This document shows positions 1 to 53,691 of a stretch of DNA of 53,691 nucleotides, one piece after another. The stretch's first letter is position 1; each line of letters opens with the position of its first letter. Below the pieces are notes generated by a model that searched no databases, had not been told where the DNA came from, and saw nothing but the letters and a program-made list of their open reading frames with translations. Source of the stretch: a virus; the IMG/VR virus record IMGVR_UViG_3300030430_003901, positions 1 to 53,691 of that record; one strand, 5' to 3'. Made by a program: the position numbers and the translations under genes.

Positions 1-3000
1 CTGTATATGGTGCTGTCATAGATGGAAAGGTATTTTTAAATCCAAAACATCAAAGCATGAATGCTGCCATACACGAGTTTGGTCACATATGGCTAAACAC
101 AGCTAAGACTGCACGACCTGATTTATATAAAAAAGGATTGGAGCTTGTGTCAGATAGTCAGTATATAGATGACATTAAAAATGATAGAGCTTACCAAAGA
201 ATTATAAAGGAAATGGAGAAGGAAGGTAGAAGTCAGGAAATGATAGACAACTTCATAAAAGAAGAAGCATTGGCTACTGCTATAGGGGATAAAGGAGAAG
301 CTTTTGTACTAGCGTCTAAAGAAAGAGGCTTTAAGGTTTGGCTTAAAAAATTATTCAATTACATAAAATCCTTGATGGGTTTATCTAAAAAAACCAAGAA
401 AGATATTACCAACATGACAATGGATGACTTTGTAGAAGGGGTTGTTGTTGATTTGCTTTCAGGAGAACCTGTGTTTGCAGGATTTGAAGCCAATAATTTA
501 GAGAATACATTTCAAATGATGGCTAAGAAAGATGCTACGAAATCTACCATGGCTGACATAATTGAAACAGCACGACAGATGGAAATATCTGATGCTGCAA
601 TAAAATTATATTTAAGAAAACGAGGTTTCAAAGTTGCTGAAATAAATGATGCAATGAAAATTGCCACAGACCTATTTGAAAGTGTGCCTCAAATGTTTGG
701 TAATATAAATGGAGGTATGAGTGTTGGAATGCAGGTGTATGGAAGAGTAATGCAAGAGGTCAATAAGTTTGTTAAGAAAAGAAATACTACTTTGTCAGAA
801 GCAAGAGCTAAAGCTCAAGAGATTCTGAAACAACAACCTGAGTTTCAGGAACTGAATAAAACACTACAAGATGATTTACTTGTTGCCCTAGACAAACAGT
901 TGGGGATTCAAAGAAACATTGAGATTGCCAATGACATCAAGAAAATGAAAGAAAGAACAAGGCAACAAAAACTTGGAGCTAGACAATTAAGTGAATTACA
1001 AAGGGAGATGAAGAATTTTATATTCAAGAATATGCCAAAGACCAAATGGACTTCTCCACAAGTAAAAAAGTTTTTGAATAATATTGCAGACGCTAAGTTC
1101 TATAAAGATTTCTATACTGTAAAACAACCTGATGATATCAGAATGGTTTTGGATAATGTAATCCAAATGATTAACAAGCAAAACACTAGAGATTCATTTA
1201 GTGTTTTTGACAAAATACTTGGGACCAAACTCAAAGTAAAAGCTAGTGCAAGATTCAAAGGAAAGTTTCTACCCAACCTTCAGGATGCTATAAATAAATT
1301 AAAGAACAATATCATAACCACCAACCCAACAAATGAAGAAGATGTAACTGCTATAAACAATAAGATAACAGAACTTAAAAAAGAGTTTGATAAAATTAAA
1401 AACAAGAATGTATATTCAGTAGATGATGAAATTAATCTCGAGACTCTACAAATAGCCATATTGTATAACGAAGCAAGATTGATGGATGACACCAATCCAC
1501 ACAAATCTTCTACATTAGATGAGGCAACCACATTATTAAAAGAACTTTTTGTTCAGGGTCGTCAACAGTTCAAGGCTGATATGGAGCAAAGAAGGGTGAG
1601 ATACAATGAGCTAAAAAGAAAATTATATAAAGATGTTTCAGGGCTTGACAATGACTTTAACGACAAGAAGCAAACCAATGATGCACTTAGAAAACTAAAC
1701 AACACATTAAAAAGGATTGACAACAACACTTTAACTAAGTACGCCACTAAATTAGCTGCTGCATTCAAAAGCTTTTTTACCGGAAATATGGGTATAGATG
1801 TTCTCTCCGAACAAATATCTAGAGAGTCGACTGATATATATAGCACAGAAGCAAACAAGTTAATATACGACCCTATATATAGAGCTAGGCTTGAAAGAGA
1901 TAAAGGTGTGGTTTATATGCAGGATTTAATTCGTTCCAAAATGGAAGAGTATTTTGGTAAAAATTATGAATTGATATTGGATGACTTCAGTAAAGTTACA
2001 ATTGCTTTTGAAGCCAATCCAAAAAGGGCTGCTGAAATAAAACAAAAACTAAAAACCCTTGACAAACAATCCATAGAGTTTCAGGAGCTTACAAACGAAT
2101 TGAGTGATATGACCATTCAACTCACACAAAATCAAATGTATTATATATATAATCAAGGATTAGATACTGCTAACCACCCGGGTCTTCAGAACAATGAATT
2201 GCTACAAGACAGTCAATTTAATTTGAAAGAATTACTAAAACAGATAGATGAAAAATTAGACCCAAGAATAAGAAGATGGGCAGAGTGGCAGGTGCAAGAG
2301 TTTTTCCCTAGTGTATACCCAAGATATAATTCTGTCTATAAGGATATATACCGAACCAATATGCCATGGAACAGTAAGTATGCAGGAAGATTGCAAAGAA
2401 CTTTAGAGCAAGAAGAAGTAGGTATCTTAGATTTGAAAGATATGAATAACAAAAAATATCAAACAAATATTGGTGGTCAATCTACTATAGCAAGGATAAA
2501 TAATGCAGCACCTATACAGTTTGTTGATGGAAACCAACAGTTGAGAAGATATATTCAAGACATGGAAAACTTCAGAGCTTATGCTATACCACTTAGAGAT
2601 GTGAACAAACTTCTGAATGAGAGTCTTATTAAACAAGCAATGAACTACAAAGTTGGGTTTGACATCCATAATATGATTTATCAAAATCTACAAATGGTAG
2701 CCAATCCTTATGGTAAAAGGTCTACAGGACCGGTAGATAAGTTATTTGATAAATTCTTTGACATCACATCAGGGTTATATATATACAAAGCCCTAGCTGC
2801 CAATCCCACAATCATGCTAAAACAGTTTTCTTCTGCTATGGCTTTTGCGGGTTACATAGGTTATAGAAATTGGTTTACTTATGCCACAAAAGAATTAAGA
2901 AATGGAATAGGCACTTGGAATACAACATGGCAAGAAATGTACAAGAACTCGCCTACCTTACAGCAAAGATATACAAGAAGGGATTTCGCTAGAATGTTTG

Positions 3001-4049
3001 AGGGGTATAATCAAAGACCAAGCAAAAGTTTTTTTGATAGGCTTAATGTAAAGATTCCAAAAAGCATCAACGAAAAGTTAAGTCGTAAAAAAATTGACCT
3101 TGCCCGAGTAGTCGATGCAATGATGTGGTTTGTTAAAACAGGAGATAAAGGTGGTGTTATGGGTAGCATACCTGCTTATAGTTATTACAAAGACCAATTC
3201 AAAAAAGACAACCCACAGTCAACTGACAAACAAGCAATAGATTTTGCATTGGATAAAGTGATGAAACAAATAATAACTACTCAGCAAGATTTTGATGCAC
3301 TCAACAGAGACGCATATCAAAACAATAGATATATGAGGTTGTTTCAGTTGTTTACATCCTCGCCTAGAGCTTTGCTAAGGAGAGATATACAAAACATGGT
3401 AGGGTTGTACACTAAGATGATTAAGCTAGACCCAAACGCAGGTAAGGGTACGCTAGGTCAGAACTTAAGAGGTGTGTTTACTTATCACTTGTTGTTACCT
3501 TTGACATTTCAATTCATTGCATCAGGCTTCCCCGGTATAGCACGAGAGTGGAGAGACGAAGATGATTTTGATTTTATTAGGGCAGCTATAGTGGGGACTT
3601 TCAATTCAGCTTTTATAGTCGGTGACCTTTTAACTTATATATTTGATTCGATGTCCAACAAGCCTTGGGCAAAGCCAATACGAAACATACCTATCCTTGA
3701 CCAACTTAAAGCTGTCAATGATGACTACACATTATATAAGAATGCTAAGTCAGAAGCAACTGCAGAGAAATATCAATTCAGAACAATGGTCAAGTTGGCT
3801 GAACTCTTTGGTGTACCTGCTAACAACTTTGCTAAGTTCTATGAGAATTATTCTAAAATAATGTTTGGCGATGTCAAGAGTCCCGGAGAGGCTTTCTTGA
3901 GAATGTTTAACTATTCGGAATATCAAATCTATGGTTACGAAGAGTTAAAACGAAGAGCAAACACAAAGACATCTTCTTCGAGACGAACAAAGAAAAAAAG
4001 AAAAAGATATTCTAAAAAAGAAACAGAAGAATTTGATTGGTTACAGTAA
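1..4049 (+). CDS. Large polyvalent virion protein with metallopeptidase-like motif (5' partial)
   Basis: The frame is open from base 3, so the true start lies before the window; 1348 residues are visible. Near the left edge is HEFGHIW, an HExxH-like zinc metallopeptidase motif (third H a few residues on is not obvious). The rest is long, charged and mostly alpha-helical. Three hydrophobic stretches occur late, near bases 2770-2870, 3480-3540 and 3580-3650, and the C-terminus is a very basic Ser/Arg/Lys tail. Known family behaviour: very large proteins next to ejection genes in podovirus-like phages are packaged and injected, and often carry peptidase domains. If the genome is circular this gene follows the ejection-protein genes at the right end of the window. 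A virion role is inferred; peptidase activity rests on one motif. Confidence 0.7.
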   Translation, partial: VYGAVIDGKVFLNPKHQSMNAAIHEFGHIWLNTAKTARPDLYKKGLELVSDSQYIDDIKNDRAYQRIIKEMEKEGRSQEMIDNFIKEEALATAIGDKGEAFVLASKERGFKVWLKKLFNYIKSLMGLSKKTKKDITNMTMDDFVEGVVVDLLSGEPVFAGFEANNLENTFQMMAKKDATKSTMADIIETARQMEISDAAIKLYLRKRGFKVAEINDAMKIATDLFESVPQMFGNINGGMSVGMQVYGRVMQEVNKFVKKRNTTLSEARAKAQEILKQQPEFQELNKTLQDDLLVALDKQLGIQRNIEIANDIKKMKERTRQQKLGARQLSELQREMKNFIFKNMPKTKWTSPQVKKFLNNIADAKFYKDFYTVKQPDDIRMVLDNVIQMINKQNTRDSFSVFDKILGTKLKVKASARFKGKFLPNLQDAINKLKNNIITTNPTNEEDVTAINNKITELKKEFDKIKNKNVYSVDDEINLETLQIAILYNEARLMDDTNPHKSSTLDEATTLLKELFVQGRQQFKADMEQRRVRYNELKRKLYKDVSGLDNDFNDKKQTNDALRKLNNTLKRIDNNTLTKYATKLAAAFKSFFTGNMGIDVLSEQISRESTDIYSTEANKLIYDPIYRARLERDKGVVYMQDLIRSKMEEYFGKNYELILDDFSKVTIAFEANPKRAAEIKQKLKTLDKQSIEFQELTNELSDMTIQLTQNQMYYIYNQGLDTANHPGLQNNELLQDSQFNLKELLKQIDEKLDPRIRRWAEWQVQEFFPSVYPRYNSVYKDIYRTNMPWNSKYAGRLQRTLEQEEVGILDLKDMNNKKYQTNIGGQSTIARINNAAPIQFVDGNQQLRRYIQDMENFRAYAIPLRDVNKLLNESLIKQAMNYKVGFDIHNMIYQNLQMVANPYGKRSTGPVDKLFDKFFDITSGLYIYKALAANPTIMLKQFSSAMAFAGYIGYRNWFTYATKELRNGIGTWNTTWQEMYKNSPTLQQRYTRRDFARMFEGYNQRPSKSFFDRLNVKIPKSINEKLSRKKIDLARVVDAMMWFVKTGDKGGVMGSIPAYSYYKDQFKKDNPQSTDKQAIDFALDKVMKQIITTQQDFDALNRDAYQNNRYMRLFQLFTSSPRALLRRDIQNMVGLYTKMIKLDPNAGKGTLGQNLRGVFTYHLLLPLTFQFIASGFPGIAREWRDEDDFDFIRAAIVGTFNSAFIVGDLLTYIFDSMSNKPWAKPIRNIPILDQLKAVNDDYTLYKNAKSEATAEKYQFRTMVKLAELFGVPANNFAKFYENYSKIMFGDVKSPGEAFLRMFNYSEYQIYGYEELKRRANTKTSSSRRTKKKRKRYSKKETEEFDWLQ

Positions 4050-4207
4050 TGCCGTTTACAAAAATAGGAAATAATAAAAATCAGAGTCCGAGTGGTAGGA
4101 TATTCACAGACGCACAAGTCAGGTTGTATTATGCTACAGATGGATTCAAAAAAAAATCCCCTAAGAAACCTAGGGGATTAAGACCATCTAAAAGATACGG
4201 AGGTTAA
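4049..4207 (+). CDS. Small basic hypothetical protein (52 aa)
   Basis: ATG overlaps the stop of the preceding gene (TAATG), which implies translational coupling. The product has a polar N-terminus, a YYATDGF segment and a basic KKKSPKKPRG tail ending in RYGG. No family is recognised. Its last codons overlap the stop codon of the oppositely oriented gene downstream by four bases, and its coding sequence contains the terminator of that opposing operon. Confidence 0.6.
   Translation: MPFTKIGNNKNQSPSGRIFTDAQVRLYYATDGFKKKSPKKPRGLRPSKRYGG
4148..4179 (-). terminator. Rho-independent terminator of the leftward early arm
   Basis: On the minus strand a perfect 9-bp stem (core TCCCCTA/TAGGGGA, loop GGTTTCT) is followed by nine T. 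It lies about 25 bases past the stop of the last leftward gene and inside the 52-residue rightward gene. Confidence 0.85.
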
Positions 4208-4653
4208 TATCCTTCTCCTGAAATAATACTTCTTTTGAAATGATAAGCTTTCTCATAGTATGAGTTTGCTCTCCATTGTCCACAGTTCCAACTATCCATG
4301 TGTTTGCCGTTGACAATCGCTGTCAAATGGGATGTGGTTGTTATGATGTATCTGCCCCTTGGTTTAGCAGGGAAGTGTCTAACCTCATAAGTTTTATTAT
4401 TGTCGTTACGCATGGGTCTTCTTTTTACCCATCCATGTGACTCAAGAAATTTTGTATAAGTTTGTTCTTGATTGGGAAGAAACATAGTTTCTTTAGACTT
4501 ATCCAATAGACCATTGAATACTGTTTTATAATCCATGCCTGTTGCGTGTACAATAGCACGGATTACACAGTCGCCTGTCTGAACATTCTTTTTTGTTCTT
4601 TGTTTTTTAGGGAAAATCTTTTCCCTTGGGTTTGATTTTACAAATGTATTCAT
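4204..4653 (-). CDS. Papain-like / C39-like cysteine protease-fold protein
   Basis: 149 residues, the last gene of the leftward arm. Candidate catalytic residues stand in papain-like order: Cys in GDCVIRAI (about residue 29), His in TSHLTAIVNG (about residue 108) and Asp in MDSWNCG (about residue 119). This C-H-D arrangement, with VIRA helix and TAI strand, is typical of small C39-like or related phage cysteine-protease folds. It has its own conserved promoter about 25 bases upstream and a terminator directly downstream, so it can be transcribed alone. Substrate unknown; it could equally be an inactive member of the fold. Confidence 0.5.
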   Translation of the reverse strand: MNTFVKSNPREKIFPKKQRTKKNVQTGDCVIRAIVHATGMDYKTVFNGLLDKSKETMFLPNQEQTYTKFLESHGWVKRRPMRNDNNKTYEVRHFPAKPRGRYIITTTSHLTAIVNGKHMDSWNCGQWRANSYYEKAYHFKRSIISGEGY

Positions 4654-4677
4654 AGTGTTTTGATTTTAAAATTTGAA

Positions 4678-4709
4678 CAAAGATACGAAAAAAATTCGAC
4701 ATATCCAAA
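4678..4709 (-). promoter_or_regulatory. Leftward promoter P1 (extended phage consensus)
   Basis: Minus strand TTTG, 20-base spacer, TATCTTTG: a Bacteroidota-type -33/-7 pair. The spacer starts with an ATATGTCGA block and ends in TCG, as in the promoters at 14.2, 16.5 and 18.8 kb. It drives the papain-like gene. Confidence 0.85.
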
Positions 4710-4722
4710 TCCTTCCTGTTGG

Positions 4723-5136
4723 CTAATAAAATTTGAAGTAACGAAAAGTCTTTTGTTTTGGATAATAAATCATCAGCTCTTGGTCATTGACAGCACCCTC
4801 CCTTGGCTTTCTTCCACCCCATCTTACTTCACCTTTTATCTCTGTTGGTTTGCCATATATAATACCGTCATCACACGCCCATATAATAACAGGATTTAAT
4901 CTCTTGTCACATATCTTTACTACCTTTCTCGCAGCAATCGGTAAAGGATAAGCTTGGCTCAGGGTTTTATATCTACCTTTTACTTCTGCGTATGCAATAA
5001 GACTACCTTCTTTATCATATACTCGGTAATCTACATCATTAGGTCCGAGCTTTTTGAAGGAGCCTTGAAACCTATCTACAAAAAATTGTATTGCCTTCTT
5101 CTCTCTGCTTAAATCTTTTTCTTTTTCAAATCTCAT
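4723..5136 (-). CDS. PD-(D/E)XK nuclease-like protein
   Basis: 137 residues. NDVDYRVYD followed by AYAEVKGRY gives the D...(D/E)xK signature of restriction-type nucleases, with the acidic residue on one strand and EVK on the next. The size fits a single-domain nuclease. It abuts the stop of an HNH nuclease gene, forming a small nuclease cluster. A role in DNA processing or degradation of host DNA is inferred from the fold and position; the exact substrate cannot be read from sequence. Confidence 0.6.
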   Translation of the reverse strand: MRFEKEKDLSREKKAIQFFVDRFQGSFKKLGPNDVDYRVYDKEGSLIAYAEVKGRYKTLSQAYPLPIAARKVVKICDKRLNPVIIWACDDGIIYGKPTEIKGEVRWGGRKPREGAVNDQELMIYYPKQKTFRYFKFY

Positions 5137-5526
5137 TTAATTATAATGTATTTCTGCGTGGCATCTACAACAAAGAACAACGCATTTGTCAATTTCTTTT
5201 TGTATTTTTTTTACTGAATATCCTTTGTGACCTCCATCTCCTATAGCAAATAATTTATTGTCTTGAGGATGATGAAACTGTAAGGCTGAAGAGGTAAAGT
5301 TTGAATGAGTTTTTTTTGAATATCCACATTTTACGCAACTCAAATTTTCTTTATATGAATGTATCCAAGCTCTTGACTTGGCTCTTTTTTCTCTATTGTA
5401 AACAACCTTACAAGGTTTACACAAAGTATCTCTTATAATACTTCCATCTTTTTTTTTATGTCCACTTGCAAAAAAATTATCTTCCCTTTTAAATTTTTTA
5501 CATCGTCTGCATTTTTTATATTTCAT
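5137..5526 (-). CDS. HNH endonuclease
   Basis: 129 residues. N-terminal zinc-binding cysteines (CRRCKKF and CKPC), then CVKCGY, then the HNH core: LQFHHPQ and CRCHAEIHYN at the C-terminus. This is the layout of small phage HNH nucleases, either homing-type or packaging-associated. It is far from the terminase genes, which makes a free-standing homing-type or DNA-degrading nuclease more likely. The start overlaps the end of the upstream 62-residue gene. Confidence 0.8.
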   Translation of the reverse strand: MKYKKCRRCKKFKREDNFFASGHKKKDGSIIRDTLCKPCKVVYNREKRAKSRAWIHSYKENLSCVKCGYSKKTHSNFTSSALQFHHPQDNKLFAIGDGGHKGYSVKKIQKEIDKCVVLCCRCHAEIHYN

Positions 5527-5704
5527 CCTGTAAAGAGTCCGACAACGATTTAAGTTTGATTTGTAATTTATCTATTGCTTCTCTAGTAACAGCATATTCT
5601 TTGTCACAAAGGCTTTCGTAAATTTGGCAATGGTGGTCATTGAACTCATTCATCAAAGCATTGATGTGATGCATTCTTTCCTGCTCAAGTGCCGTTATGA
5701 CCAT
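5516..5704 (-). CDS. Small helical hypothetical protein (62 aa)
   Basis: A short, charged, probably all-helical protein with HHINALMNEFNDHHCQIY and a heptad-like C-terminus. It overlaps the HNH gene by 11 bases, as expected in a tightly packed operon. No family is recognised. Confidence 0.5.
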   Translation of the reverse strand: MVITALEQERMHHINALMNEFNDHHCQIYESLCDKEYAVTREAIDKLQIKLKSLSDSLQDEI

Positions 5705-5745
5705 AATTTTATGTGGATTTGCTACAATTTAGGATTAAATTTTTA

Positions 5746-6180
5746 CTAATCCAATTCTTCGAGCTTCAATTTTTCTTTTAAGTAGTAATTTTCTTCCATC
5801 AAAATCTCTTTTTCTTCACGCAGAATATCATTACTAGCTTGTAATTCTACATATTTTTTTTGCAACTCAGACATAGTCATATCATAAACAGGAGAGTGAT
5901 GATTTTCAAACATAAGTAGGCACGAATCATACTTAGTTTTTAAATCAGGGTCTTGCTTTAAATAACTCGGTGCATTATTTAATAGATATAAAACAGTTGC
6001 ATGATTTTTATTTATTGATTTACCTATTTTGCTTAAGCCAAGTCCTCTGTTTCTTAATATATAACTGTAAACTAATCGTGCATCTACATGAACTCTTGTC
6101 CTTCTTAGGCTAGAAACATCTACTTGAAACTCATTGCTGACTATTTGTTTCAAGTAGTTTATCTTTTCTTCTGTTATCAT
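5746..6180 (-). CDS. DnaA domain IV-like DNA-binding protein with coiled-coil tail
   Basis: 144 residues. The first ~75 resemble the DnaA C-terminal DNA-binding domain: DARLVYSYILRNRGLGLSKI followed by KNHATVLYLL, which corresponds to the DnaA (D/N)H(T/S)TV signature helix-turn-helix. No AAA+ ATPase domain is present. The C-terminal third is a Glu/Lys-rich coiled coil, suggesting dimerisation. A role at the phage or host origin, or as a decoy for DnaA boxes, is inferred. A second protein of this type lies at 13.2-13.5 kb. Confidence 0.65.
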   Translation of the reverse strand: MITEEKINYLKQIVSNEFQVDVSSLRRTRVHVDARLVYSYILRNRGLGLSKIGKSINKNHATVLYLLNNAPSYLKQDPDLKTKYDSCLLMFENHHSPVYDMTMSELQKKYVELQASNDILREEKEILMEENYYLKEKLKLEELD

Positions 6181-6496
6181 TTAATTTAATTGTTAAGTTT
6201 TCATTATAATAATCTAGGTAGTCATCAACATCTATTTCTGCTAAGTCTAAAAGTATGGGTGGCTCTCCTGCTTCCCTAACATACTCACATTCAAAATAAT
6301 ATGGTCGGTTTAATACAGTAGAAACTCCTGCTATTTTTTGTGTCCAATACTCTTTTGACTTTAGTTGGTCTATAGACCTATCAATTTGAGTAGCCACATT
6401 AATACCAAGTTTGCTAGGTAAGTCTCTGATTTTATCAACAAACCAATCATCAACTTCGTAGTGCTTAACCTCCCCTATATATTTCTGTCTTAGCAT
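6131..6496 (-). CDS. Hypothetical protein (121 aa)
   Basis: Acidic, mixed alpha/beta, with PPILLDLAEIDVDDYLDYYN near the C-terminus. No family recognised. The 3' end overlaps the start of the DnaA-like gene by 50 bases in another frame, and its 5' end overlaps the VRR nuclease gene, so the three are translated from one message. Confidence 0.55.
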   Translation of the reverse strand: MLRQKYIGEVKHYEVDDWFVDKIRDLPSKLGINVATQIDRSIDQLKSKEYWTQKIAGVSTVLNRPYYFECEYVREAGEPPILLDLAEIDVDDYLDYYNENLTIKLNDNRRKDKLLETNSQQ

Positions 6497-6704
6497 ATTT
6501 TTTCAATTCTTTAATTCTAAATTTTTGTAACTCAGACACCACACCATCAGGTTTTTTACATTCTACAAATAAAACTTCTGAATCAGGTGGTATAGCAATT
6601 AAATCAGGTATACCATTTTTATTTGTAACAGTTAACTTGATTACATAGTAACCCTCTGCTTCAAGTTCCTTTATTCTTTTCTTCTGTATTTGTTGCTCTG
6701 TCAT
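6465..6704 (-). CDS. VRR-NUC domain nuclease
   Basis: 79 residues, the usual size of stand-alone phage VRR-NUC proteins. GIPDLIAIPP gives the PD motif, LFVECKKPDG gives the (D/E)xK motif, and SELQKFRIKEL is the following conserved Gln helix. The family are PD-(D/E)XK nucleases acting on branched or flapped DNA and are commonly placed beside helicase and primase genes in phages, as here. Confidence 0.8.
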   Translation of the reverse strand: MTEQQIQKKRIKELEAEGYYVIKLTVTNKNGIPDLIAIPPDSEVLFVECKKPDGVVSELQKFRIKELKKYAKTEIYRGG

Positions 6705-6876
6705 TTCTATAATCTAATATAAAACCTATTGCTACAATCACATTCATTCCTACAGAACTTAGCAGTTCATATAGGTCATGGAAGGTGTGAACAGAAAGAT
6801 GTATATGACCCACTACCCAAAAAGGTATTGCTAAATTTTGGCTTATCCATATAAGTAAGAACTTAACAAACCTCAT
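6661..6876 (-). CDS. Small membrane protein (71 aa)
   Basis: Two hydrophobic segments (FVKFLLIWISQNLAIPFWVV and VGMNVIVAIGFIL) separated by a His-rich linker, then a charged tail. Predicted two-helix membrane protein. It starts right after the helicase stop and overlaps the VRR nuclease gene by 44 bases. No family recognised. Confidence 0.55.
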   Translation of the reverse strand: MRFVKFLLIWISQNLAIPFWVVGHIHLSVHTFHDLYELLSSVGMNVIVAIGFILDYRNDRATNTEEKNKGT

Positions 6877-6877
6877 C

Positions 6878-8113
6878 TTACAAAGATAACAAATCCTTTT
6901 TGAAATGATTTACCGTATAATCTTTCTTCTTAACCACAGTCTTGTATATATCTTTTTCAATACCATCCTTAGCAAAAACCCAATAGACATTGTTCTTTAA
7001 CCTTTCTTTAGTGGTCATCCTGTCCCTTGATTGCCAATAGGAAGTAGCAGAAAAGTCTATGTTATAATACACCAAACACTTTGCTTTAGATAAACTAATC
7101 CCCTCCCTCCCACTAACAATCTGTAGGGCAATATTCTTGTCCGTGCTATTGAACTCTTCAAGCTCAGTCGTGAGTGAACCACTAAACACTTCTTTCAAAG
7201 CTTTGTATTCAGCACGGAACTTATAGAATATTGCAATCTTTTTTCCTTTAAAATGCTCTTGGATAAAATGAGCCTTGGTGGAATCAAGTATCATAGAGTT
7301 ACCTGACTCAAACTTAACAGTCCCTGAACACATTTGATGAACCTTACTCATTAATTTTACAGGTGTATCTCCAAGTATGACTTCTTGTATACCCTCTACC
7401 ACTCTGTCTCTTTTCAACATCTTAATATAGTTGTAAGTTTGTGGCATCATTTCAACTTCTAAGATATTTTCCGTAGTCTCTACCTTGAACCCTGCTTCTT
7501 TTTGAGAGTAACTAATAGTATAAGGCTTCATTTCATCTAAGATACTAAGCCTACCCTTAGAGTAATCGTTTATATATAAAGAGTTTATTTTTTTTCGTGT
7601 GACAGAAATATACCTTTGGGCAAACGCATAAAAGTTTTTGAAAGTTTTAAAAGGATTGAGGGGTATACCATACACCTGATGATACATTTGACTATAACTC
7701 TCAGGGGTTGGTGTTCCTGATAACAAACAAACAGCAGGGTCATATTTTTTTATAAAGTCACGGACATCCTTTGCTCTTTTACTTGGCTTAGGGAAAGCAC
7801 CCAATCCATGTGCCTCATCAAGAACTAGAAAATCACATCTACTTATATCAAGTTTATGCATCGACTCGTAGTTAATTATCTTGATAAAAAAATTAGGTTG
7901 TAATAATTCGTAGTCTTTAATTATAGAACTTATTGCTTTTTTCTTGGTTAAGAATACTACATTCTTGTAACCACAGGCTCGTGCTATTCCCAAAGCAGTT
8001 AAAGTTTTACCTGTCCTAACTTCCATGGCTAAGTAAACAAATCTATACTTGTTTACAACCTCTCTACCTTGGTTAATTATTTTCTTTTGGTACGGTCTCC
8101 AATTTAGTTTCAT
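6878..8113 (-). CDS. SF2 (SNF2/DEAH-type) DNA helicase
   Basis: 411 residues. Motif I MEVRTGKTLTA (Walker A), motif II VLDEAHG (Walker B, DEAH), motif III LSGTPTPE. The C-terminal RecA-like lobe contains IVSGREGISLSKAK (motif V type) and YWQSRDRMTTKER (motif VI type). This matches compact phage SNF2-like helicases that remodel DNA during replication or recombination. The start ATG is preceded by the AACACT leader shared by several genes in this arm. Confidence 0.88.
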   Translation of the reverse strand: MKLNWRPYQKKIINQGREVVNKYRFVYLAMEVRTGKTLTALGIARACGYKNVVFLTKKKAISSIIKDYELLQPNFFIKIINYESMHKLDISRCDFLVLDEAHGLGAFPKPSKRAKDVRDFIKKYDPAVCLLSGTPTPESYSQMYHQVYGIPLNPFKTFKNFYAFAQRYISVTRKKINSLYINDYSKGRLSILDEMKPYTISYSQKEAGFKVETTENILEVEMMPQTYNYIKMLKRDRVVEGIQEVILGDTPVKLMSKVHQMCSGTVKFESGNSMILDSTKAHFIQEHFKGKKIAIFYKFRAEYKALKEVFSGSLTTELEEFNSTDKNIALQIVSGREGISLSKAKCLVYYNIDFSATSYWQSRDRMTTKERLKNNVYWVFAKDGIEKDIYKTVVKKKDYTVNHFKKDLLSL

Positions 8114-8318
8114 AGTGTTTTATTGATTTTTTTATTCTTTCTCTAACCTGTCTATCTGAATCATCATCATATAGATATACCTCTATTTCAGTTGCTTTTT
8201 TTCCCCTACCCACTTTTTGTTTTGTGGTTATACTCATAACATTATCTAAAACTCTAAGTTGTTTCAAAGTTTCTTCAATAGAGTAACCTCTGTCTGTGTA
8301 GTCAATTATCTCTTTCAT
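8073..8318 (-). CDS. Hypothetical protein (81 aa)
   Basis: A mixed alpha/beta protein with a predicted strand EIEVYLYDDDSDRQ and a basic helix. It overlaps the helicase start by 41 bases. No family recognised; position between the primase-helicase and SF2 helicase suggests a replication accessory role, but nothing in the sequence proves it. Confidence 0.5.
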   Translation of the reverse strand: MKEIIDYTDRGYSIEETLKQLRVLDNVMSITTKQKVGRGKKATEIEVYLYDDDSDRQVRERIKKSIKHYETKLETVPKENN

Positions 8319-8532
8319 TTAAAAACTTATATATTTTAGTACATTTTTCATACTCTTCCTCACCTGCAAAATAATCACTCATGTCTTTTAATAATTTTTT
8401 AGATATAGGTTTGGATGGATGGTGTATAAAAAAACCGACATTGCCTTTTATTAATTCAGAAGCATCTTTGCCGTTAAGAATAACTTCATAGGAATTTCTA
8501 AACGCCATATCTATTTCTTCATAAAACTCCAT
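8302..8532 (-). CDS. Hypothetical protein (76 aa)
   Basis: A small acidic protein. The ATG overlaps the stop of the primase-helicase gene by one base (TAATG) and its end overlaps the next gene by 17 bases. Predicted helical C-terminus (EEEYEKCTKIYKFLNE). No family recognised. Confidence 0.5.
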   Translation of the reverse strand: MEFYEEIDMAFRNSYEVILNGKDASELIKGNVGFFIHHPSKPISKKLLKDMSDYFAGEEEYEKCTKIYKFLNERDN

Positions 8533-10952
8533 TACAACAAACTTGTTTGTGTATTAATTTCTTCTTTTGTTTTTAATCTTATCCATCTACCTGAATTATC
8601 TCTACCTTCTTCAGGGGCTACGCTTGTTTTATATACTGCATAAGCCACCATCCATTTATTAAATTTTATTCTTGATATTGTCAACTTTGCTTTGGGTCCA
8701 TAGTCAGGGTATTGCTCTATAAAATCAAAGTAACAGTCTTGCAGAGATACTCTTGTATCTATTTTTAATTTTTCATTCTCTGTGGTTCCGTTTATTATTC
8801 CACACCATTCAATGAAATCATGACAAGTTTCGGCTGACAACTGTCTTATCTTCAAATTTACAAATTTACTTTGAACCAATCCTTTGCTTAAAAATATCTG
8901 CAAACAATTTATCATATAATTATCAAACCTACACCATTCAGCATCATCCCAATCACCAAACATAAGTTTATTAAACTCATCTAAAGGTGAGAAGTTTTTG
9001 TTATAATGCTGATGCAATTCCAACTCCCACTTCCTTCTAACAAAAGAATTACCTGCACCTTTGATTGCATAGTTGGTGGTGATTGCTATTTTTGGTGACT
9101 TGCTGAAAGGTATTTTGATTGCGTCTTTGTTTTTCTTTTCTAATGTCAATCCTTCAGTCACAACTGAAAACAGTCTTTCAAAATCAAATGCTTTTTTTAC
9201 ATCATCAAACACGAGTATCTGAGTGTCAGCAGAAACTAATTGATAAGCAAAACTTCTTTCAAAGTAAAAAGATTTACCGTCAATAGTTACAACCTTTTTC
9301 ATTTGTGCCAAAGCATTCATAAATATTCCCTTGCCTGTCCCACCTTCAGGGTTATCGGATATAACCTCATCATTAAGAATGACAGCAGGACAATAACTTA
9401 AATTTTTATATCCATGCATAAGGAAACCTATTGTGCTTTCCATAGAAAGTTTTCTATCTTCCTGTTGTTTACATATGTTACCAATAAATTTTTTATAATC
9501 ACTACCTGAATAATCACACTTGGTGAAGTTTCTATTGATGACATGGTCTTTCCAAACATAACCACCCAAGTCTATATAGTCTAGCACATCAAGTGAATCT
9601 TTTGTTACTTTGATGGCACAGTTTTTATAATACAAGTAAGAAGTTGTTTTGGTGTCTTCAATAAAATATATGTCTATGGTAGAAAGCAATGAGAGAAACT
9701 CCTCTCTAAAAAACCTTGTGTTATCAGCAAAGTAATTGTAGATAGATGCATCGTCAAGTTCAATGAGATGATTCAAAACAAAATCTTTGATTTGTTTCTC
9801 ATCTGTGTGGTCTATCAGATTGTTTGTAACTTTTACAAAAACATAGTTCTTACTTCCTTCAGGACAAAACTTATAGAAACCATTGTCTTCTAAAAACTGC
9901 TTAAATAATATATGTACAACCTTTATAACTCCCTTGTCACTCTTTGTCCAAAACTTCTGCTCTTTATTTTCCTCATCAACCCTTTGTAATACCGAGTCAA
10001 TGACATCGCTTTCAATACTTGCGTCTTGTAGTTGAGATTTTATTTCTTTTTTAGATACCCCTCGTCTTAATTTTACTTTTATATTATTTATTCTTTCATC
10101 GTCCTCATAGTATTTGGTTCCGAAGTTTTGTGTTTGTGCGTAAGCAGAGTCTATGGTTCTATTGATTTCTCTGATGCCAAAATCTTTTGTTTGATAATTA
10201 CTCAACACATAATTAGCAAGAGACTTGTTGATACCATAATCATTAAATGCAGATGCTAAAACAAACACATTGTTATTTCTTTGACCCTCGACCATAGGAT
10301 ACTTTTTCAACCACCACTTTGTAAGTATATCAACTATTTTATTCTCATCTGTGATGGGTATAGTAGGTGCATCTCTGAGTGTATGTCGTTCTTGATATTC
10401 TTTTTCTTCAATCTTGTCCCATACACTTGAGTTTTCATTTATATATATAAGGGGGTCATAACTTTCGTAACATACACGAGATATGTTTTTACAGGTCGTA
10501 TCAAATCTTGGGTTGTCAAAATGTTTTTCTAAAGAGTTGAAATAGTTAACATGATTCTCTGCATCATTTGGTATTTTAACAATGACCTTTAGACCCTGAC
10601 CTGAAGGAGAAATAAAAGCAGAGAACACAAAGTTATTTTTAGTTAAGTTTTCTTTGTCTTGCAGTAATTCTTTTTGCTTTTCATACCCATCAAAATCTAA
10701 GCATATAAACCCTGTGTGTTCTTGAATTGCATTGTCGTTTCTTTTATTAAATATTCCTGAGAAACATATAGCAGGTAAGTTTTTTTTGAGTTCGTTTCTT
10801 TCAACTTTTCTTTTCTCTTGTCGTATTTGTTTTACCAATTCTTTGGTTGAGCCGTTTTTTATTCGTTGAAGAATGTGTCCAATAGGTCTGTGAAAAGGAG
10901 TGTCTGTTTCCTTAATGTTTTTGAATATAGTTATACTTTGTTCTAATGACAT
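8532..10952 (-). CDS. Primase - superfamily 3 helicase fusion (BT4734-like N-terminus, VapE-type)
   Basis: 806 residues. The N-terminal ~200 residues match the BT4734-like primase-type domain: FICLDFDGYEKQ (acidic D-x-D), ISPSGQGLKVIVKI and RVCYESYDP. A middle region resembles primase C-terminal helices. The C-terminal half is an SF3-type helicase: Walker A GGTGKG (in NPEGGTGKGIFM), Walker B ILVFDDV, and sensor KIAITTNY followed by a RRKWELEL arginine region. Family role: priming and unwinding at the phage origin. It is the main replication enzyme seen here, since no DNA polymerase is in the window. Confidence 0.85.
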   Translation of the reverse strand: MSLEQSITIFKNIKETDTPFHRPIGHILQRIKNGSTKELVKQIRQEKRKVERNELKKNLPAICFSGIFNKRNDNAIQEHTGFICLDFDGYEKQKELLQDKENLTKNNFVFSAFISPSGQGLKVIVKIPNDAENHVNYFNSLEKHFDNPRFDTTCKNISRVCYESYDPLIYINENSSVWDKIEEKEYQERHTLRDAPTIPITDENKIVDILTKWWLKKYPMVEGQRNNNVFVLASAFNDYGINKSLANYVLSNYQTKDFGIREINRTIDSAYAQTQNFGTKYYEDDERINNIKVKLRRGVSKKEIKSQLQDASIESDVIDSVLQRVDEENKEQKFWTKSDKGVIKVVHILFKQFLEDNGFYKFCPEGSKNYVFVKVTNNLIDHTDEKQIKDFVLNHLIELDDASIYNYFADNTRFFREEFLSLLSTIDIYFIEDTKTTSYLYYKNCAIKVTKDSLDVLDYIDLGGYVWKDHVINRNFTKCDYSGSDYKKFIGNICKQQEDRKLSMESTIGFLMHGYKNLSYCPAVILNDEVISDNPEGGTGKGIFMNALAQMKKVVTIDGKSFYFERSFAYQLVSADTQILVFDDVKKAFDFERLFSVVTEGLTLEKKNKDAIKIPFSKSPKIAITTNYAIKGAGNSFVRRKWELELHQHYNKNFSPLDEFNKLMFGDWDDAEWCRFDNYMINCLQIFLSKGLVQSKFVNLKIRQLSAETCHDFIEWCGIINGTTENEKLKIDTRVSLQDCYFDFIEQYPDYGPKAKLTISRIKFNKWMVAYAVYKTSVAPEEGRDNSGRWIRLKTKEEINTQTSLL

Positions 10953-10973
10953 TTAATTTAGTGGTTTTATAAA

Positions 10974-11029
10974 AGGAGAAGGAATGTGGCTTGAAACCCT
11001 GCAGAGTTCACCACCACAATCCCCCTCCT
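10974..11029 (-). other. Long structured hairpin in intergenic gap
   Basis: The only sizeable gap in this part of the arm (10953-11034). On the minus strand a 10-bp stem (AGGAGGGGGA with TCCTTCTCCT, two G-U pairs) encloses a TGTGG/CCACA stem and an inner hairpin with loop TGCA. It is followed by TTTT. It could be an attenuator between the SSB-like gene and the primase-helicase, or another processing element. It has neither a hammerhead core nor a clean T-arm. Confidence 0.5.
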
Positions 11030-11034
11030 GTTTG

Positions 11035-11292
11035 TTAAAATGGTAGGTCTGCTTCAGCTTTCGTTGAAGATTCCTGTTGTGTTTTCGGTACAAAAGTGTC
11101 AAGTTCCATATAGTAACTACCACTCTTTGCTTGATTGATATTCAAGTTGACCCATCCACCTTTATGATGTTTCTTCATAAAAGCAATTGCATCATCCACC
11201 TTAGCACTTACTCTACCGACTACAAAGTCAGGAGCATTGTCTCTCTTTTTAAATGAGAAACCATCAGCAAAAATTTTTTCTTCATTTGCCAT
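11035..11292 (-). CDS. Putative single-stranded DNA-binding protein
   Basis: 85 residues. The C-terminus is a Ser/Glu-rich tail ending EADLPF, very like the acidic DDDIPF tip by which bacterial SSB recruits partners. The body is short and beta-rich (DFVVGRVSAKVDDAI, GWVNLNINQAKSGSYYMEL), compatible with a small OB fold, but the OB domain is not diagnostic by eye. Neighbours are recombination genes upstream and the primase-helicase downstream, where phage SSBs usually sit. Its start overlaps the preceding gene's stop by 11 bases. Confidence 0.6.
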   Translation of the reverse strand: MANEEKIFADGFSFKKRDNAPDFVVGRVSAKVDDAIAFMKKHHKGGWVNLNINQAKSGSYYMELDTFVPKTQQESSTKAEADLPF

Positions 11293-11461
11293 AGTCTTTG
11301 ATTTTAATTTCTCGTTCCATTAATTGAATAGTTGAGTCTACTAAATCATAGTAGTCATGGATATTGTCTTGCTCTAACGGAACCTCAATAACAAAACTCT
11401 TCCTTTTTATTTTATTTTCAACCCAACTATATAATCGAGCTGATAAAATGTAACTTAACAT
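11282..11461 (-). CDS. Small hypothetical protein (59 aa)
   Basis: I choose the ATG at 11461 (MLSYILSARLYSWV), which overlaps the exonuclease gene by only 35 bases; an upstream in-frame ATG at 11527 would overlap by 101 bases. A hydrophobic N-terminal helix is followed by an acidic C-terminus. No family recognised. Confidence 0.45.
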   Translation of the reverse strand: MLSYILSARLYSWVENKIKRKSFVIEVPLEQDNIHDYYDLVDSTIQLMEREIKIKDYGK

Positions 11462-12236
11462 TTTCAGTAGCGTTCTTTCCATAATATTTTTTATAAACTT
11501 CAGTTGCTCTTTCAACTTTTTCTTCACCCCTGTCGTAACTTACCTCAGATAAAGGGTGCATTGCAAGTTGTAATGTACGCTTATCAACAACAAGAAACAA
11601 TATTGGCTTTCCAAACAACTCTCTATATATATAACCCTGAGAGTCATAGTTATAAGTTCGTACACTCTGATGAAATTTCAGCACATCAGAACTTGTTTTT
11701 AAATCAACGACAGCACCATCAGGAAACTCAACCCATTGATAAGTTGAATTGAATGGGTCATGTACTTTGATAGCAAAACCATTTGGATTTATTATATCTG
11801 CTTTACCTTTCCACATTTCACCTTTGATTTGTGCTATGCTTGGCTCCTCGTATGTGATGTTACTACCTTTTATAAGTTCACTAAACTCAAATATGGATAA
11901 CATTTTATCTGCCCACTCATGACATTGTTCTTGCTCAGGTTTTAATAAAGCAGAGGGGATGAGATGGTCTGAACAAAACTCTTTGTATGCTTTTGAGTTT
12001 CGGCTTGATACAGGAGCCACAAGATATTCTTTGGCTTTCTCAGGTTCAAGAATGTATGCATGGAAGTATCTCCCCACAAGCATTTCTTTTGTTTCCTCTT
12101 TCGGCACACCAAACTTATCAGGTTCTCTAAGCAAAGTATAAATATCTGAGTTAGATAAATACTCTTTGCCTACACCCCCATAATACTCTGCATCTGACTT
12201 GAGGAGTTCTAATACATCTTTACTTTTTGATACCAT
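11427..12236 (-). CDS. RecE / Exo VIII-like PD-(D/E)XK exonuclease
   Basis: 269 residues. Motifs of the putative exodeoxyribonuclease 8 family: GRYFHAYILEPE near residue 55, GKADIIN near 150, VVDLKTS near 186 (the D-x-K active site) and DSQGYIYRELF near 210. Such enzymes resect double-stranded ends 5' to 3' for recombination by annealing. The next gene upstream encodes the likely recombination partner, with a 17-base overlap. Length is normal for the family. Confidence 0.8.
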   Translation of the reverse strand: MVSKSKDVLELLKSDAEYYGGVGKEYLSNSDIYTLLREPDKFGVPKEETKEMLVGRYFHAYILEPEKAKEYLVAPVSSRNSKAYKEFCSDHLIPSALLKPEQEQCHEWADKMLSIFEFSELIKGSNITYEEPSIAQIKGEMWKGKADIINPNGFAIKVHDPFNSTYQWVEFPDGAVVDLKTSSDVLKFHQSVRTYNYDSQGYIYRELFGKPILFLVVDKRTLQLAMHPLSEVSYDRGEEKVERATEVYKKYYGKNATENVKLHFISSII

Positions 12237-12753
12237 CTTGTAGTGTTTTCTTTATTTTGTTTTTGACTTTAGTTGTTACATTGTACTTGGTAGAAATGTT
12301 ATCTACAATCCATTGCAACCCCTTGGTTTTATTATCTACAACATATCTTAAAACATCTTCCATCTTTTCTTCATTGATGTCAAGTAAAATGTTTTTTGGT
12401 TTCTCCTCTTGTTGTGCTATAGCATTTTGTACCTCGTCTGCTGATGCAACTGAAGTCTCCAACCCAATACCAAAGTTTGCCAATGCTCTACCCCATGCTG
12501 AAGTTTCGCAGTTCTCTACATAAGAAGTTTTATTTATAAAGGTACTTCCTCTTTCTTCCTCTGCCATTCCTGTTGCGATTACTTTTCCTTCATCGTTAGA
12601 AATTGTAGCAAGGATAAGGATTGATTTGTCTGTTTTCTCTAACACTTCTGATGTTAGTGAAAAGTTTGGAAAGTTTTTTCTGAAATAAATAAGTCTCTCA
12701 TTTACTTCAACATACTCTTTGCCTTTGATGTTTATGGTTTTCAATTTAGTCAT
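12220..12753 (-). CDS. Putative phage recombination / ssDNA-annealing protein
   Basis: 177 residues. It contains YVENCETSAWGRALANFGIG followed by SVASADEVQNAI, a signature of a widespread phage protein group next to RecE-type or lambda-exo-like nucleases. A beta-rich N-terminus (YVEVNERLIYFRKNFPNFSL) precedes it; a basic helical C-terminus follows. By analogy with Red/RecET pairs it is probably the ssDNA-binding or annealing partner of the exonuclease directly downstream. The annealing role is inferred from context. Confidence 0.55.
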   Translation of the reverse strand: MTKLKTINIKGKEYVEVNERLIYFRKNFPNFSLTSEVLEKTDKSILILATISNDEGKVIATGMAEEERGSTFINKTSYVENCETSAWGRALANFGIGLETSVASADEVQNAIAQQEEKPKNILLDINEEKMEDVLRYVVDNKTKGLQWIVDNISTKYNVTTKVKNKIKKTLQDGIKK

Positions 12754-13153
12754 TTTTAATTTGATTTAATTTATTACTAATATAATTATATTTATCTAAA
12801 ATTCGGACTCTTGCCGACTTCAAAGATTGGATTTGCTTTGGATTCCTTTTGCCATTAACTTCACTTCGCATTGAAAGTTCTATCTTACCAAGTTTGAAAA
12901 TACAGTTTTGTAGTGCAACTTTATACACTCCGTATCTCCAACCACCTTCAAAGAAAAAGTTAATCTCAAACTCATCAAGTTCTTTATAATAGTCCCCACC
13001 CTTTGTGGTATTATAAATAGTGACATCGTTTGTTCCATTGTCTAAAACTATTTTCACACCAAATAAAGTTCTAGCACAGTAACCATCGCCATCCAACTTA
13101 CAAGCGTAGTCGTCTTGCTCTGCTTCATACCAAATGTCAGCAAGACCGTACAC
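12746..13153 (-). CDS. Hypothetical protein (135 aa), GTG start
   Basis: The likely start is GTG, overlapping the stop of the previous gene by one base (TAGTG). The protein is beta-rich in the first two thirds (NDVTIYNTTKGGDYY, FEINFFFEGGWRYGVYKVAL) and has a basic helical tail. No family recognised. Confidence 0.5.
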   Translation of the reverse strand: MYGLADIWYEAEQDDYACKLDGDGYCARTLFGVKIVLDNGTNDVTIYNTTKGGDYYKELDEFEINFFFEGGWRYGVYKVALQNCIFKLGKIELSMRSEVNGKRNPKQIQSLKSARVRILDKYNYISNKLNQIKND

Positions 13154-13452
13154 TATACTTCAACTACATTTAAGTTATCAAGAACTTTCTTGTAGTCTTG
13201 GTCCTTGAGCATTTGCTCTTTAACCATTTGAATGCCATGGATGATACTTGAATGTCCTATTATATATCCTCGCTGACCCATATACTTCTGAATGTATTTG
13301 AGTTTCATTGGTCTATGATAACACAGATAGTATATCAAATGTCTCGCATCCACAACATCTCTCCTCTTTGATTTCTCAAAGATTTCTTCCTGACTTATGT
13401 TAAATAGTTTTGCAACCTGTTCTACATAAGCGTCAAAAATGTTTTGCTTCAT
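13153..13452 (-). CDS. DnaA domain IV-like protein (second copy of the type)
   Basis: 99 residues, almost entirely a DnaA C-terminal-type DNA-binding domain: KSKRRDVVDARHLIYYLCYH (basic-loop region), then MKLKYIQKYMGQRGYIIGHS ending in a GHSSIIHG signature helix. There is no ATPase domain. Together with the protein at 5.7-6.2 kb, this gives the phage two separate DnaA-type DNA readers. Likely target: DnaA-box-like sequences in the 21.5-21.6 kb non-coding region (inference). Confidence 0.7.
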   Translation of the reverse strand: MKQNIFDAYVEQVAKLFNISQEEIFEKSKRRDVVDARHLIYYLCYHRPMKLKYIQKYMGQRGYIIGHSSIIHGIQMVKEQMLKDQDYKKVLDNLNVVEV

Positions 13453-13750
13453 TCTTTAAATTTATTAATTTATCTTTGATGACTTGCTCATCCTTCTTTA
13501 CTTGCACCTTATATAATATAAGATACCCAATGATATCGGATACAGTATCCTCTACCAAATCGTTTAACCCCTTATGTTTGATACGACTTAACTTGTCATC
13601 AAGTCTTGCAAGTATACCTTCCTTTGCAGATAGTTTTGAAAATATCTGCGGTGGGTTATTTGCCGTATCACCATACGATTTATTCTTTTCCAAAAGAAGT
13701 TGCACAACCTCTCGTGCAACCTCTTTAATTAATTCCTCTGTAGTTTTCAT
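13433..13750 (-). CDS. MazG-like / DUF1599-type protein
   Basis: 105 residues, all-alpha. LEKNKSYGDTANNPPQIF, then ILARLDDKLSRIK and LVEDTVSDIIGYLILYKV, form the pattern of the DUF1599 group related to MazG-type nucleotide pyrophosphohydrolases and often found in phages (E..D..D helix arrangement for metal binding). Possible role: control of the nucleotide pool or of alarmone-type nucleotides. The start overlaps the stop of the 45-residue gene upstream (ATGA). Confidence 0.6.
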   Translation of the reverse strand: MKTTEELIKEVAREVVQLLLEKNKSYGDTANNPPQIFSKLSAKEGILARLDDKLSRIKHKGLNDLVEDTVSDIIGYLILYKVQVKKDEQVIKDKLINLKNEAKHF

Positions 13751-13884
13751 GCAGTCTCCTTTTGTTTTTCTAAAGTATCAAGAAATGGGTCAACATGAGA
13801 TGCTACAAAGTTTGGGATTTCGCTGATATATTCCTCTGTGCCGTCCTCCCATTTGATTTTTAAAGTCCAATGTGTTATTCTCAT
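13747..13884 (-). CDS. Very small hypothetical protein (45 aa)
   Basis: ATG to TGA with an ATGA overlap into the MazG-like gene. The product starts MRITHWTLKIKWEDGTEEYI, a beta-hairpin-like N-terminus, then a helical acidic C-terminus. Supported by exact packing between two genes; no family recognised. Confidence 0.5.
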   Translation of the reverse strand: MRITHWTLKIKWEDGTEEYISEIPNFVASHVDPFLDTLEKQKETA

Positions 13885-13885
13885 T

Positions 13886-14176
13886 TTATATATATTTAAT
13901 TAAATCACTCACTTTAACATACCAATACCCATCTTTCAAAAATCTTTTGCAGTTATTCCAAAAGGTAGGTTTGGTTTTGATGAAACCTAACTGCATTGCT
14001 ATAGGCAGTTTTAAATTTATGGCTTCAAATAATTCATCTTTGCTTTCAATCAGAGACTCAGTCTCATCATCATACAAGACATACAACTCAATCGCTTCTG
14101 AGTCGTATATAGACACGGCTTTGTCGGTGACATCCCACCAACAAAATCCATCTGAAAAAGTTATTAGTCTATTCAT
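13886..14176 (-). CDS. Hypothetical protein (96 aa)
   Basis: Acidic, with a Trp-rich start (FSDGFCWWDVTDKAVSIYDS) and an aromatic C-terminus (DGYWYVKVSDLIKYI). It is the first gene after promoter P2, about 20 bases downstream of the -7 box, with the AACACT leader. No family recognised. Confidence 0.55.
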   Translation of the reverse strand: MNRLITFSDGFCWWDVTDKAVSIYDSEAIELYVLYDDETESLIESKDELFEAINLKLPIAMQLGFIKTKPTFWNNCKRFLKDGYWYVKVSDLIKYI

Positions 14177-14198
14177 AGTGTTTTAGAATAAAGTTTGA

Positions 14199-14230
14199 CA
14201 ATATTACGAAAAGAAATCGACATACGCAAA
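14199..14230 (-). promoter_or_regulatory. Leftward promoter P2 (extended phage consensus)
   Basis: Minus strand TTTG, exact 20-base spacer beginning CGTATGTCGA and ending TCG, then TAATATTG, a weaker -7. It drives the run of genes from 14176 leftwards. Confidence 0.75.
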
Positions 14231-14245
14231 TCTTTGATTAATTAT

Positions 14246-14512
14246 TTATAAATGACCTCCTATCTTTAATTCGTCACACTCAAATCTCCACTCTGATTCT
14301 GACTCAGGTTCGTTCATTCCATTGTAATCATCTACTCCATTGCCATACTCAAAGTTAGCTTCACTCATTGCTTTGTCTATCTTATCTACATAGATGTCTT
14401 CATTCTCCCATAGATACTCAAGTACTTGCTCCTCAGTTAAATTGTTGGGTACTTCTACTTCTACCTCAGCGAACTTGTGGTAAACACTTCTTTGTTGAAT
14501 TTTTACTTTCAT
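14246..14512 (-). CDS. Hypothetical protein (88 aa)
   Basis: Strongly acidic, beta-rich N-terminus (VYHKFAEVEVEVPNN), then a helical stretch with EEQVLEYLWENED and an acidic C-terminus. Proteins of this look, about 90 residues and highly acidic, are common in phage early regions. No function can be assigned. Confidence 0.5.
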   Translation of the reverse strand: MKVKIQQRSVYHKFAEVEVEVPNNLTEEQVLEYLWENEDIYVDKIDKAMSEANFEYGNGVDDYNGMNEPESESEWRFECDELKIGGHL

Positions 14513-14523
14513 ATATATATATA

Positions 14524-15039
14524 TTAAATTAAGATTGCTTCATCGTAATCGCTACCTTGTACATTGATTTCACCTTGTATCTCGTAGCCACCTTTTTCAA
14601 GCAGAATTTTTCGTGCAGATTCCGAGTCTTTTGCCATTATCCTGTATTCTAAAGAACAAGGAACGCTAAATGTGAACTCTTGCTTTGGTTTTCTATACTC
14701 TCTGATATACTCTTGCAGGATAGTTGGGCTTGATTGACCACCGATATTCCAAGTTTGTAACTTTGACTTGGTGTAGTTGAGGTCATAAGTTTTCCAATCA
14801 TATATAGTAAACTGACCTGTCCTTCCATCATCGTCTGTGATTTCAATGACCCATTCCATTTGACACTTTCCATCACCACTCTCACCTAAGGTGGCTTCGC
14901 CAAACATTTCTACTAATTCAAGGTAAGTAACATCTACATATCCTTGCAGACATCCACCTACATATTCATCGAATCTATCTTTATACTCTTGGTTTGTTAA
15001 AGGTTCAAGAGTGCAACCTTTCCATTTAATTATATTCAT
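14524..15039 (-). CDS. Hypothetical protein (171 aa)
   Basis: The N-terminal half contains VEMFGEATLGESGDGKCQME followed by an EWVIE strand and FTIYDWK, a pattern seen in a recurrent phage hypothetical family. The C-terminal half is beta-rich. It lies in the middle of a leftward run of acidic early proteins. Function unknown. Confidence 0.55.
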   Translation of the reverse strand: MNIIKWKGCTLEPLTNQEYKDRFDEYVGGCLQGYVDVTYLELVEMFGEATLGESGDGKCQMEWVIEITDDDGRTGQFTIYDWKTYDLNYTKSKLQTWNIGGQSSPTILQEYIREYRKPKQEFTFSVPCSLEYRIMAKDSESARKILLEKGGYEIQGEINVQGSDYDEAILI

Positions 15040-15057
15040 ATCTATTAATTATTAAAG

Positions 15058-15294
15058 TTAATCTTCTTGGGGTGGTAAAAAACATGATGCATCCTCATCA
15101 ATTGCATCTTTAATAACTTGATACACATGCTCTGATTTGAACACCCTTTCCAATACACCCAATGCGTCTGCTTGGGTGCAATTGTAATTCTCCTGCACAT
15201 CGTCTTTGTGCCACATGATTTCAACAAACCAACCTCGTCTTTCTAATTCGTCTTTGAGGTCATCTGCGTCCATTTGTTTTATATCTATACTCAT
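15058..15294 (-). CDS. Hypothetical protein (78 aa)
   Basis: DADDLKDELERRGWFVEIMW is an acidic helix followed by a strand, then a helical acidic C-terminus with a CFLPP motif. Short spacing to both neighbours supports an operon. No family recognised. Confidence 0.5.
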   Translation of the reverse strand: MSIDIKQMDADDLKDELERRGWFVEIMWHKDDVQENYNCTQADALGVLERVFKSEHVYQVIKDAIDEDASCFLPPQED

Positions 15295-15295
15295 C

Positions 15296-15466
15296 TTAAT
15301 ACAGTTTTAATTCTGTCCACTCTATATCAAAAGTAAGTAATGACTCATGCTCATCCTCATCTCTTTCAGAGTTGTTATCTATTAACCATTTGTCAACATC
15401 ATTTGTGATGTCAACGATGTATGTGTATCCTGTGTTGTCAGTAAATCTGATAATTGCTACTTTCAT
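15296..15466 (-). CDS. Small hypothetical protein (56 aa)
   Basis: I place the start at the ATG at 15466 (MKVAIIRFTDNTGYTYIVDI). The longer in-frame ORF from 15535 would run through the T-arm of the tRNA-like RNA directly upstream and encodes no convincing protein there. Beta-rich then acidic; function unknown. Confidence 0.5.
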   Translation of the reverse strand: MKVAIIRFTDNTGYTYIVDITNDVDKWLIDNNSERDEDEHESLLTFDIEWTELKLY

Positions 15467-15486
15467 GTCTATTAAATTAAAATTAG

Positions 15487-15603
15487 AGGGCAAGTCAGGA
15501 TTCGAACCTGCTTCTATAACTAAGGTATGTGTCAAATCAGTAGAGGTTTATGACTTCTCTACCTATACCACTCCCCTCCACCCATGTGGAGATTACTTGC
15601 CCT
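15487..15603 (-). ncRNA. tRNA-like structure TLS-1 (acceptor, D-like arm, T-arm; no normal anticodon arm)
   Basis: Minus strand: a 9-bp acceptor-type stem (AGGGCAAGT with ACTTGCCCT) and a T-arm with a 4-bp CAGG/CCTG stem and the 7-base loop TTCGAAT. A D-arm-like hairpin (CTCCA/TGGAG, loop CATGGG) lies near the 5' end. The anticodon region is replaced by a longer insert in which GGTAT/ATACC encloses GTAGAG/CTCTAC. At 117 bases it is longer than a tRNA. It sits between the stop at 15653 and the start at 15466. The gap before it folds into hairpins (GGTGGTT with AACCATC, and GGCTAT with ATAGTC). A processing role is inferred. Confidence 0.65.
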
Positions 15604-15652
15604 GTCTGATGGTTTGTTTTTGGACTATCGCATAGCCATAAGAGTAACCACC

Positions 15653-16213
15653 TTACGAAACCTCTTGCTCTTTCTCAACGAAGTCATACTTCTGTCTAAG
15701 ATTGCCTTCATGACAGTCGACAGGAAACCACTTCTCCAACAACCTCTTTCTCTCACCATAGAGCCATTGGGTGCCATTGTTTTTCAACATATCCCTCACA
15801 TCTTGACCAATCCAACTATAACGAAACCCCTTGGTGTGTGCCTTGTTTGTATCTTTTAAGTCATCATAGTCAGGCAACCTCTCATGAAGTAATTCAAACA
15901 TTACCTCCTCGCTGATGTCTTTATACCATCGTTGATTACCTGCCTTATCATATAGTTTACTCTCATGATAGTCTCCAACCATTATGATTTCATCACCTGC
16001 CCATGTGCCTTTGTATCGGATGAATTTACTTGTGCCTTCATGCCACTCACCCCAACCCCCACTACAAGTAGTGATTAGATGTCCAAGTGCCTGTAAGACA
16101 GACCCTCTGTCTCCATTACTTATAATTTCTCCATGCTTACAGCCACTACCAAATGTCATTGGCTCAAGTACCTGCTTCTTGGTTTTGTTTACGATTTTAA
16201 AATATTGTCCCAT
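15653..16213 (-). CDS. Conserved phage/plasmid hypothetical protein (186 aa)
   Basis: The start MGQYFKIVNKTKKQVLEP, then MTFGSGCKHGEI, WGEWHEG and AGDEIIMVGDYHES, match a family of phage and plasmid proteins that begin MGQYYxxVNxxK and share FGxGxK and a W-rich core. No biochemical function is known to me. About 20 bases of spacing follow before the next gene. Confidence 0.6.
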   Translation of the reverse strand: MGQYFKIVNKTKKQVLEPMTFGSGCKHGEIISNGDRGSVLQALGHLITTCSGGWGEWHEGTSKFIRYKGTWAGDEIIMVGDYHESKLYDKAGNQRWYKDISEEVMFELLHERLPDYDDLKDTNKAHTKGFRYSWIGQDVRDMLKNNGTQWLYGERKRLLEKWFPVDCHEGNLRQKYDFVEKEQEVS

Positions 16214-16214
16214 A

Positions 16215-16445
16215 TTATATTTTTTTATTAATTAATCTCAGTAAAGTTGAAATATCGCCTATGGCAAATTCCATGTCGGTATCAAGCATATCACATTGTT
16301 CAATAAGAAACATATGCACGATATCGCATTGTTTGATGAGGTGTTTCATCTCACTCTTCAAATCTTTTTTTGTATTAGTGGTATTGGATAGGGAAAGAGC
16401 ATCCTCCAATTCTGAATTAGTTATTGATATATTAATTTTACTCAT
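16215..16445 (-). CDS. Small hypothetical protein (76 aa)
   Basis: A helical protein with a Ser/Asn-rich start and a middle LKSEMKHLIKQCDIVHMFLI. It is the first gene after promoter P3, and its transcript would carry the tRNA-like RNA at 16461-16503 as leader. ATG preceded by AACACT. Function unknown. Confidence 0.5.
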   Translation of the reverse strand: MSKINISITNSELEDALSLSNTTNTKKDLKSEMKHLIKQCDIVHMFLIEQCDMLDTDMEFAIGDISTLLRLINKKI

Positions 16446-16460
16446 AGTGTTTATATTTGT

Positions 16461-16503
16461 GGAGTTGGGGGACTCGAACCCCCTGTTTTTCCATTAAGAC
16501 TCC
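16461..16503 (-). ncRNA. tRNA-like minihelix TLS-2
   Basis: Minus strand: a 5-bp acceptor-type stem (GGAGT with ACTCC), a 15-base connector containing ATGG and ending in ACA, then a T-arm of GGGGG/CCCCC with loop TTCGAGT. Just upstream is a 6-bp hairpin at 16506-16524 (GTTTGG with CCAAGC, 7-base loop). The acceptor stem has one extra C; it is the least regular of the four. It lies between promoter P3 and the start codon at 16445. Confidence 0.5.
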
Positions 16504-16530
16504 TTGCTTGGCAACCCACCAAACATTCGA

Positions 16531-16562
16531 CAATAATACGACAAAAAATCGACATATGCAAG
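16531..16562 (-). promoter_or_regulatory. Leftward promoter P3 (extended phage consensus)
   Basis: Minus strand CTTG, 20-base spacer starting CATATGTCGA and ending TCG, then TATTATTG. It shares the extended spacer with P1, P2 and P4. The expected start point is just ahead of the hairpin and TLS-2. Confidence 0.75.
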
Positions 16563-16596
16563 TTTTTGTCCAACTATTTTTTTAGTAACTTCGTTA

Positions 16597-16821
16597 CTAT
16601 CTGTCGTTTGCAATTTCAAATTCAAAATCAGAATTGTCGTTGCACTCATGACACGGTGTGCTGTATGCCATGTCACAATAATAATCTGAATGCCATATCT
16701 CACCCTCACCACCACACACCTCACACTCATCATTATAAAAGTCTGCGTGTTCCAAACACTCAGAACATATGTCGGTCTCCCACTTTGGTGGGGCATCACA
16801 ACAGTTACTTAATTCACTCAT
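16597..16821 (-). CDS. Zinc-ribbon-like protein (74 aa)
   Basis: Cys-rich: SNCCDAPPKW, CSECLEH, CEVCGGEGEIWH, CDMA and CHECND, enough ligands for two small zinc sites. Its ATG overlaps the preceding stop (ATGA). Small acidic zinc-ribbon proteins of this type are frequent in phage early operons; target unknown. Confidence 0.6.
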   Translation of the reverse strand: MSELSNCCDAPPKWETDICSECLEHADFYNDECEVCGGEGEIWHSDYYCDMAYSTPCHECNDNSDFEFEIANDR

Positions 16822-16964
16822 AGATATTTATATTTAGATTGTTTTGCTTTCCATTGCTTATGCCAATACGCATACTCAGAGTCCTGAGGTCGCAACACTT
16901 GGATGCGACCCCCCTCCTCCTTCTGAACACATATGACATTTGTATTTAACTTCTTAACTATCAT
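16818..16964 (-). CDS. Small basic hypothetical protein (48 aa)
   Basis: I choose the ATG at 16964 (MIVKKLNTNVICVQKEEGGR), giving an 11-base overlap with the previous gene and an ATGA overlap with the next. The longer in-frame start at 17015 lies deep in the preceding gene. Basic, aromatic C-terminus (WKAKQSKYKYL). Function unknown. Confidence 0.5.
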   Translation of the reverse strand: MIVKKLNTNVICVQKEEGGRIQVLRPQDSEYAYWHKQWKAKQSKYKYL

Positions 16965-18276
16965 CGTTCTCAAGTTTTGCAAGATACTCAAATTGTGCAT
17001 CGTTCTGCTTTCCAAACAACTCGATGAAGTGTTGTTCGTTATGCTCCTCCTTCACATACTCGCTATCGAATGCACCCTTGAAAACTAAATCGCCTTGACA
17101 CGCATGAGACAGGTCATATATAATTTTACTATCATTAGGGTATTTGACAATCAAATTGCAATGACCATATCTCTTGGCAGGATATCCATTACTACCATAG
17201 GTTGTTGATGACTTGTCAGAAGTATAGACCTTACAGTTTGGGAACTTCTCTTGTAGTTTTCTTTTACTCTCAAGCAAGAAAACTTCTCGCCTTTGTTCTG
17301 CCTGTACCTTTTGGGTTTCTGTCTTAACCCACGCCCTATGGTCTAACATATATGTAGTGAAGTTGACAGTTCTCCTTGTTTCACTCCATCGATTAGTCAT
17401 TTTATAGTTCACAACCTTCCTGTCATATCCACTCCTTTTAGTAACCAAATTTCCTGTCAAAAGACTGACTGACTTGTCCTCATCGTATCGAGAACCTTTG
17501 ATGCTATAGTACAGTTTGGCTTCTCCCTTCTGCTTATATAATAAACCTCGGTTAGCGTCCCTGAAATTAAAGGTTACCTCCAACAGTTTACCCACAGTAT
17601 AACCATAACCTGATACTCCAAAAGATAAAGTTATCGAGTGTGTGTCTCTATCGTTAGACCAAACATCGTCCTCGAAGGTTATCTCATTGCCAATTACACC
17701 ATTGTACTCATCAGTATACCAATCCTTTCGTCTCTCAACGATTGGTTTCTCTTTATACTGCTGAATAAAACTTTTAATTTTGAGGTATTCGTCATAGTCC
17801 TCCCACGCACTATACATACGCATAGCGAGTTGGTCGCATAGATGATACTTAATCATTGAAATAAGTGCGATGTCAGGGACTAACTCACCTTTGATTCTTT
17901 TGAACTCGTGTAAGGTGTTACGCCATTTACTGACCTCTCCAACCTTATATATATACTCCCCTTCATTGTCAGAGTTTTTATACATCTTTGATATCAAGTC
18001 CTCATGCTTGAGTAAATCCATCCAAAAATCATTATGCTCTTGTTTGACAACAGCCCCTTGATATTCAGTTACAACCTTTGGTTGAGGTAGTGTCTTGTCA
18101 CTACTATAATGCTTGGCACTATCGTAGTCAGGGTTCGCCAAGAAGTCCTGTGTCGTGATTGTCGCACTCTCTATATAGGTGTCAAAGTTCTCGAATATTT
18201 CATTCACAAGAGCAACCTTGTGGATTGGATTCCTGAGTCTGCTTTCAGACATTTTCTGTTTTAGTGTTTTTTCCAT
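16954..18276 (-). CDS. Large hypothetical early protein (440 aa)
   Basis: Start chosen at 18276 (MEKTLKQKMSESRLRN), with an AT-only leader. The in-frame ATG at 18339 lies inside a hammerhead ribozyme core and is unlikely to be used. The protein is polar, with helical N-terminal third, beta-rich middle (EITFEDDVWSNDRDTHSITL, VSGYGYTVGKLLEVTFNF) and a long basic helix around KVQAEQRREVFLLESKRKLQ. I do not recognise it; phage genomes of this size often carry one large uncharacterised early protein. Confidence 0.6.
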   Translation of the reverse strand: MEKTLKQKMSESRLRNPIHKVALVNEIFENFDTYIESATITTQDFLANPDYDSAKHYSSDKTLPQPKVVTEYQGAVVKQEHNDFWMDLLKHEDLISKMYKNSDNEGEYIYKVGEVSKWRNTLHEFKRIKGELVPDIALISMIKYHLCDQLAMRMYSAWEDYDEYLKIKSFIQQYKEKPIVERRKDWYTDEYNGVIGNEITFEDDVWSNDRDTHSITLSFGVSGYGYTVGKLLEVTFNFRDANRGLLYKQKGEAKLYYSIKGSRYDEDKSVSLLTGNLVTKRSGYDRKVVNYKMTNRWSETRRTVNFTTYMLDHRAWVKTETQKVQAEQRREVFLLESKRKLQEKFPNCKVYTSDKSSTTYGSNGYPAKRYGHCNLIVKYPNDSKIIYDLSHACQGDLVFKGAFDSEYVKEEHNEQHFIELFGKQNDAQFEYLAKLENDDS

Positions 18277-18291
18277 AATATAATTTTTTTT

Positions 18292-18348
18292 ATACCTAAG
18301 AACCCGAAGGTTCTTTCGTGCCATTTCAGGACTACTCATCAGAGGTAT
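18292..18348 (-). ncRNA. Hammerhead ribozyme HHR-1 (type I)
   Basis: Minus strand, in order: stem I ATACCT; core CTGATGA; stem II of five pairs with two single-base bulges (bases 18335-18318); GAAA; stem III GAACC-TTCG-GGTTC closed by a C(UUCG)G loop, then the U that pairs with the last A of GAAA; the unpaired U cleaved at its 3' side (18298); stem I return AGGTAT. Stems I and III are perfect. It starts one base after the stop codon ending at 18349 and finishes 16 bases before the next ATG at 18276, filling the gap. Cleavage would leave a 5' leader of about 20 bases. Confidence 0.75.
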
Positions 18349-18738
18349 TTAACACATCGCATTGAAGTGTCTTTCGATATCAGTAGCGATTATCTTTATC
18401 TCATTGAAGGAGTGTCGATAATCAGAACTCTCTACCTCATCTCTGACTTCAACTTTCATTCTCCTTGGCAACTCGTTATATATATCTATACCCTTCTCGT
18501 ATTTCTGTAGGGCTTCCCACACATACTTCTCACGACCATGCTTGAGGTAGTGCGTGTTAATCAATCTCGCACCTTCATATATATAATTAAGTGCGTGGTC
18601 TTTCTTGGTCTCATACGAGTTCTGTATGAGGTCTGAAGTAGATTTCCAAATCTTATTCAAGATTTCTTTCTGCTCCTTGTTGACACCTTGTGTCTCGAGA
18701 GCAATCAACTGTGTTTGTATTTCGAGTATTGGGTTCAT
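18349..18738 (-). CDS. Hypothetical helical protein (129 aa)
   Basis: All-alpha, charged, with RLINTHYLKHGREKYVWEAL and a C-terminal IKIIATDIERHFN helix. Promoter P4 lies directly upstream and a hammerhead directly downstream, so its message would be trimmed just after the stop codon. Function unknown. Confidence 0.55.
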   Translation of the reverse strand: MNPILEIQTQLIALETQGVNKEQKEILNKIWKSTSDLIQNSYETKKDHALNYIYEGARLINTHYLKHGREKYVWEALQKYEKGIDIYNELPRRMKVEVRDEVESSDYRHSFNEIKIIATDIERHFNAMC

Positions 18739-18757
18739 AGTGCTTTGAAAATTTCGA

Positions 18758-18789
18758 CAAACATACGAAAAGATTTCGACATATGCAAA
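18758..18789 (-). promoter_or_regulatory. Leftward promoter P4 (extended phage consensus)
   Basis: Minus strand TTTG, 20-base spacer starting CATATGTCGA and ending TCG, then TATGTTTG. The match to the Bacteroidota consensus is complete and the extended spacer is shared with P1-P3. Confidence 0.85.
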
Positions 18790-18813
18790 TCTTTTTTTTG
18801 TCTGTCAGGTTAG

Positions 18814-18856
18814 GTTCAGGGAAGGGAATCGAACCCTTCTGCGTCCAACCCTGAAC
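18814..18856 (-). ncRNA. tRNA-like minihelix TLS-3
   Basis: Minus strand: a 7-bp acceptor-type stem (GTTCAGG with CCTGAAC), a 10-base connector GTTGGACGCA, then a T-arm of six pairs (core AAGGG/CCCTT) with loop TTCGATT. The connector shares TGG and GCA, in the same positions, with TLS-4. Acceptor plus T-arm make a continuous helix of tRNA-like length. D-stem and anticodon arm are missing. It follows the stop of the HAD phosphatase gene and precedes promoter P4. Confidence 0.68.
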
Positions 18857-18875
18857 TACAGGCATATATATATAA

Positions 18876-19334
18876 CTAAAAATCACCCTCTGCTACCTGA
18901 AAGCAGGGTATCCCATTCCTTCTCCACATCTTGACAACTTTATTCCTGTCATCAAAGACAGCAATTACTCTGTTCCTGTCAATGATTTGTGGGTCGTTCA
19001 ACCATGACTCCTTCAGTTCATCATCAGGCATCATGAGTTTGTCTAAAGGTCTCATAATCAGTGCCTTCCAAGGAACCTTATGCTCCTTCAACCACTTGAC
19101 AGTAGCGTCTTGTGTTGCTATACTTCTGCCACTAAATATATATATATCGTGGTTGAAATTGTCGAGTTCTCTCGCTGTCTTTATGACTGCGTGATTAGGT
19201 TTGTCCATGTCGATGTTCTTGGGGTCAAAAAATTTGTTCCAATCAATCTTACCTTCAGGAGTGCTTGAGTAATCTCTCCTGTCTTGGATGTCAGCGAGTG
19301 TGCCATCCAAATCAAAAATGTAAATGTCTCTCAT
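18876..19334 (-). CDS. HAD-family polynucleotide 3'-phosphatase (Pnkp phosphatase-domain type)
   Basis: 152 residues. Motif I IFDLDGTLAD (nucleophile Asp), motif II IFSGRS, the LIMRP segment typical of the Pnkp phosphatase branch, and motif IV VFDDRNKVVKMWRRNG. No kinase domain is attached. Family knowledge: the T4 Pnkp phosphatase domain removes 3' phosphates and 2',3'-cyclic phosphates from RNA ends. Here it sits in an operon studded with hammerhead ribozymes, which generate exactly such ends. Function as an RNA end-healing enzyme is inferred; it may instead act on DNA 3' phosphates. Confidence 0.85.
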   Translation of the reverse strand: MRDIYIFDLDGTLADIQDRRDYSSTPEGKIDWNKFFDPKNIDMDKPNHAVIKTARELDNFNHDIYIFSGRSIATQDATVKWLKEHKVPWKALIMRPLDKLMMPDDELKESWLNDPQIIDRNRVIAVFDDRNKVVKMWRRNGIPCFQVAEGDF

Positions 19335-19343
19335 ATCTGTAAA

Positions 19344-19535
19344 TTAAGTTAAGTTATTTATTATTCTGTTCAACTTCCCACTCTCAACCTGATAAGTCAA
19401 ATCATCAACCATACCAAGTTCTCTATCTCGTTCTAACCGAGCGAGTTCGTCTTGGTAGATTTCCAATAGGTCTTTTTCTGCCATTGCTTTTCTGTTCCAA
19501 GCGTCTGCTTTTATTTGCCACTTTGTTTTTCTCAT
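19344..19535 (-). CDS. Small coiled-coil protein (63 aa)
   Basis: A charged helix throughout (AEKDLLEIYQDELARLERDR), basic N-terminus with a Trp. Only nine bases separate it from the HAD phosphatase gene. Function unknown. Confidence 0.5.
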   Translation of the reverse strand: MRKTKWQIKADAWNRKAMAEKDLLEIYQDELARLERDRELGMVDDLTYQVESGKLNRIINNLT

Positions 19536-19555
19536 ATATATAAATTAAAATTAGT

Positions 19556-19596
19556 TTCAGGGGGTGGAATCGAACCACCCTGCAACCATTCCTGAA
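19556..19596 (-). ncRNA. tRNA-like minihelix TLS-4
   Basis: Minus strand: a 6-bp acceptor-type stem (TTCAGG with CCTGAA), a 10-base connector AATGGTTGCA, and a 6-bp T-arm (core GGTGG/CCACC) with loop TTCGATT. Acceptor plus T-arm total 12 pairs, the same as in tRNA. A strong hairpin (19598-19644) ends one base before the acceptor stem. Host RNase P recognises acceptor/T-stem minihelices, so a cut at the acceptor 5' side is plausible (inference). Confidence 0.7.
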
Positions 19597-19597
19597 T

Positions 19598-19644
19598 GAA
19601 GGACAATCACACCCCTCATAAATGAGGGGGGTGTGATTTCCTTC
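19598..19644 (-). other. Strong 3'-end hairpin upstream of TLS-4
   Basis: Minus strand: GAAGGA/TCCTTC base, ATCACACCCC with GGGGTGTGAT, then TCA/TGA around loop TTTA, with small bulges. It starts five bases past the stop of the gene at 19650 and ends next to TLS-4. It has no T-run, so it is not a simple terminator; it would become the mRNA 3' end if TLS-4 is cut. Confidence 0.7.
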
Positions 19645-19649
19645 GCTGA

Positions 19650-20066
19650 TTATACATTTAACCTTCTCTCCTTGATAGCGTCACAGAGTATCTCTCTGTA
19701 CTCTTGGCTACCTCTCCTGATAGCACCCAAAACATCGCCCTCCAAGACCGAGGTCATGAACGAACCTTCACCTTTTTTCATGGTGAACTTCATATCTATT
19801 TCACCATTGTCAGTCAGGTAGTATGCACACCTCGAACCGATATAACTGTCTGACTCATAATTCAAGTTTGATAACCCATCCATATCATTTATATTTTTAC
19901 ACAGGGCTGTAGTTAGAACCACTAACATTTGGTATCCTTCCCAATTAACCAAGTATTCGTAACTCTTGTAATGACCTGTTGGATGCACACCATCTGCTAA
20001 AGGTCTGCTTAGACACTTCGGTACGAAGTACTCGTTGATTTCGATTTTATTTGATTGTTTTTCCAT
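19650..20066 (-). CDS. Hypothetical protein (138 aa)
   Basis: Contains KCLSRPLADGVHPTGHYKSY, a VNWEGYQMLVVLTT strand region and a C-terminal EYREILCDAIKERRLNV helix. Its transcript would start with the downstream half of hammerhead HHR-2. No family recognised. Confidence 0.55.
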   Translation of the reverse strand: MEKQSNKIEINEYFVPKCLSRPLADGVHPTGHYKSYEYLVNWEGYQMLVVLTTALCKNINDMDGLSNLNYESDSYIGSRCAYYLTDNGEIDMKFTMKKGEGSFMTSVLEGDVLGAIRRGSQEYREILCDAIKERRLNV

Positions 20067-20088
20067 CGTATATATATATTTAAAAATT

Positions 20089-20139
20089 TCTGTTTCGTCC
20101 TTTTGGACTCATCAGGATAGGCACACACCTATCGACAGA
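20089..20139 (-). ncRNA. Hammerhead ribozyme HHR-2 (type III)
   Basis: Minus strand, in order: stem III TCTG; U then C (cleavage after C at 20134); stem I GATAGG-TGTGTG-CCTATC; CTGATGA; stem II GTCC-AAAA-GGAC; GAAA; stem III CAGA. Every core position is canonical, the NUH site is GUC, and all three stems are perfectly paired. It lies between the stop of the ArdC-like gene (20165) and the ATG at 20066. Confidence 0.92.
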
Positions 20140-20157
20140 GGGGGTCTTGCGACCCCC
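20140..20157 (-). other. 3'-end hairpin adjoining HHR-2
   Basis: A perfect 7-bp stem (GGGGGTC with GACCCCC, tetraloop GCAA of GNRA type) directly abutting ribozyme stem III. After cleavage it would lie six bases from the new 3' end of the upstream mRNA. Confidence 0.85.
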
Positions 20158-20164
20158 ATCTCGA

Positions 20165-21121
20165 TTACTTCCCCTCGAGAACATAGTCGACTGCTCTCGC
20201 TGACTTTGTCAGAGCCGATACAACTGCTTTCGAGTCCTCCATCTTAACCCTCTTGACCCATCCATTGATGTATGCTTGAGAGTTGGTTTCATCGTCACCA
20301 CAGTCAGTACAGATACCTGAGAGACCTGATAACATCATCGCACCACTCTCAGCAATCAGTTCCTCAAAAGCATATCTGTCAGCACCAAAGAAGGTGAAAT
20401 CAACTATGCCCTCTCTCTTGAGTCTGCTCTCATGACCTGTTGAGTGAATCATCTCATGGAACAGCGTCTTGTAGTAGTTATCTATTTTCTTGAACTGCTT
20501 CTTTTCAGGCATCACTATTTTGTCCTCTGTTGGACTGTAGTACGCTCTGTTTTGGTTGACATCCTTGATGGTCAACTTCTTGTTCGCCTTCTTGTAATCT
20601 CTGATTACCTTTTCAGCACTCTCGATTGGAGTAATCTCAACTTCCTCTGTTGGAACTCTTTTTGGTTTGATGTCGCCCTCTATCTGAGATATATTATATA
20701 CTCTGAAGTAGAACATCGAGAAATTTGTGTATACATCACTCTCCTCACATTTTTCCTTCCTGATACACTCATCAAGTTTTGTGTACCACTTACCTGAACC
20801 TTTAGGTTTGAATACGCAGTAGGAAATTTTCCAATTGTACACCTCAGAGTATTTCGTCATCTCATCTGTTTTTACTCTGTAACCTGCTTTCACGATTGAG
20901 TTCAGAGTAGCCCATTCGTTGACTGTGTACTCTCTCGCCCTCATCACATGGTTGAGGAAAAACTGATTGATACCTCTGTACTCTCTACCTGAGAAGTGGT
21001 TGATGGGGTGATTGTCCCCTGATTTCCATGGTCGGAACCATTGTAGACCTTCCTTCTGAAGACCTTCGAGAAGTGCCTGTTTGACCTTCTCTGTTACATC
21101 GAATTTAGATTTTTTTGTCAT
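20165..21121 (-). CDS. ArdC-type anti-restriction protein (ssDNA-binding domain plus zincin)
   Basis: 318 residues. The N-terminal half matches the ArdC N-terminal domain: KVKQALLEGLQKEGLQWFRP, GREYRGINQFFLN and the WATLNSIVKAGYRV region. The C-terminal half is the metallopeptidase domain found in polyvalent proteins: LFHEMIHSTGHESRLKR (HExxH, third H in GHE) and YAFEELIAESGA. Known members block type I restriction or bind single-stranded DNA during DNA entry. Placement as the second gene of the early arm fits an early anti-defence role. Confidence 0.9.
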   Translation of the reverse strand: MTKKSKFDVTEKVKQALLEGLQKEGLQWFRPWKSGDNHPINHFSGREYRGINQFFLNHVMRAREYTVNEWATLNSIVKAGYRVKTDEMTKYSEVYNWKISYCVFKPKGSGKWYTKLDECIRKEKCEESDVYTNFSMFYFRVYNISQIEGDIKPKRVPTEEVEITPIESAEKVIRDYKKANKKLTIKDVNQNRAYYSPTEDKIVMPEKKQFKKIDNYYKTLFHEMIHSTGHESRLKREGIVDFTFFGADRYAFEELIAESGAMMLSGLSGICTDCGDDETNSQAYINGWVKRVKMEDSKAVVSALTKSARAVDYVLEGK

Positions 21122-21134
21122 TTTTCAAAATTTT

Positions 21135-21144
21135 GGCTTTCGCC
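21135..21144 (-). other. GNRA mini-hairpin in mRNA leader (copy 1)
   Basis: Minus strand GGC-GAAA-GCC within AACAGGCGAAAGCCA, 14 bases before the ArdC-like ATG. A near copy lies at 21444-21453 before the previous gene. Confidence 0.5.
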
Positions 21145-21160
21145 TGTTATATATATATTT

Positions 21161-21209
21161 CCTGTTTCGCCTTCTTTGGCTCATCAGCACAGGGTCACCT
21201 GTGGACAGG
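21161..21209 (-). ncRNA. Hammerhead ribozyme HHR-3 (type III)
   Basis: Minus strand, in order: stem III CCTG; U, C (cleavage after C at 21204); stem I CACAGG-TGAC-CCTGTG; CTGATGA; stem II GCC-AAAGAA-GGC; GAAA; stem III CAGG. Core and stems are canonical and perfect. It fills the gap between the stop at 21233 and the ArdC-like ATG at 21121. Its stem sequences differ from HHR-2 although the architecture is the same, which is covariation within the genome. Confidence 0.92.
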
Positions 21210-21227
21210 GGGGAACCGAAGTCCCCC
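21209..21227 (-). other. 3'-end hairpin adjoining HHR-3
   Basis: GGGGGAC-TTCG-G(T)TCCCCC with a C(UUCG)G loop and one bulged T. It directly adjoins, and by one base could compete with, ribozyme stem III. It would cap the 3' end left by cleavage. Confidence 0.8.
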
Positions 21228-21232
21228 TCAGA

Positions 21233-21427
21233 CTACGCTACTCTGTCCTCGAATCCATAGAGGTCGCCAAGCGTTTGAAAGATGTTGTCTCTCTCTACCT
21301 CATATTCCTCCTCTGTAATCCAACCTTGAGCAAATAGTTTCTCGAGGTTGTCCTCAAGGAAAAATAAGTGTCTTGCTTCTTGAGTAGTGTTATCTGTTGT
21401 GTTAGTATTTGTAATATTCGTATTCAT
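21233..21427 (-). CDS. Small acidic protein (64 aa), first gene of the leftward arm
   Basis: Start chosen at 21427 (MNTNITNTNTT...) because the leftward promoter -7 box (21479-21486) overlaps the alternative in-frame ATG at 21481. An Asn/Thr-rich low-complexity start is followed by helices LFFLEDNLEKLFAQGWITEE and EYEVERDNIFQTLGD, the latter resembling short C-terminal oligomerisation helices. As the first early gene it could be a host-takeover factor; no family recognised. Confidence 0.55.
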   Translation of the reverse strand: MNTNITNTNTTDNTTQEARHLFFLEDNLEKLFAQGWITEEEYEVERDNIFQTLGDLYGFEDRVA

Positions 21428-21443
21428 ATCTGTTAATTTTTGT

Positions 21444-21453
21444 GGCTCTCGCC
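21444..21453 (-). other. GNRA mini-hairpin in mRNA leader (copy 2)
   Basis: Minus strand GGC-GAGA-GCC within AACAGGCGAGAGCCA, 16 bases before the ATG at 21427. Same context as copy 1; the loop differs but stays GNRA. Confidence 0.5.
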
Positions 21454-21478
21454 TGTTATATTTATTTAAATTCATGCT

Positions 21479-21509
21479 CAAATATAGTTCAATTTTCGTT
21501 CAATCCAAA
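21479..21509 (-). promoter_or_regulatory. Leftward promoter P5, start of the early arm
   Basis: Minus strand TTTG, 19-base spacer, TATATTTG: a complete Bacteroidota -33/-7 promoter. The spacer carries two ATTGAAC copies. It lacks the TATGTCGA block of P1-P4, so it is probably read by host polymerase alone at the start of infection (inference). Confidence 0.8.
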
Positions 21510-21944
21510 ATAAATTTCATTCAAATTGTTGATAAGTCAGTTCTTGTCTTTGTAAATCGTTGACTATCAAGCAGTTAGATTGTTGATAAATATTTACTTT
21601 TGTTTGCGTAGATTTTGGTTCGTCTGAGGTTACCGAGGGAAGTCTCTTGTGTAAACTCTCTGTTTATATCATGCGTCACGAGGGAAGGACACCCTGAAAC
21701 GACTTGACACACTCTAACAGAGGTAGATTTTCAGCTCTTACAGGGGTAACAGTAAACTTTATATATATGAGGTAGAGACCCAAAAATAAAAACGGCAAAA
21801 AATCAGAGATGCACCTCAAGAAATGCGACCCCCCCAACAAAAAAAATTTGTGTTTTGCTGTATGGCACAGCAGCGTGTCAGGCATATATAACCCAACTAC
21901 TCCAAGTGTCTAAATAAATTTATTATCTTTGTAGAAAAAGAATT
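21510..21944. other. Divergent non-coding region, candidate replication origin
   Basis: About 435 bases without a credible gene, between the leftward and rightward arms. Two TGTTGATAA sequences (21527-21535 and 21581-21589; complement TTATCAACA) differ from the DnaA box TTATCCACA at one base. The first ~100 bases are AT-rich. Further right are a few GC-richer blocks and a run of seven C followed by A-rich sequence (21830-21848). Combined with two phage DnaA domain IV-like proteins, this suggests an origin. No longer repeats are evident. Confidence 0.45.
21924..21931 (+). promoter_or_regulatory. Rightward -7 element (TATCTTTG)
   Basis: A perfect Bacteroidota -7 box 13 bases before the ATG at 21945. 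No TTG stands at the -33 distance, so strength is uncertain. Confidence 0.45.
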
Positions 21945-22145
21945 ATGCATTTTAAAATTCCACCATCAATGCAGGGGTATGAAGTAAAGAACGGCAGACT
22001 AATTAACAATGCTGCTCCGTTACAGACCGGATTACAAACTGCATTAGAACTAAAGAAATCAATGAAGAGAGCAAAGAAGGTTCAAATGATTGCAGAAGGC
22101 AATGAACTAGCAAATGCTAACATAGACTTATTTAAGAAACTATAA
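21945..22145 (+). CDS. Small basic hypothetical protein (66 aa)
   Basis: First gene of the rightward arm. IPPSMQGYEVKNGRLINNAA is followed by a basic helix (ALELKKSMKRAKKVQMIAEG). Transcribed alone between a -7 element and a terminator about 70 bases downstream. Function unknown. Confidence 0.55.
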   Translation: MHFKIPPSMQGYEVKNGRLINNAAPLQTGLQTALELKKSMKRAKKVQMIAEGNELANANIDLFKKL

Positions 22146-22217
22146 TCAATTTTCATATAGTTAGTTGTTTTGATTAGGTAGAGATTGTTTTTAGTAGTGT
22201 TTTGACAATCTTGTAAT

Positions 22218-22246
22218 AAAGGGACCACCTCATAGGTCCCTTTTCC
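22218..22246 (+). terminator. Rho-independent terminator
   Basis: AAAGGGACC, loop ACCTCATA, GGTCCCTTT followed by TCC; a 9-bp stem with a short T-run. It separates the 66-residue gene from the groEL region. Symmetric enough to work weakly in the other direction. Confidence 0.75.
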
Positions 22247-22251
22247 TTTGA

Positions 22252-22358
22252 TATGTGTTAACAATAATATAGTTTGTGTTGACTTTGTGTTGACTTTGTG
22301 TTAACTTTTTTTTACTTAACTAACTGATAATCAATTACTTAATAATATTTGTGTTAAC
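22252..22358 (+). repeat. 11-bp TTTGTGTTRAC repeats upstream of groEL
   Basis: Three perfect tandem units (22273-22305: TTTGTGTTGAC twice, then TTTGTGTTAAC), one copy with one mismatch at 22252-22262 and a fourth unit at 22348-22358. The 11-bp period keeps copies on one DNA face. Likely a regulatory protein-binding array; an origin iteron role is also possible. The 22146-22495 gap otherwise holds the terminator, an AG repeat near 22411 and a -7 box. Confidence 0.65.
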
Positions 22359-22464
22359 TTTACAACTTAAAGGGGGTCATAGACGGAAATAAAATATAAT
22401 GTAATATAAAAGAGAGAGAGAGTATAAAGAATAAAACTTAACACTCAACACAAAAAAAAATTAT

Positions 22465-22472
22465 TATCTTTG
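22465..22472 (+). promoter_or_regulatory. groEL -7 element (TATCTTTG)
   Basis: A -7 box 24 bases before the groEL ATG, downstream of the 11-bp repeats. The -33 position lacks TTG, which could mean activator dependence. Confidence 0.5.
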
Positions 22473-22495
22473 CATAATAATTAAATGCAATATTA

Positions 22496-24097
22496 ATGAA
22501 TCCAAAAGAACTACACTTCGATAGTGATGGACGAAATAAACTGCTTAGTGGAATTACGAAAATAGCGAAAGCAGTTAAGTCTACTTTAGGTCCACAAGGA
22601 AACACAGTCTTAATAGAATCACAAGAACATACAGGAGGAATTACTGTGACGAAAGATGGAGTAACAGTTGCTAAATCAATAAACCTGTTGGACTCAGTTG
22701 AGAATCTTGCAGTAAGAATAATGAAAGAAGCCGCAGATAAAACCGCAACCTCAGCCGGTGATGGAACTACAACTGCTATAGTATTAACTGAATCTTTAGT
22801 TGCTCATGGTCTACAACACTTTAATGACCAAGTCACAAATAGAACTGAAGTATTAAAATTATTGCAGAGTGAATGTGATAATATAATTAAAAGACTAAAG
22901 AAGGATTCAAAAAAAATAACAGGCAAGAAACTAAAAGATGTTGCGGTCATCTCAGCAAACAATGACGATAAGATTGGTAATTTAATTTACAAGGTTTATA
23001 GTGAGGTTGGTAAAGATGGTATAGTAACGGTTGAGAAATCAAAGAACCATGAAACTTATTATGAAACCACACAGGGAATGAAAATAGATAGAGGATATAG
23101 TTCACCTTTATTTATAAACAATCAAAAACATGATGAGTGTATTTATGAAGACATAAAAGTTTTAGTAGCCGATGCAGAGATATCAAACATACTACAAATT
23201 GAAAATGCACTAAAGCCACTAATAAATAAAAAAGAAAAACTATTAATCATTGCACCATGCACAACTCAGTTTACAAATACTCTTGCTGCGAATGTAATGA
23301 AGAATGGTCTAAAGCTTGTAAGCATAGCACCTCCTGAGTTTGGTTACAGACAACATGAACTTATGCAAGATATTGCTTTGTCAGTTGGTGCAACATATTT
23401 TAGCGAGAAGACAGGTGACGATTTAAGTCTCATCCGCTATGACGACTTGGGTCATTGTGCCAAGGTGATAGTTGGTCGTGATTCTACAGTCGTCATAAAA
23501 GATGAGCATGATAAAAAATCTTCTGAGATAAAAGATAGAGTAGATGAACTTTGGGTTGCATATGAAAACTCAAAAAGAAAAGAAGATAAATCATTTATAC
23601 AAAAAAGAATAGCTTCACTAACCGGAGGTATAGGTGTTATGTTTGTGGGAGGCAACACAGACTTAGAACAGAAAGAACTATACGATAGAGTGGACGATGC
23701 AGTTTGTGCTGTGAAGTCAGCTTTGGAAGAGGGTATACTTCCGGGTGGTGGACTTAGCTTATATCATTTAGGGAATGAATATGAAGTAGCAACTATAGAT
23801 GAAGAAAATTTAGAAAAAAAAATTGCTTACGCAATTTTAGCAAAAGCTCTACAATCTCCCTTAGAACAAATACTTTCCAACGCAGGATATGATAATGTTT
23901 ATCTTGGAAAGAAAACAGAAAAGAACGAAGGGTTCGATGTTAAGAATGAGAGATGGGGAAATATGTATGACATGGGAATCATTGACCCTATGAAAGTAAC
24001 AAGGTCAGCTTTGCAAAACGCAATAAGCGTTGCTGTAACTTTACTTTCAACCAACGCAATAGTAACTATTAAAAGAAAACAAGATGCCAATATTTAA
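22496..24097 (+). CDS. groEL: Chaperonin GroEL (phage-encoded)
   Basis: 533 residues, near full length. STLGPQGNTVLI and TKDGVTVAKSI near the N-terminus, ATSAGDGTTTAIVL (ATP-binding GDGTTT), GGIGVMFVGG and EGILPGGGLSL are all present, so the equatorial ATPase site is intact. The Gly-Gly-Met tail of host GroEL is absent: it ends TIKRKQDANI. The sequence is clearly divergent from typical bacterial GroEL in the apical domain. Role: folding of phage proteins, probably the capsid protein. groES follows 250 bases downstream after two tiny genes, the reverse of the bacterial order. Confidence 0.96.
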   Translation: MNPKELHFDSDGRNKLLSGITKIAKAVKSTLGPQGNTVLIESQEHTGGITVTKDGVTVAKSINLLDSVENLAVRIMKEAADKTATSAGDGTTTAIVLTESLVAHGLQHFNDQVTNRTEVLKLLQSECDNIIKRLKKDSKKITGKKLKDVAVISANNDDKIGNLIYKVYSEVGKDGIVTVEKSKNHETYYETTQGMKIDRGYSSPLFINNQKHDECIYEDIKVLVADAEISNILQIENALKPLINKKEKLLIIAPCTTQFTNTLAANVMKNGLKLVSIAPPEFGYRQHELMQDIALSVGATYFSEKTGDDLSLIRYDDLGHCAKVIVGRDSTVVIKDEHDKKSSEIKDRVDELWVAYENSKRKEDKSFIQKRIASLTGGIGVMFVGGNTDLEQKELYDRVDDAVCAVKSALEEGILPGGGLSLYHLGNEYEVATIDEENLEKKIAYAILAKALQSPLEQILSNAGYDNVYLGKKTEKNEGFDVKNERWGNMYDMGIIDPMKVTRSALQNAISVAVTLLSTNAIVTIKRKQDANI

Positions 24098-24221
24098 TCA
24101 CACATTTGAAGCTTTTCATAAAAGAGAAAAAGAGATAGAGGATGCAAAAAAGCTTTTGCTAAAAAACGGTTATAAAGTACAAAAATTAAAAAAGCATGAA
24201 CTGTCCACATTGCAATACTGA
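24084..24221 (+). CDS. Tiny basic protein between groEL and groES (45 aa)
   Basis: ATG overlaps the end of groEL by 14 bases. A charged helix (FHKREKEIEDAKKLLLKNGY) then KVQKLKKHEL. It overlaps the next gene by 26 bases. Unrecognised; conserved packing between the two chaperonin genes supports it being real. Confidence 0.5.
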   Translation: MPIFNHTFEAFHKREKEIEDAKKLLLKNGYKVQKLKKHELSTLQY

Positions 24222-24351
24222 AATAATTTGGGGAGGCGACCATAGCTATGAAGACTTTGCAATTGATGATGAAGACGGTATAGTAAGCAACTATACTTGT
24301 CCTAATGATGATTGTCAAGTAGAACTTATAGAAATCTATAACGCTATATGA
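24196..24351 (+). CDS. Tiny zinc-ribbon protein (51 aa)
   Basis: Two Cys pairs, MNCPHCNTEI and YTCPNDDCQVEL, form a CxxC...CxxxxC zinc ribbon around an acidic middle. Stop overlaps the groES start (ATGA). Function unknown; translationally coupled to groES. Confidence 0.6.
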   Translation: MNCPHCNTEIIWGGDHSYEDFAIDDEDGIVSNYTCPNDDCQVELIEIYNAI

Positions 24352-24605
24352 AACCTATATCAAAATATATTTTACTCAACCACATAGAAGAAGAAGTAAA
24401 AACTGAATCCGGTATATTGTTAAGTGGAGACGAAGCTAACAAAAGAAGATACCATAAAGGCAAAGTCGTATCAGTTGGAGAAGAAGTAAATGCCATCGCT
24501 AAAGATGATGTAGTTTACTATGACCATCGAGGTGCACATACTTTGATTATAGAAGGTATTCAGATTACTGTTATTCAGGAGAGGGATGTAGTAATTGTTT
24601 TATAA
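24348..24605 (+). CDS. groES: Co-chaperonin GroES (phage-encoded)
   Basis: 85 residues, slightly shorter than host GroES. The N-terminal strand KPISKYILLNHIEEEVKTES is followed by GILLSGDEANKRRYHKGKVV, the mobile-loop region, then SVGEEV, DDVVYYDHRGAHTLIIEG and the C-terminal VIQERDVVIVL strand. Role: lid for the phage or host GroEL chamber. Its 3' end overlaps a convergent gene by 35 bases. Confidence 0.88.
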   Translation: MKPISKYILLNHIEEEVKTESGILLSGDEANKRRYHKGKVVSVGEEVNAIAKDDVVYYDHRGAHTLIIEGIQITVIQERDVVIVL

Positions 24606-24969
24606 AGTTTCTATATAGTTTATCCGTATATACTTTATCAGAAAAAGAAGTAGTAGGTATTACCTCACCATTTAGTTTTTTATATACAGAACTTAAAACT
24701 CTTTTTGATTTGAATGATAGTTGATACTTTGCTCGATGCTTACCAACTCTTTTTCTAAATACTTCTATCCACCCCTGCTGTCTTAATCTTTCAAATCTTG
24801 ATTTGTCCCAACTTAATAGTTCGTTAAACTCTTGAAAGTTTTCTTTAGAAAACCTACCTTCAGATTTTAAGAACAATAACATTTCCAAATCTGATGTAGT
24901 TAAATTATATTTCTTTTTGATGAAGTATCTGACCACACGCCAATACTTTAAATAGTCTTCAGATTGCAT
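24571..24969 (-). CDS. MarR-like winged-helix DNA-binding protein
   Basis: 132 residues from the ATG at 24969; the longer frame begins with TTG (24996). YNLTTSDLEMLLFLKSEGRF gives the first helices of a winged helix, FNELLSWDKSRFERLRQQGW the recognition region, and AKYQLSFKSKRVLSSVYKKL the wing and following helix. It is the only leftward gene in the right arm and has its own -7 box (TATCTTTG on the minus strand near 25000), back to back with the small-protein cluster. Probably a regulator of the late genes or of itself. Confidence 0.6.
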   Translation of the reverse strand: MQSEDYLKYWRVVRYFIKKKYNLTTSDLEMLLFLKSEGRFSKENFQEFNELLSWDKSRFERLRQQGWIEVFRKRVGKHRAKYQLSFKSKRVLSSVYKKLNGEVIPTTSFSDKVYTDKLYRNFIKQLLHPSPE

Positions 24970-25007
24970 TAAATTAAATTTAGTAAATTTGTACAAAGAT
25001 AAATATT

Positions 25008-25256
25008 ATGCCGGACTCTGATAAAGATAAAAAGAAAGAAGACAAGAAAGAAGAAAAAAAATCTACCCTTCAAGAAAGGCTTGATGCTATAGAGGCTGCA
25101 AAAAATTTAGCTATTAAAAATATTAATGCGAGGATTGCCACCGATGAGCCTAATAATACTTATAAAAGAAAACCAACCAAAATGCGTAAATTGGTAGGGT
25201 TAAAAAAATTCAAAGGCTTCAAAGGCGGAGGTAAAGAAAAACAAGAAGTAGTCTAA
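25008..25256 (+). CDS. Lysine-rich small protein (82 aa)
   Basis: Starts with a D/K/E alternating low-complexity segment, then a helix (LQERLDAIEAAKNLAIKNIN) and a basic Gly-rich tail (KKFKGFKGGGKEKQEVV). First of a cluster of tiny basic genes. Probably a minor virion or DNA-compacting protein (inference). Confidence 0.5.
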   Translation: MPDSDKDKKKEDKKEEKKSTLQERLDAIEAAKNLAIKNINARIATDEPNNTYKRKPTKMRKLVGLKKFKGFKGGGKEKQEVV

Positions 25257-25423
25257 TGTCTAAAAGAAAAAGCAAAAAGAAAGGAAATAAAATTTGCCCT
25301 GCAGGGATAGCTTGGGCAAAAAGAACTTTTGATAGATACCCGTCTGCATACGCAAACATGGCGGCAAGTAAATATTGCAAAGACCCAAACTATGCTAAAG
25401 GTGCAAAAAAGAAAAAGAAATAA
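25256..25423 (+). CDS. Small basic protein, KICPAGxAWAKRxF family (55 aa)
   Basis: TAATG overlap with the preceding stop. ICPAGIAWAKRTFDRYPSAY, then AASKYCKDPNYAKG and a poly-Lys tail. The pattern CPxGIAxAKRxFxxYPSAYAN...C is a recurrent tiny protein of marine and Bacteroidota phages, likely a virion component. Two Cys could bind metal. Confidence 0.6.
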   Translation: MSKRKSKKKGNKICPAGIAWAKRTFDRYPSAYANMAASKYCKDPNYAKGAKKKKK

Positions 25424-25425
25424 TT

Positions 25426-25638
25426 ATGAGTAATAAATGTAAAGTCTTAATTTTAGGAGAGAAGAAAGCTTATGCTGATAATGAAGAAAAAAGAAATCAA
25501 CAGATTCAGCAAATAAAAGATTGTAGAAAACAAAAGTTCGAGACATTCAAACAAAAATTTAACAAAGGTTTGAAGGATGTAAAAGGAATAGTAACGGGAG
25601 ATAAAAAAATTGGTGTATTGGATAATAAAAAAAAATAA
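25426..25638 (+). CDS. Small basic helical protein (70 aa)
   Basis: A helix rich in Lys/Gln (EKRNQQIQQIKDCRKQKFET) then a basic C-terminus. Two bases after the previous stop. Unrecognised member of the small-protein cluster. Confidence 0.45.
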   Translation: MSNKCKVLILGEKKAYADNEEKRNQQIQQIKDCRKQKFETFKQKFNKGLKDVKGIVTGDKKIGVLDNKKK

Positions 25639-25640
25639 CT

Positions 25641-25766
25641 ATGGATAAAAGTTTAAGGTCAGTAGTGTCTCAATTAAAGAAAGCATCTAAGATGCATTTG
25701 GCACAATCTAAAATAATTGAAAAGCATATCAAGGATATGCAAAAAATGTCAAAGAAAAAAAAGTGA
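25641..25766 (+). CDS. Tiny basic helical protein (41 aa)
   Basis: MDKSLRSVVSQLKKASKMHL followed by a His/Lys-rich helix and a poly-Lys end. Packed two bases after the previous stop and overlapped by the next gene (GTGA). Unrecognised. Confidence 0.45.
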   Translation: MDKSLRSVVSQLKKASKMHLAQSKIIEKHIKDMQKMSKKKK

Positions 25767-25891
25767 TAGATATTTCAATATATAAAAAACCTAATATTAT
25801 TGAACAAAGAATATTAGAACTTAAATTGAAACATCCATTATCACCAAAAGAAAAAATTAAATTACAAAAACTACAACAGAGTTATGAGTAA
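25763..25891 (+). CDS. Tiny protein, GTG start (42 aa)
   Basis: GTG overlaps the preceding TGA. ISIYKKPNIIEQRILELKLK, then HPLSPKEKIKLQKLQQ, a helix-turn pattern. Overlaps the next ATG by 8 bases. The start codon choice rests only on packing. Confidence 0.4.
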   Translation: MIDISIYKKPNIIEQRILELKLKHPLSPKEKIKLQKLQQSYE

Positions 25892-26018
25892 ATTAAAAAA
25901 GCCAAGAAAGAAAAAAGGAGGCTTAGGTATGCAAAGCGTTATATATGGATTAGACAATAATCCAAACATAACTGCTGCTGACCCTAAAGCTAAATTTATA
26001 GCAAAAAAAAATAAATAA
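25884..26018 (+). CDS. Tiny basic protein (44 aa)
   Basis: A basic start (KLKKPRKKKGGLG) followed by MQSVIYGLDNNPNITAADPK and a Lys-rich end. Looks like an unstructured nucleic-acid or virion-binding peptide; no family assigned. Confidence 0.45.
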   Translation: MSKLKKPRKKKGGLGMQSVIYGLDNNPNITAADPKAKFIAKKNK

Positions 26019-26035
26019 ATATTAATAATAAAGTT

Positions 26036-26176
26036 ATGCCAACAGTAACAGTAAACGGAAAGAAAAAAGTATTCCCATACAACGCAGTAGGTAAAGCACA
26101 AGCTGATGCTTTTGCAAAACTACATGGAGGAAAAAAGAAAGACAACCCGGGCTACTACACAGAAAAAAATATGTAG
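26036..26176 (+). CDS. Tiny basic protein (46 aa)
   Basis: MPTVTVNGKKKVFPYNAVGK, then a helix AQADAFAKLHGGKKKDNPGY. The FPYNAxGKAxADAxAKLHGGKK pattern recurs as a small protein in phages with this kind of cluster. Function unknown. Confidence 0.5.
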   Translation: MPTVTVNGKKKVFPYNAVGKAQADAFAKLHGGKKKDNPGYYTEKNM

Positions 26177-26181
26177 CAACC

Positions 26182-26424
26182 ATGGGGGAACTCAAAAAGT
26201 GGAGAGAACAGAAGTGGGTTCGTATAGGAACCGATGGTTCTATTCTTGGTGCATGTGGAACGAGCAAGAATAAAAAGAACCCTGACCGGTGTTTGCCTTT
26301 AGCGAAAGCAAAGTCAATGACAAAAGCTGAAAGAGCCGCCACAGCTAAAAAGAAAAAAAGAGAAGGCGGAAGTAGAAGACAGTTTGTAAGTAACACAAGT
26401 GCCGGAAGAGTTAGAAACGCATAG
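26182..26424 (+). CDS. Small basic protein, DUF6321-like (80 aa)
   Basis: KWVRIGTDGSILGACGTSK, NPDRCLPLAKAKSMTKAERA and the end GGSRRQFVSNTSA match a family of short basic proteins of marine phages (pattern KWVRIxTDGxIxGxCGT, RCLP, SMTKxERAATAxKKK). Probably packaged in the virion; mechanism unknown. Confidence 0.65.
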   Translation: MGELKKWREQKWVRIGTDGSILGACGTSKNKKNPDRCLPLAKAKSMTKAERAATAKKKKREGGSRRQFVSNTSAGRVRNA

Positions 26425-26539
26425 CGAGGATTGGTATGTTTCACAGTACAATCGAAACAGAGACAGTAAAGATTGGGTGAAAAATTATAATGAGTTCAAA
26501 CAACTCATGAAATCTTTAAGTAAAAGAGATGGCAGATAA
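26399..26539 (+). CDS. Tiny protein, GTG start (46 aa)
   Basis: Starts in another frame inside the previous gene and overlaps the next by 11 bases. EELETHSEDWYVSQYNRNRD and an EFKQLMKSLSKRDGR helix. Unlike its neighbours it is not dominated by lysine. Supported by exact tiling only. Confidence 0.4.
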   Translation: MPEELETHSEDWYVSQYNRNRDSKDWVKNYNEFKQLMKSLSKRDGR

Positions 26540-26819
26540 ATCTAAAATGAAATGTAATGTTGTTGTAAAAAGCGACAGAGCAGGTAAAAAGAAAATGGTC
26601 AAAGCTTGTGAGGGAGGTAAAGAAAAACTCATACACTTCGGAGCTACAGGTTATGGTCATAATTATTCTGCTGCTGCAAGAAAAAGTTTTAGAGCTAGAC
26701 ATAAATGTGGTAGTGCCAAATCAAAACTAACAGCAAGGTATTGGGCTTGTAAAACTTTATGGTCCGGACCGGGTGGAAGCAAGAAGTCTTCTCCGAAAAA
26801 TAGGCAAGGAAAATATTAG
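26529..26819 (+). CDS. Small basic protein, DUF5754-like (96 aa)
   Basis: KEKLIHFGATGYGHNYS, then ARKSFRARHKCGSAKSKLTA, RYWACKTLW and a basic tail. KSFRARHxC...KxxARYWxCxxW is the signature of a family shared by phages and some giant viruses, generally linked to virions. The Cys/His set could bind zinc. Confidence 0.7.
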   Translation: MADKSKMKCNVVVKSDRAGKKKMVKACEGGKEKLIHFGATGYGHNYSAAARKSFRARHKCGSAKSKLTARYWACKTLWSGPGGSKKSSPKNRQGKY

Positions 26820-26827
26820 TATATTTG
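26820..26827 (+). promoter_or_regulatory. Rightward -7 element (TATATTTG)
   Basis: A -7 consensus 27 bases before the ATG at 26855, starting at the base after the previous stop. No clear -33. Confidence 0.4.
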
Positions 26828-26854
26828 TAAAATAAACTTTTTAAAAAATTAGAA

Positions 26855-27070
26855 ATGAAACATCAAGGTTATAACGCAAGACTAGACGAATCAATCGGTA
26901 ACAAAGATAAAGGTCCTAAAAGCCAAAGCTTAAAAGACCGTAGAGACGAGTCTAAAGGCGAATCAAAACATTTGACAGGTCACGCTTATTCAGGAGACCA
27001 CTCAATGAAAGAAGATAAGCACTATCCAAAAGATGTCCACGGACACTTAGGTAGTTTAATTAGTAAATAA
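26855..27070 (+). CDS. Small hydrophilic protein (71 aa)
   Basis: Very polar, His/Lys/Asp-rich (GPKSQSLKDRRDESKGESKH, HAYSGDHSMKEDKHYPKDVH), likely disordered until bound. Virion-associated small protein by context. Confidence 0.5.
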   Translation: MKHQGYNARLDESIGNKDKGPKSQSLKDRRDESKGESKHLTGHAYSGDHSMKEDKHYPKDVHGHLGSLISK

Positions 27071-27072
27071 TT

Positions 27073-27267
27073 ATGGCTGAAAAAAAAGGCTTAGGCGAAA
27101 TGATTAGCAAAGATAATCAGGGAAAGTTCACGGCATGGGCGAAAAAGAATATGCCGGGTAAATCTGTGTGTGCGGCAGCAAGTGCTGTTATGAAGAACAA
27201 AGATAAATACAAAGCACCTGTAGTCAAGATGGCTAACTTTGCTAAGAATTTCGGTTGTAAAAAATAA
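27073..27267 (+). CDS. Small basic protein (64 aa)
   Basis: GKFTAWAKKNMPGKSVCAAA, then VMKNKDKYKAPVVKMANFAK and FGCKK. Two Cys and an amphipathic helix pattern. Related in style to the KICPAG protein at 25256 and part of the same cluster. Confidence 0.5.
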   Translation: MAEKKGLGEMISKDNQGKFTAWAKKNMPGKSVCAAASAVMKNKDKYKAPVVKMANFAKNFGCKK

Positions 27268-27272
27268 TTATT

Positions 27273-27413
27273 ATGGGAAAATTATTAGTAAAGTTAGGCT
27301 ATTGGATTCAGAAAGTTTGGTGTAAGTTATTATGCAAGTGGAATTGGTTGATATCAAAACTTATAGTTGATGTCAAGGATTGTCCTGTAGCAGAATGCTT
27401 GTGTAAAAAATAA
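27273..27413 (+). CDS. Tiny Cys/Trp-rich hydrophobic protein (46 aa)
   Basis: MGKLLVKLGYWIQKVWCKLL followed by CKWNWLISKLIVDVKDC and AECLCKK. Hydrophobic, amphipathic with four Cys; could associate with a membrane. Unrecognised. Confidence 0.45.
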   Translation: MGKLLVKLGYWIQKVWCKLLCKWNWLISKLIVDVKDCPVAECLCKK

Positions 27414-27426
27414 TTATCTTTGTGCT

Positions 27427-27630
27427 ATGATATTGAATGGTAAATATAAAAAACCTTTACCTTACAAATCACCAAGAGCCTCAAGAGGACTTGGAGATAC
27501 AATAGAAAAATTTACAACTGCAACCGGAATCAAAAAAGTAGTTGATACAATTAGTGAAGCTACAGGAACTGATTGCGGATGCGGACAAAGACGGGATACT
27601 CTGAACAGGATATTCCCTTATAAAAGATAA
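27427..27630 (+). CDS. Small conserved phage protein (67 aa)
   Basis: GLGDTIEKFTTATGIKKVVD, then TGTDCGCGQRRDTLNRIFPY and a KR end. The GLGDxIxxxTxxTGIKKxVxxx...DCGCxxRxxxLNxxFPY pattern recurs in Bacteroidota phages near virion genes. Function unknown. A TATCTTTG box overlaps its immediate leader, too close to the ATG to be its promoter. Confidence 0.6.
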   Translation: MILNGKYKKPLPYKSPRASRGLGDTIEKFTTATGIKKVVDTISEATGTDCGCGQRRDTLNRIFPYKR

Positions 27631-27635
27631 AAGAA

Positions 27636-28148
27636 ATGGGATATTTAAAAAATACAATTAATGTTCAACACGCACAAGCACCGTTGGTGACTACTTTTGG
27701 GGATAGTCCAATAGTGGACCAAACCACAAAGAGTGTTGAGCTTACAATCAGTTCAGTAGTAAATGCAGATAGAAAAATATTTTGTGCTCCGTCTGTAGGA
27801 ACAGATAATTTACTACAAGCCGGTATCAAACCCGGAATGGTAATTATAAATGCAAACGGCTTTGGAAGAGAAATTGAAACTGTAGCTGATGATTTTATTA
27901 TTGTAAACACATCAGGTAACTTTTTTACAAATCAAAAAATATTTGCTTACGCAGCAAAAACGGATGGTGTTTTAGTTTATATTGGACAATGTGGTGCAGA
28001 TGCAGATATAGAAGTTGAAACAGCAGGAGGAGAAACAGTAAACTTTAAGTTTGCACAAGATGCGGCTCCACAAATATTACCTGTGCAAGTTGTAAAAGTA
28101 AACTCTGTAGCAGGTGCAGTAGGTAGCTCAGTTTTATATCTATTTTAA
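27636..28148 (+). CDS. Putative virion decoration or minor structural protein (170 aa)
   Basis: Beta-rich (VELTISSVVNADRKIFCAPS, GMVIINANGFGREIETVADD, GETVNFKFAQDAAPQILPVQ) with a Gly/Ala/Val-rich composition typical of head decoration or small tail proteins. Assigned by composition and neighbours only. Confidence 0.4.
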   Translation: MGYLKNTINVQHAQAPLVTTFGDSPIVDQTTKSVELTISSVVNADRKIFCAPSVGTDNLLQAGIKPGMVIINANGFGREIETVADDFIIVNTSGNFFTNQKIFAYAAKTDGVLVYIGQCGADADIEVETAGGETVNFKFAQDAAPQILPVQVVKVNSVAGAVGSSVLYLF

Positions 28149-28149
28149 A

Positions 28150-28236
28150 ATGAATTATTGGACAGCAGATAACACTACAGGAATTGAAGAATTAGAAGTA
28201 ACATATGAAGTAGTGTCATGCAATTCGAAGATTTAA
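28150..28236 (+). CDS. Tiny acidic protein (28 aa)
   Basis: MNYWTADNTTGIEELEVTYE and a short end. It overlaps the next ORF by 19 bases. At this length coding cannot be proven; included because it tiles the gap exactly. Confidence 0.3.
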   Translation: MNYWTADNTTGIEELEVTYEVVSCNSKI

Positions 28237-28376
28237 AACTTTACGGAATCAACTCTAGCGTCTTCGCAATATCTTTTACTGAGATAGAAATGGCATTGAA
28301 AATTATCCTCCTTATAGCAACCATCGTTTACACAGTCCAAAAAATTTACAACAATTCAAAGAAAGATAAGTCTTAG
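28218..28376 (+). CDS. Small membrane protein (52 aa)
   Basis: One predicted transmembrane helix (MALKIILLIATIVYTVQKIY) with a polar N-terminus and a Lys-rich cytoplasmic-type C-terminus. It lies upstream of the lysis genes and could be an accessory lysis protein; not proven. Confidence 0.5.
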   Translation: MQFEDLKLYGINSSVFAISFTEIEMALKIILLIATIVYTVQKIYNNSKKDKS

Positions 28377-28501
28377 TGGCTAAAAGAATTACATTCCTTT
28401 ATTCTTTTCGGCACAAAAAAAAGAGACCCGGGGTTCATTCTAAGAACGCAAGTCGGAGTCAAACAGCCTATAAAAAAAAATATAGAGGTCAAGGAAGATG
28501 A
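28376..28501 (+). CDS. Tiny very basic protein, GTG start (41 aa)
   Basis: FRHKKKRPGVHSKNASRSQT, then YKKKYRGQGR. The KRPGVHxK...YxKxYRGQGR pattern is a recurrent tiny phage protein. GTG overlaps the previous TAG and the stop overlaps the next ATG (ATGA). Confidence 0.55.
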   Translation: MAKRITFLYSFRHKKKRPGVHSKNASRSQTAYKKKYRGQGR

Positions 28502-28890
28502 GCCAAGACAAAACCGGATACCAAAAAATGTTATCTGACCTAAACTGTAGTGAAGATAAGATGCAGAGTGTTACTAATATGTTAGAGGTCATAAGCTTGT
28601 ATAATCCTCATGTAGAAAAAAAGAAGTCTGACATTCATGGTTATGGTATGTTTGCTAGGAAGACAATTAAAAAAAACACAATTATAGGATTGGGCACTAT
28701 TAACGGGATTTACAAAACAAATATTGGTAGATATACCAATCATTCTTCTAATCCAAATATTGAGTTTAAGTTTTTAAATAATGAAGATGCAATAGCTATA
28801 GCATCAAAAGATATTAAAAAAAACAAAGAAATTTTGGTTGATTACAAAAACCATATATTAAATCATAGATACTATGAGAGAGATAAATAA
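28498..28890 (+). CDS. SET-domain protein (putative protein lysine methyltransferase)
   Basis: 130 residues. The SET landmarks are present in order: HGYGMFARKTIKKNTIIG (GxG and start of the fold), GRYTNHSSNPNIEF (the NHS-type cofactor and knot motif) and DIKKNKEILVDY (the ExxxDY motif with catalytic-type Tyr). Compact, no extra domains. In bacteria and viruses such proteins methylate lysines on DNA-binding or other proteins. Stop overlaps the amidase gene start. The lysine-rich tiny proteins just upstream are possible substrates (inference). Confidence 0.8.
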   Translation: MSQDKTGYQKMLSDLNCSEDKMQSVTNMLEVISLYNPHVEKKKSDIHGYGMFARKTIKKNTIIGLGTINGIYKTNIGRYTNHSSNPNIEFKFLNNEDAIAIASKDIKKNKEILVDYKNHILNHRYYERDK

Positions 28891-29287
28891 AATAATACTG
28901 CATTGCTCTGCAACAAGAGAGGGCGATGACTCGGTTGATGTAGATGTCATTGACCGTTGGCACAAGTCAAGAGGGTGGCGTGGTTGTGGATACCATTATG
29001 TTATATTGATAGACGGAACCATTCAGTTTGGAAGAATGGTTGATGAGGTTGGAGCTCATGTGAAAAACATGAATAAATCTAGCATAGGTATTTGCTATAT
29101 TGGAGGAGTAGAAAAAGATGGTAAAACACCAAAGGACACTAGAACACTTGAACAAAAAGAAAGTATATTAACCTTGTTGTTGTTTCTAAAAAAATGTTTT
29201 CCTGAAGCAACTATACATGGACACAATGAATTTTCTACTAAAGCGTGTCCAAGTTTTAATGTATCTTCGCATTACGGAATGTTATGA
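28874..29287 (+). CDS. N-acetylmuramoyl-L-alanine amidase (endolysin)
   Basis: 137 residues, single domain like T7 lysozyme. KIILHCSATREG carries the first zinc His, RGWRGCGYHYVILIDG the catalytic Tyr region, and IHGHNEFSTKACPSFNV the second His and the Cys ligand. No signal peptide, so export needs the holin next to it. Cleaves the amide between muramic acid and L-alanine of peptidoglycan. Overlaps the holin start (ATGA). Confidence 0.92.
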   Translation: MREINKIILHCSATREGDDSVDVDVIDRWHKSRGWRGCGYHYVILIDGTIQFGRMVDEVGAHVKNMNKSSIGICYIGGVEKDGKTPKDTRTLEQKESILTLLLFLKKCFPEATIHGHNEFSTKACPSFNVSSHYGML

Positions 29288-29685
29288 AAGAAATATTAAA
29301 TAAAATTTTTGGTAAAATAGGAGGGGGTATTGCTGAGAAGATAAGCGGCATTGTCGCAGAGCATACTTTCAGTAAAGAAGAAAAAGCAAAGTTTGAAAAA
29401 GATATGACAGAAATATTTATTCAGGCTGAAGCAGATATGCAAAAGAATGTAACTGAGAGATGGCGAACAGACATGACCTCAGACTCTTGGCTTTCAAAAA
29501 ATGTCAGACCTATGGTCCTTATATTTTTGATAGTATGCACAATGCTATTAATTTTTATAGAAGCAGGTTCAATAAAGTTTGAAGTAAAAGAAGAATGGAT
29601 ATCTCTTTTACAATTAATTTTAGCAACCGTTATTGCTTCTTATTTTGGAGGAAGGTCTTGGGAAAAGATAAAAAATAAAAAATAG
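29284..29685 (+). CDS. Holin of the 3TM-type family
   Basis: 133 residues. A charged N-terminal half with WRTDMTSDSWLSKNVRPMVL, then hydrophobic helices VLIFLIVCTMLLIFIEAG and LLQLILATVIASYFGG, and a basic tail. The DSWLSKxxRP motif before the first membrane helix is typical of the family. It permeabilises the inner membrane so the amidase reaches the cell wall. Only two helices are clear by eye. Confidence 0.8.
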   Translation: MKEILNKIFGKIGGGIAEKISGIVAEHTFSKEEKAKFEKDMTEIFIQAEADMQKNVTERWRTDMTSDSWLSKNVRPMVLIFLIVCTMLLIFIEAGSIKFEVKEEWISLLQLILATVIASYFGGRSWEKIKNKK

Positions 29686-29693
29686 TATCTTTG
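29686..29693 (+). promoter_or_regulatory. Rightward -7 element (TATCTTTG)
   Basis: A perfect -7 box 21 bases before the ATG at 29715. The nearest TTG is 25 bases upstream rather than 19-20, so it is a partial match. Confidence 0.45.
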
Positions 29694-29714
29694 TATAAAT
29701 TAAATTAAATAAAA

Positions 29715-29948
29715 ATGAGTAAAGAAGTAAAATTAACTGAAGAAGAATTAAAAAAGCTCAGAGAGGCAACTGATTCTTTAAACAAAGTAAAGTTAGCTTT
29801 GGGTAACCTAGAGGTTCAAAAGCTAGAATATTATGGTCAAATAAATGCTTTGACCCAACAGTTTAATAAGTTAGAATTAGAACTTATAGAAAAATATGGA
29901 AAAGACTCTGTCATTAATATACAGACAGGAGAAGTAAAAAAGAAATAA
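29715..29948 (+). CDS. Small coiled-coil protein (77 aa)
   Basis: KLTEEELKKLREATDSLNKV, then KLEYYGQINALTQQFNKLEL, heptads throughout, and an INIQTGEV strand. A recurrent small protein before fibre genes in phages; may be a chaperone or spacer. Function unknown. Confidence 0.6.
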   Translation: MSKEVKLTEEELKKLREATDSLNKVKLALGNLEVQKLEYYGQINALTQQFNKLELELIEKYGKDSVINIQTGEVKKK

Positions 29949-29949
29949 T

Positions 29950-32220
29950 ATGGCTAAAATATCTACCTATGTAATTGATTCCACACCTCAACTTACTGAT
30001 AAAGTTATTGGTACGGATGTTAACGATAATAATATAACTAAGAACTATACCATAGGTGATATCATTAGTTTAGTTCCATCGATTCCAAGTGTTGTTACAG
30101 ATTTATTTATTCCTATATCTAATGGAGTTGATTATGTAGATTCAGTAATAACACAAGATTCCACAACCGTGCCAACTACAATAAATGTTGGTGGATTGAT
30201 TGGAATTACAGGTACAGGCGAGTCAGTATTTGTTGGTAAAGGTGCAGGAGTTTTATCAGATAAAACAGTTCCTCAATTCAATATTGGTATTGGAGACGGT
30301 GCTTTAGAATCATTTACTTCAGGAATAAACCCTGTTAGTGGTGGTGCTGAACCCGGTGCAAATGTTGCTTTGGGTGTAGGAGCTTTGGCAAAATCAATAC
30401 AATCAACAAATAACATTGCTATTGGTGTTGATTCACTAAAAGAAAATATAGAAGGTTTTAATAATGTTGCTATATCTAAAAACGCATTAGGCTCATCAGT
30501 CAATGCAGCCACCCAAGGAATTACAAATAATCAAGGGAGCATAGGGATAGGTTTTTCTGCAGGTAATCCAAATACAGGTTCAGAACTACCGGTTGGTCAT
30601 ATCAATGATACAATTGTAGGTCATCAAGCGATGGCAGATGTGTTTTATCTTACTAATAATGCACCAAAACAAAATGCCGTATTAGGTATGAGAGCTTTCC
30701 GAAATGTAGGTGTAAGCGGTTATGGTTCTACTCTTGAAGGAAATGTAGTAATTGGAGCCTCTGCAGGATTAGGAATAAAAGCAGGTGTTCAGTCAGCAAA
30801 TCCCGGGCAAGGAGACCAACAAAACCTTACAGCAACAAACAATGTCTTTATTGGTAAGAATGCAGGTAACAATGTTCGAAGCACAACTATTGCAAACAAT
30901 ATAATATTAGGTGCAACAGGTAATGTTGCAAAATATATATCAAGAGGAAATGTTATTGTTGAAACAGGTGGAGCAGGAAACCAACTAGGAAACTCTTCAA
31001 CAGGTCGTGCAGTAGATGATAACTTTATTGTAGGTAGTAGAACTGCCGCATACACCGATAAAAATATTTGTATTAACCCAAACAGATATAGTGTAAACCA
31101 AGCACAACCAAATCAGTTTGGAACACCGAACATAGCAAATGCTAATGGGCTCAATGCTGTTATTAATAATATTATTCTTGGAGATAAGGTTAGTAAAATA
31201 ACAAATCAGTATTCAAACAACAAGTTGTTCTTTGAAGACCCACAAGGTCTCGCAGTATCTGTGGGTAACATACAGGGTGCTTTTATTGTTAACTCAACAC
31301 AGACTTCTATGCTATCAAATAATGATGCAACCATGGAAGGCAATGTTGTTATTAATGGTGATAGCAACTCTTTTACAAGTAATCTAACTTCGACAGATTT
31401 TAACCACAACAGAAATAATTATGTTCTCGGTAGTTCAAATGTACAATTGGTAGATTCAGGGCGTAACTTTATTTTTGCGTCTGAATTTCCAAATCCAACT
31501 CAGTTACAGTTTAAAAACCAAAACTTTATGTTTGGTGTTGTTAACTATAACGGAGCTCAAGCACTATCCGGTAACCTTGGTAGTTATAACTTTTTATTCA
31601 ATACTGACAGTCTTACTCTTACAGGAAGCAATAATATTGTATATGGAGTTGGTGCATTAGCGATTGGGGGTGACAAAAATACATCATTCAACTCAACCGG
31701 AGATGTTGACGGTGAAGGTAATGTTCTTTTAGGCGGTTCTAATCACACAGTTATAGGGAATGTTAATGTTCTTGCGGGTACTAATTTAATTACAGCTAGT
31801 GGCTCACAAAGAACTTTAAATATAGGTTTTGGAAATGAAGTAGGTTTAGGTTCATCTGCCAACAATAGTGTGGCGATAGGGAACAATGGAAGAATTAATG
31901 ATGGAGCCAATACTGCTGTTTTTGGTAGCAACCTAAATGCAGACGGAGGAAATATTACCGTTGTAGGACAAAACAATGACGACTCTGTAAATGCTACTCA
32001 AGGCAAATCATCGTTTCAAGTTGGTATAGGTTCAGGAACAGGAAACAGAGGTAATGCTATAAATGTAGTAAGGGCGGCAAATCCTTTGAAGGGTGTTATA
32101 TACATGGACCAATTGGTCAATCAAAACTACGCAAATGATGTAGACGCAGCAGCAGCAGGAATCGGACTAGGAGGATTATATCATACTAACGGAGTAGTAA
32201 AAATAAATATTACACCGTAA
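29950..32220 (+). CDS. Tail fibre / adhesin with YadA-head-like beta repeats
   Basis: 756 residues, Asn/Gly/Ile-rich. Repeating units such as NNIAIGVDSLKENI, GSIGIGFSAG, GNVVIGASAGLG, NNIILGATGN and NSVAIGNNG are like the head repeats of trimeric autotransporter adhesins (xxAIGxxA). This predicts a trimeric left-handed beta-roll fibre that binds the host. The start contains AKISTYVIDSTPQLTDKVIG, an attachment-type leader seen in phage fibres. No catalytic domain is visible. Confidence 0.75.
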   Translation: MAKISTYVIDSTPQLTDKVIGTDVNDNNITKNYTIGDIISLVPSIPSVVTDLFIPISNGVDYVDSVITQDSTTVPTTINVGGLIGITGTGESVFVGKGAGVLSDKTVPQFNIGIGDGALESFTSGINPVSGGAEPGANVALGVGALAKSIQSTNNIAIGVDSLKENIEGFNNVAISKNALGSSVNAATQGITNNQGSIGIGFSAGNPNTGSELPVGHINDTIVGHQAMADVFYLTNNAPKQNAVLGMRAFRNVGVSGYGSTLEGNVVIGASAGLGIKAGVQSANPGQGDQQNLTATNNVFIGKNAGNNVRSTTIANNIILGATGNVAKYISRGNVIVETGGAGNQLGNSSTGRAVDDNFIVGSRTAAYTDKNICINPNRYSVNQAQPNQFGTPNIANANGLNAVINNIILGDKVSKITNQYSNNKLFFEDPQGLAVSVGNIQGAFIVNSTQTSMLSNNDATMEGNVVINGDSNSFTSNLTSTDFNHNRNNYVLGSSNVQLVDSGRNFIFASEFPNPTQLQFKNQNFMFGVVNYNGAQALSGNLGSYNFLFNTDSLTLTGSNNIVYGVGALAIGGDKNTSFNSTGDVDGEGNVLLGGSNHTVIGNVNVLAGTNLITASGSQRTLNIGFGNEVGLGSSANNSVAIGNNGRINDGANTAVFGSNLNADGGNITVVGQNNDDSVNATQGKSSFQVGIGSGTGNRGNAINVVRAANPLKGVIYMDQLVNQNYANDVDAAAAGIGLGGLYHTNGVVKINITP

Positions 32221-32236
32221 TTTAATTTTAAATTAA

Positions 32237-32467
32237 ATGGACATTCGAAAAATCTCAGTAGGTCCTGATTACAAATCAGGAGGTATGCACTATATAGTTG
32301 GGCAGTCTGTTCTAAACGGTGGCTACGAGATTCATTTAATTAAATACAACCAAGAAGAAGACGCATATCAGATTTTTATATTAGACACAAGCGAAGGTGA
32401 AGTTTTGTTGTGGAAGCAATTTAATTCTACTATGCCCGTTACTCTTGAGTTTAATATAAATTTTTAA
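32237..32467 (+). CDS. Hypothetical protein (76 aa)
   Basis: Starts DIRKISVGPDYKSGGMHYIV and is beta-rich with an acidic middle. The last codon overlaps the next ATG (TAATG). MDIRKISVGPDYK is a recurrent small protein preceding terminase in phages of this kind; role unknown. Confidence 0.55.
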   Translation: MDIRKISVGPDYKSGGMHYIVGQSVLNGGYEIHLIKYNQEEDAYQIFILDTSEGEVLLWKQFNSTMPVTLEFNINF

Positions 32468-33042
32468 TGAAATCACCCACACAATTTCTTGTCAAGCCCA
32501 AAGGCAATCAAAGATATAGCAACACAAAACAATACGAGGGATTAAACTTAATTCTTGATACTTCTGAAGAGTCTGCATCTTTTTCTAATAGAGAAGCAAT
32601 TGTTGTTGAGACGCCAATAATGTATGACGGTCCTGTTGAAAAGGGTGATATACTTTTGGTTCATCACAATGTCTTTAAGTTTTATAATGATATGTATGGC
32701 AAAAGACAAAGCGGTAAGAGTTATTTCAAAGACAACACTTTTTTTGTGGATGAAACTCAATATTATATGTTTTATAAAAATAATGAGTGGAACGCTGTTG
32801 ACCCTTTTTGTTTTGTTTCGCCTTTACCTGCAATTGAAACTTATATATATAAACCATTTTCAAATGAACCATTGATGGGTGTGATGGAATATCCTGCAGA
32901 ATCTATAAAAAAACACGGGATAAAAAAAGGAGATATTGTTACCTTTATGCCCGACTCAGAATATGAATTTAAATTTAACAATAATAAATTGTATAGAATC
33001 AGAACTAACAACATAGTGGCATATGAACCTCAAAGAAACTAA
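32467..33042 (+). CDS. Putative GroES-like beta-barrel protein (191 aa)
   Basis: Two segments each look like the second half of a GroES fold. The first is PVEKGDILLVHHNVFKFY followed by an inserted loop and NTFFVDETQYYMFY. The second is GIKKGDIVTFMPDSEYEF followed by KLYRIRTNNIVAYEP. GroES shows the same order: VKxGDxVxF..., then a strand ending with ES-D-I-A. The start FLVKPKGN resembles its first strand. The mobile loop and the hydrophobic IVL are not clear. It may be a capsid-assembly chaperone; inferred by pattern. Confidence 0.4.
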   Translation: MKSPTQFLVKPKGNQRYSNTKQYEGLNLILDTSEESASFSNREAIVVETPIMYDGPVEKGDILLVHHNVFKFYNDMYGKRQSGKSYFKDNTFFVDETQYYMFYKNNEWNAVDPFCFVSPLPAIETYIYKPFSNEPLMGVMEYPAESIKKHGIKKGDIVTFMPDSEYEFKFNNNKLYRIRTNNIVAYEPQRN

Positions 33043-33295
33043 GCTTAAAATAATAAATGCAGGATACAGGGCTGTAGAGCAACTTATAAAAGTTGCAAAG
33101 GAAGATATAATCAAACCCGACCCCGATGATGAGTTGGCTGCAGATAGGTTGAAAAACGCTGCTGCCACAAAAAAATTATGTATCATGGATGCATTTGAAA
33201 TATTAAATAAGATAGAAGCAGAAAAAGAAGCTTTAGAAATTGTAAACGAACCTTCTAATTCTAAGCAAGGTTTTGCAGAAAGAAACTCTAAATGA
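33023..33295 (+). CDS. Candidate terminase small subunit (90 aa)
   Basis: All-helical and charged (KLKIINAGYRAVEQLIKVAK, DRLKNAAATKKLCIMDAFEI). It lies directly upstream of the large terminase gene with a 4-base overlap, the usual place for a small subunit. No helix-turn-helix is recognisable, so the assignment is positional. Confidence 0.45.
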   Translation: MNLKETKLKIINAGYRAVEQLIKVAKEDIIKPDPDDELAADRLKNAAATKKLCIMDAFEILNKIEAEKEALEIVNEPSNSKQGFAERNSK

Positions 33296-35514
33296 TAAAA
33301 GAATTAAAAAATTATATACCAAAATCAGTTCTTGTAAACAAAAACAGGGCTAGAACATGGTTGTATGGATATAATTTAAAATATGATTTGGTTATCATTT
33401 CAAAGACAGGTCAGATAGAAAGGGTGATAGAAATATCAAATGTCCGAATCGGATTACCAAAAGCTCCAAAAGAAATACACAAAAGACATGAAAAAAAGTA
33501 TGAGCAGTATTGGGAAAGAAGGGAGACCCCAAAACAATTAGACAAAATTCGTTCTATATTTCAATGGAATGAAATGCCAAGAGATTTCAAAAATCGTTGG
33601 GTTGATTATATAGAAAAAGAATTTGTATATCGTGATGAAGGTTATTGGTTCTACAATAATGGAAAGCCAACATACATAACAGGTTCTCATTATATGTATT
33701 TGCAATGGACAAAGATTGATGTGGGATATCCTGATTTTAGAGAAGCCAATCGGGCTTTGTATTTATTTTGGGAGGCGTGTAAGGCAGACTCAAGAAGTTA
33801 TGGAATGATATATTTAAAAATCAGAAGGTCAGGCTTTTCATATATGAGTTCTTCAGAGTGTGTTAACAAAGCTACAATATCAAAAGATTCAAGAATAGGT
33901 ATACTTTCCAAAACAGGAGCAGATGCAAAAAAAATGTTTACTGATAAAGTAGTTCCTATATCAAACAGTCTTCCGTTCTTTTTCAAACCTATTCAAGACG
34001 GAATGGACAAACCCAAATCTGAACTAGCATATAGAGTTCCTGCTTCAAAAATTACCAAGAAAAATATGCACGAGGTTTTTGAGGATGATTTAGAAGGTTT
34101 GGATACCACGATTGATTGGAAAAATACTGACGACAACTCTTATGACGGAGAAAAACTTTTACTGCTTGTACATGATGAAAGTGGTAAATGGATAAAACCC
34201 AACAACATTCTAAACAATTGGGGTGTTACAAAAACCTGTTTAAGATTGGGTAGCAAAATTATAGGTAAGTGTATGATGGGCTCTACTTCTAATTCATTAG
34301 AAAAAGGCGGGGATAATTTTAAAAAGCTTTTTGAAAGTTCAAATGTTTTAAATAGAAACGCTAATGGTCAAACCAAAAGTGGATTGTATTCTTTATTCAT
34401 ACCAATGGAATGGAACATGGAGGGTTTTATAGATATACACGGACAGCCTGTATTAGAAAAACCAAAAGCAGAAATACAAGGAGTTGATGGTGACTATATA
34501 TATACAGGGAGTATTGATTATTGGAAGGCTGAAGTAGATTCACTTAAGAATGATGCAGATGCATTGAATGAATTTTACAGGCAGTTCCCTAGGACTGAAG
34601 CTCATGCTTTTAGAGATGAAAGCAAGTCATCTATATTTAATCTAAGCAAAATATATCAGCAGATTGATTTTAATGATTCAGTTATTAGAGAGCATAATAT
34701 TACACAGGGTAAATTTATTTGGCAAGACGGTATCAAAGACACAAAGGTGATTTGGGTCCCTACAAAAAAAGGAAGGTTTTATGTATCTTGGTTACCGGCT
34801 GTACATATTCAAAATAATTTTAGTGAACGAAACGGACTCAAATATCCGGGGAACGAACACCTAGGTGTATTTGGTTGCGACTCTTATGATATTAGTGGAG
34901 TTGTAGGTGGGGGAGGTTCTAACGGTGCTTTGCACGGTTTGACTAAATTTTCAATGGACGATGCTCCAAGTAATGAATTTTTTTTAGAATACATTGCGAG
35001 ACCTCAAACTGCAGAGTTGTTTTTTGAAGATGTATTAATGGCTTGTGTTTTTTACGGTATGCCAATCCTCATAGAAAACAATAAACCAAGGTTATTATAT
35101 CATTTTAAAAATAGAGGATATAGGAAGTTTTGTTTAAACAGACCGGACAAACATTCAACAAAACTTTCAAGGTCCGAAAAAGAATTAGGCGGTATACCAA
35201 ATACAAGTGAGGAGGTAAAACAAGCTCATGCCGCAGCAATCGAATCTTATATAGAAAAATATATAGGATTGGATACAGAAGAAGTGTTTAGACCTAGTGA
35301 TGAAATGGGAACGATGCCTTTTAATCGTACTCTTTTAGATTGGGCTAAATTTGATATTAACAACAGAACCCGTTACGATGCTACGATAAGCTCAGGTTTA
35401 GCTCTTATGGCTAATCAAAAACATCTTTATACTCCTGTAAAAAAAGAGTCAAAAATAAAGATTAACTTTGCAAGGTATACAAACACGGGAATAAAAAGCG
35501 AATTAATTAGATGA
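33292..35514 (+). CDS. Terminase large subunit
   Basis: 740 residues. N-terminal GYWFYNNGKPTYITGSHYMY and YLQWTKID are typical of large terminases of Bacteroidota podophages. The ATPase half has the adenine-binding region, a Walker A-like IRRSGFSYMSSSE and a Walker B stretch LLLLVHDESGKW. The C-terminal nuclease half begins GVFGCDSYDISG with the first acidic residue. Role: ATP-driven DNA packaging and genome cutting at the portal. Stop overlaps the portal start. Confidence 0.88.
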   Translation: MIKELKNYIPKSVLVNKNRARTWLYGYNLKYDLVIISKTGQIERVIEISNVRIGLPKAPKEIHKRHEKKYEQYWERRETPKQLDKIRSIFQWNEMPRDFKNRWVDYIEKEFVYRDEGYWFYNNGKPTYITGSHYMYLQWTKIDVGYPDFREANRALYLFWEACKADSRSYGMIYLKIRRSGFSYMSSSECVNKATISKDSRIGILSKTGADAKKMFTDKVVPISNSLPFFFKPIQDGMDKPKSELAYRVPASKITKKNMHEVFEDDLEGLDTTIDWKNTDDNSYDGEKLLLLVHDESGKWIKPNNILNNWGVTKTCLRLGSKIIGKCMMGSTSNSLEKGGDNFKKLFESSNVLNRNANGQTKSGLYSLFIPMEWNMEGFIDIHGQPVLEKPKAEIQGVDGDYIYTGSIDYWKAEVDSLKNDADALNEFYRQFPRTEAHAFRDESKSSIFNLSKIYQQIDFNDSVIREHNITQGKFIWQDGIKDTKVIWVPTKKGRFYVSWLPAVHIQNNFSERNGLKYPGNEHLGVFGCDSYDISGVVGGGGSNGALHGLTKFSMDDAPSNEFFLEYIARPQTAELFFEDVLMACVFYGMPILIENNKPRLLYHFKNRGYRKFCLNRPDKHSTKLSRSEKELGGIPNTSEEVKQAHAAAIESYIEKYIGLDTEEVFRPSDEMGTMPFNRTLLDWAKFDINNRTRYDATISSGLALMANQKHLYTPVKKESKIKINFARYTNTGIKSELIR

Positions 35515-37946
35515 AGGATGTAAAAATAGACATTAAGTCCGCAGCTTTTCCTGACCAATTTGTTTCAGACGCAGAAAAGGCTACAGACGAATATGGATTA
35601 AAAATAGGACAGGCTATACAATACGAATGGTTTCGTAGGGATGGAATGAGCTGTAGGTTTTACGACCAATTTAGACAGTTTCATAGATTACGATTATATG
35701 CAAGGGGAGAACAATCAATTAGAAAATACAAAGATGAATTAGCTATTGATGGTGATTTATCTTATCTAAATTTAGATTGGACACCTGTTCCTGTAATACC
35801 AAAGTTTGTGGATATAGTAGTAAATGGAATGTCTGATAGACTGTTTAAGGTTAGTGCTTATGCACAGGACGCTATGTCACAAGCTAAAAGAAGTAAATAT
35901 CAAGACATGGTAGAAGCCCAAATGGTTTCTAAAGAATTTTTGACCAAGATAAAAGAACAATCTTCTCTTGACCCATTTACTGTTTCACCGGAGGAACTAC
36001 CCAATAGCGATGAAGAGTTGTCTCTTTTTATGCAACTTAATTACAAACCATCTATAGAGATTGCTGAAGAGGAAGCTATAAACACAATATTTGAAGAAAA
36101 CCATTATATAGATTTAAGAAAAAGACTTGACTATGATTTAACCGTACTAGGTATAAGTGTTGCAAAGCATGAGTTTTTACCGGGTTCGGGGGTAAAGGTA
36201 AGTTATGTAGACCCTGCCAATATAGTATATAGTTACACAGAAGACCCTCACTTTAAAGATTGTTTCTATTGGGGAGAAATTAAAACACTACCAATGACAG
36301 AGCTTTTGAAGATAGACCCAAGCTTAACAAACGAGCAACTAGAGGAGATTAGTAAATACAGTCAAAATTGGTATGATTATTATAATGTCGCACAGTATTA
36401 CGAAAACGATATGTTTTATAGAGATACCTGCACCTTATTGTATTTTAATTATAAATCTACAAACAAGATTGTATATAAGAAAAAAATAATGGAAACCGGA
36501 GGGAGCAAGGTTATTGAGAAGGATGACCAATTTAATCCACCGGAAACCGTAATGGAAGAGGGAAGGTTTGAAAAAATAGAAAAAACTATTGATGTTTGGT
36601 ATGATGGAGTTATGGTTATGGGGACAAATATTCTTTTGAAATGGGAGTTATCTCATAACATGGTAAGACCAAAATCTGCAAGTCAACACGCCATACCTAA
36701 TTATGTGGCTGTAGCACCTCGAATGTATAAGGGTGTTGTAGAATCTCTTGTAAGAAGAATGATACCTTTTGCAGATTTAATTCAAATAACTCACTTGAAA
36801 CTTCAGCAAGTTATTGCTCGAGTAGTTCCTGATGGAGTATTCATAGATGCGGATGGATTGAATGAGGTAGACTTAGGAACAGGCAACGCTTATAATCCTG
36901 AAGATGCATTGCGTTTGTATTTTCAAACAGGTAGTGTAATCGGTAGAAGTTATACTCAAGATGGTGATTTTAACCAAGCAAGAGTACCTATCAAAGAGAT
37001 TAACTCCAACTCAGGTGCAAGTAAAACACAAATGCTTATTGCAAATTATAATCACTATCTAAATATGATTAGAACAGTCACAGGCTTAAATGAAGCTAGA
37101 GATGGTAGTACACCTGACCCTAATTCTTTGGTTGGCTTACAAAAACTTGCAGCCTTAAATTCAAATGTGGCAACAAGACATATTCTTGATGGAGCCCTTT
37201 ATATATATAGAACATTAGCAGAAGCTTTGACTTATAGGGTTGCTGATATATTAGAGTATTCAGATTTTAAAGATGACTTTGTAAACAAAATAGGTAAATT
37301 CAATGTTAGTATTCTAAATGATATACAAGACTTATATATATATGATTTTGGAATCTTTATAGATGTAGCTCCTGATGAAGAGCAAAAAGCAAAACTTGAA
37401 GCTAATATACAAATGGCTTTATCAAAGAATGATATTAATTTAGAAGATGCAATTGACATTAGAGAGCTTAAAAATATAAAACTTGCTAATCAACTTTTAA
37501 AACTTAAAAGAAAACAAAAGCAAGAAAAGGAAAATGAAAGGGAAATGCAAAAGCAGCAGCAACAAGCTCAGATTAATATGCAGTCTCAGCAGATGGCAGC
37601 ACAAGCGGCAATGCAAAAAATGCAACTTGAAGGTCAACAAAAGATGCAAATTAAACAAGCAGAGATTGCTTTTGAAATTGAAAAGATGAAAAATGAAGCT
37701 CAGTTGAAATCTCAATTGATGGCGGAAGAGTTCCAATATAATCAACAGCTTAGAAATATTTCAGAAACTGCCTTACAGCAAAGAGAAACACAAAGAGAAA
37801 AAGCTAAGAGTCAAAGAATATCACAACAAAACTCAGAACAATCTCAACTTATAAATCAGAGAAAAAATAATCTTCCTGCTCAAAGGTTTGAGTCGAATGA
37901 AGATAGTTTAGATGGTTTTGACTTAGCTGAATTTGACCCTAGATAG
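35511..37946 (+). CDS. Portal protein
   Basis: 811 residues, in the size range of large podovirus portals. Core elements: QFRQFHRLRLYARGEQSIRK, a wing region, an inserted IKEQSSLDPFTVSPEELPNS loop, QITHLKLQQVIARVVPDGVF (long helix), and MIRTVTGLNEARDGSTPDPN. The last 200 residues form a Gln/Met/Lys-rich coiled coil (QQAQINMQSQQMAAQAAMQK), a barrel-type extension of the crown. Placed between terminase and scaffold. Confidence 0.88.
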   Translation: MKDVKIDIKSAAFPDQFVSDAEKATDEYGLKIGQAIQYEWFRRDGMSCRFYDQFRQFHRLRLYARGEQSIRKYKDELAIDGDLSYLNLDWTPVPVIPKFVDIVVNGMSDRLFKVSAYAQDAMSQAKRSKYQDMVEAQMVSKEFLTKIKEQSSLDPFTVSPEELPNSDEELSLFMQLNYKPSIEIAEEEAINTIFEENHYIDLRKRLDYDLTVLGISVAKHEFLPGSGVKVSYVDPANIVYSYTEDPHFKDCFYWGEIKTLPMTELLKIDPSLTNEQLEEISKYSQNWYDYYNVAQYYENDMFYRDTCTLLYFNYKSTNKIVYKKKIMETGGSKVIEKDDQFNPPETVMEEGRFEKIEKTIDVWYDGVMVMGTNILLKWELSHNMVRPKSASQHAIPNYVAVAPRMYKGVVESLVRRMIPFADLIQITHLKLQQVIARVVPDGVFIDADGLNEVDLGTGNAYNPEDALRLYFQTGSVIGRSYTQDGDFNQARVPIKEINSNSGASKTQMLIANYNHYLNMIRTVTGLNEARDGSTPDPNSLVGLQKLAALNSNVATRHILDGALYIYRTLAEALTYRVADILEYSDFKDDFVNKIGKFNVSILNDIQDLYIYDFGIFIDVAPDEEQKAKLEANIQMALSKNDINLEDAIDIRELKNIKLANQLLKLKRKQKQEKENEREMQKQQQQAQINMQSQQMAAQAAMQKMQLEGQQKMQIKQAEIAFEIEKMKNEAQLKSQLMAEEFQYNQQLRNISETALQQRETQREKAKSQRISQQNSEQSQLINQRKNNLPAQRFESNEDSLDGFDLAEFDPR

Positions 37947-37973
37947 CTGAAAAAAATTCATAAAAATATTTAT

Positions 37974-37981
37974 TAACTTTG
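37974..37981 (+). promoter_or_regulatory. Rightward -7 element (TAACTTTG)
   Basis: A match to TAnnTTTG 16 bases before the scaffold ATG at 37998. It suggests a separate message for scaffold and capsid. No clear -33. Confidence 0.4.
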
Positions 37982-37997
37982 TTTAAAATTTAATTCA

Positions 37998-39143
37998 ATG
38001 GATATAAAAGTAAAAGACATTGGGGTAAAGGAAGAAAAGTCTTTGTCCCAAAAAGAAGAAGAAGTAATTAATAATGCTTCAGAAAATGTTAAAGAAACAA
38101 GTGCTCCCGTGGAGCAAGTGGATACAAGCAATGAGAGTGCCACCCCCACACAAGAGCAAGAAAGTGTACAGCCGGAAAGCGAAGCACAAGAAAATATAAC
38201 TCAGTCCTCAGAGTTAAAAGAGGAAGATGTTCTTAAATATATTAAGAATACTTATAACAAAGATGTCAGTTCAGTAAATGATTTGTTTACTGAAAAAGAG
38301 AAGCCACAGGAGTTACCTGAAGATGTTTCAGCATTTTTGGAATACAGAAAAAAGACAGGTCGTGGATTTGAAGACTATGTTAAATTAAACAGAAACTTCA
38401 AAGACATGGATGAAACGCAGCTTCTGCGAGAATATTACCAAGCAACTGAAGAGGATTTAGATGCTGAAGATATTCAATACATGATGGAAGACTTTGCTTA
38501 TGATAGCGAAGTTGATGAAGAGAATGTAATTAAAAAGAAGAAGTTAGCGTTTAAAAAAGAGATTGGTAAAGCTCGTAAGTTTTTTGAAGAGCAAAAGGAG
38601 ATGTACAAAGAGCCACTTGAGTCAAGTACGGCATCTATCTCTAAAGAGCAAGAAGAACAACTTGCAGCTTATGACCAATATGTTAAGGATGCTCAAACCT
38701 ATGAAGAAGAAATAAAGAGAAGACGAGATTGGTTTCTAAAAGAAACTGACAAGGTTTTCGACACAGAGTTCAAAGGTTTTGACTTTAAAGTTGGAGAAGA
38801 CAAAGTAATAACTTTTCTACCTTCTAAAGATGTTGAGGGAATTAAAAAGGTAAACTCAGGAGCCAATGCATTAGCAGAGGTTTATTTAGATAGTGAAACC
38901 GGATTAATTAAAGATGCATCAGGATACCATAGGGCAATATCCGTAGCACGAAATCCTGAAAGGTTTGCTAAGTTCTTTTATGAGCAAGGCAAAGCTGACG
39001 CAACAGAGGATGTGACTAAGAAAATTAAAAATGTCAATATGACAACACGGTCAGCTCCTCAAGTTGTAAAGAAGGATGGAATGACAATTAGAGCACTCAA
39101 TCCAAGTGAGGGTAGGGGGCTCAAAATTAGAAGTAAAAAGTAA
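37998..39143 (+). CDS. Putative scaffolding protein
   Basis: 381 residues. An acidic Glu/Gln-rich disordered N-terminus (about residues 10-80), then helical stretches (FKKEIGKARKFFEEQKEMYK, KEQEEQLAAYDQYVKDAQTY) and a basic C-terminus (MTIRALNPSEGRGLKIRSKK). This composition, immediately before the major capsid gene, is that of a scaffold that binds capsid protein through its basic tail. No protease motif is visible. Confidence 0.7.
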   Translation: MDIKVKDIGVKEEKSLSQKEEEVINNASENVKETSAPVEQVDTSNESATPTQEQESVQPESEAQENITQSSELKEEDVLKYIKNTYNKDVSSVNDLFTEKEKPQELPEDVSAFLEYRKKTGRGFEDYVKLNRNFKDMDETQLLREYYQATEEDLDAEDIQYMMEDFAYDSEVDEENVIKKKKLAFKKEIGKARKFFEEQKEMYKEPLESSTASISKEQEEQLAAYDQYVKDAQTYEEEIKRRRDWFLKETDKVFDTEFKGFDFKVGEDKVITFLPSKDVEGIKKVNSGANALAEVYLDSETGLIKDASGYHRAISVARNPERFAKFFYEQGKADATEDVTKKIKNVNMTTRSAPQVVKKDGMTIRALNPSEGRGLKIRSKK

Positions 39144-39169
39144 ATTATTAATTTTTAAAATATAAAAAA

Positions 39170-40633
39170 ATGGCAGGAAATTTTGCAGCAAGTCCAACAT
39201 TCTCGTTGCAGCCATCGGCTCAACAAGTTCCGTTGTCGACTAATTATATTACCAACTTTGATTTCTTGAATCAGTATCTTCCTGATACATATGAAAAAGA
39301 ATTTGAAAGGTATGGTAACAGAACACTTTCATCATTTATTAAAATGGTGGGTGCAGAAATGCCTTCTAACTCTGACCTTATTAAATGGGCAGAACAAGGA
39401 AGGTTACATATCAAATATGAAAATGTAACATCAGGAGCAGCAGCAGGTCAAAATACCGCTACATTAACGGTAAATGACTCAGCTATTGGAGCTAACCCTG
39501 TTGGTACTGTAATTACAGGTGAAAACCCATACTCAGCACAAGGCGGTATCGCTGTGAGAATAGGTCAAACAGTTGTAATCTCAGACAATGCAGGTGGTGG
39601 TGAAAATAAAGCAGTTGTAACTGATGTAGATTTAGCAAACAGTACATTCGATGTAGCATACTATGAAGCAGCAGGTCAAATTGCAGCTCAAGGTGCGGCT
39701 ACTACTGTTTTCATTTACGGTTCAGAATTTGAAAAAGGAACAGCAGGAATGCAAGGTTCATTACAATCCGATGACTACATCTTCGAAAACAACCCAATCA
39801 TCCTAAAGGACACTTACTTAGTAAATGGTTCTGACATGGCTCAAATTGGTTGGATTGAAATTTCAACAGAAGACGGTGGTTCAGGATATTTATGGTATTT
39901 AAAGTCTGAGCACGAAACAAGGCTAAGATTTGATGATTACCTAGAAACATCTATGATTGAAGCAGTACCGGCTGAGGCTAACTCAGGTGCAGCAGGAGCA
40001 GGTCTGATTGGTTCAGAAGGTGTATTCCACGCAGTTGGCACAAGAGGTAACTTATGGACAGGAGGTAATCCTGATGCATTAGCAGACTTCGATGCGGTCA
40101 TTGATAGATTAGATAAGCAAGGTGCAATAGAGGAAAATGTAATTTTCTTAAACAGACAATTCGGTTTCGATATTGACGATATGTTAGCAGCTCAAAACTC
40201 ATATGGAGCAGGTGGTACATCTTATGGACTATTTGACAACGATGAGGAAATGGCGTTAAATTTAGGTTTCACAGGATTCCGTAGAGGTTATGACTTCTAC
40301 AAGTCTGATTGGAAATACCTAAATGACCCAACAATGAGAGGCGGTTTATCAAGTGTCCCTGCAGTTGTGGGTTCAGGTGCAATCACAGGTTTATTAGTAC
40401 CGGCAGGTTCTACAAGTGTTTATGACCAAGTTCTTGGTAAAAATGCTAAGAGACCTTACCTTCATGTAAGATATCGAGCTTCAGAAACTGAAGACAGAAG
40501 ATATAAGACATGGATTACAGGGTCTGCAGGTGGAGCAGCTACTACAGACATTGATGAAATGAAGGTTAACTTCTTATCAGAAAGATGTGTTTGTGTAATG
40601 GGTGCGAACAACTTTGTATTATTTGAAGAATAA
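39170..40633 (+). CDS. Major capsid protein
   Basis: 487 residues, preceded by the scaffold and followed by a very strong terminator. YLPDTYEKEFERYGNRTLSS, then GAEMPSNSDLIKWAEQGRLH form the N-arm and start of the HK97-type fold. A middle beta-rich insert (AAAGQNTATLTVNDSAIGAN...) is probably a surface domain. The end EMKVNFLSERCVCVMGANNF is the P-domain type strand. Composition is rich in Ala, Gly and acidic residues and codon use looks optimised. The length matches those of crAss-like phages; relatedness is an impression, not proven. Confidence 0.85.
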   Translation: MAGNFAASPTFSLQPSAQQVPLSTNYITNFDFLNQYLPDTYEKEFERYGNRTLSSFIKMVGAEMPSNSDLIKWAEQGRLHIKYENVTSGAAAGQNTATLTVNDSAIGANPVGTVITGENPYSAQGGIAVRIGQTVVISDNAGGGENKAVVTDVDLANSTFDVAYYEAAGQIAAQGAATTVFIYGSEFEKGTAGMQGSLQSDDYIFENNPIILKDTYLVNGSDMAQIGWIEISTEDGGSGYLWYLKSEHETRLRFDDYLETSMIEAVPAEANSGAAGAGLIGSEGVFHAVGTRGNLWTGGNPDALADFDAVIDRLDKQGAIEENVIFLNRQFGFDIDDMLAAQNSYGAGGTSYGLFDNDEEMALNLGFTGFRRGYDFYKSDWKYLNDPTMRGGLSSVPAVVGSGAITGLLVPAGSTSVYDQVLGKNAKRPYLHVRYRASETEDRRYKTWITGSAGGAATTDIDEMKVNFLSERCVCVMGANNFVLFEE

Positions 40634-40652
40634 TACATACTCTAAATGATAC

Positions 40653-40680
40653 GGGAGCCTTCGGGCTCCCTTATCTTTTT
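40653..40680 (+). terminator. Rho-independent terminator after the capsid gene
   Basis: GGGAGCC-TTCG-GGCTCCC, a perfect 7-bp GC-rich stem with a C(UUCG)G tetraloop, then TTATCTTTTTT. About 20 bases past the capsid stop; it probably gives the capsid gene its own abundant message. Confidence 0.92.
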
Positions 40681-40703
40681 TAATAAAATTTAAATTTAAT
40701 ATA

Positions 40704-41450
40704 ATGAAAAAAAAAGCAGAAATAAAAGACCGAGTCTATAGACTCACAAGAAAATCAGCTCCTTTGAGCTTCATGTTACCATCCAAAAGTTCCAAGCGTA
40801 ATCCACTCCTTTGGTTTGACGAAGAGAACGGAACCAATAGAGAATTAAGGTACGCAACAAACCAACAAAGCCCTTTTAAAGACGAGCAAGACGGAAATGC
40901 AATAGTCAGACCTATTGTTTTTGAAAATGGGTTATTACAGGTTCCAAAAAGAAATCAAGCATTACAAACATTCCTTAGTTACCATCCTATGAATGGTGTT
41001 AAATTTGAAGAGGTAGACTTAGCAAAAGATGCAGCTAGTGAAGTTGAAAACTTGAATGTTGAAGTAGATGCATTGATAGCCGCTAAAGAACTTACTTTAG
41101 AACAAACTGAAATGTTAGGAAAAGTAATTCTGTTTGGAAATGTATCTCAAATGTCTAGTGCAGAATTAAAAAGAGATGTACTTATATATGCCAAAAAATA
41201 TCCAAAAGAATTTTTAGCTGCAATATCGGACCCCGGATTACAATTAAACTCTACAATCCAAACATTTTTTGATGAAAAATTATTGATATTTAAAAATCAA
41301 AAAAAGGATGTATATTTTAATTTGCCCGGAAATAAAAAGAGATTAATACAAATTCCATTTGGCGAAGACCCTGTATATATTTTAGCATCTTATTTCAAAT
41401 CAGATGAAGGAATTGATAAGCTAGAATACTTGGAAAAAAAGCTTGGATAA
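40704..41450 (+). CDS. Hypothetical virion-module protein (248 aa)
   Basis: YRLTRKSAPLSFMLPSKSSK and LLWFDEENGTNRELRYATNQ in a basic/beta N-terminal part; the C-terminal half is helical. Its position directly after the capsid gene is typical of a head or head-completion protein. A recurrent gene in such modules, function unknown to me. Confidence 0.55.
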   Translation: MKKKAEIKDRVYRLTRKSAPLSFMLPSKSSKRNPLLWFDEENGTNRELRYATNQQSPFKDEQDGNAIVRPIVFENGLLQVPKRNQALQTFLSYHPMNGVKFEEVDLAKDAASEVENLNVEVDALIAAKELTLEQTEMLGKVILFGNVSQMSSAELKRDVLIYAKKYPKEFLAAISDPGLQLNSTIQTFFDEKLLIFKNQKKDVYFNLPGNKKRLIQIPFGEDPVYILASYFKSDEGIDKLEYLEKKLG

Positions 41451-41456
41451 AATTTG

Positions 41457-41464
41457 TATATTTG
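41457..41464 (+). promoter_or_regulatory. Rightward -7 element (TATATTTG)
   Basis: A match to TAnnTTTG 29 bases before the ATG at 41494. Partial promoter evidence only. Confidence 0.4.
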
Positions 41465-41493
41465 TTCTTTAGTAACTTATAAAAAATTCGAGC

Positions 41494-42087
41494 ATGGCAA
41501 TACCAAATGGAACTAAGTTTCACGGAGTCGCACCTGATGTTGAAACTCAAAACAAGGGTTCACAACTTTCAAATTCAGATAGAGATGTTTACACATTTCC
41601 TAATGATTTTGATTTAGCGACTTACACATATACAGGAACAATCGTAAATTTTGCTTACACCACACCCGAAGACCCATTTGGAGGAAACACCGTGATGTGG
41701 GGTGGTATACAATTTCCTTTCACTCAAACTTCCGTATTGATGTTTCCTGAAACAGTACAAGTTTCATCGGTGTTTTTCAAAGCATGTAAATCACTTGGAA
41801 CGGCTACTGCTGATTTTAATTATGTGTTTAATTTTTACACATCAAATGATTTGAATGCTAACCCAACTGTTGCAGGGACTTGGACTCAAAGTGGTTCTTT
41901 AGTGACTGAATTGACTGATGCTGATATGCCTACACCGGGTTTCATAGAAGATGTTGCGGCAGGTCAAAAATTAATAGTACCGCAAGGAACTATGTTAGCT
42001 ATGGCAGGTATTCAACTTGCAGGAAGCATAACTGCTGAGAATGCAGAAGCGGTAGTAGGCTTGGTAGCCAAACCTGTTATAGTGTAA
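41494..42087 (+). CDS. Putative virion protein (197 aa)
   Basis: Beta-rich throughout (YTYTGTIVNFAYTTPEDPFG, VMWGGIQFPFTQTSVLMFPE, ATADFNYVFNFYTSND), Thr/Ala-rich with few Lys. It looks like a head decoration or fibre head-binding protein. It stands alone between a -7 element and a terminator, suggesting high expression. Confidence 0.5.
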   Translation: MAIPNGTKFHGVAPDVETQNKGSQLSNSDRDVYTFPNDFDLATYTYTGTIVNFAYTTPEDPFGGNTVMWGGIQFPFTQTSVLMFPETVQVSSVFFKACKSLGTATADFNYVFNFYTSNDLNANPTVAGTWTQSGSLVTELTDADMPTPGFIEDVAAGQKLIVPQGTMLAMAGIQLAGSITAENAEAVVGLVAKPVIV

Positions 42088-42109
42088 TTGAAACTTATTT
42101 ATCAATATC

Positions 42110-42146
42110 AAAAAGAGGACTAAAAATTAGCCCTCTTTTTTTTTTG
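42110..42146 (+). terminator. Rho-independent terminator
   Basis: AAAAAGAGG then CTAA, loop AAA, TTAG then CCTCTTTTT with one A-C mismatch, followed by a long T-run. It ends the transcript of the 197-residue gene. Confidence 0.8.
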
Positions 42147-42148
42147 TT

Positions 42149-42156
42149 TATCTTTG
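42149..42156 (+). promoter_or_regulatory. Rightward -7 element (TATCTTTG)
   Basis: A perfect -7 box directly after the terminator T-run and 16 bases before the ATG at 42173; terminator and promoter are fused back to back. Confidence 0.5.
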
Positions 42157-42172
42157 TAAAAAAGATTTATAG

Positions 42173-42898
42173 ATGATAAATTCAGTTAGACAAACTGTCT
42201 TGTCTATTCTTAATAAGAATAATTACGGTTATGTATCTCCAAGCGATTTTAACTTGTTTGCAAAACAGGCACAGTTAGATATATTTGAAGATTACTTTTA
42301 TCAATATAATTATCAAATTAATAAAGAAAACGCAAGACAATCAGGAACAGGGTATGCTGATATTAAAAAAGGATATGAAGAAGTTATAGATACCTTTGGT
42401 GTTATAGCCCCTTTGATACAAACTGTTCCGGGTTCTCCGGGTTCAAATACTTGGAATATGCCGTCTGATTATTATTTAATAAATAAAATATTATATACGG
42501 ATGGAGCTCGTCAAAATGAAGTAGAAAGAGTTCATCAAAACAAAATCACTTTATTGAATCAGTCGATGCTAACTGCACCATCGTCTCTTTATCCTGCATA
42601 CACTCAAGCAGGTAGTATTGTAACGGCATTTCCTAGCACAATAAATAACGTAGGTGATTTAACTTGTCAGTATATTCGATTCCCAAAAGACCCTGTTTGG
42701 ACATATATTACATTAGCAGGTGGTGAGCCGGTGTTTGACCAAACGGCTGCAGACTATCAAGACTTTGAATTACCACTTGATGACGAACCAAGTTTGATAA
42801 ATAAAATATTGCAATTTGCAGGTATGTCAATTAGAGAAATACAAGCTGTTCAGTTTGGACAGGCACAAGAGGCTTTGGAGGACCAACAAGAAAAATAG
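42173..42898 (+). CDS. Neck / ring (head-tail connector) protein 1
   Basis: 241 residues. INSVRQTVLSILNKNNYGYV, then FAKQAQLDIFEDYFYQYNYQ, WNMPSDYYLINKILYTDG and C-terminal helix GMSIREIQAVQFGQAQEALE. The helical N-terminus with FxxFAKQAQxDxFE recurs in ring/adaptor proteins of crAss-like and related podophages. Stop is four bases from the next gene. Confidence 0.65.
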   Translation: MINSVRQTVLSILNKNNYGYVSPSDFNLFAKQAQLDIFEDYFYQYNYQINKENARQSGTGYADIKKGYEEVIDTFGVIAPLIQTVPGSPGSNTWNMPSDYYLINKILYTDGARQNEVERVHQNKITLLNQSMLTAPSSLYPAYTQAGSIVTAFPSTINNVGDLTCQYIRFPKDPVWTYITLAGGEPVFDQTAADYQDFELPLDDEPSLINKILQFAGMSIREIQAVQFGQAQEALEDQQEK

Positions 42899-42901
42899 AT
42901 T

Positions 42902-43825
42902 ATGTCATATATAACACCATATCAATATTACGAGAACGGAGGAAATCTTCCCGAGAATGCTAATTGGGGGTCTTATCAATATGTGAGCCTACAAGACATC
43001 ATAACTAATTTTCAATTGATGTATTCAGGCAATCACTCTTTAGTAAACAACGAAGAGAGGTATAAGATTCTTTTTCATGCCAAAAGAGCAATACAAGAAT
43101 TAAATTATGACGCATTCAAAGAAGTTAAAATATTAGAACTAGATGTTTGTAAAGAGATGCGATTTGTACTTCCACAGGATTATGTAAATTGGGTACGAAT
43201 ATCTTGTTTTAAAAACGGATTACTTTATCCTTTAACAGAAAACATTCAAACCAACTATGCAGGTGCATACTTACAGGATGATAAATGTAGAATTTTATTT
43301 GACCATGATGGGAATATATTGAAACCTGAAAACTCAAATTTAGATTTGGAAAGAATAACGGGGGGTTTGAAAAGTATTTACCTAAATAAAAATAGCATAT
43401 TTTATGGGTACGAAGGATATTGTTGTGATGGTTATTGGTATTTTGACTACACTATAGGTTCTCGATTTGGATTGAATACAGAAACTGCAAACGCAAACCC
43501 TACATTTAGCATAGATAATAAAGGTGGAGTGATTAATTTTAGTTCAGGCATGGCAGGAGAAAAATGTGTTCTTGAGTATATTTCTGACGGCATGGAGCAA
43601 GGAGATAATTCCAAAATTACAGTAAACAAATTATTTGAAGAATATATTTATGCATATATCGAATTTGCTATTTTAAGTTCAAAATTAGGTGTACAAGAAT
43701 ACATAGTAAACAGGGCGAGAAAAAGAAAAAGTGCTTTGTTGAGAAATGCCAAAATAAGAATTAGCAATATACATCCCGGTAGATTATTAATGAATCTAAG
43801 GGGTAGAGATAAATGGATAAAGTAG
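42902..43825 (+). CDS. Neck / ring (head-tail connector) protein 2
   Basis: 307 residues. YVSLQDIITNFQLMYSGNHS, YKILFHAKRAIQELNYDAFK and RFVLPQDYVNWVRISCFKNG match the usual start of a podovirus ring/adaptor protein (helical bundle then FxLPxDYVNWVRIS). A C-terminal basic helix (AKIRISNIHPGRLLMNLRGR) could contact DNA or the portal. It precedes the tail hub gene by one base. Confidence 0.65.
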   Translation: MSYITPYQYYENGGNLPENANWGSYQYVSLQDIITNFQLMYSGNHSLVNNEERYKILFHAKRAIQELNYDAFKEVKILELDVCKEMRFVLPQDYVNWVRISCFKNGLLYPLTENIQTNYAGAYLQDDKCRILFDHDGNILKPENSNLDLERITGGLKSIYLNKNSIFYGYEGYCCDGYWYFDYTIGSRFGLNTETANANPTFSIDNKGGVINFSSGMAGEKCVLEYISDGMEQGDNSKITVNKLFEEYIYAYIEFAILSSKLGVQEYIVNRARKRKSALLRNAKIRISNIHPGRLLMNLRGRDKWIK

Positions 43826-43826
43826 A

Positions 43827-46800
43827 ATGGCAAATGTAACTAGAAATTTTGTAGCAGGTAAGATGAACAAAGGTCTTGATGAGAGACTCTTGCCTAATGG
43901 TCAGTATATAGATGCTGTCAATGTTCGTTTAGGTTCTACTGAAGTTACAGAGATTGGAGCAGTTGAACTAGCTAAAGGTAACGAACAACTCACCACTCTA
44001 TCATTTAACAACACACCTTTATCGTCTGATGCCAAATGCATAGGGGCTTTTGAAAATGGAGAAAACGAAATTCTTTATTGGTTTGTCCATGACCCAAATT
44101 TTCCTGTAGGTGCTACCGGCAAGTGCGATATGATAGTATCTTTTGATACTACAAATAATTTACTTGTATATCACATAGTAAGTATTGATGACGGAGGCGG
44201 AATAAATACCACATTAAATTTTGATGAAAAAGAATTAGTATTGGGGGTCAACCTTATTGAGAACTTATTATTTTTTACTGACAACTTTAATCCACCTAGA
44301 TTTATAAGCACCACAAAAAACTATCCTAACCCTGTTTTAAATGTAGACCAATTTTCTGCAGAGGATATTCTTGTTATAAAGAGACCCCCGGCTTTTGCCC
44401 CGATTATAACACCATTACCATCTAATTCAGCCAACAACTATATGGAAGATAGGTTTTTATCTTTTGCTTATAGATATAGGTATGCAGACAATGCATTTTC
44501 TGCAACATCTCCATTCTCTCCTCCGGCTTTTATACCCGGTCCTTTTAATTTTGAGTTTGACACTTTTTTAAACGGTGGTATGTTAAATTCTACAAACATA
44601 GTTAGAATTGAATATAATACAGGTGGACCGCTAGTGGTTGGAGTAGACCTTTTGTTTAAGGATAACAGCACGAATGTGATTAAAGTCATAGAGTCTTTTA
44701 ATAAAGAAGATTTAGGACTACCGGACAACTCAACAGAAACATATACATTTAGTAACAGTAAAGTATTTCAAGTTTTACCCGACACAGAGATATTCAGGAC
44801 ATTTGACAATGTGCCATTGAAAGCCAAGGCTCAAACTCTTATGGGTAACAGATTGATGTATGGAAACTATTTTGATGGTAATGATGTCGTAGATGAATTT
44901 GGTTCTCCTGTTAAATTAGAATATTTTACTAACTCTATTAGTGAAGAAGTTGATAACGAATCATTAACTGTAACCTTTGATACAGGAACTTATAATATAG
45001 ACCCAACTGCTCAAGGAGAACAAATACCTAATAGTGTTTTAGTTTTAGATTTTTCAACAGTAGATTTGGTTCAAGGAGCCGCATTTACAGTAGATGCAGA
45101 TTTATCTCATGCTGACTTTACAAGTGACACATTAACAGAAACAAATGATAATATAGCGATTGATTTTACATTCTTACTTCCTGCGAGTTATAATGACGCT
45201 TTTACCATGGCAAATTCTCAAGAATTTATTGATGCTGTATCTGCGATTGAGGCAAACTTTGCAGACTCTTGTAATGGAACTTCATTAACTGACCAATACA
45301 ATTGTGACGCATTGAATACTTTAAATGATACAACTAATAATACTGCATATGATAAATCAGGTAGTGGTGTAGATGGATTGGGCGAAGGATTTAAAATTAT
45401 TGCTTCTCAGGCAACTCCCAATATTATTAAAATACAACTTAATGCACTTGAATATACCGATACTGCTAACCCCGGCAATGTATCTTATGAGTATCAAAGT
45501 ATAAGTCTTGCTACTGCAGAGTTTACTAAGATAGCAAACGCAACAAGTCTTCATAGCAACAGGGGATATGAAATAGGTATAATATATTTAGATGAATTTT
45601 CTAGAGCCACTACAGCCTTGGTTAGTGAAAACAATAACGAATATTTCCCTTGTGGAAGTTCAGTAAGTCAAAATAAAATACAAGTAGAAATACCTCCTGC
45701 TCAATTAGCTCCACCATGGGCGAAGTATTATAAGTTTTGCATAAAGCCTGATAAAGAAAATTATGACATTATATACTCAAACTTGTTTTTTGAGGATGTC
45801 ACTTTAGGTTCTACATGGTTTTTGCTAGAGGGTGAAAATAGCAGAAAGATAGAAGAAGGAGATGAGCTTATTGTAAAAGCTGATACTGATGGACCAATAA
45901 CTCGATGTACGAGAGTAAAGGTGTTATCTAAAGAGGCGAAGGGAAGTAACTTTATTCTTCCACCCCCACTTGATGATGCAGGAAATCCTATTGGTGGTTT
46001 TGACGAAGATGGTAATGAGTTGCCCGGTGTTCCTGCAGGAACATATATGAGATTACGAACCAATCAGTTTACAACTGCATCGGGTGATAACCCTTTTCAA
46101 GAAGATAGTGCCAAGGGAAGTGCTCAAAGAGATGGTTTCTTAGGTCCACCTGAATGTAAAACTTTAAAATTACAAATAGGAAGTATAGATAACCCTGACA
46201 CTCCTACAGGTGCATATAACCCTCTTGTCCCTTCAACTTTTGATAGAATAGATTTAGATATACCTGCAGGTTCAACTTTAAGAGTTACAATAGATAATAA
46301 AAGAAACGGAGGTAGTGGTGATAAATGTGAATTAGTAGAATATTTAACAGATGTTACCGTGACAGCATCTCAAGATTATGCGAATGTATTTGATTTTTTT
46401 AATGCTCAGAATATTTATGGAGCCATGGTTTCAGCACAAAGTGCACGAACAGATACCAATGCCTCACCACCTGAATTAGTATATCCTGACCAAACTTTAC
46501 AAAATGGGGCTCCACAAGGTTTACCTTGTAATTCAGGTGATGTCTCAATAGCATGGACAAGAGATAATTCAAATGCAGGTGAAAAAGGTCAACTTAGATT
46601 TCATGTTAGAAGTAGCAAGTCATGTGGTGAAAACAAAAACAGAAGAGTAAACTTAAAAATTAGCATGACGCTAATTCGTAGGAACACTTTGATTGTGTTT
46701 GAAACTGTTCCACAAGATGCAGCTCCTGACCTTTGGTATGAAAGTGCAGATACCTTTGCTGTATTTCCTGATGGAACTCATGAAGGTAATGTACAATCAC

Positions 46801-49244
46801 AAACTGCAAATCAAAATGCTATTATAGATACTGACTTTTTTAATTGTTACACTTTTGGAAATGGTGTTGAAAGCAGCAAGATAAGAGATTCTATAGTAGG
46901 TAAACCATTGGAACTAGGTAATAGAACAACAAGCACATCCGAGAAAGAATTTGAATTAGCACATCGTTTTGCTGATATAACCTATAGTGGTGTATTTAAT
47001 GCTGAAAGCAATGTCAATAAACTCAATGAGTTTAATTTAGGACTTCTTAACTTTAAAACATTAGAAGATGAGTATGGTCCTATATCTTTGATGGATGGAA
47101 GAGCTACTGATATTCTTGTGTTACAAGAGGATAAAATATCTTATGTTTTACAGGGTAAAAACTTATTAAGTGATTCAACAGGAGGGGGTGCTGTAACATC
47201 AGTCCCACAGGTTTTAGGTACACAAATAGCTCGAATAGAAGATTATGGGAATAGCAACAATCCTGAAAGTTTTGCAAAATGGGGTGCAGATAAATTCTTT
47301 ACTGATGCAAAACGAGGAGCTGTATTGCAACTTAAAGGCAGTTCGGCACAAAACGAAACTTTACAAGTAATATCTGAAACAGGGATGCGTTCTTATTTTA
47401 GAGATTTATTTATAAATAACTTTAATACATTTAAGTTGGGTGGCTATGACCCATACATGGATGAATATGTATTAAGTAATACAAATAGACAAATACCCGT
47501 CCCTGAAGTAGAGATACCATGTGGTATCACACAAAGTTTTACTTTAGGTAAAAACTTATCAGAAGAATTTTTATATAACTTAGGTTTTGATATTGGAAAT
47601 GTTGAGGTGGACTTTACAGTTTCAGGGTTACAAGCAGGTGAAGAAGTAGAAATTACAGGTATATACCCCTCCCCTTCAGGTCCTCAAGTTTTCAATCAAA
47701 TTATAAATGCAGACGGTTCTTATGCTTTGACATTTAATAAAAGTTTTGTAAATCAAAACTTACTAAAAGTTACGGTTGAAAAAGCGGGGGCGTTAACGGG
47801 TCAGCCTATTGATATTAACCTGACGGTATTTTGTCCTGATGCGGTGCAAATGAATGTAGTACAAGTGGCAATCACTAGCAACAATGAAGCAGGTAAATTT
47901 ATACATGATGAATACAGATGGAACGATACCACTTTTTTAAGTGCATTGCAGTCAGAACAAATAGAGTTTGAATCAGGAACAGGATTAATAGTTTCTCAGT
48001 TTTCTTCTGTGCAAGGTGCACAGGGAGGAAATATAGCACCGGCTGATGGAGCAACAGTAAAAATTATCAGTAATAAGATACCCGCTTTAGGAGATGACTT
48101 CAACTTTAATATAAATAGTAACTCATTTAAGTTTTTAAGAACAAGCACTACTTATCTCAACACCCCCACAGATATTGCTAATTTATTAGCAGCCGCTAAT
48201 GATATACCAAATATAACAGGCGGTGGAAATCAATTCGAAGGACAATTTACTATGCCTACATCAAATGACTCTAATTTATATTTAATATATGACTATAGAG
48301 ACCCAACTGAAGCTGAGTTATGTTATTCTTCAAGCGATGCAACTGATGCTTGTTGTGGATGTTCTTCAGGTGATACACCTTCAAATAGAGTAGCTACCCT
48401 TTGTAGAAAATATACTTCAGGTTCAATCGTTATAAATAACACATCCGGAAGTCCTGACTCGGTAATTATACCACCCACTTTAGGCGTGACACTCAATACA
48501 TTTGTAACCATAACAGGTGTGAGCAATGATTGTGAGTACAGAGTAGGGGCAGAAACTCCTGACGCATCAACACATACTGTCAATAATATTATAGTAAATC
48601 AAACAAATTGTAATCAAAGTGCCGGAACTTATACGGTAACAGCTACAGGAGCTGATGCAATAATAACAATCACAGATTCTTCGGGTACCACATTTACAGA
48701 GGAAATCCCTCAAACTGAAGAAAGAACTTATTGTGCGAGAGTTATATCTGTTGACCAAGGAAACCCTGTAATTAATTACACAGATTGTGGATGTTCTGCA
48801 TTAAATCTGATAGTAGAGAGGTGTGATGTATATAAGACAAATGGAATTACATCTGAAATAATAAGTCTTATAGCACAAAATAATATACCTTTATCTGCAG
48901 TTGCAATTGGTGATTTCGTAACATTAGCAGGTGTTGGTAACGCAGGGTGTATTTACGAGGTAGTTGGAACAACAAATCAAGTAGCCACAGAAGTAGCTCA
49001 ATCTTTTGCTAATGGTACTTGTAGTGCTGCATGTGGTACTTATGATTTATTCAACGGACAAGCAGAGAATATCACATTTGGATATTTAGATTGTCAGGGT
49101 AATCCAACCTTATTAACAGTTCCCGCAGGGGCATCAACAACTGTTTGCATGAGAGCTGATTCAATATTACAAGGAAATATAGGTGGTGGATTCCAAAATT
49201 TAACAACAACATTCTTAAATTGCGGATGTATAGCACCGGTATAA
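43827..49244 (+). CDS. Giant tail hub / stabilisation protein with C-terminal Cys-rich repeats
   Basis: 1805 residues. The N-terminus MNKGLDERLLPNGQYIDAVN then RLGSTEVTEIGAVELAKGNE is the signature of tail stabilisation/tubular B-like proteins of podoviruses. The next ~1100 residues are beta-rich with repeated NTRQxPxxE-type loops (e.g. YMDEYVLSNTNRQIPVPEVE). The last ~300 residues are two or more Cys-rich modules of the form TYxVxxxxAxxIxxxxxxG...V...TTVCMRADSILQG ending in CGC, probably surface-exposed. It combines hub and tip in one polypeptide. No membrane segment. Confidence 0.75.
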   Translation: MANVTRNFVAGKMNKGLDERLLPNGQYIDAVNVRLGSTEVTEIGAVELAKGNEQLTTLSFNNTPLSSDAKCIGAFENGENEILYWFVHDPNFPVGATGKCDMIVSFDTTNNLLVYHIVSIDDGGGINTTLNFDEKELVLGVNLIENLLFFTDNFNPPRFISTTKNYPNPVLNVDQFSAEDILVIKRPPAFAPIITPLPSNSANNYMEDRFLSFAYRYRYADNAFSATSPFSPPAFIPGPFNFEFDTFLNGGMLNSTNIVRIEYNTGGPLVVGVDLLFKDNSTNVIKVIESFNKEDLGLPDNSTETYTFSNSKVFQVLPDTEIFRTFDNVPLKAKAQTLMGNRLMYGNYFDGNDVVDEFGSPVKLEYFTNSISEEVDNESLTVTFDTGTYNIDPTAQGEQIPNSVLVLDFSTVDLVQGAAFTVDADLSHADFTSDTLTETNDNIAIDFTFLLPASYNDAFTMANSQEFIDAVSAIEANFADSCNGTSLTDQYNCDALNTLNDTTNNTAYDKSGSGVDGLGEGFKIIASQATPNIIKIQLNALEYTDTANPGNVSYEYQSISLATAEFTKIANATSLHSNRGYEIGIIYLDEFSRATTALVSENNNEYFPCGSSVSQNKIQVEIPPAQLAPPWAKYYKFCIKPDKENYDIIYSNLFFEDVTLGSTWFLLEGENSRKIEEGDELIVKADTDGPITRCTRVKVLSKEAKGSNFILPPPLDDAGNPIGGFDEDGNELPGVPAGTYMRLRTNQFTTASGDNPFQEDSAKGSAQRDGFLGPPECKTLKLQIGSIDNPDTPTGAYNPLVPSTFDRIDLDIPAGSTLRVTIDNKRNGGSGDKCELVEYLTDVTVTASQDYANVFDFFNAQNIYGAMVSAQSARTDTNASPPELVYPDQTLQNGAPQGLPCNSGDVSIAWTRDNSNAGEKGQLRFHVRSSKSCGENKNRRVNLKISMTLIRRNTLIVFETVPQDAAPDLWYESADTFAVFPDGTHEGNVQSQTANQNAIIDTDFFNCYTFGNGVESSKIRDSIVGKPLELGNRTTSTSEKEFELAHRFADITYSGVFNAESNVNKLNEFNLGLLNFKTLEDEYGPISLMDGRATDILVLQEDKISYVLQGKNLLSDSTGGGAVTSVPQVLGTQIARIEDYGNSNNPESFAKWGADKFFTDAKRGAVLQLKGSSAQNETLQVISETGMRSYFRDLFINNFNTFKLGGYDPYMDEYVLSNTNRQIPVPEVEIPCGITQSFTLGKNLSEEFLYNLGFDIGNVEVDFTVSGLQAGEEVEITGIYPSPSGPQVFNQIINADGSYALTFNKSFVNQNLLKVTVEKAGALTGQPIDINLTVFCPDAVQMNVVQVAITSNNEAGKFIHDEYRWNDTTFLSALQSEQIEFESGTGLIVSQFSSVQGAQGGNIAPADGATVKIISNKIPALGDDFNFNINSNSFKFLRTSTTYLNTPTDIANLLAAANDIPNITGGGNQFEGQFTMPTSNDSNLYLIYDYRDPTEAELCYSSSDATDACCGCSSGDTPSNRVATLCRKYTSGSIVINNTSGSPDSVIIPPTLGVTLNTFVTITGVSNDCEYRVGAETPDASTHTVNNIIVNQTNCNQSAGTYTVTATGADAIITITDSSGTTFTEEIPQTEERTYCARVISVDQGNPVINYTDCGCSALNLIVERCDVYKTNGITSEIISLIAQNNIPLSAVAIGDFVTLAGVGNAGCIYEVVGTTNQVATEVAQSFANGTCSAACGTYDLFNGQAENITFGYLDCQGNPTLLTVPAGASTTVCMRADSILQGNIGGGFQNLTTTFLNCGCIAPV

Positions 49245-49254
49245 TAATATAATT

Positions 49255-50193
49255 ATGGCAACATTAGGAACATTTTTTTTAGACGGACCAACATTAGAAA
49301 CTAGCACAACTGTTTTTACAGATGCTACTTTAACAACTGCCGCAGCAGACGGTTGGTATTCTGATTCCGTAAACTATAGACAACAAATAAATGGTATTTT
49401 AGGTCCTGTAGTGGCGTGTCCTTCGTGTGTGACTCCATGTGGAAGTGCTTTAACTTTTAACGGTGCTAACGGTCTTTACGAAATATCTTATGGTATAGGT
49501 ACTGACCTAGGTGCTATAATTGTTTATTTTGACCCGCAAAATGTTGTTGATGGAATTAGTTGTGTTTTTGGAAACCAAGTCTTTAACACAGCAACAAGTC
49601 CTCAATTCGGTTTTCTTGGTAGCGGAAGCACATATAATTTCTTAGGGGCTAATAATGCTTCAGGTGCAAATAATATTGGTCCCACATTAGATGCAGGAGG
49701 ATATACAGGGCAAGATTTTTATTTGGCAGATGCCAATGGTAACTTTCCAAATACCCCAACAAACTCAAATGGAGTAGTAACAGGTTCAAGTGCTGATGTT
49801 AATTTAACTCCTACTATAGGACCGGGTGATGTTACTATAGTAATTCCAAGAACAAGTGTTGCGTTTACAACCATAACGCTAAGAGCGTTTGGACCTCCGG
49901 GTGCGACTACTGCATGGGATGCAACAGTCAATTGCCCTGTGGCATTAACACCAACTCCAATTTCTGCACCTAATTCAGATTGTAGTGTAGCTTCTTTTCC
50001 TGATACAGTTTATGCAGCACCAAACATAAATGGAACACCGGGTAGCCCTGCAATAAACGAATTTGCTTTTTCAGATGCAAATGGCGAGATAGGATTCCCA
50101 CCCGGGAATGATTATGTTATAAATCTAGGTGCATCAACTGCATTGATTGATATAGACCAAAACCATGTAATAACTTCTTATACTCCTTGTTAA
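49255..50193 (+). CDS. Tail-tip / fibre-like protein (312 aa)
   Basis: FLDGPTLETSTTVFTDATLT, AADGWYSDSVNYRQQINGIL and GPVVACPSCVTPCG. The N-terminal FLDGPTxETATxVFTDxxLT...ADGWYSxxxxYRQ module recurs in tail-tip proteins of Bacteroidota phages. Asn/Gly/Thr-rich beta structure follows. Functions probably with the Cys-rich tail of the preceding giant protein. Confidence 0.6.
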   Translation: MATLGTFFLDGPTLETSTTVFTDATLTTAAADGWYSDSVNYRQQINGILGPVVACPSCVTPCGSALTFNGANGLYEISYGIGTDLGAIIVYFDPQNVVDGISCVFGNQVFNTATSPQFGFLGSGSTYNFLGANNASGANNIGPTLDAGGYTGQDFYLADANGNFPNTPTNSNGVVTGSSADVNLTPTIGPGDVTIVIPRTSVAFTTITLRAFGPPGATTAWDATVNCPVALTPTPISAPNSDCSVASFPDTVYAAPNINGTPGSPAINEFAFSDANGEIGFPPGNDYVINLGASTALIDIDQNHVITSYTPC

Positions 50194-50194
50194 T

Positions 50195-51070
50195 ATGCCA
50201 ACTTATACTCCCATAACCGAAGAATTTAAAAGAACAATTACTTATAGTGAGGACTCACAAGGTTTTCCATCTTTCTATTCTTACAACCCTGATTATATAA
50301 TTGGTATGAATCAGTTCCTATATACATTTAAAAATGGAAATCTATATAGGCATAATACCAACAACACAAGGAATGAATATTATGGAGAGCAGTTTCCGGC
50401 TCAAATTGAAAGTGTATTCAATGACCAACCATTAGAAAATAAAATATTCAAAACCCTAAACTTAGAAGGAGATGATGCGTGGTCTGCAAAGTTTACATCA
50501 GACATACAGATATATGGAGAAATAGACGCAGATTACTTTGTTAAAAAAGAGGGAGCATGGTTTGCATTCTTAAGAAGTAACAGTCCTACAGGTGGTGTTG
50601 GTGCAAGTGCATCCATACCGGTGGGTGCAAATTTAAATTTAAGAAGTATAAATGGTATTGGTCAAAGTATAGATACAGACCAAACAGACCCTGCTGCTAT
50701 ATTTATATTATTTGATATAGATAAACCATTGGGGAGTTTATATAATTTGGGTGACTTTGTTTATTTTAAAGATGGAGCTGATATTATTTTCTTAGGAACG
50801 CTAGTAGGAACTGCAATGGATTCATCATTTACGGGCTCACCTCTTGCAGGTATTATTGTTAATAGTACCAACGCAGGAACATATCCTGCACCTCAACCTA
50901 CAGCACCCCTCCCTATACAGATTGGGTCATTTTTCTTTACACTAAAGAATCCTGTCGCTGAATCACATGGCATACTCGGACATTATGGCATATTTCAATT
51001 AGAGATAGAAGCCAATACGGCATCAGAGTTATTTGTGGTAGAATCGGAGGTCATGAAATCTTTTCCTTAA
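50195..51070 (+). CDS. Tail protein (291 aa)
   Basis: ITEEFKRTITYSEDSQGFPS, FYSYNPDYIIGMNQFLYTFK and NGNLYRHNTNNTRNEYYGEQ. FSFxPDYxxGMNNxFYTFKNGxLYxHN is a recognisable motif of a conserved tail protein found next to the stabilisation protein in crAss-like and related phages. The C-terminus is beta-rich. Exact role unknown. Confidence 0.65.
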   Translation: MPTYTPITEEFKRTITYSEDSQGFPSFYSYNPDYIIGMNQFLYTFKNGNLYRHNTNNTRNEYYGEQFPAQIESVFNDQPLENKIFKTLNLEGDDAWSAKFTSDIQIYGEIDADYFVKKEGAWFAFLRSNSPTGGVGASASIPVGANLNLRSINGIGQSIDTDQTDPAAIFILFDIDKPLGSLYNLGDFVYFKDGADIIFLGTLVGTAMDSSFTGSPLAGIIVNSTNAGTYPAPQPTAPLPIQIGSFFFTLKNPVAESHGILGHYGIFQLEIEANTASELFVVESEVMKSFP

Positions 51071-51076
51071 TTTTAG

Positions 51077-51084
51077 TATCTTTG
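51077..51084 (+). promoter_or_regulatory. Rightward -7 element (TATCTTTG)
   Basis: A perfect -7 box 8 bases before the ATG at 51093. The leader would be very short; partial evidence. Confidence 0.4.
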
Positions 51085-51092
51085 TAATTAAT

Positions 51093-51635
51093 ATGGGTGT
51101 ATTATCTTTGACTAAAAGAAAAAAAACTTATAGACCTGAACAGATTTTAAATGCAGTACATCATCACCGTGGATTATTATGGGAAAAGATAGAGGCATTT
51201 AAACACTTGATAAGCTCTGTAGATGGAACGGCTACTCATAAGATAGGTGAGCCGCAAGAAAAGTTAATGAAAAAATACTACCCATTAAAACATCATTTTG
51301 AAGGTGGTTTATATACAAGAGAAATATTTATGCCCCAAGGGCATATATGTGTTTCTTTTATTCATAAACAACAACACCCTTCTTTTTTAGTCAAGGGTAA
51401 GCTTTCATATTTAAATGATGAAGGTGAAGTAAAAAATATTGAAGCACCTCATACGGTTTTTACTCAAATAGGAACTCAAAGAGTGTTTTACATACATGAA
51501 GATACCACTTGGATTTGTGTTTATAAAACAGATGCAGACAATGTGGAAGACGCAGAAAAAGAAATTTACGCAGATTCATTTGTGGAACTGCCAAAAGAAA
51601 TTATTAATAAAGCTTTAGAATTATGTCAGGATTAG
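51093..51635 (+). CDS. Cupin-fold-like protein (180 aa)
   Basis: GGLYTREIFMPQGHICVSFI, then HPSFLVKGKLSYLNDEGEVK, and PHTVFTQIGTQRVFYIHEDT are the strands of a single-domain cupin (first motif with H, second with turn and H-like residues). In this position related phages carry a similar small protein. No metal set is complete by eye; a structural role or small-molecule binding is possible. It overlaps the next gene by 13 bases. Confidence 0.6.
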   Translation: MGVLSLTKRKKTYRPEQILNAVHHHRGLLWEKIEAFKHLISSVDGTATHKIGEPQEKLMKKYYPLKHHFEGGLYTREIFMPQGHICVSFIHKQQHPSFLVKGKLSYLNDEGEVKNIEAPHTVFTQIGTQRVFYIHEDTTWICVYKTDADNVEDAEKEIYADSFVELPKEIINKALELCQD

Positions 51636-52660
51636 GAGCAGCCGGAATAGCGGCAATAGTAAGTGCAGGTATAGGTGCTACAGGAGCAGGTCTTTCTTTT
51701 GCTCAAGCAGGTAAAGCAAGACGAGCTGCAAGAGACGCTGAAAGTAAAGCAGCCGAAGCTATGCGTTTAGCAAGAAAAAGACTAGAGATTAATTATCTAG
51801 ATGAATTAGCAATACAAAAAGAGCCTTATGAATTAGCTCGTGAAGCAGCACTTCAACAAGGAGCAACAGCACTAGAAGCCGCAAGAGAAGGAGACCAAAG
51901 AGGTATCGCTGCTACTGCCGGAAGATTAGAGGTAGCTCAAGATGCTGCTCAAGGACAGATAAGAACTCAAATGGGTAAAGAGATGTCAAACCTAGATAGG
52001 TTGGTTGCCGAGGAAGATGCTAGGCTAAGAGACCTCAATGTCCAACTAGACTTGGGTGAGGTACAAGGATTTCAAGCTCAAGCTGCGAATCAAGAAGCTA
52101 TGGCAAATCAAGCAATGATGCAGGGATTTCAAGGAGCAGCCGATGCTTTAACATCAGCAGCTCAGGTAGTTCCTTTATATTCACAAAATATAGATGCTCA
52201 ACAACAAGCTATCGGAAGTCAATACCTTAGTGCAGACCAAACAAAAGCCTTAAAAGATAGTGGTAATGTTACCTTTACTGTAAGAGAGGGAAAGTTTTTG
52301 CCCGGTATATTTGGTAAAAAAATACAAAAGAATATTGACCCAACCAATCAAGATTTGATATCAACTTTAGACAATAGAGTATTTAGAAAATTTGATAAAA
52401 GCTTAAGTGATACTCAAAGAGCAAACTTGAAAGGTAGAAGTTTCTTAGAGATGTATAATCTACAACAAGGGTTAGGTGTGGCTGACCCAAAAAATCCGGC
52501 ACAAACGGAAAGACAATTGACAATAGAACAAGCTAAAAGGTCAGGAGAAAAGAGGTTTATGAAACAAGTTGAAATTCTAGATGATGACGGCAAAGGAACA
52601 GGAGAGTTCAAAGAAGTTATGATGACCAACGCAGAAATAGCTAAAATATTAGGCATATAA
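51623..52660 (+). CDS. Internal virion / ejection protein (345 aa)
   Basis: Gly/Ala-rich hydrophobic N-terminus (AAGIAAIVSAGIGATGAGLS), then an Ala/Glu/Arg-rich helical body (ARRAARDAESKAAEAMRLAR, MANQAMMQGFQGAADALTSA). This is the profile of podovirus internal proteins that leave the virion with DNA and insert in the membrane, such as T7 gp14. The following gene and the large protein at the left end of the window are probably its partners. Confidence 0.7.
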   Translation: MSGLGAAGIAAIVSAGIGATGAGLSFAQAGKARRAARDAESKAAEAMRLARKRLEINYLDELAIQKEPYELAREAALQQGATALEAAREGDQRGIAATAGRLEVAQDAAQGQIRTQMGKEMSNLDRLVAEEDARLRDLNVQLDLGEVQGFQAQAANQEAMANQAMMQGFQGAADALTSAAQVVPLYSQNIDAQQQAIGSQYLSADQTKALKDSGNVTFTVREGKFLPGIFGKKIQKNIDPTNQDLISTLDNRVFRKFDKSLSDTQRANLKGRSFLEMYNLQQGLGVADPKNPAQTERQLTIEQAKRSGEKRFMKQVEILDDDGKGTGEFKEVMMTNAEIAKILGI

Positions 52661-52661
52661 C

Positions 52662-53691
52662 ATGAGCACAGGTTACGGATATGTGGATAGACAAGTCGAC
52701 AGTCAAATTGATTGGTCAGCAGTCGCATCAGTCTTTACAGATACTCTACAAGCAGAAATTGCAGGAAGACAAGCAAAAAAAGACGAGCTTGATAAAGCAG
52801 CTCGTGAAATGCAAGAACGACTTGCTAATGCTCCTTCAGGTACTTATACTGAAGCAAATGAGTTTGCTGCTCAATTTGCTGCTGATGGTGCAGCTACTAT
52901 GTTAGCAGCTAATCGTGCATTAAAAGCAGGTTTACTACAACCCCGTCAATACTCTTTAATAGCAGCCAACCTTAATAGTTCAACCGACAAGATTTATGGT
53001 ATGGCTAAAAAATACGAAGAAGTATACAAGCTCAAAATGGAAAGGCAAAAAAATGGTTTATCTCAAGCATATGAAGGTTGGGAGATGGACCAAATAGGAG
53101 GTCTTTATAATATCCAAAACACAAAAGCATTGATTAATCAAAACAATGGTATGGTTTCTATTGGTCATTGGGAGGATGGAAAAATGGATGGAGACCCAAA
53201 TCAATTTATGACTGTCAACCAAATGACTGCCGCACTAAATTCTCAATATGATAATTTTGATTTACAAAAAGCCATCAAAGATGACAAGTCAAGACTTGGT
53301 ATAATTGATTCACTAAAAATGCAGTATGGTGATGAGGGAGATTTAGAATACTTAATAAAGACTAGGTCCCAAGGTGGCATGTATGGTGATGATGAAGAAA
53401 TTAAATTATATCAAGAATGGAGAGATGAAACCACAGCAAGATTTATGGTGAATGAATGGGATGTTGTATCTATTTTAACTGACGAGGGCTTGACGGCTCC
53501 CAACGGTAAACCATATACTTTTAGTAAAGACCCTGCCGACAAGGGTAAAGAAGGTATAATATTTATTGATACATCAAAATCCGCTAGAGGCGTACCTGAT
53601 TTGACTGAAAAACAAAGGAAGGCAGCAGAAGAACATATCAAAGGGCAAATAGATGCTTCAATAGATAAAGAAATAACTACTCAAACAAGTA
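52662..53691 (+). CDS. Putative ejection / internal virion protein (3' partial)
   Basis: The frame is open from the ATG at 52662 to the window end (343 residues visible), one base after the previous stop. SAVASVFTDTLQAEIAGRQA, AREMQERLANAPSGTYTEAN, ANRALKAGLLQPRQYSLIAA: helical, Ala/Gln-rich, with soluble character. Probably another internal virion protein; if the genome is circular it could be the gene whose end lies at the left edge or one separated from it by missing sequence. Confidence 0.65.
   Translation, partial: MSTGYGYVDRQVDSQIDWSAVASVFTDTLQAEIAGRQAKKDELDKAAREMQERLANAPSGTYTEANEFAAQFAADGAATMLAANRALKAGLLQPRQYSLIAANLNSSTDKIYGMAKKYEEVYKLKMERQKNGLSQAYEGWEMDQIGGLYNIQNTKALINQNNGMVSIGHWEDGKMDGDPNQFMTVNQMTAALNSQYDNFDLQKAIKDDKSRLGIIDSLKMQYGDEGDLEYLIKTRSQGGMYGDDEEIKLYQEWRDETTARFMVNEWDVVSILTDEGLTAPNGKPYTFSKDPADKGKEGIIFIDTSKSARGVPDLTEKQRKAAEEHIKGQIDASIDKEITTQTS

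Follow-up and report, generated by a model that had tools for sequence, protein, structure and literature searches.

In mitochondrial tRNA punctuation, tRNA shapes lie between the genes of a polycistron, and their excision separates the mRNAs. Hammerhead ribozymes (HHRs) in clusters that flank phage genes, ardA among them, were described by Perreault et al. (2011; PMC3088659), who demonstrated their activity in vitro and in E. coli and proposed that they process phage polycistrons. tRNA-like elements are also known to define the ends of other transcripts: in MALAT1/mascRNA and MEN-beta/menRNA, a cut by RNase P makes the 3′ end of the upstream RNA and RNase Z also cuts, and in mascRNA two D-loop guanosines and the T-loop build the elbow read by both enzymes (PMC11693755). 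RNase P also cleaves model hairpins made of the acceptor and T-arm (PMC11143913). In gut phages, the HDV-like theta ribozymes were proposed to trim the 3′ trailers of real suppressor tRNAs (PMC10879173).

The window analyzed here is the whole 53,691-nucleotide stretch of the virus record IMGVR_UViG_3300030430_003901. Between 15.3 and 21.2 kb, three HHRs, two tRNA minihelices (TLS-3 and TLS-4), a further tRNA-like element (TLS-1) and a weaker one (TLS-2) were found, all on the minus strand and at the positions given in a preliminary description of this DNA. These seven elements occupy seven of the seven non-coding gaps longer than 60 nt in this interval, in agreement with the earlier statement that every gap of over about 60 bases holds an element; the sole other apparent gap, 16822-16953, was rejected as a device-free gap because it is coding, lying within a conserved 48-aa open reading frame (16818-16964). 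Farther left, the inspected non-coding gaps longer than 60 nt (14177-14245 and 4654-4722) contain promoter-like boxes and no such device. The features of the region, in the leftward direction, are as follows.

21479-21509, minus strand: promoter-like TTTG-N19-TATATTTG, by consensus match, immediately before the first leftward gene
21210-21227, minus strand: hairpin with a UUCG loop, from folding, abutting HHR-3; would terminate the upstream mRNA once HHR-3 has cut
21161-21209, minus strand: HHR-3, type III, preceding the ArdC-like gene; cut predicted at GUC|C, between 21204 and 21203
20165-21121, minus strand: ArdC-like anti-restriction protein gene (Pfam ArdcN and MPTase-PolyVal), between HHR-3 and HHR-2
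20140-20157, minus strand: hairpin GGGGGUC-GCAA-GACCCCC, from folding, abutting HHR-2
20089-20139, minus strand: HHR-2, type III, following the ArdC-like gene; cut predicted at GUC|G, between 20134 and 20133
19598-19644, minus strand: long strong hairpin stopping 1 nt before TLS-4 (z of -5.5 for the whole gap)
19556-19596, minus strand: TLS-4, 41-nt tRNA minihelix; cuts predicted 5′ of 19596 for RNase P and near 19555 for RNase Z
18876-19334, minus strand: HAD phosphatase gene, PNKP type (Pfam PF25109, E 1e-30), between TLS-4 and TLS-3
18815-18855, minus strand: TLS-3, 41-nt tRNA minihelix with the micro-D-arm GUUGGAC; RNase P cut predicted 5′ of 18855
18758-18789, minus strand: promoter-like TTTG-N20-TATGTTTG box, by consensus match, between TLS-3 and the next gene
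18292-18348, minus strand: HHR-1, type I, whose stem III is AGAACC-UUCG-GGUUCU; cut predicted at CUU|A, between 18298 and 18297
16597-16821, minus strand: small Cys-rich gene (family 26)
16461-16503, minus strand: TLS-2, the weaker tRNA-like case, with a perfect T-arm, an acceptor of just 5 bp and a partial match to the minihelix model (E 0.09); RNase P cut predicted 5′ of 16503
15488-15602, minus strand: TLS-1, larger tRNA-like element with a 7-bp acceptor, a 4-bp D-stem, a T-arm and a variable insert replacing the anticodon arm; RNase P cut predicted 5′ of 15602

The rightmost box is a putative start of the early transcript, for a pattern that has a chance background, and the presence of promoter-like boxes within some gaps means that separation of the genes could be partly transcriptional.

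The two type III HHRs and the one of type I all have complete catalytic cores. HHR-2 and HHR-3 contain the CUGANGA...GAAA core, the UH triplet and three stems with stem III open, and in HHR-1, which has this core as well, it is stem III that is closed and stem I that is open; the predicted triplet of HHR-1, CUU, is less favored for cutting. None of 40 dinucleotide shuffles of the window contained an HHR. In the Rfam check proposed earlier, Hammerhead_3 detected the type III pair (46.2 and 37.4 bits, E 6e-8 and 2e-5), though neither score reaches the curated 48.5 bits, and HHR-1 gave no Rfam match despite its full core. The ribozyme of HHR-1 is also found in the related locus L085, with a compensatory change in stem III, and a model built from relatives, its training set including the window copies, scored the type III pair at E 1.7e-17 and 2.8e-13. 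At the curated gathering threshold no Rfam family was found in the window, nor were the HHRs and minihelices in the loci of seven relatives matched, and ARAGORN reported no tRNA in the window; an analysis limited to ARAGORN and the Rfam gathering thresholds would mark every element as absent. A search of annotated phages at the DNA level gave no matches.

In the window and about 95 related loci, 57 distinct HHRs were identified, all on the sense strand and none antisense; 840 kb of shuffled sequence yielded one. None lay inside a called gene when the strict scanner was used, and the distance from the HHR 3′ end to the next ATG is mostly 13-30 nt. A hairpin of -9 kcal/mol or stronger stands immediately upstream of 71% of the type III HHRs, mostly at 0 nt, as against 11% of shuffles and 11% of the type I HHRs; the stem III hairpins of type I have a median of -11.8 kcal/mol, so that with both types a hairpin would close the upstream mRNA. 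Some variants in relatives have A.A or U.U at 10.1-11.1, a mismatch that borders the core, and may cut slowly; many of the related loci have few or no devices, and many stop short of the early region. The upstream hairpins first noted at five elements are present at HHR-2, HHR-3 and TLS-4 and weak at TLS-1 and TLS-2. A general upstream-hairpin rule for the tRNA-like elements was not supported, and since the minihelices as a whole show no clear enrichment of hairpins (41% versus 33% in shuffles at -6 kcal/mol), the logic of 3′ protection is supported for the hammerheads only.

TLS-4 consists of a 6-bp acceptor, an AAUGGUU micro-D-arm, GCA, a 6-bp T-stem and a UUCGAUU loop. In the class that it forms with TLS-3, the 6 + 6 bp of the acceptor and T-stem stack coaxially into 12 bp, the T-loop is UUCGAUU, and a 2-bp micro-D-arm presents an invariant UGG; there is no anticodon arm, and the two elements are not canonical tRNAs. 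A model of the class, trained on a set that included the window copies, gave E 2.6e-17 for TLS-4 and 2.6e-15 for TLS-3. Its structure is that of an acceptor/T-arm substrate of the RNase P type, for which cleavage is predicted, and by analogy the UGG would fit the elbow role known from mascRNA. TLS-1 scores just 24 bits as tRNA-Sec, and its layout recurs in four relatives with mostly different acceptor stems. T-arms number four on the minus strand of the window and none on the plus strand, the expectation being about 1.7 per shuffle with both strands summed.

Among relatives, the elements are intergenic and on the sense strand, and their position is kept but their sequence is not. The junction 5′ of the ArdC-like gene (the HHR-3 site) also carries a type III HHR in L084, L004, L097 and L098. 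The junction 3′ of the same gene carries a type III HHR in the window, L084 and L085 and a minihelix in L004, L097 and L098, and the junction 3′ of the family 26 gene carries a tRNA-like element in the window, L004, L097 and L098 and a type I HHR in L084 and L085. The same gap pattern with different sequences, which had been predicted for relatives, was thus seen, including exchange of the two device types at orthologous gene ends. The occurrence of either type at two orthologous junctions indicates that they are interchangeable, and the substitution of two unrelated cutting chemistries for one another in evolution argues strongly, if circumstantially, for selection on the cut itself. Orthology between the genes flanking HHR-1 and those at the near-identical ribozyme of L085 was not supported, which suggests that either this ribozyme changed place or its neighbors diverged past recognition.

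HHRs and tRNA-like elements placed in the gaps and swapped among related viruses suggest that a long message is chopped into single-gene messages. Punctuation of the transcript, in which the HHRs would cleave themselves and the tRNA-like elements would be substrates of the host's RNase P (and RNase Z), is the best explanation, with a probability of roughly three in four. The two-mode punctuation of the preliminary description therefore stands as the best reading, its RNase P and RNase Z part being predicted from structure; from the element structures, covariation, strand and position bias, hairpin placement and orthologous exchange, we infer that cleavage occurs and that mRNA separation is its purpose. 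Cuts between genes would divide the leftward early transcript into individual mRNAs, probably while it is still being transcribed. Hammerhead RNA would cut itself at three junctions, and at three or four a reduced tRNA shape without a normal anticodon arm would be offered to the host tRNA maturation enzymes; RNase P would cut on the 5′ side of its acceptor stem, and trimming on the 3′ side would probably fall to RNase Z or to exonucleases. Given the HHR geometry, an upstream mRNA would finish, once cut, in a stable hairpin (stem III itself in type I, an independent one in type III), which should resist 3′ exonucleases, and a short A/U-rich leader would remain ahead of the next start codon.

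The elements might instead be tuned attenuators or destabilizers, whose cuts expose ends and lower or time particular early mRNAs rather than separate genes as such. This reading, which we consider unlikely though the strongest of the alternatives, would suit the confinement of the devices to the accessory genes at the front of the early operon, with none between the tightly packed replication genes, and Perreault et al. weighed regulation and other roles (PMC3088659); however, the hairpin that both HHR types would leave at the new 3′ end looks stabilizing for the upstream mRNA, and the exchange of unrelated devices argues for selection of the cut.

The minihelix class itself occurs in many unrelated phages, often in multiple copies that lie on a single strand in each phage (eight in one 47-kb record). 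A pattern for the linker and T-loop, which left the acceptor unconstrained, gave 55 contig hits; in 27 of them both the acceptor and the T-stem pair fully or almost fully, and the remainder mostly form three or fewer acceptor pairs. In L118, several copies stretch from beside a stop codon to about 15 nt short of the next start, so that the minihelix nearly fills the whole gap. Such placement, together with the HHRs that stand in for tRNA-like elements at orthologous places, speaks against a non-cutting role (as decoys of tRNA enzymes, translation or packaging signals, or aminoacylated minihelices) in elements that merely used the available non-coding space. Structure alone is no proof of use by RNase P, and minihelices can bind other tRNA-binding proteins; we nevertheless regard a non-cutting role as improbable, slightly more so than attenuation.

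A still lower rank is given to the tRNA-like elements being decaying tRNA genes or tRNA-derived attachment sites, which would leave the hammerheads as the sole cutters. True tRNAs (tRNA-Met, tRNA-Arg) do occur in the same region of some relatives, early gaps of the Cellulophaga phage phi38:1 hold tRNA-Glu, and some larger elements appear tRNA-derived. The minihelix alignment, however, covaries pair by pair, the 2-bp micro-D-arm included (99.6% of pair cells formed; double changes at 13 of 14 pairs), the 41-nt architecture is fixed across unrelated phages, and one genome can carry several copies with differing acceptor stems; the covariation and the multiple differing copies are the reasons for the low rank. 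Circular RNAs ligated from segments freed by hammerhead pairs are very improbable: the ArdC-like gene is flanked by HHR-3 and HHR-2, the resulting 5′-OH and 2′,3′-cyclic phosphate ends would be joinable by RtcB-type ligases, and phi38:1, a distant relative, has an annotated tRNA splicing ligase, but no ligase was found among the window proteins examined, the mixture with tRNA-like elements does not fit, and Perreault et al., who searched for products of circularization or splicing, detected neither (PMC3088659).

It is fairly probable that the 41-nt anticodon-less minihelices are a widespread and so far undescribed class of phage RNA, set between genes as dedicated cutting sites of the host's RNase P and RNase Z and exchanged with HHRs as equivalent punctuation. 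This suggests a new minimal class of tRNA-like RNA, apparently retained only to be cut, and offers a concrete, testable function for phage hammerheads, a question standing since 2011; testing is possible in cultured relatives, namely the Flavobacterium elemo phages, one of which grows on Flavobacterium sp. BAL314 and has an HHR at 18099-18151 of MT497072, and phi38:1 of Cellulophaga baltica, in which five early gaps contain tRNA or tRNA-like elements. The earlier view that no phage system of this form had been described does not extend to the HHR clusters, which were published in 2011 with the same proposed function (PMC3088659); the minihelix class and the swapping of devices appear to be new, neither the tRNA-like half nor the swapping having been found in the literature searched.

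As in the prophage clusters, several HHRs bracket individual genes or short runs of genes, among them an anti-restriction gene (ardA there); those clusters stand in a prophage context, and in the available part of that paper tRNA-like devices, a rule of abutting 3′ hairpins and orthologous exchange were not found (PMC3088659). Theta ribozymes likewise combine self-cleavage with tRNA processing in Bacteroidota phages, but the role proposed for them is not intergenic mRNA cutting (PMC10879173). With MALAT1/mascRNA and MEN-beta/menRNA, the minihelices share a tRNA-like form, a reduced D-arm and two conserved elbow guanosines (PMC11693755). Those are human non-coding RNAs, whereas the phage minihelix is shorter (41 nt), has no equivalent of the anticodon arm and is predicted to be cleaved. 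The phage locus resembles mitochondrial punctuation in having structured tRNA shapes between the genes of a polycistron, and differs in that these shapes, whose excision is predicted, have no anticodon arm and alternate with self-cleaving ribozymes.

The window is a 53.7-kb virus record whose terminase shares 74% identity with its counterpart in an uncultured podovirus from Manatee Spring and 46% with those of Flavobacterium elemo phages; among the portal matches are also Cellulophaga and Tenacibaculum phages. The leftward block (~21.5 to 4.2 kb) carries genes for an ArdC-like protein, a PNKP-type phosphatase and primase/helicase, a content that suggests early expression; the rightward genes, from 22.5 kb on, comprise GroEL, terminase, portal and structural genes. 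Features of the leftward block are as follows.

16597–16821, minus strand: family 26, a small Cys-rich gene
18876–19334, minus strand: PNKP-type HAD phosphatase gene, between two tRNA-like elements (TLSs)
20165–21121, minus strand: ArdC-like gene
~21440–21460 and 21130–21150, minus strand: repeated leader motif ATAACAGGCGARAGCCA (a small GNRA-loop hairpin), close to the starts of leftward genes 1 and 2

The RNA ends left by the proposed cuts could be substrates of the phosphatase, but such genes are common in phages.

Exactly three hammerhead ribozymes (HHRs) were identified in the window using our own scanner (none in 40 shuffles); all three are minus-strand elements and occupy gaps named by the preliminary description. 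Rfam models also matched both type III copies (E 6e-8 and 2e-5), with scores under the curated cut-off. T-arm hairpins with TTCRANY loops number four on the minus strand (15.5–19.6 kb) and zero on the plus strand. The proposal that every gap over about 60 bases contains an element was borne out at 15.3–21.2 kb in seven of seven non-coding gaps >60 nt, with one element each; the original observation is real, and stronger than first stated. An eighth apparent gap is no device-free exception: it codes for a 48-aa protein (16818–16964), and relatives keep this frame open in their equivalent gaps. Two more non-coding gaps >60 nt, farther along the block, look like promoters from their sequence, because they contain TTTG-N20-TANN(T/A)TTG boxes embedded in a common ATGTCGA...TTTCGTA motif; the bare box pattern has a shuffled background of ~7 per window, and therefore only the common motif is persuasive.

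Searches with primase and ArdC yielded 95 related loci. A slightly relaxed scanner (one match in 840 kb of shuffled sequence) identified 57 distinct hammerheads in these loci and the window, all sense and none antisense, and every hammerhead found by the strict scanner lies outside called genes. In type III alignments, 96% of pair cells are formed, with many double changes. A model derived from them, run on 1.6 Mb, gave 31 matches with E < 1e-7, every one on the strand of the leftward operon; one lies 5′ of the first leftward gene of the cultured phage elemoE. In some predicted type III hammerheads, A.A or U.U replaces the G-C pair 10.1-11.1 beside the core, a change that recurs in several phages (L004, L009, L010, L013, L014, L015, L049, L052). 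A 2011 study (PMC3088659) reported clustered phage hammerheads, proposed that they process mRNA, and showed their activity in vitro and in E. coli; the hammerhead part extends this published idea to a large phage group related to phages of Bacteroidota hosts.

The same gap pattern, predicted to recur in relatives with other sequences, was found with HHRs and TLSs exchanged 3′ of two orthologous genes. ArdC is orthologous across the window, L084, L085, L004, L097 and L098 (L097 and L098 being longer pieces of the L003 and L005 contigs), with 55% window–L004 identity; its 3′ junction holds a type III HHR in the window, L084 and L085, and a TLS minihelix in L004, L097 and L098. Family 26 (47% identity, E 4e-33, L084 versus L004; the window copy matches those of relatives) is followed by a type I HHR in L084 and L085, and by a TLS in the window, L004, L097 and L098. 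Downstream replication genes overlap or almost touch and lack devices. This interchange appears to be new. Another conserved gap element consists of a hairpin, CACACAGATGGC, a second hairpin with a loop (e.g., CCTCC) that could base-pair to a downstream GGAGG, and TAGCC. The arrangement resembles an H-type pseudoknot and is possibly one more cutting device:

L099 ~17744–17833, reverse strand
L100 12464–12552, reverse strand
L101 17191–17279, reverse strand

Most type III copies are preceded by a strong hairpin that stops precisely at the start of stem III; one of -9 kcal/mol or better lies just 5′ of 71%, versus 11% in shuffled flanks. Such hairpins are rare (11%) 5′ of type I copies, whose stem III is itself a hairpin (5–14 bp; median -11.8 kcal/mol) that terminates at the predicted cut. 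With both layouts, cleavage would leave a hairpin at the 3′ terminus of the upstream mRNA. In most copies, the next ATG lies 13–30 nt beyond the ribozyme. Phage by phage, a particular hairpin sequence is reused at many early-gene 3′ ends (L018/L048, AGTCCGTT..AACGGACT; L036/L038, GTCTCTTCGAAGAGAC; L102–L105, GTGTCTTCAAAGACAC), as HHR stem III, upstream hairpin or part inside a TLS.

The minihelices TLS-3 and TLS-4 have a common 41-nt plan: a 6-bp acceptor, an NN-YGG-NN micro-D-arm, GCA, a 6-bp T-stem with a TTCGATT loop, and the returning acceptor strand. Among 32 sequences, 99.6% of pair cells are formed and both partners vary in 13 of 14 pairs, a covariation signal destroyed by sliding the partners. 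Acceptor pairing was a collection criterion for these sequences; the fair test is therefore a linker + T-loop-only pattern, which also leaves out micro-D-arm pairs 7:13 and 8:12. Acceptor and T-stem were fully or nearly paired in 27 of its 55 matches; the others mostly have ≤3 acceptor pairs, and many resemble one ordinary tRNA type with an ACCA end. A close-variant pattern matched 20 times in viral contigs but 6 times across 257 Gb of genome contigs, and the latter matches include ordinary tRNAs. The class, missed by ARAGORN and Rfam, occurs in phages of widely differing base composition; record G022 packs eight copies into 5.6 kb, all on the same strand, and 2–5 are present in other records.

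For the larger TLS-1, four relatives were identified, whose acceptor stems mostly differ; all have a D-arm and T-arm, with a variable insert, or none, in place of the anticodon-arm. Five early gaps of phi38:1 (L184), a cultured distant relative, contain tRNA-Glu genes or tRNA-like elements, which suggests that anticodon-less shapes evolved from real tRNAs, as would be expected if selection acts only on the parts read by RNases P and Z. Beside the phi38:1 early genes, the end of one gap (26783–26908, minus strand) resembles the 3′ half of a tmRNA (GACGAGGGTTCGATTCCCTCCGCCTCCACTAA). In the window, L003–L005, L036, L118 and phi38:1, the acceptor stem of most TLSs precedes a discriminator base plus CTAA (or CAA, CGA), a sequence that is CCA-like but not CCA.

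The minihelix class appears to be new; a literature search without preprints and most subscription journals turned up no account of phage tRNA minihelix punctuation. Model hairpins consisting of an acceptor/T-arm are cut by RNase P (PMC11143913), and in mascRNA and menRNA the elbow recognized by RNases P and Z is built from two D-loop guanosines (PMC11693755). By analogy, the invariant UGG of the minihelices is positioned such that it may serve the same elbow role.
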